A stretch of DNA of 64,000 nucleotides, taken from NCBI GenBank assembly GCA_016933835.1, contig JAFGAC010000206.1, forward strand, positions 1-64,000. The letters run 5' to 3'. The DNA comes from Clostridiales bacterium (GTDB lineage: Bacteria > Bacillota > Clostridia > Peptostreptococcales > Acidaminobacteraceae). How positions within the stretch are numbered: the stretch's first letter is position 1; every line of letters starts with the position of its first letter. The translations under genes and the position numbers were made by a program. Under the pieces are notes generated by a model, which saw nothing but the letters and a program-made list of their open reading frames with translations, had not been told where the DNA came from and made no database searches. Below, in pieces: positions 1-64,000 of the stretch.

Positions 1-47
1 CCTATTGCTAAAACACCGATTAATATTATAGATACTAATTTTTTCAT
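1..47 (-). CDS. Start of an exported or membrane protein, cut by the window edge
   Basis: Only the first 15 codons are visible; the gene runs off the left edge. The peptide begins MKKLVSIILIGVLAIG: two lysines followed by a hydrophobic run, as in the first part of a signal peptide or lipoprotein leader. An AGGAGTG ribosome binding site at 55-61 lies seven bases before the ATG at 45-47, so the start is secure. The product cannot be identified from this much. The tandem 11-bp repeat upstream (137-158) resembles a PhoB/PhoP box, which would fit a phosphate-binding protein such as PstS, but that is inference from the promoter only. Confidence 0.6.
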   Translation of the reverse strand, partial: MKKLVSIILIGVLAI

Positions 48-114
48 AATTTTTCACTCCTATTTTCATTTTATTTTTTATTTTTTTATTGTTGTTTTCC
101 CTTTCGGTAATTTA

Positions 115-158
115 ATAATACAGGTGCAATGTGACAGTTTAATGAATGTTTAATGGAT
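115..158 (-). promoter_or_regulatory. Leftward promoter with Pho-box-like tandem repeat
   Basis: On the minus strand two 11-bp units lie directly in tandem, ATCCATTAAAC (158-148) and ATTCATTAAAC (147-137), differing at two positions. Sixteen bases further is a TATTAT -10 element (120-115), and no good -35 is present. Tandem 11-bp repeats replacing the -35 are the usual layout for OmpR/PhoB-family activators, and TTAAAC-N5-TTAAAC resembles Gram-positive PhoP boxes (TTHACA-N5). It would drive the partial gene at the left edge. The regulator assignment is inference. Confidence 0.4.
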
Positions 159-295
159 ATTTATATATCAAAGAATTTCATTCTGTACTTTAATTTGAAT
201 TGTCTGAAGATGAGATAAAATTGTTGACATTGTGTTCAAATATCTTCTTATATGTTAAAATAATATCTACAATAATAAATTATACGGGAGAGTTT

Positions 296-1252
296 ATGAA
301 ACTTTTTTTAGCACCCATTCAAGGAATGACAACCACAAATTATAGAAATCAATATGCCAATATATTTGGAGGAATTGATGCTTATTATGCGCCATTCTTA
401 GAAACTACAAATATGAGTAAAATGGATCATTCAATCATTAAAGATATCCTTCCAGAAAATAATAATGATATCAATGTTACTCCCCAACTTCTTGGAAACA
501 ATGGTCCTGATTTTAATTTTTTTGCTAAAACACTTGTTGACTTTGGTTATAAAGAAATCAACTGGAACATTGGATGCCCCTTTCCAATGGTTACCAATAA
601 AAAAAAAGGATCAGGAATTTTACCTTATCCTGATATGATCAAGGAATTTCTCGATGTAGTTTGTAAAAATAATTCGTATAACCTTTCAGTAAAAATGCGA
701 TTAGGATTAATTAGTATTGAGGAAGGCATAAGGGTAATTGATATCCTTAATGACTATCCAATAAGTAATGTTATTATCCATGGTCGAACTGGAAAACAGA
801 AGTATTCTGGAACTGTTGATTTAGATTCATTTGAAACCTTGTATTTATCAAGTAAACATGAGGTCACTTATAATGGTGATATATTTTCTCATGAAGATTT
901 CAAGATGATACAGACTAGATTCCCTACAATCAATCATTTTATGCTTGGAAGAGGTGCCTTAAAAGATCCGTTTTTAGCATCCAGAATTAAAGGTATTCAT
1001 ATTTCGCACAATGAGAAAATCGAAAAAATTAAAGAATTTCATAATTCCATTTATTCTTATTATAAGAATACGCTTTCAGGAGATAAACATCTCCTGGACA
1101 AAATGAAAGAATTTTGGATGTATAGCTCTATTCATTTGGATTCAAATGGAAAATATTTTAAAAAAATAAAAAAATGCAACACAGTCGCATCATATTTACA
1201 GATTGTGAATCAAATGCTTAACTCATCAAACACTTGGGCAGATTCATTATAA
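296..1252 (+). CDS. tRNA-dihydrouridine synthase family protein (Dus)
   Basis: A 318-residue FMN enzyme that reduces uridine to dihydrouridine in the D-loop of tRNA. Family landmarks are in order: APIQGMT (6-12) in place of the usual APMAGVT, NIGCP (91-95) with the expected catalytic Cys94, VKMR (132-135), HGRT (162-165), NGDI (193-196) and GRGAL (218-222). A TTG at 200 in frame would add 32 residues, but the ATG at 296 has GGGAG at 286-290 and begins right at the conserved barrel, so I chose it. The altered first motif suggests a divergent Dus subgroup rather than the common DusB of Firmicutes. The gene stands alone on the plus strand; a TTGACA at 224-229 has no convincing -10 partner. Confidence 0.85.
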   Translation: MKLFLAPIQGMTTTNYRNQYANIFGGIDAYYAPFLETTNMSKMDHSIIKDILPENNNDINVTPQLLGNNGPDFNFFAKTLVDFGYKEINWNIGCPFPMVTNKKKGSGILPYPDMIKEFLDVVCKNNSYNLSVKMRLGLISIEEGIRVIDILNDYPISNVIIHGRTGKQKYSGTVDLDSFETLYLSSKHEVTYNGDIFSHEDFKMIQTRFPTINHFMLGRGALKDPFLASRIKGIHISHNEKIEKIKEFHNSIYSYYKNTLSGDKHLLDKMKEFWMYSSIHLDSNGKYFKKIKKCNTVASYLQIVNQMLNSSNTWADSL

Positions 1253-1403
1253 AATATTATTGTGAATCTTTCCTATCAATTCTCAATATCTATTTATTGT
1301 TGCAATCATAATGTACTACTTATTGGAATATTTGATTTTTATTATAATTGATTCACTTCATCTGATTATGCTATTTGAATTTCCTACATTGTATCAAAAA
1401 TAA
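1253..1403. other. Intergenic stretch between dus and the exporter operon
   Basis: AT-rich spacer of 151 bases between the convergent dus gene and the exporter operon terminator. I see no coding signal, repeat or clear terminator for dus here. Confidence 0.5.
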
Positions 1404-1444
1404 CTAAAGTGTTTAGCTCCGAATTGATATCGAAACTAAACACT
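1398..1444 (-). terminator. Terminator of the TetR-controlled exporter operon
   Basis: Inverted repeat AGTGTTTAG (1408-1416) and CTAAACACT (1436-1444), nine perfect pairs around a 19-base loop. Read leftwards it is followed by TTAGTTATTTTT, so it fits the end of the leftward exporter transcript. The long loop makes it weaker than the other terminators in the window. Confidence 0.5.
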
Positions 1445-1474
1445 CTTATTATAATATATTCATTTGCTTTTTTT

Positions 1475-1681
1475 CTATCTTATCAGAAGCCATATTCCAA
1501 TAACTGCAGCAATCAAAGCCCATACATAAAAGAATATTACGGTTCCTTTTTCACCCAATACCTTGATAAACATTTTAATTTTCTTCATTTCCCATATTTT
1601 TTGTGGTTTCATAACAGCCAAAGCCACAACCACTGCTGCATAAAGCAACAGAAATATTCCCAATAATGCTAAACCGTTCAT
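1475..1681 (-). CDS. Small membrane protein, last gene of exporter operon
   Basis: A 68-residue protein I do not recognise. It has two hydrophobic segments, roughly residues 3-23 and 45-66, separated by a basic loop (KPQKIWEMKKIK), so it should span the membrane twice with the loop probably inside. I place the start at the second ATG (1681-1679): GGAGG at 1688-1692 touches the first ATG but lies six bases from the second. It follows the membrane fusion protein gene by 53 bases and precedes the operon terminator, so it may be an accessory subunit of the exporter. That role is inference from position. Confidence 0.65.
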   Translation of the reverse strand: MNGLALLGIFLLLYAAVVVALAVMKPQKIWEMKKIKMFIKVLGEKGTVIFFYVWALIAAVIGIWLLIR

Positions 1682-1734
1682 TTCCATCCTCCTTCAGTAG
1701 TTTAAGTATCTTCAATACTATTTCATTAAAATTA

Positions 1735-2967
1735 CTAGTATGAAATTTTATCTCCATCTTTAATTTCATCGCCTGGATCAATGATTACTTTTTCATTTTC
1801 CTTAAGACCTTCTAATATCTCGAAGCGTTCATTTCCTTTTGCTCCTACACTCACTTTTCTAAGCTCTGCCTTGTTATCATTTGCAACAAGTACATAATCA
1901 TCATTTTCATGTTTTATAAGTGCATCCTTGTCAATTGTCAGTACACCTTGCCTTCTGCCTATCATAAATACCAAATCCACTTCACGACCTATTAAAGTAA
2001 ATTCATGATTGACTGTGATATCCACAACCCCTTTTTGTTGGGAAACACCTAAATCTGAAATTACAGTTTTTATTGTTGGGTATATCTTACTCACAAAACC
2101 TTCAGCACTAACATTGTCAAAACTAACCTCTACAGGCGCATCCATTTCCATTTGAACAAAACTTTCCTCAAGAAGACTGGATTCCACATAATATTGATTT
2201 TCATATATTTGAGCCACATGACTCATCGGAAGCACATATTCTCCCTCTTTAACATATATCTCACTTACAATTCCATCAAAAGGTGATTTTATCAAACTTT
2301 TCTTAATCTGATTTTCCAAAAATTCCAACTGTGGAATCAATGATTTAAGTTGATAGTTGTATTGTTGTATGACATCATCATCTCCACCCTTTGATGCAGC
2401 GCTAGATTCATTCAAAGCCATGATGTAACTCATCTCTCCAACCGTACTAAGAAGTTCAAGTGAATCAATCTCGGATTTACTGATAGCACCAATTGCAAAT
2501 AATTCCTTGGCATTCTCATAATCACTCTTCGCTTTCAGAAAATTCTCTTTTGCAATTTTTACAGAACTCTTGTAATTCTCCAATGACAAATCGCTGTATG
2601 GATCTGCGAGATATGCAATGTTACTTTCTAAAGATTTGATTTGATATTCAAGCGATTCAAGTTGATATTTGAATGCACTGTCATCTATAGCTACCAAAAC
2701 ATCTCCAGCTTTTACTTTATCACCAACTTCTACGGATATAGACAAAACTTCTCCATTTCCTGCAGCCTGAAGATCTTGAATTCTTTTACTTCTGACAATC
2801 CCAGTATCTTCTATTGAACGATAAATATCTGCCTTTGCAACAGTATCTATCTCTACATCTGCTGATGATTTCAAGAAAGCCCATACTCCAATCCCTCCAA
2901 TTACAACTATGACCAAAAGAATAATAATCATCTTATTTTTTGATCCGAAATTAATTTTACCCATCAC
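1735..2967 (-). CDS. HlyD/MacA-like membrane fusion protein of ABC exporter
   Basis: A 410-residue adaptor (efflux RND/HlyD type) that would link an ABC exporter to the outside of the cell membrane. One N-terminal membrane anchor is at residues 13-32. The first biotinyl-lipoyl half (about 70-94, GNGEVLSISVEVGDKV) is followed by a long helical hairpin (about 100-215), then the second half (about 219-240, SPFDGIVSEIYVKEGE) and beta-barrel domains. The ORF opens GTG-ATG; GGAGG lies 6 bases from the GTG and 9 from the ATG, so either may be used. It follows the permease gene by 70 bases in the exporter operon. In Gram-positives such adaptors pair with two-permease drug or peptide exporters. Confidence 0.85.
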   Translation of the reverse strand: MMGKINFGSKNKMIIILLVIVVIGGIGVWAFLKSSADVEIDTVAKADIYRSIEDTGIVRSKRIQDLQAAGNGEVLSISVEVGDKVKAGDVLVAIDDSAFKYQLESLEYQIKSLESNIAYLADPYSDLSLENYKSSVKIAKENFLKAKSDYENAKELFAIGAISKSEIDSLELLSTVGEMSYIMALNESSAASKGGDDDVIQQYNYQLKSLIPQLEFLENQIKKSLIKSPFDGIVSEIYVKEGEYVLPMSHVAQIYENQYYVESSLLEESFVQMEMDAPVEVSFDNVSAEGFVSKIYPTIKTVISDLGVSQQKGVVDITVNHEFTLIGREVDLVFMIGRRQGVLTIDKDALIKHENDDYVLVANDNKAELRKVSVGAKGNERFEILEGLKENEKVIIDPGDEIKDGDKISY

Positions 2968-3037
2968 TATACCCCTCCTATATCAACTTTTCTATATTCC
3001 AATGAATTAAAACCGTGTATTTGATGTTTAATCTTAT

Positions 3038-4042
3038 TCAATGCTCAAGCCCCTTTCTAATTTTAGGAGCAATCATTATAAATACAACGGAACTAATTAA
3101 AATTATAAATATTGTATACATAGAAATTTTACCCCAATTACCGCTCCTCGAAAGTATCAATTCATTTGCCTTATAAGTCCAATAAAATGGACTCCAGTAA
3201 AAGAATTTCTGCCATTTGTCTGCAAGCAGTTCATATCCCGCAACAGAACCCATTAAAGGCAAAAACAATATTTTTATATTTCCAGCGGCATTCATGACAT
3301 CGTCATTATTAATGCCCTCAATAAATCCAACCAATACACTTATTATTGACGATGCTAAAAGCAATACCATAATCTGCAACATGTTTACATTCCCAAATCC
3401 AGTCATAATTAGCATTAATATAATTCCAACTACTGGAATCAATACTCCAATAATGCTTTTCCCAATAATATATCCACCTCTTGATATTGAAGATACATTT
3501 ATAGCACTTATTGTATTGTCAATCTTCTCTTCGACTATATTCAAGGCAATCAGCATTCCACCCAGAACAGAACCAAACATTATAGCGACATTCACTAGAA
3601 GTTTTTTGATTGGAGGAATAGTGTTTCCAAAGTCTACAAATTCAACACTCGTATCTTTTGAAGTGACACCGAAATATTCATATGCTCTGAGCGTCTTAAC
3701 AAAATCAACAATCCCTTCAGGCTCATTTCCCTGAGCAAGAATATAGTAATCATCCTTTTCAGGCAGTATTCCAACTATATTATCTCTTCTTTCTACCCTG
3801 TTCCGTACATCATCCGCAGTATCAAATAGCTCAACAACGGCATAATCCTTGAAATACCCTATATACTCAGGATTATCATTTTTAAGCATTGCTATAATAA
3901 CTGTAGAATCATTGACACTTGGCACGAAAATGTTGATTATAATCGCAAAAATGATGGGAAAAGCTATGATATAAAGTGCAATGAAATCTCTTGTGCTGAC
4001 TTTCATATCTCGCAGAAAAATCGCGAATATCTTTCTATTCAT
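3038..4042 (-). CDS. ABC-2 type exporter permease (first copy)
   Basis: A 334-residue ABC-2 family permease. The layout is typical: one membrane helix near residues 20-40, a large extracytoplasmic domain to about residue 150, then five hydrophobic segments in the C-terminal half (about 152-172, 193-213, 220-240, 255-272, 305-325). GGAGGA sits seven bases before the ATG. It lies 19 bases after the other permease gene and is co-directional with the ATPase, so the two probably form a heterodimeric channel. The exported substrate is unknown; drugs, lipids or peptides are all possible. Confidence 0.82.
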   Translation of the reverse strand: MNRKIFAIFLRDMKVSTRDFIALYIIAFPIIFAIIINIFVPSVNDSTVIIAMLKNDNPEYIGYFKDYAVVELFDTADDVRNRVERRDNIVGILPEKDDYYILAQGNEPEGIVDFVKTLRAYEYFGVTSKDTSVEFVDFGNTIPPIKKLLVNVAIMFGSVLGGMLIALNIVEEKIDNTISAINVSSISRGGYIIGKSIIGVLIPVVGIILMLIMTGFGNVNMLQIMVLLLASSIISVLVGFIEGINNDDVMNAAGNIKILFLPLMGSVAGYELLADKWQKFFYWSPFYWTYKANELILSRSGNWGKISMYTIFIILISSVVFIMIAPKIRKGLEH

Positions 4043-4061
4043 TCTGATTTCCTCCTCTCCA

Positions 4062-5183
4062 TCATATTATCAGTGTTTTCTTGAACCTATAGTTTGCAAA
4101 TAAAAACAGCAATAAACCAGCAACAAAGAAACCCGCAGATACATTAATAACATAACCGGCATCGCTTCCACCGGATACTACCTCCTTGTAACTTTCTAAC
4201 AAATGATATGTCGGTATCCATTTTAGCCATCCCGGTTCCCAGCCAGGAGTAAAGTATGATACATTAGGAATAATCATGATCATTATTAAAATATAGAATG
4301 CACCAAATGACTGCATCATATCCTTATAGTAGGTTGTAAGAACAAGTCCAAGAGATGAAAATGTAAATCCAGTTATAACAACTAGTAGAATCAAGAGCAA
4401 ATAATTCGCCTTAAGTCCTATTACAGGAATAACGATTATTAGACTTGTCACCATTGTCGTTACTATTAAAACTCCAACCTTACTCATAAGATATTGCCAT
4501 ACCTTTGAAGCAGTTACTGCGTAGGCCTGAATCAATCCCTCTTTCTTGTCCAAAAAAACATACGCCGCTATAATGAAAAGACCCATCAGACTTCCGTTGT
4601 AGGTAAGAAATACAGGAACGATGTTCTCCCTATTATTAAGAATAACAGGATTATCTTCGATATTTATCACTGTTTGTCTATCCATATGCCTATCAATCAG
4701 TTTATAGTTGACAATATTATTATGGAGCATCATATACAGATTTCTCAGTCTTGTCGATTCGTATCCCTGAAGATAATACTTGTAAACAAGTTCACCTTCT
4801 TTTCCGACCATTATTTCTACTCCAATTTCCTTATCTTCCTCTGCTAGCCTTAAAACTGCTTCCCGATCATCCACAAAGTAGATATTCTGCATATCTGTTT
4901 CAAAGAGGTCAGCACCAAAAACATCCCCGCCAACTTTGATTTCTACCCTTTCATACTTCTCATCTTCATCCTCTTCTTCAAGGATTCCCCTATATATCAA
5001 ATCAACATACTCAGAAGGAAGTAACCCAGCATAGAGATATTCATCTGTTTTATTGTCAGTTTCTTTTGGTACTACAAATATGAGTATAAAAAGAAGTATA
5101 ACAGCCATGCCTATTTCAATATAAAAATACCAACTTTTGGAAGATAATTGCAGTTCTTTTACAAAACTATACCATAATTTCAT
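4062..5183 (-). CDS. ABC-2 type exporter permease (second copy)
   Basis: A 373-residue permease paralogous in layout to its neighbour: a membrane helix at about residues 20-40, an acidic extracytoplasmic domain rich in EEDEDEKYE, then five or six membrane segments after residue 200. A TTG at 5192 is in frame, but the ATG at 5183 is better placed relative to AAGGGAG, and the ATPase stop codon TGA (5187-5185) is one base upstream, so the pair is translationally coupled. Together with the ATPase at 5185-6039 and the first permease it completes an ABC exporter. The substrate cannot be told from sequence. Confidence 0.8.
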   Translation of the reverse strand: MKLWYSFVKELQLSSKSWYFYIEIGMAVILLFILIFVVPKETDNKTDEYLYAGLLPSEYVDLIYRGILEEEDEDEKYERVEIKVGGDVFGADLFETDMQNIYFVDDREAVLRLAEEDKEIGVEIMVGKEGELVYKYYLQGYESTRLRNLYMMLHNNIVNYKLIDRHMDRQTVINIEDNPVILNNRENIVPVFLTYNGSLMGLFIIAAYVFLDKKEGLIQAYAVTASKVWQYLMSKVGVLIVTTMVTSLIIVIPVIGLKANYLLLILLVVITGFTFSSLGLVLTTYYKDMMQSFGAFYILIMIMIIPNVSYFTPGWEPGWLKWIPTYHLLESYKEVVSGGSDAGYVINVSAGFFVAGLLLFLFANYRFKKTLII

Positions 5184-5184
5184 A

Positions 5185-6039
5185 TCAAACAAGCTCCCTT
5201 CCAGTAACCTTAATGAATATCTCCTCTAAGGTTGCCTCCTTTGTATGCATTGTCTGAATTTCAAAATTATCTAGTATTTCCTTTAAACGTTCTATATCGT
5301 CTTTCTTTACGAATGACAGCGATTCTTTTTTAATTTCCTTTCCGTCCAGATATTCTACTTCAACAAATTTCTCTCCATACTGCAGTTTAAGATTCTTTGG
5401 AGAGTCAATCAATTTAAGTTCTCCATCTACTATGAATCCCACACGATCGCAAAGTTCATCTGCTATATACATATTGTGAGTAGTAAGAAATACTGTAACG
5501 CCTTTTTTATTCTGTTCCCTAATTATTACTTTTATCTCAGATGCAATAGCTGGATCCAGTCCAGTTGTCGGTTCATCAAGAAACCACAATATAGGATTAT
5601 TTATCATGGACCTTGCAAAAGTCAACCTGTGTTTCATCCCTTTGGAGTATTCTCCCGCCTTTATATCACCCTTATTGCCCAAGCCAACAAGATCCAGAAG
5701 TTCTTGTGGATCCCGCGTCTCAACGTCAAAAAGTTTTCTATAAAAAGCCAAGTTCTCTTTTCCAGTCATTTTACTGTAAACATTGGACTGCTCAAAAGAC
5801 ATTCCTATTTTATTGAACATCTCATTCTTGATGTGCTTGATATCATATCCAGCTACCGTTACCTCTCCCTTTTGAAGTTGTAAAAGCCCGGTTAAAATAG
5901 CTTGGGTGGTTGACTTTCCAGCTCCAGATGGACCAAGGAATCCAAAAATCTCTCCTTCCTTGATTTCAAAACTCACATTCTTTACTGCATATTTTTCATC
6001 ATTTGAATAGGAATGATATAAGTTATTTACACTAATCAT
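5185..6039 (-). CDS. ABC exporter ATP-binding protein
   Basis: A 284-residue cytoplasmic ATPase that powers the two neighbouring permeases. Walker A is GPSGAGKST (36-44), the signature is YSKGM (131-135) where LSGGQ is usual, Walker B is LWFLDEP (151-157), and the switch histidine is His188 in TTHN. The C-terminal 60 residues carry the extra domain typical of DrrA/NatA-type ATPases of ABC-2 exporters. The ATG is one base past the tetR stop, inside a GGAGGAG ribosome binding site context, so regulator and ATPase are translated as a coupled pair. This suggests a drug- or stress-inducible pump. Confidence 0.9.
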   Translation of the reverse strand: MISVNNLYHSYSNDEKYAVKNVSFEIKEGEIFGFLGPSGAGKSTTQAILTGLLQLQKGEVTVAGYDIKHIKNEMFNKIGMSFEQSNVYSKMTGKENLAFYRKLFDVETRDPQELLDLVGLGNKGDIKAGEYSKGMKHRLTFARSMINNPILWFLDEPTTGLDPAIASEIKVIIREQNKKGVTVFLTTHNMYIADELCDRVGFIVDGELKLIDSPKNLKLQYGEKFVEVEYLDGKEIKKESLSFVKKDDIERLKEILDNFEIQTMHTKEATLEEIFIKVTGRELV

Positions 6040-6040
6040 T

Positions 6041-6667
6041 TTATAACTCTCCTCCCTTGTAGAACGCCTTTCTCATAACATCTATATAAAGGTCCATTCC
6101 AAAGATAATTTTTGAAAAGTCCAGTTTTACACCAGATTTTTTTATAAGTTCCATCTGCTCTTCAACATATTTCTCAAAAGTCCACTGAATAATCTGTATG
6201 ACCTTGTTAAAATCAATATCATCTCTGAATCGATTCAAATCTATATTTTTTGTATAGATTTGATGATAGATATCTGGAACCATCTTTTCAATCATCATCT
6301 TTATTTCATTAATAGATTTTTTTTCATAAATTACTTTCCCAAATGTTTCAATTCCAGGATACTTAGATATCACTTCCATCTTAATTATGGCAATCTGCTT
6401 GATGCGATTAAATATATCTGATTCATTCCAATCAATTTCTTCAAGGATTACATCCATCATTTTTTGAAACACAAAATTTTCAAGATAGTTATAAAGCTCC
6501 TGTTTGTTTCTGAAGTAGTGAAATAGAAGCCCTTTTGAAATACCTGCATTTTTAACGATATTGTTTGTTGAAGCTTTTTCATAACTGTTATGACCAAATT
6601 CATCTAATGCACTGTTAATAATACGATCCCTTTTCTCTGAATCCAGTTTCTTTAAGATTTCTTCCAT
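6041..6667 (-). CDS. TetR family repressor of the exporter operon
   Basis: A 208-residue regulator. The N-terminal helix-turn-helix (about residues 33-62) carries the family pattern NNIVKNAGISKGLLFHYF; the C-terminal 140 residues should bind an inducer and dimerise. The ATG has GGAGGTGG upstream (6673-6680). It is the first gene of the exporter operon, one base before the ATPase gene. Two matching inverted repeats on its own promoter (6682-6698 and 6717-6731) are the likely operators, so autorepression relieved by a transported compound is the simplest model. The ligand is unknown. Confidence 0.88.
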   Translation of the reverse strand: MEEILKKLDSEKRDRIINSALDEFGHNSYEKASTNNIVKNAGISKGLLFHYFRNKQELYNYLENFVFQKMMDVILEEIDWNESDIFNRIKQIAIIKMEVISKYPGIETFGKVIYEKKSINEIKMMIEKMVPDIYHQIYTKNIDLNRFRDDIDFNKVIQIIQWTFEKYVEEQMELIKKSGVKLDFSKIIFGMDLYIDVMRKAFYKGGEL

Positions 6668-6681
6668 TTATACCACCTCCA

Positions 6682-6731
6682 TTGACCATTCTAGTCAATT
6701 TAATTTTAACACTTCAGACCACATTGGTCAA
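6682..6731 (-). promoter_or_regulatory. Promoter and two TetR operators of the exporter operon
   Basis: On the minus strand a TTGACC -35 (6731-6726) and a TAAAAT -10 (6708-6703) are 17 bases apart. One operator covers the -35: TTGACC-AATGT-GGTC (6731-6717). The second lies between the -10 and the start codon: TTGACT-AGAAT-GGTCAA (6698-6682). Both fit TTGACY-N5-GGTC, so the regulator can be read as binding twice. Assignment to the adjacent TetR protein is inference from position. Confidence 0.7.
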
Positions 6732-6975
6732 TAATTTAAGCAAACATGATATTATTAAATTTTAAATTCAATTTTTACATTTTATTAAATAATTTTCCAA
6801 AGCCATATTAAACTTATACCCACTCTACTGAGCTCTAACATTTCCGTTGAATCATTGCTTAATTTAATAATTATAAAATTTCAGCTTAAAAAAATTTAAA
6901 ATCAAGATTTCATAATAAATTAAACTAATTTTTCTTTGAAATATATTTCCATTTTCTTAATCTATAAAAACACAC
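6732..6975. other. Non-coding spacer between exporter promoter and rnpB terminator
   Basis: About 240 bases of very AT-rich sequence with stop codons in all frames. I see no RNA-like conserved motif, promoter or convincing repeat in it. Confidence 0.5.
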
Positions 6976-7004
6976 AAAAAAAACACCAGAAAAATATCTG
7001 ATGT
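6976..7004 (-). terminator. Intrinsic terminator of rnpB
   Basis: Read leftwards, ACATCAGA (7004-6997) pairs with TCTGGTGT (6990-6983) around a six-base loop, with one G-T pair, and is followed by eight T residues. It begins just past the 3' end of the RNase P RNA. Confidence 0.8.
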
Positions 7005-7010
7005 TTTTAT

Positions 7011-7345
7011 GTGACCAAATCTATAAGCCGAGTTCTGTGTTGAGTAGTCATCAATCTAGACCTGCTGTTGCCAACAGGTTCATGCGACCTACCACGGGCA
7101 GCGACGAGCAGCCGCTTATTTATATGCCCTACTTGGTCTTGCTCCAGATGGGGTTTACATAGCCATATAGTCACCTATATGCTGGTGCGCTCTTACCGCA
7201 CCGTTCCATCCTTACCATTTCTGGCGGTTTATTTCTGTTGCACTTTCCTTAGAGTTGCCTCCACTGGGTGTTACCCAGCACCCTGCTCTATGGAGCTCGG
7301 ACTTTCCTCGTGCAATTAAGCACGCGACTACCTGATTTGGTCACT
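7011..7345 (-). ncRNA. rnpB: RNase P RNA (catalytic subunit, type A-like)
   Basis: The catalytic RNA that removes 5' leaders from pre-tRNAs. On the minus strand the conserved core is clear: GAGGAAAGTCCGAGCTCC near the 5' end, GGTAAGGATGGAAC and GGTAAGAGCGCACC in the middle, and AGAACTCGGCTTATAG near the 3' end. The terminal GTGACCAAAT (7345-7336) pairs with ATTTGGTCAC (7020-7011), the P1 helix, which fixes both ends at about 335 nt. A TATAAT lies seven bases before the 5' end and a terminator lies directly after. ORFs read through this stretch are spurious. Confidence 0.95.
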
Positions 7346-7351
7346 TTGACC

Positions 7352-7357
7352 ATTATA
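7352..7357 (-). promoter_or_regulatory. -10 element of rnpB
   Basis: A perfect TATAAT on the minus strand whose spacing puts transcription start at about 7345, the first base of the P1 helix. The hexamer 17 bases upstream (TTTCTT) is a poor -35. Confidence 0.6.
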
Positions 7358-7370
7358 AATGTTTTTAAGC

Positions 7371-7410
7371 AAAAAAGAAAGCTTTCACAAGATAAAATAT
7401 GTGAAAGCTT
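7371..7410 (-). terminator. Terminator of the XRE-cupin regulator gene
   Basis: AAGCTTTCAC (7379-7388) and GTGAAAGCTT (7401-7410) form a ten-pair stem; read leftwards it is followed by CTTTTTT. It separates the regulator gene from the rnpB promoter. Confidence 0.8.
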
Positions 7411-7435
7411 CATTTATTTATATTTTGCTTTAAAT

Positions 7436-7987
7436 TTAATAAATTGCTGGTGTTAAAATAACTAATCCCTCAGTTATTTCATCGGTTGGATTATAATATT
7501 TGTGCATAGCATTTTCTCTGATATAAATATTATCCCCAACTTCTAATTCGAATTTTTCATCATCAACATATGCCAATAATTTTCCTTTTGTGATGAAAAC
7601 ACTTTCATCAGCTGCGTGGACAAGAGGTTCTTCACTTGTCCAACTTCTTGCTTCTAATTTAAAATAAATTATCTCCATTTTTGGCATTGCGGCTTTGTTC
7701 GCTGCCATTGGTGAAACAAATTCATAAATAATATTGCTATCCGGTACTTCCAATTTTATTCTTTCGTTAGCCTTAGTAATAACATGTTGGCTTTCCTCAA
7801 ATGTCAAAAATGAATATATTGGAACATCAAGCGCATCTGATATTTTTCTAAGTGAAGACAAAGATGGTTGAATGATATTTCTTTCTAACTGTGAAATGTA
7901 ACTTGCAGTAAAATTAGTCTGTTTAGCTAGACTACTCAATGTCATTTTTTTACTAACTCTTAGTTCTCTTATTTTTGTACCTATCAC
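7436..7987 (-). CDS. XRE family regulator with C-terminal cupin domain
   Basis: A 183-residue DNA-binding regulator. Residues 5-58 form an XRE helix-turn-helix (MTLSSLAKQTNFTASYISQ), and about 105-180 form a cupin barrel (HAADESVFITKGKL, then EVGDNIYIRENAMHKYYN) that would bind a small ligand or metal. The start is GTG at 7987 with AGGAGG seven bases away. Relatives such as PuuR and SutR control amine, amino-acid or sulfur metabolism; here no target operon is adjacent, so its role stays open. It is a single-gene unit closed by the hairpin at 7371-7410. Confidence 0.85.
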   Translation of the reverse strand: MIGTKIRELRVSKKMTLSSLAKQTNFTASYISQLERNIIQPSLSSLRKISDALDVPIYSFLTFEESQHVITKANERIKLEVPDSNIIYEFVSPMAANKAAMPKMEIIYFKLEARSWTSEEPLVHAADESVFITKGKLLAYVDDEKFELEVGDNIYIRENAMHKYYNPTDEITEGLVILTPAIY

Positions 7988-8084
7988 GACAATTCCTCCT
8001 ATAGAATCAATTCCTATTAAAATATTAACTTCAAATTAAAAATTTTACAAGTATTTACGGAAAATGTAAACGTTTCTTAACAGT

Positions 8085-9209
8085 TTATATATATTTAAAT
8101 GGATTTATATCAAGTTTTGATTGAAATAGGATAACATCATAAGATTTTTTTTCTAATTCAATTTTCAATATTTCAGTCAATTCCTGAATATAATATTGTT
8201 CAGTTTCATAATGACCTGCATCTATGAGATTTAGACCTAATGCTTTTGCAAATTGAGCTTCATGATATTTAAGATCCCCTGTTATAAATACATCTGCACC
8301 TGTTTGATAAGCAATTTCAATAAAATCTGATGAAGCGCCTGTGCATAGTGCTACTTTACTGATCATTTTATCATTTGATTTTACAACTCTCATAGCGTCT
8401 GCTTTTAACAATATTTTCAATTCATCTGCAAAATCTTCTAACTTTTGCGTTTTATTCAGATAACCTACTAGTCCCATATTAGGATTATTCATCTGATTTT
8501 CTAAATATATGACATCGTAGGCAGGTTCTTCATAAGGATGAATACTAAGTATTTTTTTGATTATTAAATCTTTTTTTGATTCTTCTACCATTATTTCAAT
8601 TTTAATTTCTTCAACAGTTTCCAATTCACCAACTATTCCTATTGCAGGTATAGCTCCATCTACTGGTCTAAATGTACCTTTCCCTTCAACACTATAAGTA
8701 CACCCTTGGTAATTGCCATAAACTCCAGTATTGACTTGTTCAATCATATGGATAACCTTTTCACGATAATCAGTTGGAATATAAAAAGCTATTTTATAAT
8801 ATTTATTTATATATCCATCAGTTAGATTACTCAGTCTTTCAATATTCAATCTATTTGCCAGAAAATAATTCATTCCCTTTTCACTTGAATCTAAATTTGT
8901 GTGTGCTACAATAAGATTTATTCTATTTTGAATCAGTTTTAGTATCATGCTACCAACTGGATCTGAATTTATTACACTTTTAATAGATTTAAAAATCAAC
9001 GGGTGATGAACAATAATTAAATCTACACTTTCATCTATCGCTTCTTGAATTACTTCATCTGTTACTTCAAGCGCTGTCATTATCTTGTCAATTTGACTAT
9101 CGGAATTGCCTATTTGAAACCCGACATTATCCCATTCTTGTGCATATTTCTGTGGTGCAAACTGTTCTAGAATTTTAATCACATTTTTCGAATTTATTTT
9201 CACACTCAT
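8085..9209 (-). CDS. Nif3-like dinuclear metal centre protein (YqfO type)
   Basis: A 374-residue member of the Nif3/DUF34 family, often annotated as GTP cyclohydrolase I type 2. The metal site is intact: HHP (68-70), AHTNLD (102-107), and the C-terminal GDLKYHEAQ and DAGHYETE. The length, about 110 residues more than E. coli YbgI, shows the inserted PII-like middle domain found in YqfO of Bacillus. The ATG overlaps the 3' end of trmK by 35 bases, so the two are coupled. The trmK-nif3 pair downstream of rpoD is a conserved Firmicute arrangement. The true reaction of the family is unsettled. Confidence 0.88.
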   Translation of the reverse strand: MSVKINSKNVIKILEQFAPQKYAQEWDNVGFQIGNSDSQIDKIMTALEVTDEVIQEAIDESVDLIIVHHPLIFKSIKSVINSDPVGSMILKLIQNRINLIVAHTNLDSSEKGMNYFLANRLNIERLSNLTDGYINKYYKIAFYIPTDYREKVIHMIEQVNTGVYGNYQGCTYSVEGKGTFRPVDGAIPAIGIVGELETVEEIKIEIMVEESKKDLIIKKILSIHPYEEPAYDVIYLENQMNNPNMGLVGYLNKTQKLEDFADELKILLKADAMRVVKSNDKMISKVALCTGASSDFIEIAYQTGADVFITGDLKYHEAQFAKALGLNLIDAGHYETEQYYIQELTEILKIELEKKSYDVILFQSKLDINPFKYI

Positions 9210-9876
9210 ACACCTCCAGCAGTTTTTTTAATTTTAACTCCATCTCTTCAATCCTTTGACTTTGACTACTTTCTTGTTTTAATTTTTTTAAGATTTTTTT
9301 TGTAACATCTATTTTGTTTTCAACAAATTTTTTAGTATTTTTGTCTCTGTTTCTACGAAGTGCTTTGCTGATCTCAAATTCAAAATCATTTAAAATAACC
9401 ATTTTACCTTTTTTAACTTTAATTATTTCATAGAATTTATACCCTTCTTTTGCTATTAGCTCTTCAATTATTTCAAAATTATTTTCATATAGAAATTTTC
9501 TTAATTCAATACTGTTTTTCATAGGTTGAAGAATCAATTCTTTTGCATTGTAAGCAATTGCTGGATTTTCTTCAATTATCTCAGTAATCAACATGCCACC
9601 CATCCCTGCGATGATTATAGTATCAACTGGATTTTCTATGCCATTTAACCCAGATGCCTGAATAATTTTAATGTTATCTTCCATGCCATGTTTTTTAACA
9701 CTTTTAATCGCGTTTAGTACAGGACCTTCAACTATGTCACTTGCAATAATGCTGTCAGCTATTTTATTTTCAACTAGATAAATAGGAATATAAGCATGGT
9801 CTGTGCCGATATCCGCCACTTTGTTCCCAATTGTTACTGAATTTGCAATCATCAATAATCTTTGATTAAGTCTCAT
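9175..9876 (-). CDS. trmK: tRNA (adenine(22)-N1)-methyltransferase TrmK
   Basis: A 233-residue SAM-dependent enzyme making m1A22 in tRNA. The SAM site begins VADIGTDHAYIPIYL (about 20-34); the family loop IIAGMGGMLI follows at about residue 90, and the C-terminal third is a charged coiled coil as in YqfN of Bacillus. GGAGAGG lies seven bases before the ATG. The gene sits between rpoD and nif3. A strong hairpin with a T-run (9891-9924) lies between rpoD and this gene and ends right against its ribosome binding site, so expression may depend on readthrough. Confidence 0.9.
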   Translation of the reverse strand: MRLNQRLLMIANSVTIGNKVADIGTDHAYIPIYLVENKIADSIIASDIVEGPVLNAIKSVKKHGMEDNIKIIQASGLNGIENPVDTIIIAGMGGMLITEIIEENPAIAYNAKELILQPMKNSIELRKFLYENNFEIIEELIAKEGYKFYEIIKVKKGKMVILNDFEFEISKALRRNRDKNTKKFVENKIDVTKKILKKLKQESSQSQRIEEMELKLKKLLEVYECENKFEKCD

Positions 9877-9890
9877 AAGTAATCCTCTCC

Positions 9891-9924
9891 AAAAAATAAG
9901 ACTCGCTTAATTGCGAATCTTATT
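9891..9924 (-). terminator. Hairpin between rpoD and trmK, attached to the trmK RBS
   Basis: Read leftwards, AATAAGATTCGC (9924-9913) pairs with GCGAGTCTTATT (9906-9895) around a six-base loop with one mismatch, then the T-run continues directly into GGAGAGG of trmK. The rpoD stop codon lies inside the left arm. It could end most rpoD transcripts while letting some continue into trmK-nif3. Confidence 0.7.
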
Positions 9925-11068
9925 CAAGATAATCTTTTAGTTTTTTACTTCGGCTTGGGTGTTTTAGTTTTCTAAGTGCTTTTGCTTCTATTTGTCTGAT
10001 CCGTTCTCTCGTTACTTCAAATCTCTTGCCAACTTCTTCAAGAGTACGTGATCGGCCATCTTCCAATCCAAATCTCAATTTCAGCACCTTTTGCTCTCTT
10101 GGCGTCAAAGTATCCAACACTTCAATCAATTGCTCTCTAAGCATTGAAAATGCTGCAGCATCAGCTGGTGCAGGTGCATCATTATCCTGAATGAAATCCC
10201 CAAGGTGAGAATCTTCTTCCTCGCCAATCGGTGTTTCAAGTGAAACTGGTTCTTGAGCAATCTTTTGAATCTCTCTAACTTTCTCAACTGATATATCCAT
10301 TACATCGGCTATTTCTTCTGGCTTTGCTTCTCTTCCTAGCTCTTGAAGGAGTTGTCTCGATACTCTTGTCAATTTATTGATTGTTTCAACCATATGAACT
10401 GGTATACGTATTGTTCTCGCCTGATCCGCAATAGCGCGAGTAATTGCCTGTCTTATCCACCAAGTTGCATACGTACTAAATTTATATCCTTTTGTATAAT
10501 CAAATTTCTCAACTGCCTTGATCAATCCAAGATTCCCTTCTTGAATAAGATCCAAGAAAAGCATTCCTCTTCCAACGTACCTTTTTGCAATACTAACAAC
10601 TAAACGAAGATTCGCTTCACAAAGTTTCTTCTTCGCTTCATCATCGCCTTGCTCCATTCTTTTTGCAAGAGAAACTTCTTCGTCCGCAGTCAATAACCTG
10701 ACTTTCCCGATTTCTTTAAGATACATTCTGACCGGATCATCAATATTGACACCTTTTAAAAACATTATTTCATCTGCAGGTTTTCTCTTTTTGGATTTTA
10801 AGCTTACCTCATCATCCTCATCATCCTCATTATCGGTATCATCGTCAATAATCACATCATCAATTTCAATATCACCTAACCCCAATACAGTAACATCAGC
10901 ATCAGCGATCATTGAATATATATCTTCAACTTGGTCCTTATTTAAATCAAATTCAGATAGAGAGTCACCTATTTCTTTGTAAGTCAATTCACCTTTATCT
11001 TTTCCTCTTTTTAACAAAACATCTAGAGCGCCTGATAATTCAGCTCTGGTTTTATTCGATTTTGCCAT
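9920..11068 (-). CDS. rpoD: RNA polymerase primary sigma factor RpoD (SigA)
   Basis: The 382-residue housekeeping sigma factor. An N-terminal region 1.1 and an acidic stretch ([13 protein letters not shown]) precede region 1.2 ([13 protein letters not shown]). Region 2 holds [22 protein letters not shown] and the -10 reading helix [14 protein letters not shown]; region 4 ends [18 protein letters not shown] followed by [17 protein letters not shown] precedes the ATG. It follows dnaG by 15 bases, as in the classical macromolecular synthesis operon. The many TTGACA/TATAAT-like promoters in this window are its expected targets. Confidence 0.97.
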
Positions 11069-11083
11069 CTGACTCCCTCCTTT

Positions 11084-12868
11084 CTAACCTCTTTTTTTAT
11101 TTATATCCGCAATCTGAGTATTAATTTCATGTTGTAATTCAGCATACTTCATTTTTGTTTTATCATAAATAGGACTTTCATTATTAATATTCGATAATAC
11201 CTTCTGACTTTCCTCTTTTATTTTTTGTAAATATCGCAATTTATCAGATAAAAGAAGTTCATAATAAATTTTTTCAACTTCCTTTAAACCATTTTTAACA
11301 GGTACATATTCAATATTATCCTCTGTTTCCTTAAGCATTTCTATTTCTTCAAGTGAAAGAACATCAATCGCATCAGATATTTCAAATTTTTCATGGGCTA
11401 ATAAAAATTCACTTACTTCCTTCAATAGCTTATACTTCAATTCGTCAAAATCAAATTTTTGAATTAATTCCAGAAAATATTTTCTTTCATGGATAAAAAT
11501 TTCAAATAAACGACGATACAATTTCACATCCTTTAATTTTAACACAATTTCATCCTTTTTGTCAGTCTCTTTTTTATTAAATTTCGAATGTTTCAATTCT
11601 TTGATTAAATTCTCCGATGAAAGACCTGTTTCGTGAGCAATTTTTTTAATATAAAGTTCATACTCTATGGAATTGCTAATTGTAGAAAAAATCGGTCTAA
11701 TTCTATCAATATACTCAATCAAATCAGATTTAATCGTAAATTTCAGACCTTCTTTATAATAATCAAGCATATATTCAATGGCATCTTGAGAATTATCAAT
11801 CATCTCTTGCAGTTTATCTTTCCCAAATTTGATAACATATTCATCTGGGTCGAGTCCATCCATCAATGATAATACTTTTACTTTTAGTGAAAATCGACTC
11901 AATATATCAACTGCCCTACGAGTAGCTTTGATTCCTGCTTGATCACTGTCATATAAAAGTACAACTTCTTTAGCATATCTTTCAATCAGCTTTCCGTGTC
12001 CATCTGTCAACGAAGTTCCTAGACTTGCCGCTACATTCTTGATACCTTTATCAAATAATGAAATAACATCCATATAACCCTCTACAATGACAATCTGTTT
12101 ACGGTCACCTAAATGATTTTTTGCGAAATTCATACCATACAGATGATAACTTTTATTAAATACTGGTGTATCTGGTGAATTTAAATACTTTGGCAAAGTA
12201 TCATCCATAACTCTGCCACCAAAACCAATTACTCTGCCTCTAATGTCAAATATAGGAAATATGATCCTGTTTCTAAATCTATCATAGTAACCCTCTGAAT
12301 TTTCTCTTTTAATAATTAAACCTGATTTTTCTAAAAGAAGCTCTGAATATTTCATTCTTAAGTTCTTATAGATATAATCCCATTGATCTGGTGCAAATCC
12401 CAATCCAAATTTTCTTCTAGTATCTTCAGAAATTTTCCGGTTAATCAAGTATTCACTTGCTTTTGAGTTATTCTTCAAAACATTATAAAAACCTTTTGCT
12501 GCCAATTTATTGATATTGAATATTTTTTCTTGCTCTTCATGACTTTTAATATCATATTTTTTTACTAGGTATTCATCAAGATTTAAACTATATCGATCTC
12601 CAATTTGTTCAATTGCATCAATAAAATCCAAATTTTCCATTTTCATAACAAAAGAAATTGCTGAACCTGAAGCACCGCATCCAAAACAATGAAAAATTTG
12701 TTTTTCCTCGGATACTACAAAAGACGGTGTTTTTTCTGAATGAAACGGACATAATGCCTTATAATTTCTACCTGTTTTTTTTAATGGTAAATAAGAATTG
12801 ACAACATCAATAATATTTAATCGTTCTAAAATAATGTCTGCAATGCCATCTACGTATTGTTTTCCCAT
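11084..12868 (-). CDS. dnaG: DNA primase DnaG
   Basis: A 594-residue primase that lays RNA primers at the replication fork. The zinc ribbon has Cys40, His43, Cys61 and Cys64 (CPFH and CFGC). The TOPRIM core shows VEGYMDVISL (about 258-268) and LYDSDQAG (about 309-316). The C-terminal part after residue 430 is the helicase-binding domain, poorly conserved as usual. It stands 94 bases after dgt and 15 before rpoD, all in one direction. Confidence 0.96.
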   Translation of the reverse strand: MGKQYVDGIADIILERLNIIDVVNSYLPLKKTGRNYKALCPFHSEKTPSFVVSEEKQIFHCFGCGASGSAISFVMKMENLDFIDAIEQIGDRYSLNLDEYLVKKYDIKSHEEQEKIFNINKLAAKGFYNVLKNNSKASEYLINRKISEDTRRKFGLGFAPDQWDYIYKNLRMKYSELLLEKSGLIIKRENSEGYYDRFRNRIIFPIFDIRGRVIGFGGRVMDDTLPKYLNSPDTPVFNKSYHLYGMNFAKNHLGDRKQIVIVEGYMDVISLFDKGIKNVAASLGTSLTDGHGKLIERYAKEVVLLYDSDQAGIKATRRAVDILSRFSLKVKVLSLMDGLDPDEYVIKFGKDKLQEMIDNSQDAIEYMLDYYKEGLKFTIKSDLIEYIDRIRPIFSTISNSIEYELYIKKIAHETGLSSENLIKELKHSKFNKKETDKKDEIVLKLKDVKLYRRLFEIFIHERKYFLELIQKFDFDELKYKLLKEVSEFLLAHEKFEISDAIDVLSLEEIEMLKETEDNIEYVPVKNGLKEVEKIYYELLLSDKLRYLQKIKEESQKVLSNINNESPIYDKTKMKYAELQHEINTQIADINKKRG

Positions 12869-12962
12869 AATTCACCGCCATACTGTATACAATCCTATAA
12901 CTCTTTTAATTCGACACAAACTCAAAGAATCCTTCAAAATTATGAAAGTTTAAATATTCAGA

Positions 12963-13973
12963 TTATTTCCAAAACTTCGGAACAAAAATATCCATATATT
13001 TATTGACAGCATATCGGTCTGTCATTCCTGCAATATAATCGCGAATTGCATCATCTTTCATGCCCTCGATATAGTCCTCATATCTCTCATTGCTCATTTC
13101 ACTTGGATGTTCCTGAAAATATAAATACAGCGCTCTTATAATGTGTTTCGCTCTGCCTTCTTCAGATTTTGCATTCATATTCAAATAGACATGGTCAAAC
13201 ATAAATTTTCTAAGCATATTGGTATAATTCAATATATTTGGACTCATATTAATTTCATTGCTATTATGCGAATAATGAACAATATCTGTAATCATTTTAT
13301 TAATTCTTTTTGAATGAGAATATCCAAGAACCATTAGTATTTCTTCGGGTATTTCTTCTAATTTTAAAACTTCAGCTCTAAGAGCATCATCAATATCATG
13401 ATTGATATAGGCTATACGATCACTTATTTTTACAATCTGACCTTCTAATGTTAAAGGTTTATTCGGCCCGTTGTGATTTAGAATACCATCTTTTACTTCA
13501 TAAGTTAAATTTAAACCTTTGAATGATTTATTAGTTTTTTCTATGTATTCTACAATCCTTAAACTTTGTTCGTTATGTGTAAATCCATTCGGCTTATGAA
13601 CATCATTTAATTCATATTCACCACTATGACCGAACGGTGTGTGCCCTAAATCATGTCCAAGAGCAATTGCTTCAGTCAGATCTTCATTTAACCTCAAAGC
13701 TCTAGCAATTGTTCTTGATATTTGTGCTACTTCAAGTGTATGTGTCAATCGCGTTCTGTAGTGATCACCTTCAGGAGATAAAAAAACCTGTGTTTTATGC
13801 TTAAGTCTTCTAAATGATTTAGAATGCAGTATTCGATCCCTATCCCTTTGAAATTCAGTTCTAATTTCACATTTGTCTTCAGGATATACTCTCCCTTTTG
13901 TGCTAACACTCAAAGTTGCAAACTCAGATAAATATTCTTTTTCAAATTTTTCCTGTTCATGTCTAAAATTCAT
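12963..13973 (-). CDS. dNTP triphosphohydrolase (Dgt-like HD protein)
   Basis: A 336-residue HD-domain hydrolase that converts dNTPs to deoxynucleosides plus triphosphate. The metal site is His78 in RLTHTLEVAQ, His107-Asp108 in LGHDLGHTPFGH, and a later Asp in IAYINHDIDDA. It is shorter than E. coli Dgt and matches the type-2 subfamily common in Firmicutes. GGAGGTG lies close before the ATG. Its place directly before dnaG fits a role in balancing dNTP pools for replication. Its promoter region carries a 29-base inverted repeat (13988-14016). Confidence 0.9.
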   Translation of the reverse strand: MNFRHEQEKFEKEYLSEFATLSVSTKGRVYPEDKCEIRTEFQRDRDRILHSKSFRRLKHKTQVFLSPEGDHYRTRLTHTLEVAQISRTIARALRLNEDLTEAIALGHDLGHTPFGHSGEYELNDVHKPNGFTHNEQSLRIVEYIEKTNKSFKGLNLTYEVKDGILNHNGPNKPLTLEGQIVKISDRIAYINHDIDDALRAEVLKLEEIPEEILMVLGYSHSKRINKMITDIVHYSHNSNEINMSPNILNYTNMLRKFMFDHVYLNMNAKSEEGRAKHIIRALYLYFQEHPSEMSNERYEDYIEGMKDDAIRDYIAGMTDRYAVNKYMDIFVPKFWK

Positions 13974-13987
13974 CGCGCACCTCCACG

Positions 13988-14016
13988 GTGTTAATTATAC
14001 CCAATTATATTAACAC
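13988..14016 (-). promoter_or_regulatory. dgt promoter region with inverted repeat
   Basis: Eight-base arms GTGTTAAT (13988-13995) and ATTAACAC (14009-14016) are separated by 13 bases. On the minus strand two TATAAT hexamers fall inside it, so an operator covering the dgt -10 is possible. There is no strong -35. Confidence 0.45.
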
Positions 14017-14020
14017 TTTA

Positions 14021-14066
14021 ACTAAATAATAGAAGCTTGCCACATAGCAAGCTTCTATTATTTAGT
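14021..14066. terminator. Long perfect hairpin ending the ccpN-ppsR-ppdK operon
   Basis: Two perfectly complementary 20-base arms (14021-14040 and 14047-14066) surround a six-base loop, starting right after ppdK ends. T-rich sequence flanks both ends, so it may stop transcription in either direction, although the T-tracts are interrupted. Confidence 0.75.
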
Positions 14067-14072
14067 TTTATC

Positions 14073-16697
14073 TTATTTTTGCTTGATTTTTGCTTGAGCT
14101 GCTGCTAATCTTGCGACTGGTACTCTGAATGGAGAACATGAAACATAATCAAGTCCAACTTTATTGAAGAAATCTATCGACTCTGGATCTCCTCCTTGTT
14201 CACCACATATACCAACTTTTAAATTTGACCGCGCCTTCTTACCATCTGCTGTCGCCATTTCAACTAATCTACCAACACCTTTCACATCAATGGTTTCAAA
14301 CGGATCTTTCTCAAATATATGTTTTTCTTTATACACTTTAAGAAATTTACCTGAATCATCTCTTGAAAAACCCAAAGCCATTTGAGTCAAATCATTTGTC
14401 CCAAATGAGAAGAATTCAGCCTCTTCTGCAATTTCACCAGCAATAAGTGCTGCTCGTGGTATTTCAATCATTGTTCCAATTTTATATACCATTTCCATCA
14501 TATTATTTGCCTCAAGTATTTCATCAGCTATCTTTTGAATCAATTCTTTTACAAGTGTAAATTCTTTTACCAATCCTACTAAAGGCACCATTACTTCTAC
14601 TGTGGGCATGAAACCTTTATTATTGTAAACATTCACTGCACCTTCAAAAATTGCTTTTACTTGCATCTCGTATATTTCGGGATAACTTATCGCTAACCTG
14701 ACCCCGCGATGTCCCAGCATTGGATTGAACTCGCTTAAGTCTTTAACAATATTCATAATTTCATGTTTATCAATATTCAATTCTTTGCTTAATTTTTCAA
14801 TGTCATCTTCTTCTTTTGGTAAAAACTCATGAAGTGGTGGATCTAAAAGTCTAATTGTAACTGGCTTTTCTTGCATTACTTCAAATATTTTTTCAAAATC
14901 ATCTCGCTGATAAGGCAATAATTTATCAAGAGCTTTTTGACGGTCATTAACATTTTGAGCTAAAATCATTTCTCTCACATGATAAATTCTTGATTCATCA
15001 AAAAACATATGCTCAGTTCTGCATAAGCCAATACCTTCAGCTCCAAAATCAACTGCATTCTGTGCATCTTTTGGTGTGTCCGCATTTGTTCTTATTCCAA
15101 GATTTCTTACTTCATCTGCCCATTTCAATATTTCATTGAAATTTCCTGTTAAAGTTATTTCAGTAATAGGAATTTCACCTTCATAAATTTTCCCAGTACT
15201 TCCATTTAGGGAAATCCAATCTCCCTCTTTTAATATCAAGCCTTGTACTTTCATTTCTTTTTTACTTTCGTTTACAAGAACTTCGCTGCAGCCAGCAACA
15301 CAACATTTACCCATTCCTCTTGCAACAACAGCAGCATGAGATGTCATACCACCCCTGGATGTTAAAATTCCCGCTGCGTGAATCATTCCTTCAATATCCT
15401 CAGGTGATGTTTCCTGACGCACTAAAATAGCCTTTTCACCTCTTGCTTTCGCACTAACAACATCTTCTGGAAAGAAATATATTCTTCCAGAAGCCGCACC
15501 TGGGGAAGCAGGTAAACCAGAAGCAATTAAATTTGCATCTTCTAATGCTTTCAAATTAAAATTCGGATGCAACATTTGGTCTATATGAATAGGATCTACT
15601 CTCATCAGCGCTTCTTCTTTAGTCAATACTCCATTATTACACATGTCCACTGCAATATTTATAGCTGCTTGTGCAGTTCGTTTTCCAGTTCTTGTTTGCA
15701 GAACATATAATTTCATGTTTTCAATTGTAAACTCAATATCCTGCATGTCTCTGTAGTGAACTTCCAATATCTCACACATTTTCATGAATTCATCATAAAC
15801 TTTTGGCATTATATCCTTCATTTCACTAATTGACAACGGTGTTCGAATACCAGCGACAACATCTTCTCCCTGGGCATTGATCAAAAATTCACCAAATACA
15901 CCAGATTCACCTGTTGAAGGATTACGTGTAAATGCAACACCCGTGCCACATTCACTTCCCATGTTACCAAACACCATTGATTGAACATTGACTGCTGTTC
16001 CCAAATTATCTGAAATAGCATGCGCTTTTCTATATATTTTAGCTCTCTGATTATTCCATGAGTCAAAAACAGCATTAATTGCCATATACAATTGTTCTTT
16101 AGGATCTGATGGGAAATCTATATGAGCTTCATTTTTAACTATTTTGTAATACTCATTTATGATGTTCTTTAGATCTTCTTCCGTCAGATCAAAGTCATTG
16201 TCAATATTCTTCAATCTTTTTTGATTGTCAAAAATAATATCAAAATGATGTTTGTCAATTTCTAAAACAACATCAGAAAACATTTGAATAAATCGTCTAT
16301 AGCTGTCATATGCAAAACGTCCATTTTGGGTCAACTTTTTCAGACCCTCAACTGTTTCTTCATTCAATCCCAGATTCAATATAGTATCCATCATGCCAGG
16401 CATTGAAACTGCTGCACCAGAACGAACCGAAACAAGCAATGGATTTTCAGCTTTACCAAAACCTTTGCCGGTTTTCTTTTCAAGTTCAATTAATTTTTCA
16501 TCAATCTGGCTAATTACATCTTTATCAATTTTTTTCCCATCATCATAATACTTGATACATGCCTCAGTGGATATTGTAAAACCCTCAGGCACAGCCAATC
16601 CAATATTAGTCATTTCAGCAAGATTGGCCCCTTTACCACCCAATAATAATTTGAGTTCTTTTTTACCTTCTTCAAATGAATAGACAAACTTTTTCAT
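14073..16697 (-). CDS. ppdK: Pyruvate, phosphate dikinase
   Basis: An 874-residue enzyme interconverting pyruvate + ATP + Pi and PEP + AMP + PPi. The nucleotide domain is N-terminal (GGKGANLAEM, SVRSGAAVSMPGMMDT), the swivelling phosphohistidine domain holds GGMTSHAAVVARG with catalytic His454, and the C-terminal PEP/pyruvate barrel ends with EFFSFGTNDLTQ and GICGEQGGD. Thr452, two residues before the histidine, is the residue PpsR kinases modify. A GTG at 16706 directly follows the ppsR stop, but the ATG at 16697 has AGGTG at a proper distance, so I start there. In anaerobes the enzyme often works glycolytically with PPi or makes PEP from pyruvate. Confidence 0.95.
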   Translation of the reverse strand: MKKFVYSFEEGKKELKLLLGGKGANLAEMTNIGLAVPEGFTISTEACIKYYDDGKKIDKDVISQIDEKLIELEKKTGKGFGKAENPLLVSVRSGAAVSMPGMMDTILNLGLNEETVEGLKKLTQNGRFAYDSYRRFIQMFSDVVLEIDKHHFDIIFDNQKRLKNIDNDFDLTEEDLKNIINEYYKIVKNEAHIDFPSDPKEQLYMAINAVFDSWNNQRAKIYRKAHAISDNLGTAVNVQSMVFGNMGSECGTGVAFTRNPSTGESGVFGEFLINAQGEDVVAGIRTPLSISEMKDIMPKVYDEFMKMCEILEVHYRDMQDIEFTIENMKLYVLQTRTGKRTAQAAINIAVDMCNNGVLTKEEALMRVDPIHIDQMLHPNFNLKALEDANLIASGLPASPGAASGRIYFFPEDVVSAKARGEKAILVRQETSPEDIEGMIHAAGILTSRGGMTSHAAVVARGMGKCCVAGCSEVLVNESKKEMKVQGLILKEGDWISLNGSTGKIYEGEIPITEITLTGNFNEILKWADEVRNLGIRTNADTPKDAQNAVDFGAEGIGLCRTEHMFFDESRIYHVREMILAQNVNDRQKALDKLLPYQRDDFEKIFEVMQEKPVTIRLLDPPLHEFLPKEEDDIEKLSKELNIDKHEIMNIVKDLSEFNPMLGHRGVRLAISYPEIYEMQVKAIFEGAVNVYNNKGFMPTVEVMVPLVGLVKEFTLVKELIQKIADEILEANNMMEMVYKIGTMIEIPRAALIAGEIAEEAEFFSFGTNDLTQMALGFSRDDSGKFLKVYKEKHIFEKDPFETIDVKGVGRLVEMATADGKKARSNLKVGICGEQGGDPESIDFFNKVGLDYVSCSPFRVPVARLAAAQAKIKQK

Positions 16698-16706
16698 TAA
16701 TGGCAC

Positions 16707-17519
16707 CTACCCTTTTTTTGATTGTATTATTTTTGCTATAATATTAGCAGTTTCTTCTACTGCTTTTGATGAAACATTAATGACTGGACATCCTATTTTT
16801 CTATAAATTTTATCTGCATATTCAAGTTCATCCAGTATACGATCTAAATTTGCATAAGTGGCAGTTGTATTGGCAAGTCCTAGTGCTTTAATTCTTTCAA
16901 CACGTATTTCGTTCAATTTATAAGGATCAGTTGTAAGACCTATAATTTTATCCTTGCTGATCTCATAAACTTCCTTAGGAACAGGTACTTCGGGAACCAA
17001 TGGTATATTTGCTACTTTAAGGTTCTTATGCGCAAGATACATACTCAAAGGTGTTTTTGAAGTGCGTGAAATTCCAAGTAAAACAATATCAGCTTTTTTT
17101 ACTCCTCTAGGATCTTTTCCATCATCATATTTTACAGCAAATTCAATTGCTTCTACTTTTCTAAAATATGTTTCATCTAGCCTTCTTATAATCCCAGCTT
17201 CGTAAATCGGTTTAGCATCAAAAAAAACTTCAAATTCTTTCAATAATGGTGACATAATATCAAAATATAAAAGATCAAACTCACGAGAAAGACGTAAAAT
17301 TTCATTTTTAACTTCAGGTATGACTGTAGTAAACACTACTAATGCATTGACATATTTAGCATCTTCCATTATATTTTGAATTTGACTTTTAGTACTTACA
17401 TATGAAAATTTTCTGATTTCATATGCTCTTGAAGTAAATTGTTCAGCTGCTGCCTTTATAACAAGTTCAGCGGTATCTCCAAGTGAGTCAGATAAAATAT
17501 ATATCATTTTCAAATTCAT
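16707..17519 (-). CDS. PPDK regulatory kinase/phosphorylase (DUF299, PpsR-type)
   Basis: A 270-residue bifunctional enzyme that inactivates PPDK by ADP-dependent phosphorylation of the active-site threonine and reactivates it by Pi-dependent removal. The family P-loop is LLGISRTSKTPLSMYLA (about 147-163), and the N-terminus reads IYILSDSLGDTAEL as in other members. Its ATG overlaps the ccpN stop by four bases, and the ppdK start follows within ten bases. Sensor, modifier and target are thus expressed together. Confidence 0.93.
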   Translation of the reverse strand: MNLKMIYILSDSLGDTAELVIKAAAEQFTSRAYEIRKFSYVSTKSQIQNIMEDAKYVNALVVFTTVIPEVKNEILRLSREFDLLYFDIMSPLLKEFEVFFDAKPIYEAGIIRRLDETYFRKVEAIEFAVKYDDGKDPRGVKKADIVLLGISRTSKTPLSMYLAHKNLKVANIPLVPEVPVPKEVYEISKDKIIGLTTDPYKLNEIRVERIKALGLANTTATYANLDRILDELEYADKIYRKIGCPVINVSSKAVEETANIIAKIIQSKKG

Positions 17520-18163
17520 TCGTTACCTCCTAAATGCCCATCAACCAAGTCGACGAATATCCTAGTAATTGTAGTCTTAGAAATTCTTCCAATAATTTTC
17601 AACTTCTCTTCTCCGTTTATCAATACTTTCTCTATGACCGGCATAGAATCAATTTCATGATTTATTAATTTTGAAGCTGCTGAGCAAACACTTTCCAGCG
17701 GATAAGCATAGATTATATTTGGCATTCTTGTCATAATCATTCCTAATGGCGTTCCTGTAAGATCAGAAGTACCCATTATATTTTTCATGAAATCTTTTCT
17801 TGAAACAACACCTGCCAAATAACCATCTGATACAACAAACAAAGTTCCCACATCCTCAATGAACATCGATACAACGCCGTCGTAAACTGGTATCTTTTCA
17901 TCCATGACAACAGGTATTGACATAACACTATCAACTGTGACATTTGATAGTAAATCTTTCAAATCAGATGATAAATTTTTTTCAACATAAAAATATCCAA
18001 CATTTGTTTTAGCTTCTAGAATACCGATCATATTTAAAAGACTTAAATCATTTCTAAGTGCAGAACGCGATAAATTTAGTTTAACAGCAATATTTTCACT
18101 CGTTATCGGTTGATCTTTTTTTACAATTTCAATTATTTCTAATTGTCGATCTGTTAATTGCAT
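17516..18163 (-). CDS. ccpN: CcpN-like repressor with HTH and two CBS domains
   Basis: A 215-residue regulator: an N-terminal helix-turn-helix (about residues 5-55, ENIAVKLNLSRSALRNDLSLL) followed by two CBS domains (about 75-135 and 140-205) that should read adenine nucleotides. Bacillus CcpN represses gluconeogenic genes under glucose by sensing ATP/ADP. Here it leads an operon with ppsR and ppdK, so control of PEP synthesis is the natural reading. A site matching the CcpN consensus as I remember it overlaps its own -10 (18197-18207), suggesting autoregulation. Confidence 0.88.
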   Translation of the reverse strand: MQLTDRQLEIIEIVKKDQPITSENIAVKLNLSRSALRNDLSLLNMIGILEAKTNVGYFYVEKNLSSDLKDLLSNVTVDSVMSIPVVMDEKIPVYDGVVSMFIEDVGTLFVVSDGYLAGVVSRKDFMKNIMGTSDLTGTPLGMIMTRMPNIIYAYPLESVCSAASKLINHEIDSMPVIEKVLINGEEKLKIIGRISKTTITRIFVDLVDGHLGGNE

Positions 18164-18196
18164 TAATTCACCTCTTTCAATTCATATCTTGCATTT

Positions 18197-18207
18197 AGTA
18201 TATCACA
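18197..18207 (-). promoter_or_regulatory. Possible CcpN operator on the ccpN promoter
   Basis: The minus strand reads TGTGATATACT, which fits the CcpN consensus TRTGHYATAYW at every position as I recall it. It overlaps a TATACT -10 candidate (18202-18197). A second promoter, TTGCAA-17-TAAAAT, lies further upstream. Only one site is seen, whereas Bacillus targets usually have two. Confidence 0.45.
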
Positions 18208-18259
18208 TTAACTTCATTAGTGTAGCTTTATTTTAAGATATTTTAATATATATTGCAAT

Positions 18260-18302
18260 AAAAAAACAATCAGCTTTCTCATCGAAATAAGGAAGCCAAT
18301 TG
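18260..18302 (-). terminator. Terminator of speD
   Basis: Read leftwards, CAATTGGCTTCC (18302-18291) and GAAAGCTGATTG (18278-18267) pair imperfectly across an 11-12 base loop and are followed by seven T residues. Confidence 0.65.
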
Positions 18303-18313
18303 CTTTAAAATTC

Positions 18314-19120
18314 CTAAAAATTCTTACCATAGAATATTTCTTCTATTTCTTTATATACTTTATCTGTTATTTCATCAGTCTCTTCTTCACTTAAATCTTG
18401 TTTATTCAGATTAAAAAGATACTCATCAAATTCTACTTCTGTTCTCATCATTTTTGTATGAAAAATATTCTCTTGAAAAACATTGACATCAATAGTACTG
18501 TAATTGTCCAAAATATCATCTTCTACAAAATCCTGAATTGAATTGATATCATGATCTATAAAATACTTATTACCTTCAGTATCTCTTGTAAACCCTCTAA
18601 CTCGATAATCTACAGTAATGATATCAGAATCGAATGATTTAATGAGCAGATTCAATGCTCTCAATGGTGAGATCGTTCCACATGTGGAAACATCAATATC
18701 CACTCTAAATGTACTTATGCCACCATGAGGATGACTTTCTGGATAAGTGTGGACGGTGATATGACTTTTATCAAGATGTCCCACTACATGTCTTGGTAAT
18801 GGCAATGATCCTGAATTGCATGAAGAATCCAATACCGCTAACGGTACTTCTTCTTCAGAAATCAATATTGTTACACTTGCTCCTTGTGGATCATAATCCT
18901 GTTTGGCTATATTTAAGATACTCGCACCAATGATGTTTGTAACTTCTTTCAATATATTTGTAAGTCTTTCAGAATTATATTGTTCATCAATATAATTGAT
19001 ATAACTTCTACGATCTTCTTCAGACTTAGTATAGCAAATATCATAAATATTAAAACTTAAAGTTTTGGTTAAATTATTAAAACCATAAAGTTGAATTTTC
19101 TTTTGAGATTGCTCGACCAT
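18314..19120 (-). CDS. speD: S-adenosylmethionine decarboxylase proenzyme (E. coli type)
   Basis: A 268-residue proenzyme giving decarboxylated SAM, the aminopropyl donor for spermidine. It self-cleaves to make its pyruvoyl group; the Lys118-Ser119 bond in [17 protein letters not shown] matches the E. coli cleavage site, and [15 protein letters not shown] and [10 protein letters not shown] are family blocks. AGGGGG lies six bases before the ATG. It is the long E. coli type rather than the short Bacillus type. It is monocistronic with its own promoter and terminator; no spermidine synthase is in the window. Confidence 0.95.
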
Positions 19121-19163
19121 CTCTTGCCCCCTAACTATATAACTAATTAAAATTTTCCATTTA

Positions 19164-19192
19164 ATAATACAACTATTTTAAGTAATATTCAA
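19164..19192 (-). promoter_or_regulatory. Promoter of speD
   Basis: On the minus strand TTGAAT (19192-19187) and TATTAT (19169-19164) are 17 bases apart, shortly before speD. Confidence 0.6.
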
Positions 19193-19205
19193 TCATTTTT
19201 TATGA

Positions 19206-20585
19206 TCAATATTCGAATTTTTCTCTGAAAATATTTACAATTTCAGAGATTGAATGCCTTGTTTGTTCCATTGTATCACGATTTCTAATAGTAACTGTTT
19301 CATCTTCGAGTGTATCAAAATCTATTGTTACACAATAGGGTGTTCCAATTTCATCATAACGGCGATATCTCTTTCCTATGCTTCCTCTATCATCATAGTC
19401 AACATTGAAATGCTTAGCTAAAAGCACATATATTTCATTAGCTTTTTCCCCTAATTTCTTAGTAAGCGGCAAAATTCCAATCTTAATTGGTGCCAACGCA
19501 GGATGAAATTTTAAAATTGACCTTGTTGAACCATCCTCAAGAATTTCTTCTTTATAGGCATCAAGTAAGATTGCAAGTGTAACACGATCTGCCCCTAATG
19601 AAGGTTCGATACAATAAGGTACATACTTCTTATTTGTCATATCGTCTTGATATTGCATATCAACACCAGAATGTTGAATATGCTGTTTCAAATCGTAATC
19701 CGTTCTATCAGCAATTCCCCAAAGCTCACCCCATCCAAATGGGAACAAATACTCTATGTCAGTTGTAGCATTTGAATAATGAGATAATTCTTCTTCATCA
19801 TGATCTCTGAATCTCACATGTTCTTTATTCACTTCAAGATCAATCAGCCAATTCATGCAATAATCTTTCCAATAATTGTACCATTTGATATCTTCACCTG
19901 GTTCACAAAAGAACTCCAATTCCATTTGTTCAAACTCTCTCGTTCTAAAAGTGAAATTCCCTGGTGTAATCTCATTTCTAAAGGATTTTCCAATTTGTCC
20001 AATACCAAAGGGTATTTTTTTTCTGGATGTTCTCTGAACATTTTTAAAATTAACAAATATGCCTTGAGCTGTTTCCGGTCTTAAAAATATTTCAGTATTA
20101 GAGTCATCTGTTACTCCTTGATGTGTTTTGAACATCAAATTGAATTGTCTTATATTTGTGAAATTGTGCTTGCCGCAAGATGGACACGCAATTGCTTTTT
20201 CTGCAATATAATTTTCCATCTTTTCATTTGACCAGCCTTCAATATTTTGAAATTCATCAATAGATTTCATGAAATCTTCAATGAGTTGATCTGCTCTATA
20301 TCGGGTCTTGCATTCTTTACAATCCATAAGTGGATCATTAAATCCTCCAACATGGCCTGATGCCACCCATGTTTGTGGATTCATTAATATCGCACTATCT
20401 AATCCAACATTAAGAGGATGCTCTTGAACAAATTTTTTCCACCATGCTTTTTTCACATTATTTTTTAATTCCACACCTAATGGACCGTAATCCCATGTGT
20501 TTGCCAATCCCCCATAAATTTCAGATCCAGGAAATATGAATCCTCTTGATTTTGCCAAAGATACAATTTGCTCCATTGATACCAT
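19206..20585 (-). CDS. glyQS: Glycyl-tRNA synthetase, dimeric type
   Basis: A 459-residue class II synthetase charging tRNA-Gly. The N-terminus [13 protein letters not shown], the [20 protein letters not shown] motif-2 region, the EPSLGADR motif-3 region and the C-terminal anticodon-binding domain (about 365-459) identify the alpha2 type. A zinc-binding pair CKEC/CPSC lies in the insertion around residues 110-165. AGGAGG lies seven bases before the ATG. A T-box leader (20597-20797) directly upstream makes expression depend on uncharged tRNA-Gly. Confidence 0.96.
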
Positions 20586-20596
20586 TTAATTTCCTC

Positions 20597-20797
20597 CTAA
20601 ACAAAAATAAAAATCCCCCGTCCGCAAGGGACGAAAGATTTAATCTTCCGCGGTTCCACCCTAATTGAATAAAACCTCTTTTTTTTAATAGCTCCGAAAC
20701 GCCTTCACAGTCTTCAACCATTGATTTTCACCTGACATCAACTCTCTAAAGATATTATAACTGTTACTTCTTTCCATCAACACTTAAATTATTCATA
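20597..20797 (-). promoter_or_regulatory. Glycine T-box riboswitch upstream of glyQS
   Basis: On the minus strand the diagnostic T-box sequence AGGGTGGAACCGCGG spans 20662-20648. Its UGGN bulge binds the tRNA acceptor end. An intrinsic terminator follows: CGTCC and GGACG arms (20634-20620) and then T-rich sequence to about 20603. Stem I starts near GATGGAAAGAAGTAA and AGAGAGTTGATG. The likely specifier is GGC (20703-20701), a glycine codon after GAA in GTGAAGGCGTTTCGG; the specifier position is inferred, not folded. Confidence 0.92.
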
Positions 20798-20803
20798 TAT
20801 TCA

Positions 20804-20832
20804 ATTATACTCTATTTTTAAATATTATTCAA
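20804..20832 (-). promoter_or_regulatory. Promoter of the glyQS T-box transcript
   Basis: TTGAAT (20832-20827) and a perfect TATAAT (20809-20804) on the minus strand are 17 bases apart. The -35 includes the stop codon of the upstream DUF4342 gene. Confidence 0.75.
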
Positions 20833-21367
20833 CTTTATCATCTTCTGAATTCACATCTGTCTCTTCAGTAAATTCTTCTTCTAAATCCTCTTCTTTTGAT
20901 GATTTTTGAAATTTTTCTTTTACCTCAGTTGCCTTTTCTTTCACAGTTGAAACAGTTTTATCCGTATATTCCTTAAAATCGATTACTTCACCGTTCTCTT
21001 TAATAATTTTCACTGAATGTCCTGTAGCTAAAGCAACAATAACCGATGTCAAGACAGCAGGTGCAAAAATAATTGCCCCCACTATTCCTGCAGTAACAGG
21101 AATATCCATGATGACTTTATTGTTCTTCTCAATAGTGATCCGATTTACATCACCTTTTTCTAAAATTTTTTTTAATTTTTCTGTCAACTCTTCAGCAACA
21201 CTGTCAATTTTTTCTTTTGCTTTTTCTTTTACCTTGCCTTTTGACTCTAAAAGTATAATCGCTTCTAAAATATCTCCCTCTGTTTCTAAAAGTGCTTCTT
21301 TTGCATCTTTATATGAACAATCTGTTCTTTCAATTACTTCATCAATCATTTCCAGGTTCAACTTCAT
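20825..21367 (-). CDS. UBA-like/DUF4342 domain protein
   Basis: A 180-residue protein. Residues 6-42 resemble a UBA/TS-N helical bundle (MIDEVIERTDCSYKDAKEAL). Residues 70-122 match DUF4342, with RITIEKNNKVIMDIP followed by one hydrophobic segment (92-115). The tail is very acidic and rich in KEK. The function of DUF4342 is not known; the hydrophobic segment suggests membrane association. It begins nine bases after recO and is the last gene of the era-recO cluster. The glyQS promoter is built into its 3' end. Confidence 0.75.
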   Translation of the reverse strand: MKLNLEMIDEVIERTDCSYKDAKEALLETEGDILEAIILLESKGKVKEKAKEKIDSVAEELTEKLKKILEKGDVNRITIEKNNKVIMDIPVTAGIVGAIIFAPAVLTSVIVALATGHSVKIIKENGEVIDFKEYTDKTVSTVKEKATEVKEKFQKSSKEEDLEEEFTEETDVNSEDDKVE

Positions 21368-21376
21368 GCCTTCACC

Positions 21377-22114
21377 TCATTCATAAATTTTTAAAAATTT
21401 TTTAGATTTAATATTTCCCATCTGTAAATAATACTCCATGTAACTATTTATAAATATATCCATTTTATCGATTAATAAACTGTTTATATCTTTTTTTAAA
21501 TATTCTGAGATATTGCTTGATAATGTAAATTGCATCAACTTTATAACCATCGGGTGTAAATCTATTGCACTTGGATGTTTTTTTGAACATTCTTTGCATA
21601 TAACACCACCACTAGTTACAGAAAATTTATTGAAATTTTCTTTCTTTGAACATATCATGCATTGATTGACAAGGGGTGCATAACCTAATGCTTTCAGTGC
21701 TTTGAATTCAAAATACAATTTTAATTTTTCCTCATAGCCAGTCGTTTTATTTAGAATCATCAAAGATTCAATCAATAGTTGAAACAATTCAAAATTACTT
21801 TCATCTTCATTGATCACATGATCTACAATATCTACAAAATAAGAAGCATAAGATAATGTTTTAAGATTTTCTCTAAAATTATAAAACGTATCTTTTGTCT
21901 CAACATTGGATAAAGAATAATTTTTCTCGCCTCTTATAGAAAAATCAGCATAAACAAAAGGATGACTTCCTTTATTCAAACTATTTTTAGGATTATTGGC
22001 ACCTTTGACAAAAACTTGTACTTTCCCCAGTTTTTTTGTTAAAAGTGTTAAAAACACATCTGAATCATTTAATTTTCTCTTCTTTAAAACAATGCCTTCT
22101 GTTTCAAAATACAT
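21377..22114 (-). CDS. recO: DNA repair protein RecO
   Basis: A 245-residue recombination mediator that loads RecA with RecR and anneals single strands. The N-terminal OB fold begins FETEGIVLKKRKLNDSDV, the middle is helical, and a zinc knuckle is present at Cys152, Cys155, Cys173 and Cys176. AGGAGTG precedes the ATG. It stands between mgtE and the DUF4342 gene with nine-base gaps; the era-recO neighbourhood is widely conserved in Firmicutes. Confidence 0.93.
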   Translation of the reverse strand: MYFETEGIVLKKRKLNDSDVFLTLLTKKLGKVQVFVKGANNPKNSLNKGSHPFVYADFSIRGEKNYSLSNVETKDTFYNFRENLKTLSYASYFVDIVDHVINEDESNFELFQLLIESLMILNKTTGYEEKLKLYFEFKALKALGYAPLVNQCMICSKKENFNKFSVTSGGVICKECSKKHPSAIDLHPMVIKLMQFTLSSNISEYLKKDINSLLIDKMDIFINSYMEYYLQMGNIKSKKFLKIYE

Positions 22115-22123
22115 ATTTCACTC

Positions 22124-23503
22124 CTATGCCAATTTAACTATCATCAACGTTGCCATTGCATAGTATATGCTCATACCTGTAATATCAATCGTAGTTGTTA
22201 TAAAGGGCGCAGATGCAACAGCTGGGTCTATTCCAATTTTTCTAAAGATCAGAGGAATCAGGGTTCCAATCGTAGCTGCAGTCACCATATTGATCCACAT
22301 GGCAATTCCAACTATTAGTGCAAGTATCTTATCCCCATTGAGAACAACAGCCGCTATTCCTGCAATTACGGATGAAATTAACCCTACAATAAAACCTACA
22401 GATATTTCATGTGTGATTGTTTTAAGTATTTCATTGCCTTTGATTTGCCCAACAGCAATACTTCTGACTGTCAGTGTTGATGATTGCGTTCCAACATTTC
22501 CCCCCATTCCTGCAAGTATCGGCATAAATAAGGCAACTGTTGTGTTTGCATCCAAAACAAATTGATAACTTTTTATAATTTGGGCAGATAACAAGCCACC
22601 AAATATTGTAATAATCAGCCACGGCAATCTGGCTTTAACAGATTTAAAAATACGATCACTAAAGTCATTCTCTTCATAGTATTCAGGTTCATTGGCACCA
22701 GCAAATTTTAAGATATCTTCAGTAGCCTCTTCTTCAAGTACATCTATAATATCGTCAACTGTGATTAAACCTATCATTTTCATTTCATAATCTACAACTG
22801 GAACAGCCAATAAATCGTATTTAGATACAATCTTTGCTACTTCTTCCTGATCATCAAAAACATTCACATAGATAACCTTGTCACTCATCACATCTTCAAC
22901 TAGTTTATTAGGCTTTGCAACAATCAATTCTCTAAGTGAAATAACACCGACTAATTTTTCTTCTTGATCAACAACAAATACATAATAGATTGTTTCGGCT
23001 GTTGGAGCTGTCTCTCTTAAAAGTTCTATTGCATTATAAATAGTAATGTCTTTACTCAGTGCAATAAAATCTTTTGTCATAATACCGCCGGCGGTATCTT
23101 CATCGTATATCAATAATTCTTTGACATCTTCTGCCGATTCTAAGTCAAGAAGGCTAATAATTTCATCCCGGTTAATTTCTGACAAATCACCTAGTAAATC
23201 TACTATGTCATCATCTGCCATATTATCTAAAATGGCACTTTGTTGTTCGTTTGAAAAGAGTTTTATTAGAGAATTAAACGTTTCAGAATCAACTTCCTGC
23301 AACACTTCTGATGCTATTTCCCAAGAAAGGTATTTAAATAACTCTTCTCTTTCACTTTCTTCAAGCTGTAATAAAATTTCCGCTACATCCACAACATGCA
23401 GACTCTCAATAATTTCAGATATTCTAATTGCATTTTTTTCCTTCAAGTATTTTAGCAATAATTCTGCTTCTTCAATCAACATATCTTCATATTTTTTATC
23501 CAT
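22124..23503 (-). CDS. mgtE: Magnesium transporter MgtE
   Basis: A 459-residue Mg2+ channel. It has an N-terminal helical sensor domain (about 1-125), two CBS domains (about 135-255, LLIYDEDTAGGIMTKDFI and EDVMSDKVIYVNVFDDQEEVA), a connecting helix, and five membrane segments after about residue 285 (GGNVGTQSSTLTVRSIA, then PFITTTIDITG). The cytosolic domains close the pore when Mg2+ is high. Its place between era and recO is unusual but it is tightly packed (11- and 9-base gaps), so it is co-transcribed with them. No M-box precedes it. Confidence 0.93.
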   Translation of the reverse strand: MDKKYEDMLIEEAELLLKYLKEKNAIRISEIIESLHVVDVAEILLQLEESEREELFKYLSWEIASEVLQEVDSETFNSLIKLFSNEQQSAILDNMADDDIVDLLGDLSEINRDEIISLLDLESAEDVKELLIYDEDTAGGIMTKDFIALSKDITIYNAIELLRETAPTAETIYYVFVVDQEEKLVGVISLRELIVAKPNKLVEDVMSDKVIYVNVFDDQEEVAKIVSKYDLLAVPVVDYEMKMIGLITVDDIIDVLEEEATEDILKFAGANEPEYYEENDFSDRIFKSVKARLPWLIITIFGGLLSAQIIKSYQFVLDANTTVALFMPILAGMGGNVGTQSSTLTVRSIAVGQIKGNEILKTITHEISVGFIVGLISSVIAGIAAVVLNGDKILALIVGIAMWINMVTAATIGTLIPLIFRKIGIDPAVASAPFITTTIDITGMSIYYAMATLMIVKLA

Positions 23504-23514
23504 AGTTCACCCCG

Positions 23515-24405
23515 CTATTCTTTGTATCCGTAATTCTTTAGTTGAAAGTCACTATCTCTCCACCCTTCTTTAATTTTAACCCATAGTTCAAGATACACTT
23601 TCGTACCTAAAAATTTTTCAATATCAACTCTTGCTGCTTTGCCTATACCTTTTAATTTTCTTCCGTTTTTACCTATAATAATTCCTTTATGCGACTTTTT
23701 CTCTGTTATTATTACAGCTGAAATATCATAGATGTCTTGATCTCCACGAGGTGCAAATTTTTCTATTTCTACTGCAATACCATGTGGAATTTCTTGTTCA
23801 AGGTACATTAGAATTTTCTCGCGGATAATTTCAGCTACAATAACTTTCTCTGGTTGATCACTAATCATGCCGCCAGGAAAATACATGGGACCTACTTCCA
23901 TTTGCTCCTTAATTTTTTCCATAAGCAACTCTACATTTTTTCCATTCATTGCACTAATGGCTATGACATCATCGAATATGTCTAAATCCTTAAGCATACC
24001 TTGCAATCTTATGAATTCATCTGGTGTAATTAAATCCATTTTATTGAGTATTAGAAATTTTTTAGTTTTTACATTTTTTAGTTGATCAATAATAAATTGA
24101 TCTCCTTTACCAAAACCTGAAGCAACATCAATTAAAAAAAGAATCAAATCAACATCACCAAAAGTATTTGTTGCTGTTTTTACCATGTATTCTCCTAAAA
24201 GATGCTTAGGTTTATGAATGCCAGGTGTATCCAAAAAAATTATCTGTGTTGATTCATCATTATAAACAGCTTGAATTCTATTTCGAGTTGTTTGTGGTTT
24301 ATCAGTAGTTATGGCAATTTTTTCGCCAATAATATAATTCAATAAAGTAGATTTACCTACATTTGGGCGACCTACTATTGTAACAAATCCTGATTTAAAA
24401 TTCAT
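23515..24405 (-). CDS. era: GTPase Era
   Basis: A 296-residue ribosome-assembly GTPase binding the 3' end of 16S rRNA. G1 is GRPNVGKST (12-20), G3 is DTPG (about 59-62) and G4 is NKMD (about 121-124). The C-terminal KH domain shows GIIIGKNGRKLKGIGKAAR. Its start overlaps the cdd stop by four bases (ATGA). The gene order phoH-ybeY-cdd-era-recO is classical. Confidence 0.96.
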   Translation of the reverse strand: MNFKSGFVTIVGRPNVGKSTLLNYIIGEKIAITTDKPQTTRNRIQAVYNDESTQIIFLDTPGIHKPKHLLGEYMVKTATNTFGDVDLILFLIDVASGFGKGDQFIIDQLKNVKTKKFLILNKMDLITPDEFIRLQGMLKDLDIFDDVIAISAMNGKNVELLMEKIKEQMEVGPMYFPGGMISDQPEKVIVAEIIREKILMYLEQEIPHGIAVEIEKFAPRGDQDIYDISAVIITEKKSHKGIIIGKNGRKLKGIGKAARVDIEKFLGTKVYLELWVKIKEGWRDSDFQLKNYGYKE

Positions 24406-24830
24406 AATTCCACCTTTTCCGATTTATCTAAATCTTTTTTAGTAAATGAGTGTGGCAATATTTCATCCATAGTAAGTATTTTGAAGTTATCTTCATTTCC
24501 TATAATTATTTCTGCATCCAATCCAAACTCAGCAATAACCTGACGGCATATGCCACAAGGATATGTCTCATTTAAGTTGCTAATTATTGCAATTTTTTTT
24601 ATATTTCTATGTCCTTCCGATACAGCTTTGAATATTGCTGTTCTCTCTGCACAATTCGTTGCACCAAAAGAAGCAGATTCAATGTTACATCCTGTATATA
24701 TTTCACCCGACTCTGTCATTAAAGCAGCACCCACAGAAAAATGTGAATATGGAACATATGCATTCAATCTTGCTTTTTCAGCTTCTTTCATTAATCTTTT
24801 ATTAATTTCATCATTAGTATTTTTACTCAT
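24402..24830 (-). CDS. cdd: Cytidine deaminase
   Basis: A 142-residue tetrameric zinc enzyme deaminating cytidine and deoxycytidine in pyrimidine salvage. The zinc ligands are Cys60, Cys92 and Cys95, with catalytic Glu62 (TNCAERTA and PCGICRQ). GAGGAGTG precedes the ATG. It lies between the DUF3048 lipoprotein gene and era, overlapping era by four bases. Confidence 0.95.
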   Translation of the reverse strand: MSKNTNDEINKRLMKEAEKARLNAYVPYSHFSVGAALMTESGEIYTGCNIESASFGATNCAERTAIFKAVSEGHRNIKKIAIISNLNETYPCGICRQVIAEFGLDAEIIIGNEDNFKILTMDEILPHSFTKKDLDKSEKVEL

Positions 24831-24834
24831 GTTT

Positions 24835-25929
24835 TCACTCCTCTATTAATTCAAATTGATTTAAATTGTCAACCACTTGAATGACTATTTTCCCAGGATT
24901 GTAAATAATTTCAACATCATCTACAAAATAATGCGTTGCTTCATTAAAACTATTTTTTTCCCATCGCATATCTGTCATTTTTCCATTGCTTATATAATAA
25001 CCTACACCAGTGCCTATCATGTCTAAATTTCTTCTTCCTTCGCTGTCGATGATATGATGCTTGATTTTTTGGATAATAATATTTCCAACTTCAATGCTTT
25101 TATCACTTTCTTCATCTTGTTGTACTACATTATTTATAAGTCTCTCATAAATATGTTTTAATTCATTATATCTATAACTTACGACATAACCATTTAGGTC
25201 ATTGGCAGATGGGGTTTTATATATTATCTGAAATCCTTTGACCTCAATTTGACTATTCAAGTCTACAAATTTATTATATATTTTTAATTCCGAAAAATCA
25301 TCACTTTCAGTCTTATATTTTAATCGATCCACATCTTTTAAAAGTGCATTTGCTGATGTGTATAAATTATGCGGTATTTTTTTTTGATTGACTCTCCAGA
25401 AAATATCATTACCAGCTTTTAACCCATCTAAATCATTCACTTTAAATGATTTTATCAATCCAAGTGCATCAACAGATCCGCCTGCATGAACATACAAGCT
25501 ATCATACTCCATTGCAAAAGATAAAAAATATGGACGCGCGCTTCTAACAGGTCCAATATCACCTTTAATCGTTTGATCTGTAATTAACATATATCGCGTT
25601 ATGGAACCTTCCGCTAAAATTTCATAAATGATTTTAGCTTCAGACAGGCCAGCTTGTGGCCGTGCTGAAAATTGATTGTCAATCATTATAGCAAAAGGTC
25701 TGCTTTCATCGAACATATTCATGACTTGCAACTGATTTCTCTGTTCGATTATAGTTTTCATCTTTAATTTTTTTTCAAATAATAGATCAGTCATGAAAAA
25801 CTGAGTATAATTGACTATGATAACATTTGGCTCCGAATCAATTTTATTATCTTCTAAATCGTTATTCATTTTTGAACATCCAGACAAAATAAGCAAGAAT
25901 ATCGACATAACTAAAAGTTTTTTTTTCAT
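24835..25929 (-). CDS. DUF3048 family lipoprotein (YerB-like)
   Basis: A 364-residue predicted lipoprotein. I start at the ATG at 25929: it gives a clean leader MKKKLLVMSIFLLILSGC with lipobox LSGC and Cys18, and avoids overlap with ybeY. AGGGGAT lies about ten bases upstream. The first DUF3048 domain includes RPFAIMIDNQFSARPQAGLSEA and GPVRSARPYFLSFA; the second lies after residue 250. The family is extracytoplasmic and of unknown function. It is inserted between ybeY and cdd in an otherwise conserved cluster. Confidence 0.85.
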   Translation of the reverse strand: MKKKLLVMSIFLLILSGCSKMNNDLEDNKIDSEPNVIIVNYTQFFMTDLLFEKKLKMKTIIEQRNQLQVMNMFDESRPFAIMIDNQFSARPQAGLSEAKIIYEILAEGSITRYMLITDQTIKGDIGPVRSARPYFLSFAMEYDSLYVHAGGSVDALGLIKSFKVNDLDGLKAGNDIFWRVNQKKIPHNLYTSANALLKDVDRLKYKTESDDFSELKIYNKFVDLNSQIEVKGFQIIYKTPSANDLNGYVVSYRYNELKHIYERLINNVVQQDEESDKSIEVGNIIIQKIKHHIIDSEGRRNLDMIGTGVGYYISNGKMTDMRWEKNSFNEATHYFVDDVEIIYNPGKIVIQVVDNLNQFELIEE

Positions 25930-25936
25930 AGCTTTT

Positions 25937-26401
25937 TTATCCCCTAAATATTTGTAATTTTTCAAGAGCAAATTTTTCTTTAGCTCTCATTTCTTTTTTT
26001 TCTTCTTCATCCAAATGATCAAATCCTAATAAATGATACATGCTGTGCACGACTAGATACGTAAATTCTCTTTCTATAGAATGTCCAAATTCTTTAGCTT
26101 GTTCAAGTACTTTTTCAGCTGAAATTACAATATCTCCCATAACCAGATATTCGATTTTTTTTAAATTATCAATTAAATTTTCATACTGCGGAAATGATAA
26201 AACATCAGTTGCTTCATCCTTTTGTCGATGTTCATAATTGAGTTCTTTTATTCTGTCATTGTCTACTATAATAACTGAAATTTCACCTTCATTTTCAATT
26301 TTTTCAATAGCTAATATTTTCTCAATTGCATCTATAATATATTTTTCGATTGCATTGCTTATTTCAAGTTTGTCCTGTTCATTTCCAATAAATATATCCA
26401 T
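25937..26401 (-). CDS. ybeY: Endoribonuclease YbeY
   Basis: A 154-residue zinc RNase for 16S rRNA 3'-end maturation and ribosome quality control. The metal-binding signature is intact as HSMYHLLGFDH with His119, His123 and His129; the usual form is HGxLHLLGYDH, so Ser replaces Gly. KDEATDVLSFP (61-71) is the other family block. It follows phoH by 12 bases. Confidence 0.94.
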   Translation of the reverse strand: MDIFIGNEQDKLEISNAIEKYIIDAIEKILAIEKIENEGEISVIIVDNDRIKELNYEHRQKDEATDVLSFPQYENLIDNLKKIEYLVMGDIVISAEKVLEQAKEFGHSIEREFTYLVVHSMYHLLGFDHLDEEEKKEMRAKEKFALEKLQIFRG

Positions 26402-26413
26402 TATACTCTCCCA

Positions 26414-27373
26414 TTATTTATTATTTTGACGTTCATATTTCTCATAATTCAAAATTATTTTTTTTACAAGAGAGTGTCTAACAACATCTTTCTCACTTAA
26501 ATAAATAAATTTTATCTCTGAAATATCTCTTAATACTTTTGAAGCATGCAAAAGTCCAGAAGGTTTACCATAAGGCAAATCAATTTGAGTTATATCTCCA
26601 TTAATGACAACTTTAGAACCAAATCCAAAACGTGTAATGAACATTTTCATTTGCTCCTTTGTTGTATTTTGAGCTTCATCTAGAATAATAAAACTGTTAT
26701 CAAGAGTTCTACCTCTCATGTATGCCAGAGGCGCTACTTCAATAAGCCCTCTTTCCTTCAGCTTATTATAAGTTTCAACTCCCAAAATATCAAACAACGC
26801 ATCATATAATGGCCGTAAATATGGATCGACCTTCATTTCCATGTCTCCAGGTAGAAAACCAAGTCTCTCACCTGCTTCTATCGCTGGTCTTGTGAGAATA
26901 ATGCGCTTTACTTCTCTATTTTTAAATGCCCTTATTGCCATTGCAACTGCAAGATATGTTTTACCCGTACCCGCTGGGCCTATTCCGAAGGTGACAACAT
27001 TATTTTCTATTGCTTTATAATATTTGTATTGACCCTGTGTTTTAGGTTTTATGAATTTTCCATTTGAAGTTGCAACTATAATTTCACTGTTTATTTTTTC
27101 GAATTCTTCATATTGATTGTTTTCTATAAGATTAAGTCCGTTTTCCAATTTGTGGTAATCTATATTATGCCCTTTTATTATTTCGCTAATCATTATGTCT
27201 AGAAGTCGAACTGCTTTATCGACATTTTCGCCTTCACCCTTTATAATTATTTCATCCAATGATGAGAAAATTTGCACTGCAAGACGTGATTCAATTATTT
27301 TTATATTTTCATCAAAATCCCCAAATAACTCACGTAGAATTTCATTGCTTTCTACTTTTAATTTTCTCTCCAT
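26414..27373 (-). CDS. PhoH-like ATPase
   Basis: A 319-residue P-loop protein. A KH-like N-terminal part (about 25-65) precedes Walker A GPAGTGKT (132-139) and the Walker B region SFIILDEAQNTT. This is the PhoH (YqfE/PhoL) type linked to ribosome and RNA metabolism and almost always found next to ybeY, as here. AGGTG precedes the ATG. It begins the leftward cluster that continues to the DUF4342 gene; the yqeY terminator lies just upstream, so a separate promoter is expected, but I do not see a clear one. Confidence 0.93.
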   Translation of the reverse strand: MERKLKVESNEILRELFGDFDENIKIIESRLAVQIFSSLDEIIIKGEGENVDKAVRLLDIMISEIIKGHNIDYHKLENGLNLIENNQYEEFEKINSEIIVATSNGKFIKPKTQGQYKYYKAIENNVVTFGIGPAGTGKTYLAVAMAIRAFKNREVKRIILTRPAIEAGERLGFLPGDMEMKVDPYLRPLYDALFDILGVETYNKLKERGLIEVAPLAYMRGRTLDNSFIILDEAQNTTKEQMKMFITRFGFGSKVVINGDITQIDLPYGKPSGLLHASKVLRDISEIKFIYLSEKDVVRHSLVKKIILNYEKYERQNNK

Positions 27374-27420
27374 ATCAACACCTCAATTATCCTTTAATTT
27401 TATCATAATTATGGCAAGTA

Positions 27421-27450
27421 AAATAGAAAAAGCTGCCATTTTGGCAGCTT
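27421..27450 (-). terminator. Terminator of rpsU-yqeY
   Basis: Read leftwards, AAGCTGCCA (27450-27442) pairs with TGGCAGCTT (27438-27430) around three bases and runs into TTTTTCTATTT. Confidence 0.85.
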
Positions 27451-27456
27451 CCTTTT

Positions 27457-27903
27457 TTAATTGCTTAAACACTCTTTGATAATTGTTGATAATGTTTTAC
27501 CATCTGCTCTTCCAGAAGTCTTGTCTTTCATGGCAGCCATTACGCTCCCCATATCCTTCATTGAAACAGCACCTACTTCTTTTATTGTTTCAGACACAAG
27601 CTTTCGTAATTCTTCAACAGTTAATTGCTCTGGCAAATAGTCCATTAGAATTGCGATTTCAGCCTCCGTCTCATTAATGAGATCTTCTCTCGAAGCTTTC
27701 ATAAATTCTTCTAATGCAGCTTTTTTTTGTTTAATCTGCTTCTGAATTATTTCAATTACATCTTGGTCTGCTAGTTCGACTCTTGTATCAACTTCTACTT
27801 GCTTAATCGCAGCTCTCAACATTATTACAGTTGATTTTTTCACTACATCTTTATCTCTCATAGCTGCTTTTAAGTCCTGCATCAATAGCTCTTTAATCAA
27901 CAC
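27457..27903 (-). CDS. yqeY: GatB/YqeY domain protein
   Basis: A 148-residue helical protein related to the tail domain of GatB. Recognisable parts are LKAAMRDKDVVKKSTVIMLRAAIK near the start and MGSVMAAMKDKTSGRADGKTLS near the end. Its function is uncertain; a tRNA-linked role is assumed from GatB. The start is GTG at 27903 (a TTG follows at once), about 11 bases from AGGAG, rather far. It follows rpsU closely and ends at a terminator, so the two form a unit. Confidence 0.88.
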   Translation of the reverse strand: MLIKELLMQDLKAAMRDKDVVKKSTVIMLRAAIKQVEVDTRVELADQDVIEIIQKQIKQKKAALEEFMKASREDLINETEAEIAILMDYLPEQLTVEELRKLVSETIKEVGAVSMKDMGSVMAAMKDKTSGRADGKTLSTIIKECLSN

Positions 27904-27918
27904 TCGAAAAACATCTCC

Positions 27919-28104
27919 TTAGAAAGATTTTTTCTTATTCTTTTTCCTAGCAGCTTCTGATTTCAACTTCTTTTTAACGCTAGGTTTTTCGTAATGCTTT
28001 CTTTTCTTGATTTCGGCCATAATACCAGAACGAGAAGTTTCTCTTTTAAATCTCTTCAAAGCACTATCTATAGACTCATTAGGCTTTAACTTAATCCCTG
28101 ACAT
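27919..28104 (-). CDS. rpsU: Ribosomal protein bS21
   Basis: A 61-residue small-subunit protein, very basic. It begins [19 protein letters not shown] and ends in a poly-Lys/Arg helix, as usual for bS21. GGAGGGAGG lies just before the ATG. A consensus-like promoter at 28177-28205 gives it and yqeY their own transcript. Confidence 0.96.
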
Positions 28105-28176
28105 CCATATTCCCTCCCTCCGATTTAAACTTGCATTCTGACTAATTTACAGAGGAATCCAACAGAATACTAAATC

Positions 28177-28205
28177 ATTATAATATAGTTCAATAAAAAA
28201 ATCAA
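28177..28205 (-). promoter_or_regulatory. Promoter of rpsU-yqeY
   Basis: TTGATT (28205-28200) and a perfect TATAAT (28182-28177) on the minus strand are 17 bases apart. The transcript would have a leader of about 65 bases. Confidence 0.75.
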
Positions 28206-28211
28206 TGTTTT

Positions 28212-28556
28212 TTAACCTGGAGGCCACTGCATTTGTCGACCTGCCACGAGATGAAAATGAATATGGTAAACTTCTTGTCCACCCATTTTATTTACATTGA
28301 TCACTATTCTGTATCCATCCTCTGAAAACCCTTCATTTTGCGCGTATTTCTTTATAGATTTAAGCATTTTTTTAAGAATTTCAAAATCATTTTCATCTGC
28401 AGTATCCAAAGATTCAATATGTTTTTTAGGAACAAATAAAAGATGTATAGGTGCTTGAGGATTAATATCATTAAATGCAACCATTAAATCGTCCTCATAA
28501 ACAAATTTAGATGGAATCTCACCACTGATAATTTTACAAAATAAACAGTCATTCAT
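28212..28556 (-). CDS. HIT family nucleotide-binding protein
   Basis: A 114-residue Hint-type purine nucleoside phosphoramidase. The N-terminal CLFCKIISGEIPSK and the active-site triad HIHFH (His98, His100, His102) followed by LVAGRQMQWPPG are diagnostic. It lies six bases after mtaB, ending the prmA-rsmE-mtaB unit. Confidence 0.94.
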   Translation of the reverse strand: MNDCLFCKIISGEIPSKFVYEDDLMVAFNDINPQAPIHLLFVPKKHIESLDTADENDFEILKKMLKSIKKYAQNEGFSEDGYRIVINVNKMGGQEVYHIHFHLVAGRQMQWPPG

Positions 28557-28561
28557 ATTTA

Positions 28562-29860
28562 TTACCCCCTTAACTTACCAATCATAAAGTTATCACTCAA
28601 ATCAATCAAATAAACTGATATTATTTTATTAGTTAAATCCATTTCACCTGTGTAATCAATTTCAACTTTGATATATTCAACCGTATGACCCCACCATTTG
28701 CCTTTATCATGAGACTCAAATAGTACATCGACTTCTTTACCGATGAATTTGTTGAAATAACTGTGTCTCGATTTTCTTGTCTCTGCAATCAGTATTTCAC
28801 TTCTTGTGTTTTTTATTTCTTCATCTACTTGCCCATCCATCTCAGCTGCTTTTGTGCCTTTTCTTTTTGAATATTTAAAGACATGAACATCACTAAATTG
28901 AACTTTTTTTACAAATGATAGCGTTTCATTGAATTCTTCATCTGTCTCACCGGGAAAACCCACAATTATATCCGTTGTGATACTGGCATCTGGAAAATAA
29001 TTTCTTATTATTTTTACTTTCTCAAAATATTCATCAGCATCATATTTTCTATTCATTCTTCTCAATACTGAAGAAGAGCCGCTTTGCAAGGATAAATGAA
29101 AATGTGGACATAATTTAGGAACAACTGAAACAGCGCCATTGAAATTTTCACCAATGATATTTTGTTCTAAAGAACCGATTCTGATTCGTTCAACTCCCGG
29201 AATATGTTGAAGTTCAGCCATCAATTCAAAAAGACCTATATCATTTTTTTCCTTGCCGTAACTGGCGATATGAATGCCCGTCAGCACTATTTCTTGGTAT
29301 CCTTTTGATGCCAATAATGAAACTTCATCAATAATATTTTTTTTATCTCGGGAGCGTATATTCCCCCTTGCATATGGAATAATGCAATATGAACAATATT
29401 GATTACACCCATCTTGTATCTTAATAAAAGCCCGCACTTTATCATGAATATCATCAACAGACATTTCTTCATATTTCTTCAATGTATATATATCATACAC
29501 TTGGAGTCTGTTTTTAACAGTCGGATGATTTTCCACCAATTCAACCATTTTATTTTTATCGATATTTCCTACGATCAGATCAAGATCTTCAATCTTCTTT
29601 AACTCAAGTGGTGCGATCTGAGCATAACATCCTGCTGCAACAACAAGCGCCTGAGGATTCAATCGTTTGCATCTCCTGATTATTTGTCTTGATTTGCGGT
29701 CACTCAAATGTGTGACTGTGCAAGTGTTCACAATATATATATCTGATTTTTCCTTAAAATCCACGATTTCATAACCTTTTTTTGAAAATTGATCCATCAT
29801 CGCTTCTGTTTCGTACTGATTGACTTTGCATCCCAAGGTATGAAAAGCTACTTTTGACAT
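28562..29860 (-). CDS. mtaB: tRNA t6A37 methylthiotransferase MtaB
   Basis: A 432-residue radical-SAM enzyme converting t6A37 to ms2t6A in tRNAs reading ANN codons. The N-terminal domain has cluster cysteines Cys11, Cys47 and Cys78; the radical-SAM triad is Cys152, Cys156, Cys159 (CNQYCSYC), and a TRAM domain is C-terminal. Start and rsmE stop are directly adjacent. The prmA-rsmE-mtaB order after dnaJ is typical of Firmicutes. Confidence 0.95.
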   Translation of the reverse strand: MSKVAFHTLGCKVNQYETEAMMDQFSKKGYEIVDFKEKSDIYIVNTCTVTHLSDRKSRQIIRRCKRLNPQALVVAAGCYAQIAPLELKKIEDLDLIVGNIDKNKMVELVENHPTVKNRLQVYDIYTLKKYEEMSVDDIHDKVRAFIKIQDGCNQYCSYCIIPYARGNIRSRDKKNIIDEVSLLASKGYQEIVLTGIHIASYGKEKNDIGLFELMAELQHIPGVERIRIGSLEQNIIGENFNGAVSVVPKLCPHFHLSLQSGSSSVLRRMNRKYDADEYFEKVKIIRNYFPDASITTDIIVGFPGETDEEFNETLSFVKKVQFSDVHVFKYSKRKGTKAAEMDGQVDEEIKNTRSEILIAETRKSRHSYFNKFIGKEVDVLFESHDKGKWWGHTVEYIKVEIDYTGEMDLTNKIISVYLIDLSDNFMIGKLRG

Positions 29861-30589
29861 TTAATCACCTATATCTCCCAAATAAAATTGCACTATTCCA
29901 ACTGAAAATACAGCCGCTGTTTCTGTTCTCAGAATTCTATTTCCCAAACTGACTATTCTTGTTTTTTCAGAAAACAGTTGTTTGATTTCCTTTTCATCAA
30001 TGCCACCTTCTGGGCCAATGAAAACACCTATATTTTTCATGCCTCTGCACTGATCCAATATTTCTTTCAACTTGCTTTTTCCCTCATTTTCATAAGGGAC
30101 CAACAACACATCCAACTCAGCAAAATACTTCTCCTTTAAATCTTTCAGATCAACAGGAGCGTCAATCAAAGGCACTTTCACTTTTTTTGATTGTTTCGCT
30201 GCCGCATAGGCTATTTTTTCCCAACGGTCCAATTTTCCAGATTTATTGATCTTCATGATTGTCCTCGATGTATTCACCGGAACAATTCTGTAAATACCAA
30301 GTTCCGTTGTCTTTTGTATTATCAAGTCCATCTTGTCTGATTTCGGCAATCCCTGAAAAAGGGTAATATTTATATCCGATTCTCTTTTTATATCTAATGA
30401 AGCAATAGTTACAAATTCAACAACATTATCCATATGCACGATTTCACACAGATATTCTTTCTCATCATAAACGATTTCAACTTCGTCTTTTACTCTTAAC
30501 CGCAGCACTTTCTTGATATGCTTCACTTCATCAGGATCTTTAACAATAAATCCATTATCTATTTTTTCATCAGCAAAAAATCTATTCAT
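29861..30589 (-). CDS. rsmE: 16S rRNA (uracil(1498)-N3)-methyltransferase RsmE
   Basis: A 242-residue SPOUT methyltransferase. The N-terminal PUA-like part has DPDEVKHIKKVLRLRVKDEVE; the knot region has GPEGGID and SLGNRILRTETAA. The longest reading frame begins 11 codons earlier, but the ATG at 30589 has AAGAGG five bases upstream, yields the family start MNRFFADE, and overlaps the prmA stop by one base (TGATG), which fits coupled translation. Confidence 0.94.
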   Translation of the reverse strand: MNRFFADEKIDNGFIVKDPDEVKHIKKVLRLRVKDEVEIVYDEKEYLCEIVHMDNVVEFVTIASLDIKRESDINITLFQGLPKSDKMDLIIQKTTELGIYRIVPVNTSRTIMKINKSGKLDRWEKIAYAAAKQSKKVKVPLIDAPVDLKDLKEKYFAELDVLLVPYENEGKSKLKEILDQCRGMKNIGVFIGPEGGIDEKEIKQLFSEKTRIVSLGNRILRTETAAVFSVGIVQFYLGDIGD

Positions 30590-31530
30590 CATAACCTCTT
30601 CTTTGATACAATTGTATACCATTCACCTTTGTTAATTGTTTCAACAATTTCAAAGTTATTTATTTCTAAAGCATTTATAACTTCTTCAAATTTAAAATCA
30701 ATAATTCCTGATGAAATGAAATACCCGTCATCAACAATGTAGTCTCCAATAGAATCACTTATTTCAATAATGACATCGGCTATGATATTGGCGACAACAA
30801 TGTCTGCTTTCCCTGTTATATCGTCTGTCAAGTTACCATGAATAATTTGAACTTGATTATCCACACCGTTCATTTTAGCATTTTCGATTGCTGTTTCACA
30901 TGCAACTTCTGAGAAATCAACACCTATCACTTTCTTAGCTCCAAGTTTAGCTGCTGCGATGGATAGAATCCCACTGCCACATCCGATATCAAAAACCAAT
31001 TGATCTTTCTCAATGAATTTCTCAAGAGCTTCCATGCACGTAAATGTAGTTTCATGGGTCCCTGAACCAAACGCGCCACTTGGATCCATAAGAAGCGAAA
31101 CTCTATCATCTGGAATTTGAACTTTTTCCCATGACGGAACAATAAATAATCTCTTTCCAACAAGAAATGGCTTGTAATACTTCTTCCATTCATTTGCCCA
31201 ATCTTTCTCATCTAGTTCATTAATTTCTATGTTGAACTTTCCTATATCCAATCCAGAAGCTTTAATTCTCATCATCTCTTGAGTCAAATAATTTATCATC
31301 TCTTCATAATTATCAATTTTATTCACATAGCCTTTTATCACAGCTCTTGATTCTTTGGGCATCACTTCATCATAATCTATATAGTCCCAATCACCATCTT
31401 CTGTGCTGCTAAAAACTGGATCATCCGGATCTTCAATTACCAATCCATCAATGTCAAATTGGTAAAGCATATTTGAAACCGCTTCAACAGCCTCGTGTGA
31501 TGTGAATATTTTCAATTCAAACCAAACCAT
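30589..31530 (-). CDS. prmA: Ribosomal protein L11 methyltransferase
   Basis: A 313-residue enzyme trimethylating L11. The substrate domain is N-terminal (about 1-95); the catalytic domain has LLMDPSGAFGSGTHETT (147-162) and the SAM loop DIGCGSGIL (181-189), then NIIADVI. CAGGAGGTGG precedes the ATG. In many Firmicutes it follows dnaJ directly; here a peptide transporter operon and a small membrane protein gene lie between them. Confidence 0.95.
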   Translation of the reverse strand: MVWFELKIFTSHEAVEAVSNMLYQFDIDGLVIEDPDDPVFSSTEDGDWDYIDYDEVMPKESRAVIKGYVNKIDNYEEMINYLTQEMMRIKASGLDIGKFNIEINELDEKDWANEWKKYYKPFLVGKRLFIVPSWEKVQIPDDRVSLLMDPSGAFGSGTHETTFTCMEALEKFIEKDQLVFDIGCGSGILSIAAAKLGAKKVIGVDFSEVACETAIENAKMNGVDNQVQIIHGNLTDDITGKADIVVANIIADVIIEISDSIGDYIVDDGYFISSGIIDFKFEEVINALEINNFEIVETINKGEWYTIVSKKRL

Positions 31531-31553
31531 AAAACCACCTCCTGATTATTCTC

Positions 31554-31562
31554 ATTATAGCA
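31554..31562 (-). promoter_or_regulatory. Extended -10 promoter of prmA operon
   Basis: TGC followed by a perfect TATAAT on the minus strand (31562-31554), with no good -35 at 17 bases. It lies downstream of the terminator of the preceding gene, so prmA needs it. Confidence 0.55.
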
Positions 31563-31587
31563 TAAACCATACTTAAATTTTCTTCAA

Positions 31588-31612
31588 GAAAAAAGACAAC
31601 TTTACAGTTGCC
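31588..31612 (-). terminator. Terminator of the 118-residue membrane protein gene
   Basis: Read leftwards, GGCAACT (31612-31606) pairs with AGTTGTC (31600-31594) around GTAAA-type loop bases and is followed by six T residues. Confidence 0.75.
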
Positions 31613-31670
31613 ACGAATTTATTATAAGCACCAAAGTTTCTAATGCACCGAATACTTATAAAGTATCGCC

Positions 31671-32027
31671 TTACCGCAACAATATATTTACTGAAAATCC
31701 GATGATGAGCAATACAAATAATGCAATTATCACAAAAATTTTAAATTTTTTTTCTATATCATCCAACTCTGAAAATCTTCTTCTATTCTCTTTCCATTTA
31801 TTCTTGTTGGCTAATCCCAGTATTGTAAAAACTACACCCATTCCAATAAATCCTGGATTGTTTGTACTGATTAGCAGTGGAACACCTGCTCCAATCCAAG
31901 TGATACCTATTACAAATAACGCAAAATAATCAATTGGTCTTTTTGGTCGATCCCGAAAAATTTTATAATATATGACTCTAATCACTAAAATGAGTATAAG
32001 AGTCAATCCAATCAAATAATTAAACAT
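31671..32027 (-). CDS. Unrecognised membrane protein, four helices
   Basis: A 118-residue protein I do not recognise. Hydrophobic segments lie at about 3-20, 34-50, 58-76 and 96-115, with a charged stretch NKNKWKENRRRFSELDDIEKK between the last two, so four membrane passes are likely. AGGAGG precedes the ATG. It stands alone between the peptide transporter terminator (32091-32126) and its own terminator (31588-31612). No clear promoter is seen. Its role is unknown. Confidence 0.7.
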   Translation of the reverse strand: MFNYLIGLTLILILVIRVIYYKIFRDRPKRPIDYFALFVIGITWIGAGVPLLISTNNPGFIGMGVVFTILGLANKNKWKENRRRFSELDDIEKKFKIFVIIALFVLLIIGFSVNILLR

Positions 32028-32090
32028 TAAAATCTCCTCCTAATTGATAAATACCATTTCAGACTATTTTCAATAATATTTTTTCTATAA

Positions 32091-32126
32091 AAAAAAATAA
32101 AAACTTCTGCCAATTAACAGAAGTTT
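32091..32126 (-). terminator. Terminator of the peptide transporter operon
   Basis: Read leftwards, AAACTTCTG (32126-32118) pairs with CAGAAGTTT (32109-32101) and is followed by a T-rich run of more than ten bases. Confidence 0.85.
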
Positions 32127-32132
32127 CATTTA

Positions 32133-33017
32133 CTATTCTTTTAATCTTGGATCAAGGGCATCTCTTAAGCCATCACCCAATAAATTGAAACCTAAAACAG
32201 TAATCATAATAGCTACACCAGGATACATGACAGACCATGGAGCTTGTCTCATGTACCCTCTTGCATCAGCAAGCATTGAACCCCATTCTGATATAGGAGG
32301 TTGTGCTCCAAGCCCAAGAAAACTCAAACCAGCTGCTTCCAGTATAGCTGTCCCTATAGTCAAAGTAGACTGAACAAGAATTGGTGCAAGACAATTAGGT
32401 AAAATATGTCGAGTTATAATTTCAAAATCAGTGCAACCTATAGAGATGGCTGCCTCAATATATTCATTTTCTTTAACAGAGAGTACTGATGATCTGACAA
32501 TTCTCGCGAACCTGGGAATATTGACTATTCCCACTGCAATCATGGCATTGGTAAGACTAGGTCCTAAAATAGTTACAATGGCAAGTGCCAAAAGTATCGT
32601 CGGAAAAGCCAACATAATATCGACAAATCTCATCACGATTGTATCGACTTTACCTCCATAATATCCCGAAACAACGCCCATGGCTGTTCCTAATATTAGT
32701 GCAATTCCAACTGAAATAATTCCGATTTCAACTGAAATTCTTGCACCATATAAAATTCTGCTGAATACATCTCTACCTTGTGAATCAGTTCCCATTATAT
32801 ACTCCATTGAAGGTTCATTATGTCTTAATGCCAACTGTCCAACAATTGGGTCATGCGGAGCCATCAAAGGTGCAAAAACAGCGGTAAATAAAAGAATTAT
32901 CACGATTAAAAGCCCAAACATGGACGTTTTACTTTTTTTCAAACGCTTGAATACATTCGCCCAGAGACCTGTTACTTCATTGTTTCCTTCTGCTAAGTTC
33001 TTTTTTTTCATCATCAT
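32133..33017 (-). CDS. dppC: Peptide ABC transporter permease (DppC/OppC type)
   Basis: A 294-residue inner-membrane permease with the N-terminal OppC domain (first helix about 38-58) and a BPD-transport domain of five helices. The cytoplasmic coupling loop is EYIEAAISIGCTDFEIITRHILPN, the EAA motif that docks onto the ATPases. Three consecutive ATGs follow GGGAGAG, so the exact start is uncertain by two codons. It is the last gene of a five-gene importer operon. Confidence 0.92.
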   Translation of the reverse strand: MMMKKKNLAEGNNEVTGLWANVFKRLKKSKTSMFGLLIVIILLFTAVFAPLMAPHDPIVGQLALRHNEPSMEYIMGTDSQGRDVFSRILYGARISVEIGIISVGIALILGTAMGVVSGYYGGKVDTIVMRFVDIMLAFPTILLALAIVTILGPSLTNAMIAVGIVNIPRFARIVRSSVLSVKENEYIEAAISIGCTDFEIITRHILPNCLAPILVQSTLTIGTAILEAAGLSFLGLGAQPPISEWGSMLADARGYMRQAPWSVMYPGVAIMITVLGFNLLGDGLRDALDPRLKE

Positions 33018-33030
33018 TCTCTCCCTTCAA

Positions 33031-34035
33031 TTAATCTAATGAAATTCGTGGATCAATAAACATATAAGTGATATCCACAATTAAATTGACAAGAACAAAG
33101 AAAAATGCAATTACAAGGATACCTCCTTGCACCATGGGATAATCTCTGGCCATGATTGATAAATACATCTTTCTTCCTAATCCAGGAAGAGAAAAAACAG
33201 TTTCTGTCATAACTGCCCCACCAAGCAATAGCCCGATTTGAAGTCCAATGACAGTAATGATTGGTAAAAACGCATTTTTTATTGCATGCTTAAATATAAT
33301 TACTTTTTCGGATAATCCCTTGGCTCTAGCCGTTCTGATATAATCTTGGCGCATCACCTCAAGCATACTTGAACGTGTCATTCTCGCAATGATTGCCATC
33401 GGAATGGTCGCTAGAGCAAAACCAGGCATAAGCAAATGCAAGATTCCATCTTTAAAGGCAGCAAAATTTCCTGCCATCAACGTATCTATTAAAATGAAAT
33501 TGGTAATTCTCGGAACATCAAAGCTCACGGCTAATCTTCCCGAGGCGGGTAATATTCCAAGTTTATATGAGAATAACCAAATCATTAATAATCCTAGCCA
33601 AAATATAGGCATGGAAACACCGACAAGCGCCCCTACCATACTTACATTATCAAAAATTGAATATTGTTTTACTGCAGCTAATGTTCCAGCTGCTATCCCG
33701 ACAACAATTGCAATAATCATTGAAAAGATTGTCAGTTCTAATGTTGCCGCAAATGCGGTAAATAATTCCGTTGTTACTGATTCATTTGTTATGATTGATG
33801 TTCCTAAATCGCCATTAATGATATTTTTCATAAAACTGAAATACTGAATGATCAACGGTTCATTTAATCCTAATTTTTCCTGTAGTTCAATAACAGCTTG
33901 AGCTGTTGCTCTTTCACCTAAGATTACTCGAGCAGGATCTCCAGGTATAAAATGAAGAATTGAAAAGGCTAAAATACTAACTCCGATTAAAACAGGTAAT
34001 ACCAATAGGATTCTTTTTATGATTGCATTGCCCAT
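33031..34035 (-). CDS. dppB: Peptide ABC transporter permease (DppB/OppB type)
   Basis: A 334-residue permease of six membrane helices; the family start ILLVLPVLIGVSILAFSILHFIPGDPA is clear, and the EAA loop reads DYIRTARAKGLSEKVIIFKHAIKN. It is partner of the DppC-type permease 13 bases downstream. AAGGGAG precedes the ATG. A strong intercistronic hairpin (34060-34098) separates it from the binding-protein gene. Confidence 0.93.
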   Translation of the reverse strand: MGNAIIKRILLVLPVLIGVSILAFSILHFIPGDPARVILGERATAQAVIELQEKLGLNEPLIIQYFSFMKNIINGDLGTSIITNESVTTELFTAFAATLELTIFSMIIAIVVGIAAGTLAAVKQYSIFDNVSMVGALVGVSMPIFWLGLLMIWLFSYKLGILPASGRLAVSFDVPRITNFILIDTLMAGNFAAFKDGILHLLMPGFALATIPMAIIARMTRSSMLEVMRQDYIRTARAKGLSEKVIIFKHAIKNAFLPIITVIGLQIGLLLGGAVMTETVFSLPGLGRKMYLSIMARDYPMVQGGILVIAFFFVLVNLIVDITYMFIDPRISLD

Positions 34036-34059
34036 AGTTGATTCTCCCTTTCATCAAAT

Positions 34060-34098
34060 TTAAATAATAGGGAGCATTCTCAGCTCCCTATTATTTAA
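34060..34098. terminator. Hairpin between binding-protein and permease genes
   Basis: AAATAATAGGGAGC (34062-34075) and GCTCCCTATTATTT (34083-34096) form 14 perfect pairs, extended by two more at the base, around a seven-base loop. There is no clean T-run. Such hairpins usually lower permease expression relative to the binding protein and protect the upstream mRNA. Confidence 0.75.
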
Positions 34099-34105
34099 TT
34101 TAAAT

Positions 34106-35755
34106 CTAATTCTCTATATCCACTTGCCAGAAAGTAGACTCGCCACCTGTTGGGTGAGGAACATAATTCTTGACTGCAGTTCTTGCTGCAATTGGTGGAG
34201 TTGAATGCACTAATGGAACCCAAGGTGCATCATTATGAATGATAAGTTGTGCTTTTTCATAAAGTTCTGCTCTCTTTTCTTGATCAGATTCAATTTGAGC
34301 AGCAATTAAAAGGTCATGGACTTCTTGATTTTTATAGAATGCCACATTACCTGCAGATCCTATATTTGCATTATCTTGATCCAATAGAACATATATAAAA
34401 TTATCAGGATCTCCATTATCGCCAGTCCATCCTAACAAGTATGTGTCATGCTCGCCATTTTGTCCTTTTTCAAGATAAGTAGCCCAATCCATTGTAACGA
34501 TTTCAGCTTGAACACCAACAGCCGCAAATTGTTGCTGTAATGCAGTCGCAATTTCTTTTGGTTGAGGCATATATGGTCTTGCCACTGGCATAGCCCATAA
34601 AGTTGTTTCAAATCCATCTGGGAAACCAGCTTCAGCTAATAATTCTTTAGCTTTCTCAGGATTATATTCATAAGCTTCTACATTGTCATTATATCCCCAT
34701 AATGATGGAGGTAATGGATTTTTTGCAGGTTCAGCTAAACCAGCATAGAATGCATCGATGATACTTTGTTTGTCCACTGCATAGTTTAATGCTTGACGTA
34801 CTCTAACATCATCAAAAGGTGCCTTTAGTTCATTCATAGCTAGGTAACCGACATTCATTGATGGTCTCAAGTATAGATCCAAATTAGGATCGTCTGCAAC
34901 GATTTGAGCATCATCAGGACTTAAACCAATCATCATGTCAATTGTTCCAGCTTGAAGCTCTAATAATCTTGCAGAGTTATCTGGAATAGTTCTGAAAATC
35001 AATTTGTCAAGAAGTGGTCCTTCTCCCCAATAATTTTCATTTTTTTCTAAAACAATCTTGTCGTCTTTAATCCATTCAACAAATTGAAAAGGTCCAGTTC
35101 CAACTGGATTTTTAAAGATATCAGCTCCATACTGCTCAAAAGCAGCCGGGCTCATGATTGCAAAACTAGGCATTGCCAAATTACTTAAAAATGGTGCAGA
35201 TGGTGTAAACAATTCAATTTGAACAGTGTAATCGTCAACAACTCTTACTTCCTTGACGATTCCAGGGTAACCACCAAACATGTAACCCCAGTATTCAAAG
35301 TTTTCACCTGGATATCTGTATGCGTTGTCTTCAAACATCCAACGTTCAAAATTGAATTTTACTGCTTCAGCATTGAAATCAGTACCGTCATGGAATTTGA
35401 CGCCTTCACGCAATTTGAATTCCCAAATAGTACCTTCTTCATTGATAGTTCCCCAACTAGTTGCCAATGCAGGAATGATATTAGTATTGTCAACTTCATA
35501 GTCTACTAATGTATCCAAAACACTTCTTGCAACATAGAAAGATTCTCCATCAGTTGCATTTGATGGATCTAAACTTACACTATCACCGCTTCTTGCAAAA
35601 ATAAGTACTTTTTCTGCCGGCACTTCAGGTTCTGTAGCTACAGGTTCAGTAACTTCAGGTTCTGTAACTTCTGTTTCTTTAGAAGCACATCCTGTAAATG
35701 CAAATGTTGCCAATAAAGCCAACACAAGAACTAAAACTAAATACTTGTTCTTCAT
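34106..35755 (-). CDS. Peptide-binding lipoprotein of ABC importer (SBP family 5)
   Basis: A 549-residue extracellular binding protein. The leader ends FAFTGC with lipid-anchored Cys23, followed by a Thr-Glu-Val-Pro linker (TEPEVTEPVATEPEVPAE). The family-5 core contains SLDPSNATDGESFYVARSVLDTL and WEFKLREGVKFHDGTDFNAEAVKFNFER. The substrate may be di- or oligopeptides, nickel or other small ligands; the sequence alone does not decide. It has its own promoter in addition to the operon promoter before dppD, in line with the higher amount of SBP needed. Confidence 0.92.
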   Translation of the reverse strand: MKNKYLVLVLVLALLATFAFTGCASKETEVTEPEVTEPVATEPEVPAEKVLIFARSGDSVSLDPSNATDGESFYVARSVLDTLVDYEVDNTNIIPALATSWGTINEEGTIWEFKLREGVKFHDGTDFNAEAVKFNFERWMFEDNAYRYPGENFEYWGYMFGGYPGIVKEVRVVDDYTVQIELFTPSAPFLSNLAMPSFAIMSPAAFEQYGADIFKNPVGTGPFQFVEWIKDDKIVLEKNENYWGEGPLLDKLIFRTIPDNSARLLELQAGTIDMMIGLSPDDAQIVADDPNLDLYLRPSMNVGYLAMNELKAPFDDVRVRQALNYAVDKQSIIDAFYAGLAEPAKNPLPPSLWGYNDNVEAYEYNPEKAKELLAEAGFPDGFETTLWAMPVARPYMPQPKEIATALQQQFAAVGVQAEIVTMDWATYLEKGQNGEHDTYLLGWTGDNGDPDNFIYVLLDQDNANIGSAGNVAFYKNQEVHDLLIAAQIESDQEKRAELYEKAQLIIHNDAPWVPLVHSTPPIAARTAVKNYVPHPTGGESTFWQVDIEN

Positions 35756-35779
35756 TTTAAATTTCCCCCTTTTTTATTT

Positions 35780-35845
35780 AAAGAAACTTGATGTCCTTAT
35801 TTGTCTAATTATATGACATAAATGTCTTTTGACAAAAGTTTCTTT
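35780..35845 (-). promoter_or_regulatory. Internal promoter and operator before the binding-protein gene
   Basis: On the minus strand TTGTCA (35835-35830) and TATAAT (35813-35808) are 16 bases apart. The spacer holds the palindrome GACATTTATGTC (35826-35815). A 10-bp inverted repeat, AAAGAAACTT (35780-35789) with AAGTTTCTTT (35836-35845), brackets the whole promoter; the outer arm overlaps the dppF stop codon. A repressor or activator site on the spacer is a fair inference. Confidence 0.6.
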
Positions 35846-36816
35846 TAATCAGTTACATGGTGACACGCCACTTCGTGTCCATCATTGATCTTTCTCAATT
35901 CAGGTTTTGTTGTTTTGCAAATTTCTGTAACATAACGACATCTAGTGTGAAATTTACATCCAGAAGGTGGATTTGTTGGACTTGGTATATCCCCTTCTAA
36001 TATGATTCTATCCTTGATCGCCTTTGGATTAGGTTTAGGAATGGATGACAGCAAAGCTTGTGTATAGGGATGTAGCGGTTGTGCATATAAATCTTTGTAG
36101 TCTGATATTTCAACAATTGACCCTAAATACATAACTGCTACTCTATCACTTATATGTTTAACTACACTTAAATCATGTGCAATAAAAATCATAGTTAAAT
36201 CGTATTTTTGCTGTAGATCTTTCAATAAATTTATCGTTTGTGCTTGAATAGATACATCCAGCGCTGAAACAGGTTCGTCACATACTACAAGTTTCGGATT
36301 AGCACTAAGTGCTCTCGCTATTCCGACTCTTTGCCTCTGTCCTCCGCTAAATTCATGTGGATATCTAGTAGCATGATATGGACTGAGTCCTACGACATCC
36401 AGCAGTTCTTCCACTCTCTTTTGTCTGCTTTCTTTATCACCAATATTAAAATTTTTCATTGGTTCCATAATCGTTTCACCCACAGTCAATCTGGGATTCA
36501 ATGATGCATATGGATCTTGAAAAATAAATTGCATATCTTTTCTAACGCTTCTCATTTCATTTTTCGATAAAACAGATAAGTTACGACCTTCAAATTTCAC
36601 TTCCCCATCTGTTGGTTCTATCAATTTCAGAATACATCTACCTGTTGTAGATTTTCCACAACCACTTTCACCAACAATTCCTAGTGTTTCTCCTTTATTC
36701 AAAATAAACGAAACATCTTCTACAGCTTTTACATAATCAATATGTTTTGAAAAAAAAGACCCCTTTTTTATCGGAAAGTATTTTTTTAAGTCCTTAACTT
36801 CTAAAAGTACACTCAT
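35845..36816 (-). CDS. dppF: Peptide ABC transporter ATPase (DppF/OppF type)
   Basis: A 323-residue ATPase. Walker A is GESGCGKST (49-57); the signature is FSGGQRQRVGIARAL; Walker B is LVVCDEPVSALD. The C-terminal oligopeptide-transporter tail has SGCKFHTRCRY, whose cysteines bind an Fe-S cluster or metal in some family members. It works as a heterodimer with the DppD-type ATPase encoded 16 bases upstream. Confidence 0.93.
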   Translation of the reverse strand: MSVLLEVKDLKKYFPIKKGSFFSKHIDYVKAVEDVSFILNKGETLGIVGESGCGKSTTGRCILKLIEPTDGEVKFEGRNLSVLSKNEMRSVRKDMQFIFQDPYASLNPRLTVGETIMEPMKNFNIGDKESRQKRVEELLDVVGLSPYHATRYPHEFSGGQRQRVGIARALSANPKLVVCDEPVSALDVSIQAQTINLLKDLQQKYDLTMIFIAHDLSVVKHISDRVAVMYLGSIVEISDYKDLYAQPLHPYTQALLSSIPKPNPKAIKDRIILEGDIPSPTNPPSGCKFHTRCRYVTEICKTTKPELRKINDGHEVACHHVTD

Positions 36817-36832
36817 TCAATTTCCCTCATTT

Positions 36833-37801
36833 CTAGTATAAATTGCAAGCGACTAAATGTCCTTTTTCCAATTCCTTTAGTTCAGGTCTTTTAGTAAAGC
36901 AAATATCCATTGCATGTTCACATCTAGGAGCAAAACTGCAACCTTCTGGTAAATGTCTCAAATCAGGTGGCAAACCTTGGATAGGATCCAAACGATCTCT
37001 GTCATCGTCAATGTTTGGAATTGATTTAAGCAGTCCCCAAGTATATGGATGCTTAGGATTTTCAAATAGTGTATTGACATCAGTATGTTCGACAGGACGT
37101 CCTGCATACATTACAAGTACTTCATCACAAACTTCTGCAACAACACCTAGATCATGTGTAATCATGATTATAGCGGTGTTGAATTCATTTTTCAAATCAA
37201 TCATCAAGTCTAGAATTTGCGCTTGTATCGTTACATCCAATGCCGTAGTTGGCTCATCAGCAATAAGAAGCTCAGGATTGCATGAAAGTGCCATTGCAAT
37301 CATCGCACGTTGACGCATCCCACCACTGAATTCATGAGGATAACTGTTGGCTCGAATTTTCGGTTCTGGTATTCCGACTTTATCAAGCATTTCAATCGCT
37401 TTTTCCCATGCATCTTTTTTATTGAGTCCTAAATGCAGCCTGACAGCTTCAGCAATTTGCTCGCCAACTTTTAAAACAGGATTAAGAGAAGTCATAGGAT
37501 CTTGAAAAATCATTGAAATCTCGTTTCCTCTTATCTGCCGCATTTGATCCTGCGAATATTTAACAAAATCATTTCCTTTAAAAATAATTTCTCCATCAAT
37601 AATTTTTCCAGGAGGTTCTGGAATTAATCTCATAATCGACATTGCAGTAATAGATTTTCCTGAACCAGATTCTCCAACGATCCCTAAAGTATGACCTTTT
37701 TCAAGTTCAAACCCAATACCGTCGACAGCTTTTACTACTCCCGCTTCAGTAAAAAAATGAGTTCTTAAGTTCTTTACTTTTAATATCTTTTGTTCTGTCA
37801 T
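36833..37801 (-). CDS. dppD: Peptide ABC transporter ATPase (DppD/OppD type)
   Basis: A 322-residue ATPase, first gene of the importer operon. Walker A is GESGSGKS, the signature FSGGMRQRAMIAMAL, and Walker B LLIADEPTTALD; the C-terminal tail has CSFAPRCEHAMDIC. The frame is open five codons further, but those codons form the AGGGGGAAGG ribosome binding site of the ATG at 37801, so I start there. A near-consensus promoter lies at 37886-37914. Confidence 0.93.
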   Translation of the reverse strand: MTEQKILKVKNLRTHFFTEAGVVKAVDGIGFELEKGHTLGIVGESGSGKSITAMSIMRLIPEPPGKIIDGEIIFKGNDFVKYSQDQMRQIRGNEISMIFQDPMTSLNPVLKVGEQIAEAVRLHLGLNKKDAWEKAIEMLDKVGIPEPKIRANSYPHEFSGGMRQRAMIAMALSCNPELLIADEPTTALDVTIQAQILDLMIDLKNEFNTAIIMITHDLGVVAEVCDEVLVMYAGRPVEHTDVNTLFENPKHPYTWGLLKSIPNIDDDRDRLDPIQGLPPDLRHLPEGCSFAPRCEHAMDICFTKRPELKELEKGHLVACNLY

Positions 37802-37833
37802 TACCTTCCCCCTCATTCGCTGTGCTTCAAAAT

Positions 37834-37914
37834 GTAATAAATTTACTTATTAAAGTAATCATTACACTTTTGAATAATATATTTTACTATAAACCTTTTC
37901 AAAAAAAATGTCAA
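37834..37914 (-). promoter_or_regulatory. Promoter of the peptide transporter operon
   Basis: TTGACA (37914-37909) and TATAGT (37891-37886) on the minus strand are 17 bases apart. Downstream of the start point lies the perfect palindrome GTAATGATTAC (37865-37855) and a looser GTAA-N5-TTAC (37846-37834). These may be operator sites; no regulator can be named. Confidence 0.7.
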
Positions 37915-38144
37915 ACAATTCAGACTATTATAAATTGTATAAATATTCAAAATAAGGAATAATCAGATTCTCTGTTTCAGGAAAATGGTTTATATATTTT
38001 AAAGAAATTTATACTTTGACACTAAATTTTGATTACTGGCTTGATTATTCAATTTTATTGATCAATTCTGTAATATTTTTAAGCATAAATATTCGTTTTA
38101 ATTCAATAATAAGAATTATTATCAGTTTTTATCACAAAAAATGG
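37915..38144. other. AT-rich spacer between dpp promoter and dnaJ terminator
   Basis: About 230 bases without coding signal. It contains one palindrome, ATAATAA-GAA-TTATTAT (38106-38122), of unknown meaning. No RNA motif is recognised. Confidence 0.5.
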
Positions 38145-38176
38145 AAAGAACCATCTCTTTTTTGAGACAGTTCTTT
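38145..38176. terminator. Terminator after dnaJ
   Basis: AAAGAACCATCTC (38145-38157) and GAGACAGTTCTTT (38164-38176) pair with one mismatch around a T6 loop. T-rich tracts on both sides let it act in both directions; leftwards it ends the dnaK operon. Confidence 0.8.
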
Positions 38177-38206
38177 TTCTTTTTATTATTTAACACATGT
38201 GTAAGC

Positions 38207-39343
38207 TCAATTAAATGCGTCTTTCATTTTATCAAAAATATTTTTTCCTTTATCTGTAATAGTTTCTCCCATTTCCTTAGCATATTTCTTCAAGGCTTCT
38301 TTTTGTTTATCCGTCAATTTGCTTGGAACATCAATGATAAGCTTGACATACATATCGCCTTTGCCATAACTATCCATTACAGGAAATCCTTTGCTTCTCA
38401 ATCTGAATACAGTACCACTTTGAGTACCAGGTTCAATTTGATATTTCACTTTGCCATCAAGTGTCGGAACTGTCACTTCTCCACCAAGTGTCGCATGGGT
38501 AAAACTGATGTGAAGTTCTTGATAAATGTCATTGCCATCACGTTTGAAAATTTTATGAGAAGTCACTCGTATAACTATGTGAACATCTCCCCGAGGACCA
38601 CCTTTGGCACCAATATCCCCTTCACCTCTTAAATTTAAAACAGTCCCATGATCGACTCCAGCAGGAATTTTTATTTCTACTTTTCTTTTTTTCTTAACTT
38701 TCTTTTTCCCTTTACAAGTATGGCAAGCATGCTCAGGTACTTCACCGGTTCCATTGCATACATTACATTCTTTTACTGAGATACTGTCTCCAAAAAGTGT
38801 TCTTTGTGCATATCTAACTTCACCAGAACCCTTGCATTGATGACAAGTATTTACTTTTGATCCAGGTTCAGCACCAGTTCCATTGCAAGTAGGACATTCT
38901 TCAGTACGGAAATATTCAATTTCTTTACTGACTCCAAAAGCTGATTCTTCAAAGGAAATAGTCACATCCGCTCGGACATCAGCACCCTTGCTAGGTCCAT
39001 TTCTTCGTGTTCGGGATCCACCTCCAAAACCACCTCCAAAACCACCACCAAACATTTCGTTGATTATGTCTTCAAAACCAAAGCCACCACCGCCGAAACC
39101 TCCAGCACCTGCATTTTGATTTACACCGGCATGCCCAAATTGATCATAGTAATGTCTTTTTTCAGAATCACTCAATATTTCATAAGCTTCATTTATTTCT
39201 TTAAATTTTGCTTCCGATTCTTTATCATCAGGGTTTTTATCAGGATGATGCTTCATCGCAAGTTTTCTATAAGCTTTTTTAATCGTCGCCTCATCAGCAT
39301 TTTTATCGACGCCCAAGATTTCATAATAATCTCTTTTGCTCAT
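38207..39343 (-). CDS. dnaJ: Chaperone DnaJ (Hsp40)
   Basis: A 378-residue type I J-protein that delivers unfolded clients to DnaK. HPD is at 33-35 in the J-domain, then a Gly/Phe region rich in GGGFGGGF (about 75-112), four zinc motifs ([32 protein letters not shown]) and the client-binding C-terminal domains. The last zinc motif lacks its final Gly, which is common. It is the last gene of the CIRCE operon. Confidence 0.97.
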
Positions 39344-39369
39344 TTTAAACCGCCTTTCTCACAGGAAAC

Positions 39370-39387
39370 GGCACCAATAAAGGTGCC
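39370..39387. other. Intercistronic hairpin between dnaK and dnaJ
   Basis: GGCACC (39370-39375) and GGTGCC (39382-39387) enclose AATAAA. In the leftward direction no T-run follows, so it looks like an mRNA-processing or stability element rather than a terminator. Confidence 0.5.
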
Positions 39388-39397
39388 TTTTTCCCAA

Positions 39398-41221
39398 TTA
39401 TTCTTCATCAACAACTTCGTAGTCAGCATCAACCACATCGTCATTTCCTGAATCAGCAGTTTGATCAGCTGCTCCTTCTTGGGCTGCTGTCTTTTTGTAT
39501 AATTTTTCAGCAATCGGATGGAATGCATTTGTTAAGTCTTCAGTCGCTTTTTTCATTCCTTCAACATCTTCATTTTCCATTGCTTTTTTCAATTCAGAAA
39601 TTTTTTCTTCAACATTTTTCTTCTCTTCAGGTGTAACCTCTTCGCCAAGTTCAGTAAGCGTTTTTTCAGTTTCATAAATCAATGAATCCGCTTTATTTTT
39701 AGTTTCTGCCAATTCTTTAATTCTCAAATCTTCATCTGCAAACTCTTCTGCTTCTTTTACTTTTCTTTTTATTTCTTCTTCACTTAAGTTAGTTGAAGCA
39801 GTGATTTTAATGCTTTGCTCTTTACCAGTTCCTAAATCTTTTGCACTTACATGCACAATTCCGTTTGCATCAATATCAAATGTAACTTCGATTTGAGGAA
39901 TACCTCTTCTAGCAGGAGGAATACCATCTAGCTGAAATCTTCCTAAAGTTGTATTACCACTTACCATCGGTCTTTCACCTTGAAGAACATGGATATCAAC
40001 AGCTGTTTGATTATCTGCCGCAGTTGAGAAAATTTGACTTTTCTTAGATGGAATTGTTGTATTTCTCTCAATCAATTTTGTAAATACACTTCCTAAAGTC
40101 TCAATTCCCAAAGATAGAGGAGTTACATCAAGCAATAACACATCATTGACTTCTCCAGATAAAACACCCGCTTGAATAGCAGCTCCAATTGCAACACATT
40201 CATCTGGGTTAACGCCTTTATGAGGATCTTTATCAATTAGTTTTTTTATCGCTTCTTGAACAGCTGGAATTCTTGTTGACCCACCAACTAAAATGACTTC
40301 ACTTATTTCTCCATTTTTAATATTAGCATCTTTAATAGCCAAACGCGCTGGATCTAACGTTTTCTTAATTAGGTGATCTACCAGTTGTTCAAATTTAGCT
40401 CTTGTAAGATCTGCATTCAAATGTAAAGGTCCATTTTCATTCGCTGTAATGAAAGGCAAGTTAATATTAGTAGATTGTGTTGTAGATAATTCTTTTTTAG
40501 CTTTTTCTGCTGCTTCTTTCAATCTTTGAAGCGACATTTTATCTTTTCTCAAATCTATCCCATACTCATTTTTAAAATTATCAGCCAACCAGTTCATAAC
40601 GACTTCATCAAAATCGTCTCCTCCCAGATGATTGTTTCCATTTGTAGCAAGAACTTCAAATACACCATCACCTATTTCAAGAATTGACACGTCGAAAGTA
40701 CCGCCACCTAAGTCAAATACTAATATTTTATGAGAATGATCAGCTTTATCAAGTCCATAAGACAATGATGCTGCAGTTGGCTCATTGATAATTCTTTTTA
40801 CATCAAGTCCTGCAATTCTTCCAGCATCTTTTGTAGCTTGTCTTTGTGCATCAGTAAAATATGCTGGTACTGTAATAACTGCTTCAGTTACTTTTTCTCC
40901 CAAATAACTTTCAGCATCTGCCTTTAATTTCCCTAAAATCATCGCTGATATATCTTGCGGTGAATGCTTTATTCCATCTATCTCAATTATTTCGTCTGTT
41001 CCCATATGTCTTTTAATAGATAAAATTGTGCGTTCCGGGTTTGTGATTGCTTGTCTTTTAGCAGTTTCTCCAACTAGCCTTTCACCACTTTTAGTAAATG
41101 CTACGATGGATGGTGTCGTTCTATTTCCCTCCGCATTTGGAATGATAACTGGTTCTCCACCTTCTAATACTGCAACACATGAATTTGTTGTTCCTAAATC
41201 AATACCTATTATTTTTCCCAT
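39398..41221 (-). CDS. dnaK: Chaperone DnaK (Hsp70)
   Basis: A 607-residue Hsp70. The phosphate-1 loop [13 protein letters not shown] (5-17), [15 protein letters not shown], and [11 protein letters not shown] mark the ATPase domain. The linker [18 protein letters not shown] leads into the peptide-binding domain. The C-terminus ends with the acidic tail [19 protein letters not shown] precedes the ATG. Confidence 0.98.
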
Positions 41222-41233
41222 TATATAATCCTC

Positions 41234-41791
41234 CTATTCACTCTTCTTTGATACTTTTACCATTGAATGGCGTATCACTTTATTATTTAATTTATAACCT
41301 GATTGAAACTCGTCAATGACAGTATCATCTTCAACTTCTTCATTTTCCTCAGTCATGACTGCATGATGATAATTGGGGTCGAATTTTTCTCCCTTTGCCG
41401 GAATTATTTCAATACCGTTCTTTTTCAAAAATTCATCAAAACTTTTTTTAATAAGATTTACCCCTTCAATAACTGATTTATGATCTTCCGCACCTTCTAT
41501 TGATGATAAAGCACGCTCCATATTATCAATTACCGGTAAAAGTTCAACAAATATTTTTTCATTTGCATATTTGTAAATATCACTTTTTTCTTTTTCAGTT
41601 CTTTTTTTGTAATTCATAAATTCAGCATTGAGTCGCAGAAATTTATCATTCAAATCATTGAACTGGATTTTAAAATCAACTTCATCTTTTAGTATATCCT
41701 CTTTTGCATTTTCATCTTCAGCCATGAATTTCTCATCTTGATCTTCTAGCACTTCTTCGTTGATGTTTTTTTGATCTTCCATATTCTCCAC
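41234..41791 (-). CDS. grpE: Nucleotide exchange factor GrpE
   Basis: A 185-residue DnaK exchange factor. An acidic N-terminus leads into a long coiled coil (about 40-95, with RLNAEFMNYKKRTEKEK) and the beta-domain ends EKFDPNYHHAVMTEE and EFQSGYKLNNKVIRHSMVKVSK. It lies between hrcA and dnaK with 7- and 12-base gaps. Confidence 0.96.
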   Translation of the reverse strand: MENMEDQKNINEEVLEDQDEKFMAEDENAKEDILKDEVDFKIQFNDLNDKFLRLNAEFMNYKKRTEKEKSDIYKYANEKIFVELLPVIDNMERALSSIEGAEDHKSVIEGVNLIKKSFDEFLKKNGIEIIPAKGEKFDPNYHHAVMTEENEEVEDDTVIDEFQSGYKLNNKVIRHSMVKVSKKSE

Positions 41792-41798
41792 CTTTCAA

Positions 41799-42824
41799 TT
41801 ACAGATATATACCAGAGAAAATATCTGTAAGTGTATTTTTAGTGTATTCCACAACAGATATTATCCCTCTATAATCCATTCTTTTTGATCCAATGACTGC
41901 TATTTTACCTAATTCATTATTTTTATAACGATATGCAGTTGTAATAACACTACATTCATTCAGTTCAAGCAACTCATTTTCATCACCGATTTTTATATAG
42001 ATACCCTCATCTTCAATGTTGTTGAAGAGCACTTTAAAAATCGTTTTGTCTTCAAACAATTTATATATTTTCCTAACTTTTTCAGAATCTGAAAATTCAG
42101 GAATTGATAATATGTTTTCAACACCTTCAACATGATACTCAATTTCTTCGATGTTTTTCAAAGAATCTCTCAAAATCGGTACAAGATAATCAATGACGCT
42201 TTCAAATTGGCGTAAATCATATTTCAATCGACTAATCTTCTTCACATCAATATCTTCAATTGTAGATCCCTTTAAAGTACTCAATAGTGAGTTTGATATC
42301 AAATCTAGAATATCTTGACTTGTCCCCGAAAATGGAAGTGTAATATTCTTAACGATCTCATTATCAGATACCAAAATAAGAAGCACCTTCGCATCACTGA
42401 TTTTAATCAATTTTAAATTGTTCAACGTTCTTTTTCTAAATCCAGGAAAAGAACTTACTACTGTAAGGCCCGTCAGTTGTGTCAATAAATGCACCGCTTT
42501 TTCTATTACCTCTCCAGCACTTATTTTACCACTTACCAATAAACTTCTAATTAATATTCTTGACTCAGAATTTATCAATCGATCATCTAATAGATTTTCT
42601 ACATAAAGTCTGTAGCCTAAATCTGATGGAATTCTTCCTGCTGAAGTGTGTGGTTGATACAAATACCCCAGCTCTTCCAAATCAGCCATTTCATTTCTAA
42701 CAGTTGCAGAACTGATGCCTAATGATGATTTTTTTGAAATCGTCCTCGAACCTACTGGCAATCCAGAGTCAATAAAATCATCAATAATCAATTTTAGTAT
42801 TTGCAATTGTCTTGTATTCAGCAT
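41799..42824 (-). CDS. hrcA: Heat-inducible repressor HrcA
   Basis: A 341-residue repressor that binds CIRCE and is kept active by GroEL. The N-terminal winged helix is LNTRQLQILKLIIDDFIDSG, with SSATVRNEMADLEELGYL, followed by TSAGRIPSDLGYRLYV. A GTG at 42833 is in frame, but it lies within the AGAGGTGG ribosome binding site; the ATG at 42824 has the right spacing and gives the family start. It is first in its operon, behind its own operator. Confidence 0.95.
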   Translation of the reverse strand: MLNTRQLQILKLIIDDFIDSGLPVGSRTISKKSSLGISSATVRNEMADLEELGYLYQPHTSAGRIPSDLGYRLYVENLLDDRLINSESRILIRSLLVSGKISAGEVIEKAVHLLTQLTGLTVVSSFPGFRKRTLNNLKLIKISDAKVLLILVSDNEIVKNITLPFSGTSQDILDLISNSLLSTLKGSTIEDIDVKKISRLKYDLRQFESVIDYLVPILRDSLKNIEEIEYHVEGVENILSIPEFSDSEKVRKIYKLFEDKTIFKVLFNNIEDEGIYIKIGDENELLELNECSVITTAYRYKNNELGKIAVIGSKRMDYRGIISVVEYTKNTLTDIFSGIYL

Positions 42825-42840
42825 ATTGTCCACCTCTTTG

Positions 42841-42867
42841 TTAGCACTCCGAGTTTGTGAGTGCTAA
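42841..42867. promoter_or_regulatory. CIRCE operator
   Basis: The arms TTAGCACTC (42841-42849) and GAGTGCTAA (42859-42867) are perfect and exactly nine bases apart, the canonical HrcA operator. It lies between the promoter and hrcA, so HrcA represses its own operon. Confidence 0.98.
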
Positions 42868-42877
42868 CTCTATGAAT

Positions 42878-42906
42878 AATATAATCCTTACGCAAACTTT
42901 TGTCAA
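42878..42906 (-). promoter_or_regulatory. SigA-type promoter of the hrcA operon
   Basis: A perfect TTGACA (42906-42901) and TATATT (42883-42878) on the minus strand are 17 bases apart. CIRCE begins at about the transcription start. Confidence 0.88.
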
Positions 42907-42915
42907 TATTATTTA

Positions 42916-42946
42916 TAAAAAAAAGATGAATTTTTATATTCATCTT
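42916..42946 (-). terminator. Terminator of lepA-hemW
   Basis: Read leftwards, AAGATGAAT (42946-42938) pairs with ATTCATCTT (42931-42923) and is followed by eight T-rich bases. The hemW stop codon (42942-42940) is within the first arm. Confidence 0.85.
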
Positions 42947-44049
42947 AAAAACTTTCCATAAACTGAATTTGATACATCAAATCCATAATTTGTTAAAAAA
43001 ATCCTGCCATTTTCTATCGATACTGCATTATTGCTCACTAAATAATCAATTTCATTATAATATTCAACATAGAAATCTAAATTGAATTTATTGTTGAATT
43101 CTGATATAGCAAATCCATCAGATTTTCTCAAATTAAGCATGATATATTCAAAAATTTCTTCCTTATCATCAATAAATTCTCTATAAACAACTGCACTTTT
43201 TCCTTCTGACATTCTCTGAATATATGTTTGTATATCTGATTCATTCTCATATCTATATCGTTCAAGATATCCATGGGCTGACACACCTGCGCCAATATAT
43301 TCTTTTGCACTCCAATAAAGTAGATTATGATTTGATTCAAAACCTTTTTTAGAGAAATTTGAAATTTCATATCGTTTATAATTTTTTATTTCTAGCTGTT
43401 TTTGAATCAATTGAAAAAACTTTCTATCAATTTCATCTGTTGCCGCTTTTACAATTCCATCTATTCTTAAACTATCTAAAAAAGTTCCTTCTTCATACAT
43501 CAAACTGTATGTTGATATGTGTTCGGGTGACAAATCCATGATTCGGTCTATATCAAGTTGTAGACTTTGCTCACTCTGTTCAGGCAATCCATAAATCAAA
43601 TCAAGATTGACATTGTCAAAACCCATTTTTCTAATTAATTTGAATTTTTCTACAACATCAGAATAGTTATGCAATCGACCAATCAATTTCAATTGCTTAT
43701 CATCAGTTGTTTGAACGCCCATACTTATCCTGTTGACTCCTAGCTTTCTATAGCACATCAGTTTTTCTTCAGTCACCGATTCAGGATTCACTTCAATTGT
43801 AAATTCCTCAATCTTTTCAAAATCAATCTGATTTACAATTTTTTCTAATTGACTGCAACTTAATAGACTTGGTGTTCCTCCACCAATATATAAAGTTACA
43901 ATGCTATTCATATAGCTTCTATAACTTTTCAATTCTTCAACTAGAGCATCTGTATAGCTATCTATCAGTGAGAGATCTGTTTTAGAAACAAAATGGCAAT
44001 AATGGCATTTTTGTTTGCAAAATGGAATATGAATATATAACCCTCTCAT
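42940..44049 (-). CDS. hemW: HemW (radical SAM, coproporphyrinogen oxidase-like)
   Basis: A 369-residue radical-SAM protein, thought to be a heme chaperone and not a true HemN. The cluster motif is Cys11, Cys15, Cys18 (CKQKCHYCHF); GGGTPSLLS and EVNPESVT are typical, and the C-terminal HemN domain follows. It lies six bases after lepA, the standard lepA-hemW-hrcA order. No obvious strong ribosome binding site is present; coupling to lepA is likely. Confidence 0.92.
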   Translation of the reverse strand: MRGLYIHIPFCKQKCHYCHFVSKTDLSLIDSYTDALVEELKSYRSYMNSIVTLYIGGGTPSLLSCSQLEKIVNQIDFEKIEEFTIEVNPESVTEEKLMCYRKLGVNRISMGVQTTDDKQLKLIGRLHNYSDVVEKFKLIRKMGFDNVNLDLIYGLPEQSEQSLQLDIDRIMDLSPEHISTYSLMYEEGTFLDSLRIDGIVKAATDEIDRKFFQLIQKQLEIKNYKRYEISNFSKKGFESNHNLLYWSAKEYIGAGVSAHGYLERYRYENESDIQTYIQRMSEGKSAVVYREFIDDKEEIFEYIMLNLRKSDGFAISEFNNKFNLDFYVEYYNEIDYLVSNNAVSIENGRIFLTNYGFDVSNSVYGKFLR

Positions 44050-44055
44050 AACGCA

Positions 44056-45867
44056 CTACTTGCTGTCATCAAATTTGAGAACAGATAAGAACGCAGATTG
44101 AGGAACTTCAACATTTCCAAATTGACGCATTTTCTTTTTGCCTTCTTTTTGTTTTTCAAGCAATTTTTTCTTACGACTTATATCGCCTCCATAGCACTTA
44201 GCCAATACATCTTTTCTCATTGCCTTGATGTTTTCACGAGCGATAACTTTATTTCCTATCGATGCTTGAATCGGAATCAAAAACATCTGTCTTGGAATTG
44301 CGTCTTTAAGCCTGTCACAAACCTGTTTACCTCTTGATACAGCTTTACTCTCATGAACAATCATGCTAAAAGCGTCAATAACCTCTTTATTGATTAATAC
44401 GTCCAATCTAACTAAATCCGACACCCTGTATTCTTTAAATTCATAATCAAGAGATCCATATCCTCTTGTTTTTGATTTTAATGCATCAAAAAAATCGTAG
44501 ATAACTTCATTAAGTGGCATATCATATGTCAGTATTACACGTTTCTCATCTATATACCTCATGTGATCCATAATGCCACGTCTATATTGACAAAGTTCCA
44601 TTATATTGCCAACATATTCACTCGGAACAATAATATCTGCTTTAACAATAGGTTCTTCGATAATATCTATTTGTGTTTTTTCTGGCAAATTTGTTGGATT
44701 TTGAACCATCAAAACTGAGCCATCTGTTTTAGTCACTCTATAAATAACACTAGGTGAAGTTGCAATCAAGTCCAAATCGTATTCTCGATCAAGCCTTTCT
44801 TGAATAATTTCTAAATGCAGCAGTCCCAAAAAACCACATCTAAAGCCAAATCCTAAAGCAACTGATGTTTCTGGTTCGAAGGAAAGTGCCGCATCATTGA
44901 GTTGAAGTTTCTCAAGAGCATCTCTGATATCATCATAATGTTCACCTTCAGCAGGATAAATACCACAATAAACCATTGGTGTTGCTTTTTTGTAGCCTGG
45001 AAAAGCCACTGCTGTCGGATTTTGTGCATTTGTAATAGTATCTCCTACTCGGCAGTCTTTTACATTTTTTATACTGGCAGTTACATACCCTACATCTCCA
45101 GCAGATAATTCTTTCGTTGGAATCATCATTGGAGAAAAAAGTCCTACTTCTGAAACCTCGAAATTTTTATTAGCAGCCATCATTTTAATTTTATCGCCTT
45201 TTTTAATTGTCCCATCAAACACTCTGACTAAAGCGACAGCACCTTTATAGGAATCATAAAAAGAGTCAAAAATCAAAACTTTTAAAGGTTTATCTCGATC
45301 ACCTGATGGTGCTGGTACTCTCTCCACAATTCTCTCTAGTACCGCACCGATGTTGAGGCCCTCTTTTGCGCTTATCATTGGTGCATCATCAGCTATTATC
45401 CCTATTGTCTCTTCAATTTCATGCTTGATTTCATCTGGTCTCGCACTTGGTAAATCAATTTTATTCAATACAGGTATAATCTCAAGTCCCTGTGTGTCAG
45501 CCAAATAGACATTAGCCAAGGTTTGTGCCTCTACACCTTGTGTTGCATCAACGACAAGCACAGCTCCTTCACAGGCAGCCAGCGAGCGAGAAACCTCATA
45601 TGTGAAATCGACGTGCCCTGGTGTATCTATTAAATTCAAAATATACTCCACACCATCAGCTGCATTATAAAGCAATTGAGTCGTTTGAAGTTTAATCGTA
45701 ATACCACGTTCTCTTTCTAAATCCATATTGTCAAGTATTTGATCCTTCATTTCACGATCAGTCAGCATTCCCGTTTCTTCAATTAAACGGTCAGCTAAAG
45801 TACTCTTCCCATGGTCAATATGTGCTATTATTGAAAAATTTCTGATTCTATTTTGTCTCTTATCCAT
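44056..45867 (-). CDS. lepA: Elongation factor 4 (LepA)
   Basis: A 603-residue ribosome-associated GTPase. G1 is AHIDHGKST (15-23), then [19 protein letters not shown] and NKIDLPSA; the C-terminal domain typical of LepA ends [23 protein letters not shown]. The ORF extends three codons to a GTG at 45876, but the ATG at 45867 has AAAGG at about nine bases and matches family starts. Confidence 0.97.
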
Positions 45868-45899
45868 AATTTTCACCCTTTTTCCGTGAATTCTAATAA

Positions 45900-45908
45900 A
45901 TTATAACA
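45900..45908 (-). promoter_or_regulatory. Extended -10 promoter of lepA
   Basis: TGT followed by a perfect TATAAT on the minus strand (45908-45900); the -35 is poor. It is divergent from the rpsT promoter 30 bases away. Confidence 0.55.
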
Positions 45909-45939
45909 GAATAATATCTTTAATAAAAGTAATTTAATA

Positions 45940-45968
45940 TTGATTTTTATTTATAAAAGTGATAAAAT
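45940..45968 (+). promoter_or_regulatory. Promoter of rpsT
   Basis: TTGATT (45940-45945) and TAAAAT (45963-45968) are 17 bases apart, about 35 bases before the rpsT start. Confidence 0.6.
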
Positions 45969-46003
45969 CGATTTGTTGATTAGGAATTGAGGAGGTGAAT
46001 ATA

Positions 46004-46267
46004 ATGGCTAACATTAAATCTGCTGAAAAGAGAATTAAAGTTATCGCTAAAAAAACTGCTATTAACAAGTCTCGTAAATCAGAATTAAAAACTGTTATTA
46101 AAAAGTTTAATGAAGCTGTTGATTCAGGTGATAAGACATTAGCGGAGAATAGATTTAAACTTGCAGAAAAAACTTTGATGCAAACTGCTAAAGACAATAC
46201 AATACATAAAAATGCTGCATCTAGAAAAGTTTCAAGATTATCAAAAAAATTAAACAAAATGGCATAA
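46004..46267 (+). CDS. rpsT: Ribosomal protein bS20
   Basis: An 87-residue, very basic helical protein of the small subunit. MANIKSAEKRIKVIAKKTAINKSRKSELKT is split over residues 1-30 and matches the family closely. The frame extends three codons upstream to a GTG, but those codons follow GGAGG too closely; the ATG at 46004 has the right spacing. It is convergent with holA and divergent from lepA, as in many Firmicutes. Confidence 0.96.
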   Translation: MANIKSAEKRIKVIAKKTAINKSRKSELKTVIKKFNEAVDSGDKTLAENRFKLAEKTLMQTAKDNTIHKNAASRKVSRLSKKLNKMA

Positions 46268-46315
46268 TAGTTCAACAACATTTTTTATATTCACCGTCAA
46301 GATATAAAAAACAGT

Positions 46316-46346
46316 GCGTACCTTATCAAAATAGGTACGCTTTTTT
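46316..46346. terminator. Bidirectional terminator between rpsT and holA
   Basis: GCGTACCT (46316-46323) and AGGTACGC (46333-46340) are perfectly paired and followed rightwards by six T residues; leftwards a T-run follows after five bases (GCACTGTTTTTT). The holA stop is inside it. Confidence 0.88.
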
Positions 46347-47358
46347 ATTTGCTCATTGTCAAATTTATAAACAAACTCTCCACATGTGCCCTTTTATTTA
46401 CCCCTTCACTTTTGGAAATGATTTCATAATCAATGCACTTCCCCAACGCCTCCATCAAATAACCGCGACTCATTTTCGAAGTTCTCTTCAATATTAATTT
46501 AACCGGATATGAAGATTTAAAAGCAAGAATTTCTTGAATGCTATCAAGAGGATGCCCTTTTAGATGAAGTATTTTTGCCAACAGCATATTGTGATATTGT
46601 TTAGTCATAAGTGGTAGAATTTCATAAGAATTATGACCTTTTTTCATTAATTCATCCAACTTTTGCATACTCATTTGAATATTTCCTTCTACAAGATAAT
46701 CTGTCAACGCAAAAATATTCATTTCTAACGGCATTACCATGATTTCTTTTAAATGTTCTATCTCTATAAACTCATATGGCAATGATGTAATTTTTTTAAT
46801 CTCATTCTCCATTTGATAAAGACTTATTGTTTGATTTCTATCATTGTACATTGAATAATTGATAAAAAAATCAAGAGACTGATTGGATATTTTTTTGCCG
46901 TATTCATTAAATTTTTTCACAACCCATTTTTTAAAATCGTTTTCGCTTAGTTTTTCAAACTCAACAATTTCAATTTTTTTCTTTTTAAAAAGCTTATATG
47001 CCTTTGACATTTTATTATTAAAAGTAAAAATATTAACGCATCCAATTGCGTGGTGACTTACTTCAATAAGTTTTTCAATTTGTTCATCAGATAAATTCAT
47101 TTGATCCAAATTTTCAATTACTTGTATTTTATGTTCACTCATCACTGGTAATGTTAAAATACCATTTACAATTTGATCATAATTAGAACTAATGCCATCA
47201 TAGTAGCCAAAATTGAATACATAAAGTTCTGGATTCAAGTAATCAGATTTTATACGCTCAATTGTATGATCATAAAGATACGCTTCGCGATTAATCATAA
47301 CGTACAAGCTTTCCAATGATCTTGTTTTAGATTTTTTAATCACTTCAAGATAATTCAT
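46345..47358 (-). CDS. holA: DNA polymerase III delta subunit
   Basis: A 337-residue clamp-loader subunit that opens the sliding clamp. The layout is typical: N-terminal AAA-like domain with YVMINREAYLYDHTIERI, the middle LMKKGHNSYEILPLMTKQYHNML and the final helical collar. It follows comEC by ten bases; AGGAG lies only two bases from the ATG. The order comEC-holA-rpsT is common in Firmicutes. Confidence 0.9.
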   Translation of the reverse strand: MNYLEVIKKSKTRSLESLYVMINREAYLYDHTIERIKSDYLNPELYVFNFGYYDGISSNYDQIVNGILTLPVMSEHKIQVIENLDQMNLSDEQIEKLIEVSHHAIGCVNIFTFNNKMSKAYKLFKKKKIEIVEFEKLSENDFKKWVVKKFNEYGKKISNQSLDFFINYSMYNDRNQTISLYQMENEIKKITSLPYEFIEIEHLKEIMVMPLEMNIFALTDYLVEGNIQMSMQKLDELMKKGHNSYEILPLMTKQYHNMLLAKILHLKGHPLDSIQEILAFKSSYPVKLILKRTSKMSRGYLMEALGKCIDYEIISKSEGVNKRAHVESLFINLTMSK

Positions 47359-47368
47359 TTCATTTCTC

Positions 47369-49465
47369 CTAAAAAAATTTATATAATAAACGGTCGTCTT
47401 TAATTTTAATCATGATTGTTCCAACTTTATCAGTTCTTAAAACTTTCCCAGAATATCTTTCCAGTCTTTCGATTGCCTCTAAATGAGGGTGTCCATATTG
47501 ATTGTTTTCCCCAACCGATACCACAGATATAGCAGGGTTTATTTTTTTTAGAAACTCTTCTGACGATGATGTTTTGGATCCATGGTGAGATACTTTAAGC
47601 AATGTCATATTTTTTACTTGTAAATTCTTTTCAATATCAGAGGAAATATCCCCTGTAGTTAAAAGATCAATTCCATTGTATTTAATCCACAAAACTTGCG
47701 ATAAATCATTTTCATCTTTTACCAATGATGAATTTTCAGGACTTAATACTTTAATGTCAATGTTTTTAAAATCAATCAAATCATTTTTTATTAATTCTAC
47801 TTTATGATTATATACTAATTTCATGTCTTTTAAAACTGAATCATCATTAATAAACAAACATTCAATAGAGATTTGCTGCAAGTATTTAAGGCCTCCATAA
47901 TGGTCTAAATGACCATGGCTGATAAAAGCCGCAGACAGTGACTTTACTCCTAGTACATCCAAATAGTTTTTTACATCAATATATGACCCTGCATCAATGA
48001 GTATTTTTTCTTTGTGATCATTAATTAGCAAGCTATCCCCATTACCTACATCGAAAAAGAAGATACCTTCTTCAAAATATCGATAAGTCATGCTGTTGAC
48101 AAAAAATAGAAAAGCCACTGAAAATACAGCCATCCAGTATTTCATATTCAAAAAACAATTATACAATTCTTCATTTTCCTTGATTATAAAATAAATGAAA
48201 AAAACAAAATAATAAGCGGCTAAAATAGGAGTATTCCAATAAAACAGTTTAATATTCAGAAAAGTATAATTCGATAGCCAATCGAGAACAGATATAATCG
48301 ATTCATACCCTATCTGCACAAATCGATTCAGTAGATCAATATTTAAAGGCAGTATAGCCACAAGTGCTGTCATTGGTAATAATCCACTCATGACAGCAAT
48401 AATTAAAATATTTAGAGGTATTGTCAAAATATTAAAACTCACGTCCATAGTCATTAATATAGGAAATATTCCAATATAAACTTTTAAAATCTGCATCCAA
48501 CTTTCATCCTGAGCTAATGAAAATGCAGCAATGAAGCTTAATTGATAGCTGATTGAAACACTGTAATAGGGATTATAAATCAAAAACAAGATATTTAAAA
48601 CAGCCAACGCTGACATACTGTCATATTTCTCATTTGAAACAATACTCAGCTCTTTCAACAATCTTTGCCCTACTGCTCTCAATATTGAAACATGGTAGCC
48701 CGATAGAAAAGTAAGACTCAGTAAAATTATCAATACTATAGTTTTTCTAATAAAGTAAAATATTCTAATACGCATAAGTAAACTGTCAATACTTTGAGCA
48801 ATAATTGAGACATGAAGACCTGAAACAACTAGCAAGTGCGATAATCCAAACAATGTAAAAATATTTTTAGTGTTTTTATCCAAAGTCTCCTTAATACCAA
48901 AAAACATTGTAAAAATAAGATTGCCTGAATCTCCAAATTTTCTTATAAGTCTATCACGCAAATTTGTTAAAATCTTATATTTTAAAGTCGGACCATTTGA
49001 TTCAATCAATTCAAATTTCTCAATATCCAAAGTAAAGAAAATATTTTTAGCAGCCAAATAAGCACCTGTGTTGAATACAGCCATTTGTGGCTTTCGCTCA
49101 ATTTTTTCTACTCTTCCAAAAACTGATATTTCATCACCATCATTTATTGGTTCAACATACTCATCGATTAATAGTTTTCGATTTGTACCCTCTACAATAA
49201 AATAAAATGTTTCATTGTCCTTCAAGTCAACTGAAATGACAGTCCCTTCTAAAAATTGTTCACCTTCAGTGAAAGAAATTTTATAAAATGAAGAAAGCAT
49301 CATTAAAATCATAATGACAACAATAATAAAAATAGGCACCTGAGACTTATAAAAAAGTATCAAAGTACCTATTGTCAGGTAAAGAAAAATATAATAATGC
49401 TCTCGTACGAAGGCGAGTGCCAACACATAAAAAATCATACTCAATATCATTAATTGTCTTCTCAT
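47369..49465 (-). CDS. comEC: ComEC/Rec2 family DNA uptake channel protein
   Basis: A 698-residue membrane protein forming the channel for single-stranded DNA uptake in transformation. Several N-terminal helices and an OB-like loop (about 70-125) precede the competence domain with LSHLLVVSGLHVS (208-220), many helices to about 460, then a metallo-beta-lactamase-like domain with FDVGNGDS (471-478) and HGHLDH (517-522). It is full length, so natural competence is conceivable, although other com genes are not in the window. The ribosome binding site is weak. Confidence 0.93.
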   Translation of the reverse strand: MRRQLMILSMIFYVLALAFVREHYYIFLYLTIGTLILFYKSQVPIFIIVVIMILMMLSSFYKISFTEGEQFLEGTVISVDLKDNETFYFIVEGTNRKLLIDEYVEPINDGDEISVFGRVEKIERKPQMAVFNTGAYLAAKNIFFTLDIEKFELIESNGPTLKYKILTNLRDRLIRKFGDSGNLIFTMFFGIKETLDKNTKNIFTLFGLSHLLVVSGLHVSIIAQSIDSLLMRIRIFYFIRKTIVLIILLSLTFLSGYHVSILRAVGQRLLKELSIVSNEKYDSMSALAVLNILFLIYNPYYSVSISYQLSFIAAFSLAQDESWMQILKVYIGIFPILMTMDVSFNILTIPLNILIIAVMSGLLPMTALVAILPLNIDLLNRFVQIGYESIISVLDWLSNYTFLNIKLFYWNTPILAAYYFVFFIYFIIKENEELYNCFLNMKYWMAVFSVAFLFFVNSMTYRYFEEGIFFFDVGNGDSLLINDHKEKILIDAGSYIDVKNYLDVLGVKSLSAAFISHGHLDHYGGLKYLQQISIECLFINDDSVLKDMKLVYNHKVELIKNDLIDFKNIDIKVLSPENSSLVKDENDLSQVLWIKYNGIDLLTTGDISSDIEKNLQVKNMTLLKVSHHGSKTSSSEEFLKKINPAISVVSVGENNQYGHPHLEAIERLERYSGKVLRTDKVGTIMIKIKDDRLLYKFF

Positions 49466-49513
49466 ATGTTTATTATCAGATTATTCCGTAAACAATTCAA
49501 TTGATTAGCAATA

Positions 49514-50050
49514 TTATTCCTTACTGTTCATAATTTTTTTATACGTAATTCCTGTTTTTTCTAAAGCTAAAAGTACCGGTAAAGCCAATACACCTCCGCC
49601 TATACCTTGAATTATATTTGGTACCACACCAAGAAGCGAAGCCTTATAACCATACAATGCAGATTCAAAAATATAATAGCCTCCTACCATGATTATTGTT
49701 CCGGCTACTACTGATATTGCAAAATAAAAAGTTTTTAAAGACAATTTTTCAACATTCTTTGATAGTGCGCGATAAATCAATCCCACGGCTAGAGCATCCA
49801 ATCCTTTAATCATAAATGTCGGAATTGCATAAATTAAATATCCTGAAAAGAAATCTGCTAAAAATGATCCAAATGCAGCAGCTAAAAATCCAAAAACATT
49901 CCCCAACAAAATTCCTGAAAGATACACTAATGTATCACCGATATGTATGTAACCTTTCGTTGGTGTAGGTACTTGAATGACCATTGTTCCAACTGTTACC
50001 ATAGCTGTGAATAAACTTGCCAATATCCATTTTTTTATATTTTTATTCAT
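49514..50050 (-). CDS. ECF transporter S component
   Basis: A 178-residue membrane protein that would bind a vitamin or precursor and use a shared ECF energising module encoded elsewhere. It has six hydrophobic segments; the pattern TPTKGYIHIGDTLVYLSGILLG and YAIPTFMIKGLDALAVGLIYR matches the PF07155-type S components. The frame is open six codons further, but GGGAGG sits eight bases before the ATG at 50050. No riboswitch precedes it, so the substrate (riboflavin, thiamine precursor, pyridoxine, etc.) is not indicated. Confidence 0.8.
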   Translation of the reverse strand: MNKNIKKWILASLFTAMVTVGTMVIQVPTPTKGYIHIGDTLVYLSGILLGNVFGFLAAAFGSFLADFFSGYLIYAIPTFMIKGLDALAVGLIYRALSKNVEKLSLKTFYFAISVVAGTIIMVGGYYIFESALYGYKASLLGVVPNIIQGIGGGVLALPVLLALEKTGITYKKIMNSKE

Positions 50051-50118
50051 AAATTTAACCTCCCACAAATGTATTTTAACATCATCTGTGCCGTAAATTA
50101 ATATAATTTAAATTTTAT

Positions 50119-51909
50119 TTATTGTTCTGTACCCATACAGCTATAAAAATTATCTATAAATTTTATTTCATCCAAAGATAAACTGTACAACTTATAGATC
50201 AAATCATTGATTTTATCAAAATTATTCATATCAGTTTTCACTTTCATTAATTCATCTAAAACATCTAAATCACTATAACTAATAGGAATCCTTTTTAAAG
50301 GGGTACTATAAAGTTCCAACATACTGCCTTTTTTCTTTCCATTATTGTACAACCAGAAATACATTAATTTAGAATTTAATATTGATACAATTATTTCAAG
50401 TTTAAATATCTCCGTTCGTGGCACTATATAATAGACGTCCGCACTCGCATAGAAATCATTTTTAGAAAGTGCAAATTTATTACAATTGCTTCTATGAGGA
50501 ACTACTATTTTAGATGTTTCAAAAATATTTTTATTTCTCGGCCATTGAAGTGCGTACCACTTTCTCAAACCGTTCTGTATTTCTCTTCTTGACAATAAAA
50601 TTTCTTTAAATTGCTTCAAATACTGATATTCTACTGAAGATTCATCTAATTCTGTATACTCATCAATATATAAAATATATTTAATAATGTTTTCTTTTAT
50701 TTGAAAATGTCCAATATCTGAGTTTTTGTAAAACTTTTTCAAATATGGTGAATCCTTCAATTTAAATTCATTGATTTCTTTTTCAGTAAGAACAAATATT
50801 CCTTGTCGTTCATATTCATTTTGAATTTTATATTTTTCTTTCTTCTTTTGATTAAGAAAATCTGCTCCAGATACAATTCCCTGATGTATTTCAAAAAAAT
50901 CACCTAGATTATATGTTCCTTCACTTTTTATCTTTTCAATCAATTCATAATCTTTTTCTGAAGTGTAGACTTGTAAATAACCACTATCAGAAAAAATTTG
51001 TTTTCTTGTAATTTCAAAAGTTTTATTCTGATTATATATCTTCACCAAATTATTTTTTTCATTTTTTAATGAAGTAATTGTAATTACACTATGCTGACCG
51101 ACAGCTTCCTTGAATAATTTCTGGTCATTAAAATTAATGATTTCCAAAATATCAATATTATTTTTAATATATTTTCTTAAATTCACAGCCCCATCAGCAG
51201 TGAAATAATAGCTAGTTGAAATTACTCCCATGATGCCGTCTGGCTTCAATACTTGCCAGCCTTTATATAAAAAATAATAGTAGAAATCCATCTTGCTTTC
51301 ATAATATTTGTTTCCAAAATCATTTTTTTTAATTTCTCTAAAGAAATCCTTATTGTTTTTTTCACCGATATAAGGCGGATTCCCTAAAACAATATCAAAC
51401 CTCTCGTTTATGTTCATTTCAAGTGTATTTCCCAATGTGATATTCAGGCACAAATCAAAGGGAAATATTTCATACATCAGCAATATTCTATTGATGTATA
51501 TCAATAACGCTTCCCACTGCAGTTCATAGGCATAGATACGCTTTAAAAGCGCTGTTCTCTCTTTGTCATCTTGCACTTCGCACTGGTTGATGTATGCAAT
51601 CAACAAATTGCCAGTCCCTGATGAAATATCAGCCACTTTCACTTTTTTCAAGTCGCCTTCATAATTTTCTAATGTTTTCAATACAATTAAATTTGCAACA
51701 TCATGAGGTGTATAAAAACTGCCTGTCAGCAATTTTTCTTCTTTCGAAACCCCTTCATGATGATCAAAATCCATAAAAATATCCAGAAAAATATTCTTTG
51801 ATTTCAACCCAAGATTATACTTTTCTTCTATGTAATTCTCATATGCATCAAAAGATAAATGGAATTTATTCAATACTTCAGAAACTGATTTCATAATTGT
51901 TATTTCCAT
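50119..51909 (-). CDS. Solitary adenine-specific DNA methyltransferase (Eco57I/TaqI-like)
   Basis: A 596-residue N6-adenine DNA methyltransferase. Motif X is GSFYTP (63-68), the SAM motif DISSGTGNLL (94-103), and catalytic motif IV NPPY (177-180). The region after about residue 330 (GDFFEIHQGIVSGADFL and PHRSNCNKFAL) looks like a TaqI-type target-recognition domain. Only about 60 residues precede motif X and no PD-(D/E)XK nuclease is visible, so it is not an obvious type IIG enzyme. No restriction gene is nearby. In architecture it resembles CamA of Clostridioides difficile, an orphan MTase affecting sporulation. Its RBS abuts a terminator hairpin (51923-51948). Confidence 0.88.
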   Translation of the reverse strand: MEITIMKSVSEVLNKFHLSFDAYENYIEEKYNLGLKSKNIFLDIFMDFDHHEGVSKEEKLLTGSFYTPHDVANLIVLKTLENYEGDLKKVKVADISSGTGNLLIAYINQCEVQDDKERTALLKRIYAYELQWEALLIYINRILLMYEIFPFDLCLNITLGNTLEMNINERFDIVLGNPPYIGEKNNKDFFREIKKNDFGNKYYESKMDFYYYFLYKGWQVLKPDGIMGVISTSYYFTADGAVNLRKYIKNNIDILEIINFNDQKLFKEAVGQHSVITITSLKNEKNNLVKIYNQNKTFEITRKQIFSDSGYLQVYTSEKDYELIEKIKSEGTYNLGDFFEIHQGIVSGADFLNQKKKEKYKIQNEYERQGIFVLTEKEINEFKLKDSPYLKKFYKNSDIGHFQIKENIIKYILYIDEYTELDESSVEYQYLKQFKEILLSRREIQNGLRKWYALQWPRNKNIFETSKIVVPHRSNCNKFALSKNDFYASADVYYIVPRTEIFKLEIIVSILNSKLMYFWLYNNGKKKGSMLELYSTPLKRIPISYSDLDVLDELMKVKTDMNNFDKINDLIYKLYSLSLDEIKFIDNFYSCMGTEQ

Positions 51910-51922
51910 TTAAAATACCTCC

Positions 51923-51948
51923 AAAAAAAGTTTGGCTTTAGCCAAACT
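51923..51948 (-). terminator. Intrinsic terminator abutting the methyltransferase RBS
   Basis: Read leftwards, AGTTTGGC (51948-51941) pairs perfectly with GCCAAACT (51936-51929) around TAAA and is followed by seven T residues that run into the GGAGG of the methyltransferase gene. It lies immediately after the stop of the 135-residue gene. Confidence 0.85.
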
Positions 51949-52356
51949 CTATTTTTTTAGGGCATATCTATCTTGCCCAATCTTTTTTACACCAGGTAGT
52001 TGTTGAATAATTTCATCCACTACTAAATCAATATCTCTTATTGCCATATCAATACCTTTTTTCTTAAGATACTTCATGATTGTGATCAAGCGAATATAAT
52101 AATGATTTGGATTTTTAAAAAAAGGATGTCTTAAAATTAGATTTTTTATTTTTTCTTTGTCAACAACTGCTTTTTTCTCAATGATTTCTTCGACTCCATT
52201 AATTAAATCATTGATTTTGATTGATGGATTTTCATGGTTTTCCATAATGTTCTTGATATCATTTATTATATCTTCAACAGTAACGTCACAATTTTCCAAT
52301 GACATATACTCATCTCTATCGTCTTTCTGATCAGGTTTACCCGAAGGTAATTCCAT
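51949..52356 (-). CDS. Unrecognised 135-residue protein upstream of the DNA methyltransferase
   Basis: I do not recognise this protein. Its N-terminus is hydrophilic and acidic (KPDQKDDRDEYMSLENCD). The rest is predicted helical, with IKNLILRHPFFKNPNHYY in the middle and a C-terminal part ending LPGVKKIGQDRYALKK that could be a small winged-helix-like fold. There is no signal peptide or membrane segment. AAAGGAG lies before the ATG. It sits between a second unknown gene (61 bases upstream) and the methyltransferase, with a terminator right after its stop. Confidence 0.65.
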   Translation of the reverse strand: MELPSGKPDQKDDRDEYMSLENCDVTVEDIINDIKNIMENHENPSIKINDLINGVEEIIEKKAVVDKEKIKNLILRHPFFKNPNHYYIRLITIMKYLKKKGIDMAIRDIDLVVDEIIQQLPGVKKIGQDRYALKK

Positions 52357-52417
52357 TTTAAATCTCCTTTCAACTACTTTTTACTTCATCTATTATTTTA
52401 CTATTTTAAGAGCAAAT

Positions 52418-53317
52418 TTACAATAGGTCTTCTACTACTACAACTTGATCTGTTAAATGAATCAAAGTATTTTCAAATAATATTTCAATAATAACTTTCC
52501 CTCGTTCAAGTGCTTCTGCCGTAATAAAATCAAATTCAAGTTTACTTTTCAAATCTATAATTTCTCCTAAAACAACACCATCATCTATTAATTGATAAAT
52601 ACCCTCATCAGCAGCAATTATTCTTATTCCCTCACTACCTTTCAGAACTTTATCAACACTTGAGCGATTTTCTATAATATAAACTGCTTCATAAATATCA
52701 TAATTTTCAACTTCATCAGCTGCATTAACTAATTCATCGACTATATTGGCAAAAGCATAAAGCAGAAATGAATTCCTGTCAATGAATTCATCAATATTCA
52801 AATATCCTATCAGGTCTTTTGATTCGTTGAATTTACCCATTATTCCCTTAATTAAGTGATCTTTATACCCACCATGAAAAACAGTCATCTCATCAACATA
52901 GTAATATTGATTGCCATTTTTATAAATTCTAGCAAAAATAATACCCGTCTCATCTAAAAGTTCATCATTTAAAATAGAATAATCCGATTTATCGAAAATA
53001 TCCTTCAAAATGAATCCACTTGCTGTTTTTACTACTACAAAGTATGAAATCTTTGAATTGTTGAACACATTGTATAAATCTTCATCAATTGAATGATTAG
53101 CTTTATATATATCAATTAAGTTATATTTGTTTTCAAATAAATAATCATGTATAATCCAATCGTTAAATCCATTAACTCCTACAAGATCAGATATCTGACC
53201 TTCTAAAGTAAATATTGTATGAGCCTTTCGAATTTCGTTTTCCAATAAATCAGTTGACAAAAAATTCAAAAGTTTAACTTTTAAATCCAAAATTTTTTCT
53301 ATATTTTCAGTGATCAA
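52418..53317 (-). CDS. Unrecognised 299-residue cytoplasmic protein
   Basis: I cannot assign a family. The protein is acidic and soluble-looking, with no signal or membrane segment. It alternates helices with short strands (YFVVVKTASGFILKDIFD, IIFARIYKNGNQYYYVDEM). A Leu/Ile/Val-rich C-terminus ends DQVVVVEDLL. The start is TTG at 53317 with AGAGGTGG about six bases away; there is no ATG or GTG nearby. It is divergent from alaX over a very short shared promoter region and leads the 135-residue gene and the methyltransferase. Confidence 0.7.
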   Translation of the reverse strand: MITENIEKILDLKVKLLNFLSTDLLENEIRKAHTIFTLEGQISDLVGVNGFNDWIIHDYLFENKYNLIDIYKANHSIDEDLYNVFNNSKISYFVVVKTASGFILKDIFDKSDYSILNDELLDETGIIFARIYKNGNQYYYVDEMTVFHGGYKDHLIKGIMGKFNESKDLIGYLNIDEFIDRNSFLLYAFANIVDELVNAADEVENYDIYEAVYIIENRSSVDKVLKGSEGIRIIAADEGIYQLIDDGVVLGEIIDLKSKLEFDFITAEALERGKVIIEILFENTLIHLTDQVVVVEDLL

Positions 53318-53319
53318 AT

Positions 53320-53375
53320 TTTACCACCTCTCATTAGTATTGTATAATGATAACTGAATAGATTGAATTTCGCAA
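53320..53375. promoter_or_regulatory. Overlapping divergent promoters of alaX and the 299-residue gene
   Basis: Rightwards: TTTACC (53320-53325) and a perfect TATAAT (53343-53348), 17 bases apart, leading to alaX. Leftwards: TTGCGA (53375-53370) and TATCAT (53352-53347), 17 bases apart. The two -10 elements overlap, so the promoters should compete. The alaX -35 also lies against the ribosome binding site of the leftward gene. Confidence 0.5.
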
Positions 53376-53390
53376 TAGGAGGAGTATAAA

Positions 53391-54587
53391 ATGACAGAAA
53401 AATTATTTTTAAAGGATTCTTACGTACAGGAATTCCATGCTGACATAATCAACATTACAGAAGAAAATCAACTTTATAAAATTGAATTGAATCGAACATA
53501 TTTTTATCCAGAAGGTGGAGGGCAGCCTTCTGATAATGGATTTATTGACTCTTCAGAAATATTTGATGTTCAATATGAAAATAATCACATAATTCATTTT
53601 TCAAAAAGTAAACCTTCAAATCTAAAAAATGTAGTTTGCAAGATTAATTGGGATAATAGATTTGATTTGATGCAGCAGCATACCGGACAGCATATACTTT
53701 CTGCTGCGTTCGAGAAGTTGTTTGAAGCAAATACTGTAGGTTTCCACTTAAGCAATGACTATGTCACTATTGATTTAGATAAAAGACTGACAATGGTCCA
53801 AGTAATTTCAGCTGAAAATCTCAGTAATGAGATCATCTATAACAATCTAGCAGTGAAAACTCATTATCCAAATGAGAAAGAATTAGATGAAATGCCACTA
53901 AGGAAACCACCAAAAGTAACTGCGGATATAAGAATAACTGAAGTAACTGGTTTTGATTTTTCACCATGTGGAGGTACTCATGTAAACTTCACAGGTGAGA
54001 TAGGGATTATAAAAATAAAAAAAATAGAAAATCACAAAGACGGCATTAGAGTAGAATTTATTTCCGGTTCAAGAGCGCTGAAAGACTATCAATTTAAAAA
54101 TGAACTTATTTATAAATTAGCGATTGATTTATCTGTAAAACCCGATGAAGTGGAAATCAGTTATGAAAAAATGAAATTTGAAATGACTGCTTTAAAAAGT
54201 GAAATAAAAGATTTAAAAGAACAGCTGATAGACTTTAAGATTCAAGAGCTCGTTCAACAAGCGCAATCATTAAATCATGTTAAAATAATAACTCATCTCT
54301 TTACAGATATTGATATGTCATCTATGAAGAGAATATCTGCTTCAATTGTAAGTCAAGCAAACTTTATTACATTATTCGCACTTGTCACTGATGATGTCAA
54401 ACTATTATTTGCAAAATCAGCAGATGTTGATTACAACATGAAAGAACTCATTCAAAAACCACTGATATTGATTTCAGGTCGAGGTGGCGGAAATCAATCA
54501 GCTGCCCAAGGAGGAGGACCAAATATTGATGGTGCAAAAAGTGCACTCCAAACTGCATTTGAACATTTAAACAGCCTCTTATCCTAG
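53391..54587 (+). CDS. Alanyl-tRNA editing hydrolase AlaX, long type
   Basis: A 398-residue freestanding editing protein that should remove Ser or Gly from mischarged tRNA-Ala. The metal-binding motifs are HTGQH (97-101) and SPCGGTH (191-197); FYPEGGGQPSD marks the N-terminal domain. The C-terminal DHHA1 domain has GRGGGNQSAAQGGGPN (about 363-378). The length corresponds to the AlaX-L class. AGGAGG precedes the ATG. It ends in a terminator shared with the convergent MBL hydrolase gene. Confidence 0.9.
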   Translation: MTEKLFLKDSYVQEFHADIINITEENQLYKIELNRTYFYPEGGGQPSDNGFIDSSEIFDVQYENNHIIHFSKSKPSNLKNVVCKINWDNRFDLMQQHTGQHILSAAFEKLFEANTVGFHLSNDYVTIDLDKRLTMVQVISAENLSNEIIYNNLAVKTHYPNEKELDEMPLRKPPKVTADIRITEVTGFDFSPCGGTHVNFTGEIGIIKIKKIENHKDGIRVEFISGSRALKDYQFKNELIYKLAIDLSVKPDEVEISYEKMKFEMTALKSEIKDLKEQLIDFKIQELVQQAQSLNHVKIITHLFTDIDMSSMKRISASIVSQANFITLFALVTDDVKLLFAKSADVDYNMKELIQKPLILISGRGGGNQSAAQGGGPNIDGAKSALQTAFEHLNSLLS

Positions 54588-54599
54588 AGGCTGTTTTTT
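54570..54599. terminator. Terminator shared by alaX and the MBL hydrolase gene
   Basis: AACAGCCTCT (54570-54579) and AGAGGCTGTT (54586-54595) are perfectly paired and followed rightwards by six T residues. Both stop codons lie inside the hairpin, the two reading frames overlapping by nine bases. Confidence 0.88.
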
Positions 54600-55475
54600 A
54601 TAAAATATTTCACCTGAGGATACATAAAATTCAATCATATTTTCTTCTATCAAGTACGCTAAATGAGAACTGAGCAATGAATCATTAAGATAATAATTAG
54701 ATATTGTTTCTTCAATTCCAAAATATTTAGTCATTTCTCTATGAATATCATTTTTATTGTATTCTTTATTTAACATACCTAGAATAAATTCATTCAAGGA
54801 ATTTATTGCAATCATATTAATTTCAATATCATCTTTAATTGTTCGCTTGACGCCACCGTGAGAAAGCACGTAGTATTCAGCGTTTATTTCCAATACTTTA
54901 TTCAGTGCCTCCAACAAATCTCTCAATGAATAGTTATAAAGAAATTTATATTTCTCTACAATTTTCGATTCTATCACAGCATCGCCGACAAAGAAAACAT
55001 CATCTTGAGTGATTATGCCAATATGACCAGGCGAGTGTCCTTTTAAATCAATAATTTTAAAATCAACACCTTCAATAATCATATTATCTCTTTCAATTAA
55101 ACGATTAATAATTGATGGGTTTGCTTGTAAAAATTTCGCTCTCATAATTTTAGGTGGATATGATCCAAATAAATAATGAGGTTCACTAGATGGCGTTTCT
55201 ATATAACTTTTCTCAAATGCAGTTGCATAAAATAATGCATCCGTTCTTTTTTGTATAAAATGATTGCCACCACAATGATCCGCATGAGAATGCGTATTGA
55301 TTACAGCTTTTATTTTCCAATTTCTTTCATCTATAATTCTTAATACTTTTCTTGCTGCATCATCATCCAGTCCTGTATCAATCAATAGCACATCTGTATC
55401 ATTTAATCGATACAAACCTATAACCGAAGGGTTATCAAAATAATATGTATTATTTTTTATTTGAATTAAATTCAT
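54579..55475 (-). CDS. MBL-fold metallohydrolase
   Basis: A 298-residue metallo-beta-lactamase-fold hydrolase with the zinc motif THSHADHCGG (61-70), the second ligand region LKGHSPGHIGI, and VGDAVI for the bridging Asp. A C-terminal extension of about 90 residues may be a winged helix. The longest frame starts at 55532, inside the gdhA terminator; the ATG at 55475 has AGAGGTG upstream and gives a normal start. The substrate is not indicated; glyoxalase II-like thioester hydrolysis is one option. Confidence 0.85.
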   Translation of the reverse strand: MNLIQIKNNTYYFDNPSVIGLYRLNDTDVLLIDTGLDDDAARKVLRIIDERNWKIKAVINTHSHADHCGGNHFIQKRTDALFYATAFEKSYIETPSSEPHYLFGSYPPKIMRAKFLQANPSIINRLIERDNMIIEGVDFKIIDLKGHSPGHIGIITQDDVFFVGDAVIESKIVEKYKFLYNYSLRDLLEALNKVLEINAEYYVLSHGGVKRTIKDDIEINMIAINSLNEFILGMLNKEYNKNDIHREMTKYFGIEETISNYYLNDSLLSSHLAYLIEENMIEFYVSSGEIFYKKQPLG

Positions 55476-55514
55476 CTTAACACCTCTCTGTTCTCTGATT
55501 TTATCATATTTATA

Positions 55515-55541
55515 TAAAAAAAAATCACTCATGAAGAGTGA
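55515..55541 (-). terminator. Terminator of gdhA
   Basis: Read leftwards, TCACTC (55541-55536) pairs with GAGTGA (55530-55525) around TTCAT and is followed by about nine T residues. Confidence 0.85.
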
Positions 55542-55560
55542 CTTTCTCTAAAAAATTATT

Positions 55561-56898
<1,338 letters not shown>

Positions 56899-56928
56899 TC
56901 AACTCTCCTTTAATAATCTCTCTTTTTT

Positions 56929-56961
56929 ATTATACTTACTACATATAACCATATATATGGT
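56929..56961 (-). promoter_or_regulatory. gdhA promoter with palindrome
   Basis: A perfect TATAAT -10 (56934-56929) on the minus strand lacks a usable -35. The -35 position falls inside the perfect palindrome ACCATATATATGGT (56948-56961). A regulator bound there is a fair inference. Confidence 0.5.
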
Positions 56962-57052
56962 ATCATAAAATCTATTATTTGAAAACATTTATCATTATTT
57001 TAAAAAAGTTGATGCGATTGATAATTAATTAACTTGTAATTGCGAATCGTTA

Positions 57053-58015
57053 TCAACTAATATCGTAAACCAAATTATTTGGCACTTCTCCATCAAGTGC
57101 CTGAATGATATTGTTGACAGCTATAAATGCCATTGCTCGCCTTGCTTCTTCCGTTGCACTTCCGATATGCGGCAGCGTCACAACATTCTTCATTCCAATC
57201 AATGATTTTGGTACAACTGGTTCATTTTCATATACATCCAAGCCAACTCCAAAAAGCCTTGCAGATTGAAGTGTTTCGATTAGTGCTTCCTCATCAATGA
57301 CAGGCCCTCTGGATGTGTTGACCAATACCGCGTCATCCTTCATCATGTCAAATTGTTCTTTGCCAAATAAATGGTAGGTTTCATCACTTAAAGGCGTATG
57401 AATGCTTATAAAATCCGATTCTTCAAGTAAATTTTCAAATGATACATATTTTGCGGAATACAATTCTTCGACTTCAGATTTTCTTGATCTATTGTAATAA
57501 ATTACTTTTAATCCAAACCCTTTTGCCCTCTCGGCAACAGCTTGTCCAATTCTGCCAAATCCTACAATTCCAAGTGTTTTTCCAAACAGTTCTTTTCCAA
57601 GAAGCAGTTTTGGCTTCCATTCCTTAAATAAGCCCATTCTAACGTAATCATCACTTTCCACAACACGTCTCGCAACACCTAAAAGTAAAGAAAAAGCTAA
57701 ATCCGCAGTAGCATTAGTCAATACATCCGGTGTGTTTGTCAAATATATTCCTTTTTCTTTTGCATATGCCACATCAAAATTATTGAATCCCACCGAATAA
57801 TCAGCAAATATTTTAACATTTTTAGCTAAATCAATAACTTCCTTATCAATTTTATTTGATAACATAGTAAGAATCGCATCATATTTTGGTGCAATATCAA
57901 GAAGTTCTTCTCGAGTTAATTCACGGTCTTCTTCATTGACATCAACGTGAAATTTTTCTCTTAATAATTTTACTGCGTCTTCATCAATCATTCTTGAAAT
58001 ATAAACTTTCTTCAT
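57053..58015 (-). CDS. D-2-hydroxyacid dehydrogenase (glyoxylate/hydroxypyruvate reductase-like)
   Basis: A 320-residue NAD(P)H-dependent dehydrogenase. The coordinate fold shows GIVGFGRIGQAVAERAKGFG (149-168), NRSRK after the second strand (175-179, hinting at NADPH), NTSRGPVIDEEAL with the catalytic Arg, ENEP with Glu, and LPHIGSAT with the catalytic His. Candidate substrates are glyoxylate, hydroxypyruvate or a keto acid from amino-acid fermentation. AAGGAAG precedes the ATG; its promoter overlaps that of the divergent plsY. Confidence 0.9.
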   Translation of the reverse strand: MKKVYISRMIDEDAVKLLREKFHVDVNEEDRELTREELLDIAPKYDAILTMLSNKIDKEVIDLAKNVKIFADYSVGFNNFDVAYAKEKGIYLTNTPDVLTNATADLAFSLLLGVARRVVESDDYVRMGLFKEWKPKLLLGKELFGKTLGIVGFGRIGQAVAERAKGFGLKVIYYNRSRKSEVEELYSAKYVSFENLLEESDFISIHTPLSDETYHLFGKEQFDMMKDDAVLVNTSRGPVIDEEALIETLQSARLFGVGLDVYENEPVVPKSLIGMKNVVTLPHIGSATEEARRAMAFIAVNNIIQALDGEVPNNLVYDIS

Positions 58016-58029
58016 TTAAAGCACTTCCT

Positions 58030-58062
58030 TTTATAGACTTTTAATTTTATTGATGTTAAAAT
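58030..58062. promoter_or_regulatory. Overlapping divergent promoters of plsY and the dehydrogenase
   Basis: Rightwards: TAGACT (58034-58039) and TAAAAT (58057-58062), 17 bases apart. Leftwards: TTAACA (58059-58054) and TATAAA (58035-58030), 18 bases apart. Each -35 overlaps the other promoter's -10, so the polymerases cannot bind both at once. Confidence 0.55.
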
Positions 58063-58083
58063 AGCTAAGAATGGAGGTAGCCA

Positions 58084-58668
58084 ATGCAATTATATCTATT
58101 GATAGCTCTATCAGGATACTTGATAGGTTCAATACCCTTTTCCTATTTTGTGGGTAAAAAAACTAAAAATTTAGATATAAGACAACACGGCAGCGGTAAC
58201 CTTGGAGCAACTAACGTTATCCGAATTGCTGGTAAAAAAGCAGGTTTCATTGCTTTTTTATTGGATCTCTCTAAAGGCATTTTAGCATATTCAGTTGGTT
58301 ATTATCTATTTGGTTTAACAGGAGCAGCAATTTCCAGCGGGTTTTCAGTCATCGGCCACAGTTTTTCGATATTCATGAAATTTAAAGGTGGTAAAGGTGT
58401 TGCAACGACTTTTGGTATTTTACTCATGTTCAATCCTGTACTAGCTATAGCAATTTTCATTATTCAAATTTTTATTGTATTAATAACAAAATATATGTCT
58501 GTAGGTTCAATTTTTTCTGCCCTATTGGCACCTTTATTAGGTTATTTATTCAACTTGCCAACAGAATTTTTATATCTCAGTTCATTTTTAGCTCTTTTTG
58601 TCACATATAGACATAAGGACAATATTAAAAGACTCTTGCACGGTAATGAGAACAGATTCAAAATATAG
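58084..58668 (+). CDS. plsY: Acyl-phosphate glycerol-3-phosphate acyltransferase PlsY
   Basis: A 194-residue five-helix membrane enzyme making lysophosphatidate from acyl-phosphate and glycerol 3-phosphate. The family motifs are GSIPFSYFVGK (15-25), GSGNLGATNVIR (36-47) and KFKGGKGVATTFG (about 100-112). GGAGG precedes the ATG. The selenocysteine tRNA begins four bases after its stop codon, so the two probably share a transcript. Confidence 0.94.
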   Translation: MQLYLLIALSGYLIGSIPFSYFVGKKTKNLDIRQHGSGNLGATNVIRIAGKKAGFIAFLLDLSKGILAYSVGYYLFGLTGAAISSGFSVIGHSFSIFMKFKGGKGVATTFGILLMFNPVLAIAIFIIQIFIVLITKYMSVGSIFSALLAPLLGYLFNLPTEFLYLSSFLALFVTYRHKDNIKRLLHGNENRFKI

Positions 58669-58672
58669 TCAT

Positions 58673-58769
58673 GGGAGTGGTTAGGTGCTGGTGTGCCTCC
58701 TGGTCTTCAAAACCAGTGTGTGGCGTTAAGAGCGTCTCTGGTGGGTTCGATTCCCATTCATTCCCGCCA
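58673..58769 (+). tRNA. selC: tRNA-Sec, anticodon TCA
   Basis: A 97-nt selenocysteine tRNA. It has the hallmarks: an 8-bp acceptor stem (GGGAGTGG with TCATTCCC), a 6-bp D-stem (AGGTGC with GTGCCT) and TGGT loop, an anticodon stem CTGGT/ACCAG with loop CTTCAAA, a long variable arm, a 5-bp T-stem (GTGGG with CCCAT), discriminator G and encoded CCA. The anticodon TCA is at 58707-58709. SelB is encoded at the right end of the window. Confidence 0.97.
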
Positions 58770-58777
58770 AAAGTCTA

Positions 58778-58811
58778 AAACGATTACTTGCTAAGTAATC
58801 GTTTATTTTTT
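58778..58811. terminator. Terminator after tRNA-Sec
   Basis: AAACGATTACTT (58778-58789) and AAGTAATCGTTT (58793-58804) pair perfectly around three bases and are followed by ATTTTTTT. The stop of the leftward 61-residue gene falls within it, so it may serve both strands. Confidence 0.85.
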
Positions 58812-58988
58812 TACCTTATGCATGATCCCATATGAAATATAACCAATCCCAACTAAAATTGATATTACATACATGACAGGAGAAGGAGATTTGTCAGTGG
58901 AAATATACAAATCTATCAACGGAAAAAATATGAACATAAGTCCAGTAAAGATCAAAAAAATTTTCTGCGTCTTACGATCACTTAACAT
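58803..58988 (-). CDS. Small unrecognised membrane protein
   Basis: A 61-residue protein of unknown function with two hydrophobic segments (about 10-27 and 37-55) and basic ends (SDRKTQK and MHKVKK), so probably two membrane passes with both ends inside. GAAGGG touches the upstream ATG at 58994 but lies six bases from the ATG at 58988, which I prefer. It is 27 bases downstream of the alpha/beta hydrolase gene and is the last gene of the selB-regulator run. Confidence 0.65.
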   Translation of the reverse strand: MLSDRKTQKIFLIFTGLMFIFFPLIDLYISTDKSPSPVMYVISILVGIGYISYGIMHKVKK

Positions 58989-59015
58989 GCTCATCCCTTC
59001 TTAAAAATAGTCTTA

Positions 59016-59885
59016 TTATATTAATACCCTATTTATGATATCTAATGTCATTTTTTCTGAATCTATATCATGCAGTATTTCATGTCGTCCTTCATATAAT
59101 ATGACTTCTGAATTTACCATTGAGAATTTTTTATAAAAATCACCTAATTGAATTATTTCTTTCCCCATCAATCCTATAGGATCCTCTTTTCCCGACATAA
59201 AAACAATTGGCGCATTGAAAGGACTTAACTGCCTTTCTTTTTTAATCACACGATCTGAAAGTTCTAAAAGCATCTCGGCAAAACCAATCGATATTGGAAA
59301 AGAACACAATGGATCCCTAATATAGTCTGATGTCTCACTAGGTATAGAAGTAATGAAATCAAATCCAGTTTTATTACCAAATGGCTTATTGAAATCATTG
59401 AAAACCATATCTAAAATCCACTGATACGTTTTATTTCTGGGAATAAATTTTCCCACAAAAGAAACAAGTGGTTTTGACCACGCCATCTTTTTAGTATCAA
59501 TAAAGGCACTGCCTGATAAAATAATTTGCTTGACATCTATTTGATCGACCACCAGTCTAGTAAAATAAGTACCCAGACTATGCCCAAAATGAACGATTTC
59601 ATTACATGAAAATTCTGTTTTTAAAATTTCATGGGATTCAAAAATCGAATCAGTAATTAAATCTATCATTGTGGTTTCCATTACACCTAACTTTATATTT
59701 TCACCATGCCCAAAATAATTAAATCCACTGACTGTTACTCCATTTTCATTGAGTTTATCAATTAATCCTCTATATCTTCCAATATGCTCATCCATTCCAT
59801 GTAAAATATGAAAGCCAATGCCTGAAGCTATTTTTGCTTCATATACTTTTAATGTCAATCCACTTCGTAATTTTATTTCTTTCAT
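59016..59885 (-). CDS. Alpha/beta hydrolase (lysophospholipase/monoglyceride lipase-like)
   Basis: A 289-residue Hydrolase_4-type enzyme. The oxyanion region is ILHGMDEHIGRY (27-38), the nucleophile Ser103 is in FGHSLGTYF, and the acid and base are in MSGKEDPIG (about 236) and GRHEILHD (about 268). No signal peptide is present, so it is cytoplasmic or membrane-associated. Its substrate, probably a lipid ester, is inferred from the family. It follows the GerMN gene by nine bases with AGGAGG before the ATG. Confidence 0.85.
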   Translation of the reverse strand: MKEIKLRSGLTLKVYEAKIASGIGFHILHGMDEHIGRYRGLIDKLNENGVTVSGFNYFGHGENIKLGVMETTMIDLITDSIFESHEILKTEFSCNEIVHFGHSLGTYFTRLVVDQIDVKQIILSGSAFIDTKKMAWSKPLVSFVGKFIPRNKTYQWILDMVFNDFNKPFGNKTGFDFITSIPSETSDYIRDPLCSFPISIGFAEMLLELSDRVIKKERQLSPFNAPIVFMSGKEDPIGLMGKEIIQLGDFYKKFSMVNSEVILYEGRHEILHDIDSEKMTLDIINRVLI

Positions 59886-59894
59886 ATTTTCCTC

Positions 59895-60770
59895 CTAGTG
59901 TTGAATAAGTTTAGTTAAATCAATCATGTAGCTATCCTTGCTTTTAATCACTTTCCATTGTTCTACAATCTCGCTTTGATTGCCATCAACAACTTCATTT
60001 TCAATGAATTTTACTGTTACAATATCATATTCATCATAATTTTGCATAAAGTAAATATTTCTTTGATATCCATCATGATAATAAATATACCCTTCCATCA
60101 TTTCTTGAAAAACTTGATACGAATAAGAAAGTTTTGAATTTTCATCTAAAAATTCATATGCCAAATCAAATCTTCTACTGAAAATCATTTCAATAAATGA
60201 GATTACTACATCTGAACTGCTGATATCTCTAATATAAATAGCTCTTTCATCACGGTTTAAAGGCTCCATCAAACTGATTCCATGAACTCTCTCAGTCAAC
60301 TTTTCACCATCAATCAAAAATTGAACTTTTATGTTATGTTTCATTTCAGTAAGTGTATTGACATACGCCATTAAATGAAGAAAGAAATTTTCATCTGTAA
60401 AAAAATCGTTGTATATAAATTTATTATCAAAATTTATATATACAATATTGTCAATTACTTCAAAAGATTTGACACTGACTTCTGTAGGAAGTGAATTCTC
60501 AAAAAGTTTTGTTTTAGGTCCTTTTATTAATTCTTCAAATATCGATTTTTCAAATTCTCTGTTTTTGACATCAACTGTTCTTGTTTCACTCCTCAGTTTG
60601 TCCTCATATACAAAATACAATTTTGTTGTGACTTTCATATTTTCCATTGCGGGTTTTACGACATACACTTCGTCATAAGTGTCAAAAGACCAATTAAAAT
60701 AAATTAAGACATTAGCAAGGAGTAGTATAATCAAAAGCGTGAAAATTATTTTATAAGCATATTTCAACAT
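59895..60770 (-). CDS. Membrane-anchored GerMN domain protein
   Basis: A 291-residue protein with one N-terminal membrane helix (about 7-27) and an extracytoplasmic GerMN domain (about 55-165, with IFEELIKGPKT and VYINFDNKFI). The C-terminal part after 190 is a second, NTF2-like-looking domain. GerMN domains occur in spore-germination and cell-envelope proteins. It starts three bases after the histidine kinase stop, so it may act with the kinase as an external regulator, as YycH/YycI do for WalK. That role is inference from order. Confidence 0.78.
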   Translation of the reverse strand: MLKYAYKIIFTLLIILLLANVLIYFNWSFDTYDEVYVVKPAMENMKVTTKLYFVYEDKLRSETRTVDVKNREFEKSIFEELIKGPKTKLFENSLPTEVSVKSFEVIDNIVYINFDNKFIYNDFFTDENFFLHLMAYVNTLTEMKHNIKVQFLIDGEKLTERVHGISLMEPLNRDERAIYIRDISSSDVVISFIEMIFSRRFDLAYEFLDENSKLSYSYQVFQEMMEGYIYYHDGYQRNIYFMQNYDEYDIVTVKFIENEVVDGNQSEIVEQWKVIKSKDSYMIDLTKLIQH

Positions 60771-60773
60771 ATT

Positions 60774-62225
60774 TTACACTCCTATATTTTTCGGCAATAT
60801 GATAGTAAATTTTGTCCCCACTTCAATAGTTGAATTAACATTTATTTGCCCCTGATGCAAATTGATTATTTGTTGAGCAATAGATAACCCAAGACCTGTA
60901 CCGCCTGATTGCCTTGCACGTGCACCATCAACACGATAAAACCTGTCAAAAATGTATTTTAAATCATCTTCTGGTATTCCCATTCCGGTATCTTCAATTT
61001 CTATTGTCAGTGTGTCTTTTGGCGAATAATAAATTCGCACATAAATATCACCATTTTCTGGTGTGAATTTTATTGAATTTCCGATGATATTGATAAGCGC
61101 TTGTTTTATTTTATCCTGATCAAGACTTACTTGAATTTTATCTTTTTCAAGAAGGTGAATCCTTATATTTTTCTTTTCTGCTAAAGGATTCAATCTTTTG
61201 ATAATATTTCTAACTAAATAATTGACGTAGACCAGTTTCAACTCTAATTCCAACTCTTTTTTCTCTATATCAACTAGATATAAAAGTGAATCAATAATTT
61301 TATTCAGGCGATCTACTTCTTGATCAATATCTTGTAAAAAATCAACAACAATTTCATCAGGCAATTTACCTTTTTCTGCTAATAATGCTTCTGAGATAAT
61401 TTTTATTGAAGTCAAAGGTGTTCTCAATTCATGCGATACATTTGAAACAAATTTTGCTCTCTGCTCATCCACCTGATTTAATCTTGTACTCATTAAATTA
61501 AATGCATTTCCAAGATTACTCACTTCGTCGGTACTTGTGATTTTAATTTTTTTGCTGAAATCGCCCATGGTAATTGAACGAATTGCTTCGGTCATTCTCT
61601 CTATAGGTCTTGAAAGCACATCAGATATGATGAAGCTGACCAAGCCTGTAATAGCTAATCCAATCAAAGAAATTAAAAAAACACGATTCATTGTACTCTG
61701 AATATCTAAAAATACATCTTCAGCATCTTTTGAAATAAATATCATGCCCATGACATTTGATTCTTTATCAGTAATGGGAACACTAACATAAATTGTTTCA
61801 CCCACATTTTTTATATTGTAAAGATTTGAAACACTTGCTCCTGTTAATGATTTGTCAACATCTGGCAAATCTTCAATAGTAAATCCCTTTAAAATATCAT
61901 GTGAATCAACAATAACCTCTTTTTGCTTATCTAAAATCAATATTCTGGATTCAAGTTTTAAACTAGTGTCTTTAATGTACTCTGAGACATAGGAATAGAC
62001 TGAATCTTTTTCAATATTATCAAAATCTTTTGAAATTTGATTTGACAGAATACTACCTTGTGTCAGCAAATTGATTTTTATTTCATCAATGTAGTCATTT
62101 ATCAGCGATTGATAAAATATATTGATCATCATAAAAATTGTAATCAACAGCAATAATAAATAGGTGGAAACAAGTTTCCACCTTATACTGACAAACTTCC
62201 TATTGATTCCTAAAATAGTAGCCAA
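60774..62225 (-). CDS. Sensor histidine kinase (WalK/PhoR-like)
   Basis: A 483-residue membrane kinase. Helices lie at about 17-38 and 182-203 around an extracellular sensor domain of about 140 residues. HAMP follows (about 204-256), then the phospho-acceptor His265 in FVSNVSHELRTPLTS and the ATPase domain with NIIGNSIKFTPENG, DTGMGIP and GTGLGLSI. No PAS domain is seen, unlike Bacillus WalK. The apparent start is TTG at 62225, 26 bases inside the response regulator gene and too close to its GGGGAG, so the N-terminus is uncertain by a few residues. Confidence 0.9.
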   Translation of the reverse strand: MATILGINRKFVSIRWKLVSTYLLLLLITIFMMINIFYQSLINDYIDEIKINLLTQGSILSNQISKDFDNIEKDSVYSYVSEYIKDTSLKLESRILILDKQKEVIVDSHDILKGFTIEDLPDVDKSLTGASVSNLYNIKNVGETIYVSVPITDKESNVMGMIFISKDAEDVFLDIQSTMNRVFLISLIGLAITGLVSFIISDVLSRPIERMTEAIRSITMGDFSKKIKITSTDEVSNLGNAFNLMSTRLNQVDEQRAKFVSNVSHELRTPLTSIKIISEALLAEKGKLPDEIVVDFLQDIDQEVDRLNKIIDSLLYLVDIEKKELELELKLVYVNYLVRNIIKRLNPLAEKKNIRIHLLEKDKIQVSLDQDKIKQALINIIGNSIKFTPENGDIYVRIYYSPKDTLTIEIEDTGMGIPEDDLKYIFDRFYRVDGARARQSGGTGLGLSIAQQIINLHQGQINVNSTIEVGTKFTIILPKNIGV

Positions 62226-62886
62226 CTCCCCATTTGGTCAATATGTATTCAGGATGTGAAGAAGTACTTTCTACTTTTTCCCTTAATCTTCTTATATGTA
62301 CATCCACTGTTCTCACATCTCCGAAATACTCATAACCCCAAATTATTTCCAATAATTCTTCTCTGGAAAAAACTTTGTCTCTATTCATCACAAGCAATAA
62401 AAGCAAATCAAATTCCTTGGCAGTAAGATTTATATCTTCATTTTTCAATACCACTTTTCTTCCTAAAGTATTGATAATAAAATCATCAATTCGAATTTCA
62501 GGCGTTTTGTATAATTCACTTGGAATGACTCTTCTTAAAACTGCTTTTATTCTTGCTTTCAGTTCTAAAATATTGAATGGTTTTGTCAGATAGTCATCTG
62601 CACCAGCTTCAAGTCCGGCTATTTTAGAATCATCATCACCTTTTGCAGTCAGCATGATTATAGGTACCGTTGATTTTTCTCTAATTCTCCTACAAACTTC
62701 AATCCCATCAATTTTAGGCAACATAAGGTCTAAAACGATTAAGTCAAATTCTCCTGATCTAAATTTATCTAACGCGTCTTCTCCATCTACCGCAGTATCT
62801 ATTACATATTCATCTTGTTCTAAGCTAAATTTCAATCCTTTCAACAAAATTGGTTCATCATCAACAACAAGCAACTTTTCCATCAC
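62200..62886 (-). CDS. OmpR/PhoB family response regulator
   Basis: A 228-residue regulator. The receiver domain has Asp9-Asp10, phospho-acceptor Asp53 in LIVLDLMLPK, and Lys in YLTKPF (about 103); the C-terminal winged helix ends RTVDVHIRRLREKVE and KWGVGYYF. The frame opens GTG-ATG with GAGG seven bases from the GTG. It lies nine bases after selB and overlaps the kinase gene. OmpR-type regulators bind tandem 11-bp repeats like the one at 137-158, but no link between them can be shown. Confidence 0.93.
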   Translation of the reverse strand: MMEKLLVVDDEPILLKGLKFSLEQDEYVIDTAVDGEDALDKFRSGEFDLIVLDLMLPKIDGIEVCRRIREKSTVPIIMLTAKGDDDSKIAGLEAGADDYLTKPFNILELKARIKAVLRRVIPSELYKTPEIRIDDFIINTLGRKVVLKNEDINLTAKEFDLLLLLVMNRDKVFSREELLEIIWGYEYFGDVRTVDVHIRRLREKVESTSSHPEYILTKWGVGYYFRNQ

Positions 62887-62895
62887 AACACATCC

Positions 62896-64000
62896 TCAAT
62901 AAAGTATTCTATAGTCTGCAACCCTTTTTGTTAATTTGATATCATCAAAATGTTCTAAAAGTGGAACTGAATATTTTCTTGAAATATCCATAATATCCTT
63001 TAAGTCTTTTACTTTTATCATTTTGTTTTCTTCCATATACTTTATTATATCCTGTTTTGCTTTTAAATAAAAATTTTTTTCAAAAATCAAATCACTGTTG
63101 ATTTTAACTAATTTATCTTCATTGATAAGTATATTTATCAATTCAAAGTCTTTTTTTGAATATTCATCTTGCAATTGTTTAAGGCTAGGTGGTTTTAAGG
63201 CAGCAAGAGTAAAGGTTTCCAATATTCTATTTTTAGCCTTCATTTGAATGTCGTTTAATTTTATTTTGAAATTTTTCAAAGAAATTATCCCCATGCTACT
63301 TTTGATAATATCCTGATCTATAAGATATTTCATCAAAATATCAAAATGATTTTTCTTTACTTCTTTAAAAAATCTACTTCTCACTTCTTCTTGTCCAATA
63401 CCTGATTTTAATGAATTTTTATCATGAAATTCATTTAAGAAAACAATCAATGCCTCAGTCGATTGATTTATTTTAAATTCATGACAATAATAACCTTCCA
63501 CTAATTCATGAATCACACCTTCATTTTTCAACAATTCAATACCTTCCTTGACTAAATCCTCACTTTCACCAAATTGTTTCATAATATCATTTAATGAAAC
63601 AAATAATTCTTTGTCATCATTGATCATTGATGCAATCAATGCATCAATCGATCCTTTTTCTTTTAAAATCATTGATTCGATGATTTCGTTATGATACCTC
63701 TTATGTTTATTTGCTTTTGGATCAATAATCACTCCACCGCCAACTGTTTCAACAGGAGAGTAAAATCTCACTACAAATCGATCTCCATATTTACACGCCA
63801 ATGGCCTTTCAAGTCTCAGTTGTGCAAGAACTTCATCACCTGGAGAAATTATTTCTTCATTCAGTAGAATTAATCTTGCCATTATTTCTTGTGTTCCATG
63901 ATAAAATCTAATTCTGGAACCATGTGAAAGTTCCCTTTTTGAATGACTGAGCAATTTTAATTTTACATCTATAATCGAAGAAGAAACCATGCTGTGAGGT
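62896..64000 (-). CDS. selB: Selenocysteine-specific elongation factor SelB, C-terminal part
   Basis: The frame is open to the right edge, so about 367 residues of the C-terminal part are visible; the GTPase domains lie mostly outside. The visible part starts in the beta-barrel domain (HSKRELSHGSRIRFYHGT, LERPLACKYGDRFVVRFYSP and VGGGVIIDP) and continues with four winged-helix modules that bind the SECIS hairpin. A full SelB has about 630 residues. With tRNA-Sec at 58673 it shows that the organism decodes UGA as selenocysteine. It is followed by a two-component system nine bases downstream. Confidence 0.93.
   Translation of the reverse strand, partial: PHSMVSSSIIDVKLKLLSHSKRELSHGSRIRFYHGTQEIMARLILLNEEIISPGDEVLAQLRLERPLACKYGDRFVVRFYSPVETVGGGVIIDPKANKHKRYHNEIIESMILKEKGSIDALIASMINDDKELFVSLNDIMKQFGESEDLVKEGIELLKNEGVIHELVEGYYCHEFKINQSTEALIVFLNEFHDKNSLKSGIGQEEVRSRFFKEVKKNHFDILMKYLIDQDIIKSSMGIISLKNFKIKLNDIQMKAKNRILETFTLAALKPPSLKQLQDEYSKKDFELINILINEDKLVKINSDLIFEKNFYLKAKQDIIKYMEENKMIKVKDLKDIMDISRKYSVPLLEHFDDIKLTKRVADYRILY

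Follow-up and report, generated by a model that had tools for sequence, protein, structure and literature searches.

CamA of C. difficile (PDB 7lni and 8cxz) is a gamma-class adenine methyltransferase (MTase) with a TaqI-type target-recognition domain (TRD), which has no restriction partner and is conserved across its own lineage [PMC8187626, PMC13395437]. It promotes sporulation via a methylated site at the spoIIE promoter [PMC13395437], and the residues with which it reads its bases have been listed from the CamA-DNA structure [PMC8187626]. The same catalytic fold and motifs are found in M.BseCI and other Eco57I-type restriction MTases, in which conservation is lower in the TRD than in the catalytic part, and the Eco57I catalytic core is also present in the BREX protein PglX/BrxX, of about 1200 aa.

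Here, we analysed a locus in a stretch of 64,000 nucleotides (hereafter, the window) in which an MTase with the class, TRD type and solitary character of CamA is preceded by two genes, A and B. The trio is rather probably an order-wide, vertically inherited epigenetic MTase module with two dedicated partners, and A and B are previously undescribed as partner genes of an MTase. CamA has been portrayed as a C. difficile enzyme with a role in sporulation; it now stands beside a related, order-wide MTase family that includes organisms lacking Spo0A and retains the DNA-reading residues of CamA. The two uncharacterised partner families may, in turn, offer an entry point to the reading or control of m6A marks in bacteria.

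The methyltransferase and its neighbourhood

The initial annotation placed three genes of the same orientation at 50119-53317, and the open reading frames were confirmed at those coordinates on the minus strand (Table 1). It also named an ECF component, comEC and holA beyond the MTase; these are present in that order, and the housekeeping location is borne out. The ECF transporter S component (ECF-S) gene is a probably co-transcribed neighbour that lies outside the A-B-MTase system. As comEC is carried by 39 of the 41 genomes of the window's family, and thus by most of the trio-free ones too, a role in competence or transformation through comEC was set aside as a positional link only.

Table 1. 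Positions of the genes and signals of the locus in the window
Feature	Position	Strand	Description	Basis
Gene A	52418..53317	-	299 aa, TTG start as listed	ORF list
Gene B	51949..52356	-	135 aa	ORF list
Terminator-like hairpin and T-tract	51923..51949	-	GAGTTTGGC-TAAA-GCCAAACTT	
MTase ribosome-binding site GGAGG	51918..51922	-	Straight after the hairpin T-tract	
MTase	50119..51909	-	596 aa, gamma-class adenine-N6 DNA MTase	Eco57I and TaqI_C
ECF transporter S component	49514..50068	-		Pfam ECF-ribofla_trS, E 1e-34
comEC	47369..49465	-	Conserved neighbour	
holA	46345..47358	-	Conserved neighbour	

The MTase carries motif X (GSFYTP, residues 63-68), motif I (DISSGTG) and NPPY (residues 177-180), matches the Pfam families Eco57I (E 8e-23) and TaqI_C (E 3e-12), and has CamA as its best PDB match (7lni, E 5e-34). 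No nuclease domain was found in the protein, and since merely 62 residues precede motif X, there is no room for one at the N-terminus. The motifs and the missing nuclease domain are therefore as first described, and the description of the enzyme as an orphan also held, given that no restriction gene, whether fused to the MTase or adjacent to it, was recognised at the fetched loci of the window and its relatives. Nor has the catalytic motif been lost in relatives, NPPY being invariant in every aligned MTase sequence. This architecture (Eco57I and TaqI_C domains, NPPY, no nuclease) is that of the CamA group.

Recurrence and inheritance of the trio

Of the 41 genomes of the window's family, 28 have the MTase, 28 have A and 24 have B; each gene occurs as one main copy, and the genes adjoin one another. 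Named carriers include Fusibacter, Acidaminobacter, Maledivibacter, Geosporobacter, Thermotalea, Anaerosolibacter, Marinisporobacter and Anaerophilus, usually with a divergent alaX upstream, then A-B-MTase, followed by ECF-S and/or comEC-holA-rpsT-lepA; in Geosporobacter-type families, other genes sit between B and the MTase. In several families of one order, the block is conserved as a single, co-linear copy; with the three genes repeatedly arranged alike in relatives, it exceeds what chance would give. This comparison of neighbourhoods supports the proposal that the MTase has dedicated partners.

Across 247 genomes of the order, a trio-clade MTase was present in 52 of the 55 genomes with A, and all three genes were present in 38. 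A and the MTase occurred without B in 14 genomes, the MTase alone in 18 and B alone in 5, several of the assemblies behind these partial combinations being incomplete. In family members that lack B, A directly adjoins the MTase. B was not found outside this order among 391 genomes drawn from the class. Lack of the trio within the family goes mostly with a small genome (1.3-2.3 Mb), some of the assemblies concerned being incomplete; several of these genomes retain the comEC-holA-rpsT region, and one has a degenerate A beside comEC.

The main rival to a module with dedicated partners is a housekeeping MTase, similar to Dam or CcrM, which would serve replication, repair or chromosome organisation with A and B as unrelated neighbours. 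We regard it as a possible but distinctly less probable explanation. It is consistent with the genomes that have the MTase without A or B, for instance beside ligA and a gatA-like gene, with the occurrence of B next to comEC-holA where there is no MTase, and with the terminator-like hairpin that parts B from the MTase. However, A is nearly always accompanied by the MTase, the A-B-MTase order survives other rearrangements, and A adjoins the MTase directly where B is missing, all of which argues against unrelated neighbours.

Several other gene arrangements were observed in the dataset. Related MTases without A or B are encoded elsewhere (loci L169-L171 and L166), the one in L169 being flanked by ligA and an Amidase-family (gatA-like) gene, and the one in L166 having a ligA-sized gene upstream. 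In three other families of the order, a gene of approximately 213-251 aa lies divergent from the MTase (L159:8526, L164:7858 and L089:8341), and the end of its product resembles FliD C-termini; it was set aside, being absent from the window's locus. The title of the record for locus L067, 'delta proteobacterium ML8_F1', looks wrong, since the locus is the trio locus of this Clostridia order and the genome set places it within the window's family.

In a tree of 76 MTase sequences, built by a quick method with SH-aLRT support only and no bootstrap, the family labels required 12 changes against a minimum of 11; MTase inheritance therefore appears to be essentially vertical. The CamA clade, formed by Peptostreptococcaceae-type enzymes (a family inferred from the CamA match), and the trio-containing clade were separate, each with 100% SH-aLRT. 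The latter also holds the ligA-linked MTases, and near its base branch a few longer enzymes of type IIG-like character (L162, L214 and L215). Most CamA-type base-contact residues are retained in two of these three type IIG-like enzymes.

Within the trio clade, identity was 0.49 in the TRD and 0.39 in the catalytic domain (ratio 1.26), whereas in other Eco57I-type enzymes it was 0.22 and 0.29, respectively (ratio 0.75). The diversifying TRD expected of type II and IIG systems was thus not seen in the trio clade. Such hyper-conservation is what one would expect if the target sequence matters to the host.

These observations bear on a second rival, also raised in the initial annotation, according to which the trio is a remnant or variant of a restriction or defence system (type II, type IIG or BREX-like) with A and B as effectors. 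The MTase does match the PADLOC type II and IIG models, and its clade includes the type IIG-like relatives near its base. Yet no nuclease domain was found in the enzyme, no restriction gene was recognised at the fetched loci, A and B have no PADLOC match, its chromosomal position is fixed across families, and its TRD is hyper-conserved; moreover, no phage match was found for the MTase and no plasmid match for B, and losses of the trio occur mainly in small genomes. M.BseCI and the Eco57I-type restriction MTases have the catalytic fold and motifs of the window MTase but mostly lack the base-contact residues of the CamA type. Regarding BREX, the MTase is about half the length of PglX/BrxX and scores far under the NCBIfam cut-offs, and no BREX partner genes (BrxC/PglZ) were recognised at the loci. 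The defence reading is, accordingly, very unlikely.

Gene A, gene B and the intergenic hairpin

Searches of A and B against Pfam, NCBIfam, PADLOC and PHROGs returned no significant match, in agreement with the first reading, which could assign neither gene; likewise, PDB profile searches with the alignment of each gave nothing significant. A and B each constitute a new family.

The N-terminal ~190 aa of A share homology with a domain located after the SEC-C zinc motif in the SEC-C/HTH_psq proteins (~350 aa) of Peptostreptococcaceae-type genomes. In contrast with these proteins, A has neither the SEC-C motif nor the HTH_psq end, and its C-terminal half is different. The structure model of A (pLDDT 88) gave no convincing match in a fold search (TM normalised by query <=0.30). 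In Maledivibacter- and Geosporobacter-type families, A is immediately preceded by a conserved gene of 193-204 aa with no assigned family (L070:4860-5441, L089:4973-5569 and L085:5137-5742). It has no significant match to type IIG enzymes and matches the N-terminal region of a type I MTase model weakly (E 0.007-0.008).

The model of B comprises N-terminal helices, with low confidence for residues 1-24, and a winged-helix-like C-terminal domain, with a pLDDT of about 90 in the latter half of the protein. The C-terminal domain contains an invariant basic helix (R89, T92, K95, L97 and K98), which is compatible with DNA binding though no proof of it. The top fold match of this part is the winged helix of the xenogeneic silencer Rok (prob 1.00, rmsd 2.6 over 71 columns), with a weak E-value (0.047) that denotes fold similarity only. 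Rok is a B. subtilis winged-helix protein that binds A/T-rich DNA [PMC6212790]; its N-terminal part is unlike that of B, and the likeness between the two proteins lies in the fold, at the level of structure rather than sequence. B alone, without A or the MTase, was observed near comEC-holA in loci L091, L093, L176, L177 and L193, and, given this occurrence, it may have a function apart from methylation.

Between B and the MTase, a hairpin begins inside the stop codon of B and extends to the ribosome-binding site of the MTase; on the minus strand, its paired segments are followed by a T-tract and then by the GGAGG of the MTase. Hairpins with a T-tract were found 3' of B in 21 of 32 loci, compared with 14% of shuffled sequences, whereas comparable hairpins were found 3' of A in 1 of 29 loci and 3' of the MTase in 6 of 30. 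Among relatives, the hairpin sequence varies while the pairing is retained. The pattern scan flagged the hairpin on the plus strand only, and its reading as a minus-strand terminator is drawn from the local sequence and from the comparison of loci. No Rfam element was found at the locus. Such a layout would uncouple transcription of the MTase from A-B, or attenuate it after A-B, and a separate promoter for the MTase could lie within B.

Relationship to CamA and predicted target

The CamA contacts reported from the CamA-DNA structure were mapped onto 69 sequences of both clades. Seven positions were invariant in all of them (Q346, R425, W439, R441, S472, A473 and Y521 in CamA numbering), and contacts within the TRD were invariant more often (7 of 13) than other TRD columns (19 of 198; Fisher p = 2e-4). 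In the window MTase, these residues correspond to Q343, R442, W456, R458, S489, A490 and Y534, and CamA Q438 corresponds to Q455, so that every one of these eight CamA base readers is present. Within the window's family, 7 of 17 members have T at the Q438 position. Overall, 8 of the 13 TRD contacts of the window MTase are the same as in CamA. Around base pair 5, the contact residues are changed, for the most part conservatively (Y455 to H, K456 to R, S514 to G and I517 to L); in addition, H171 of CamA is replaced by E and I349 by V. The resemblance to CamA suggested by the initial annotation is therefore borne out by the common DNA-contact residues as well as by the best PDB match.

Because the main CamA contacts are invariant and the differences lie near base pair 5, we infer that the target is CAAAAA or a variant of it at position 5. 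This predicted motif is concrete and testable in cultured carriers of the trio.

The shared architecture, the PDB match and the common base readers might indicate that the MTase is a true CamA orthologue that controls sporulation, and relatives bearing Spo0A do have the MTase. This is the least probable of the explanations considered here. Having branched outside the CamA clade, in a separate clade of strong support, the trio MTase is not a CamA orthologue by the tree test; its identity to CamA is 28% (131/466), and its gene neighbourhood, with A and B as partners, differs from that of CamA. It thus has a mechanism related to that of CamA and yet is no member of the CamA clade. Moreover, while CamA acts in sporulation, no Spo0A scored over the NCBIfam cut-off in the window's genome (95% complete) or, counting this genome, in 21 of the 28 MTase carriers of the family. 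In the whole order, Spo0A is missing from 42 genomes that have the MTase, and the MTase from 37 that have Spo0A; this order-wide MTase count takes in the CamA clade as well as the type IIG-like enzymes. As most MTase carriers of the family are without Spo0A, sporulation control is not the general role of this MTase; in the window's genome, such a role is contradicted by the Spo0A search, an indirect test, unless the assembly happens to have missed the gene. Since the trio is kept across the order and many of its carriers have no Spo0A, the job of the MTase is probably an older and more general form of gene control than sporulation.

The preferred reading, a module with dedicated partners, can be extended into a mechanism. 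The solitary adenine-N6 MTase would read a CAAAAA-like, non-palindromic site with the main DNA-contact residues of CamA and would methylate its last adenine. As the site would be non-palindromic, each round of replication would leave one daughter duplex unmethylated until the MTase returns, and this temporary state would permit cell-to-cell variation at target promoters. B probably binds DNA and works with or against methylation at A/T-rich sites, and A probably regulates B or the MTase. The hairpin after B would uncouple A-B from the MTase, the level of which would be set by read-through or by an internal promoter. In a bolder form, the trio would be a three-part epigenetic switch, older than sporulation and independent of it, in which a CAAAAA-type MTase acts together with B, a dedicated winged-helix DNA-binding protein sensing or competing with methylation, and with A as a regulator, the wider MTase family having also given rise to CamA; we put this forward tentatively.

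Orthologues of CamA itself, with 56-64% identity (89% in L174), were observed in several other genera of the family to which L174 belongs (loci L172-L175 and L194-L213). Given these orthologues in other genera, CamA seems to extend further beyond C. difficile than published accounts indicate.
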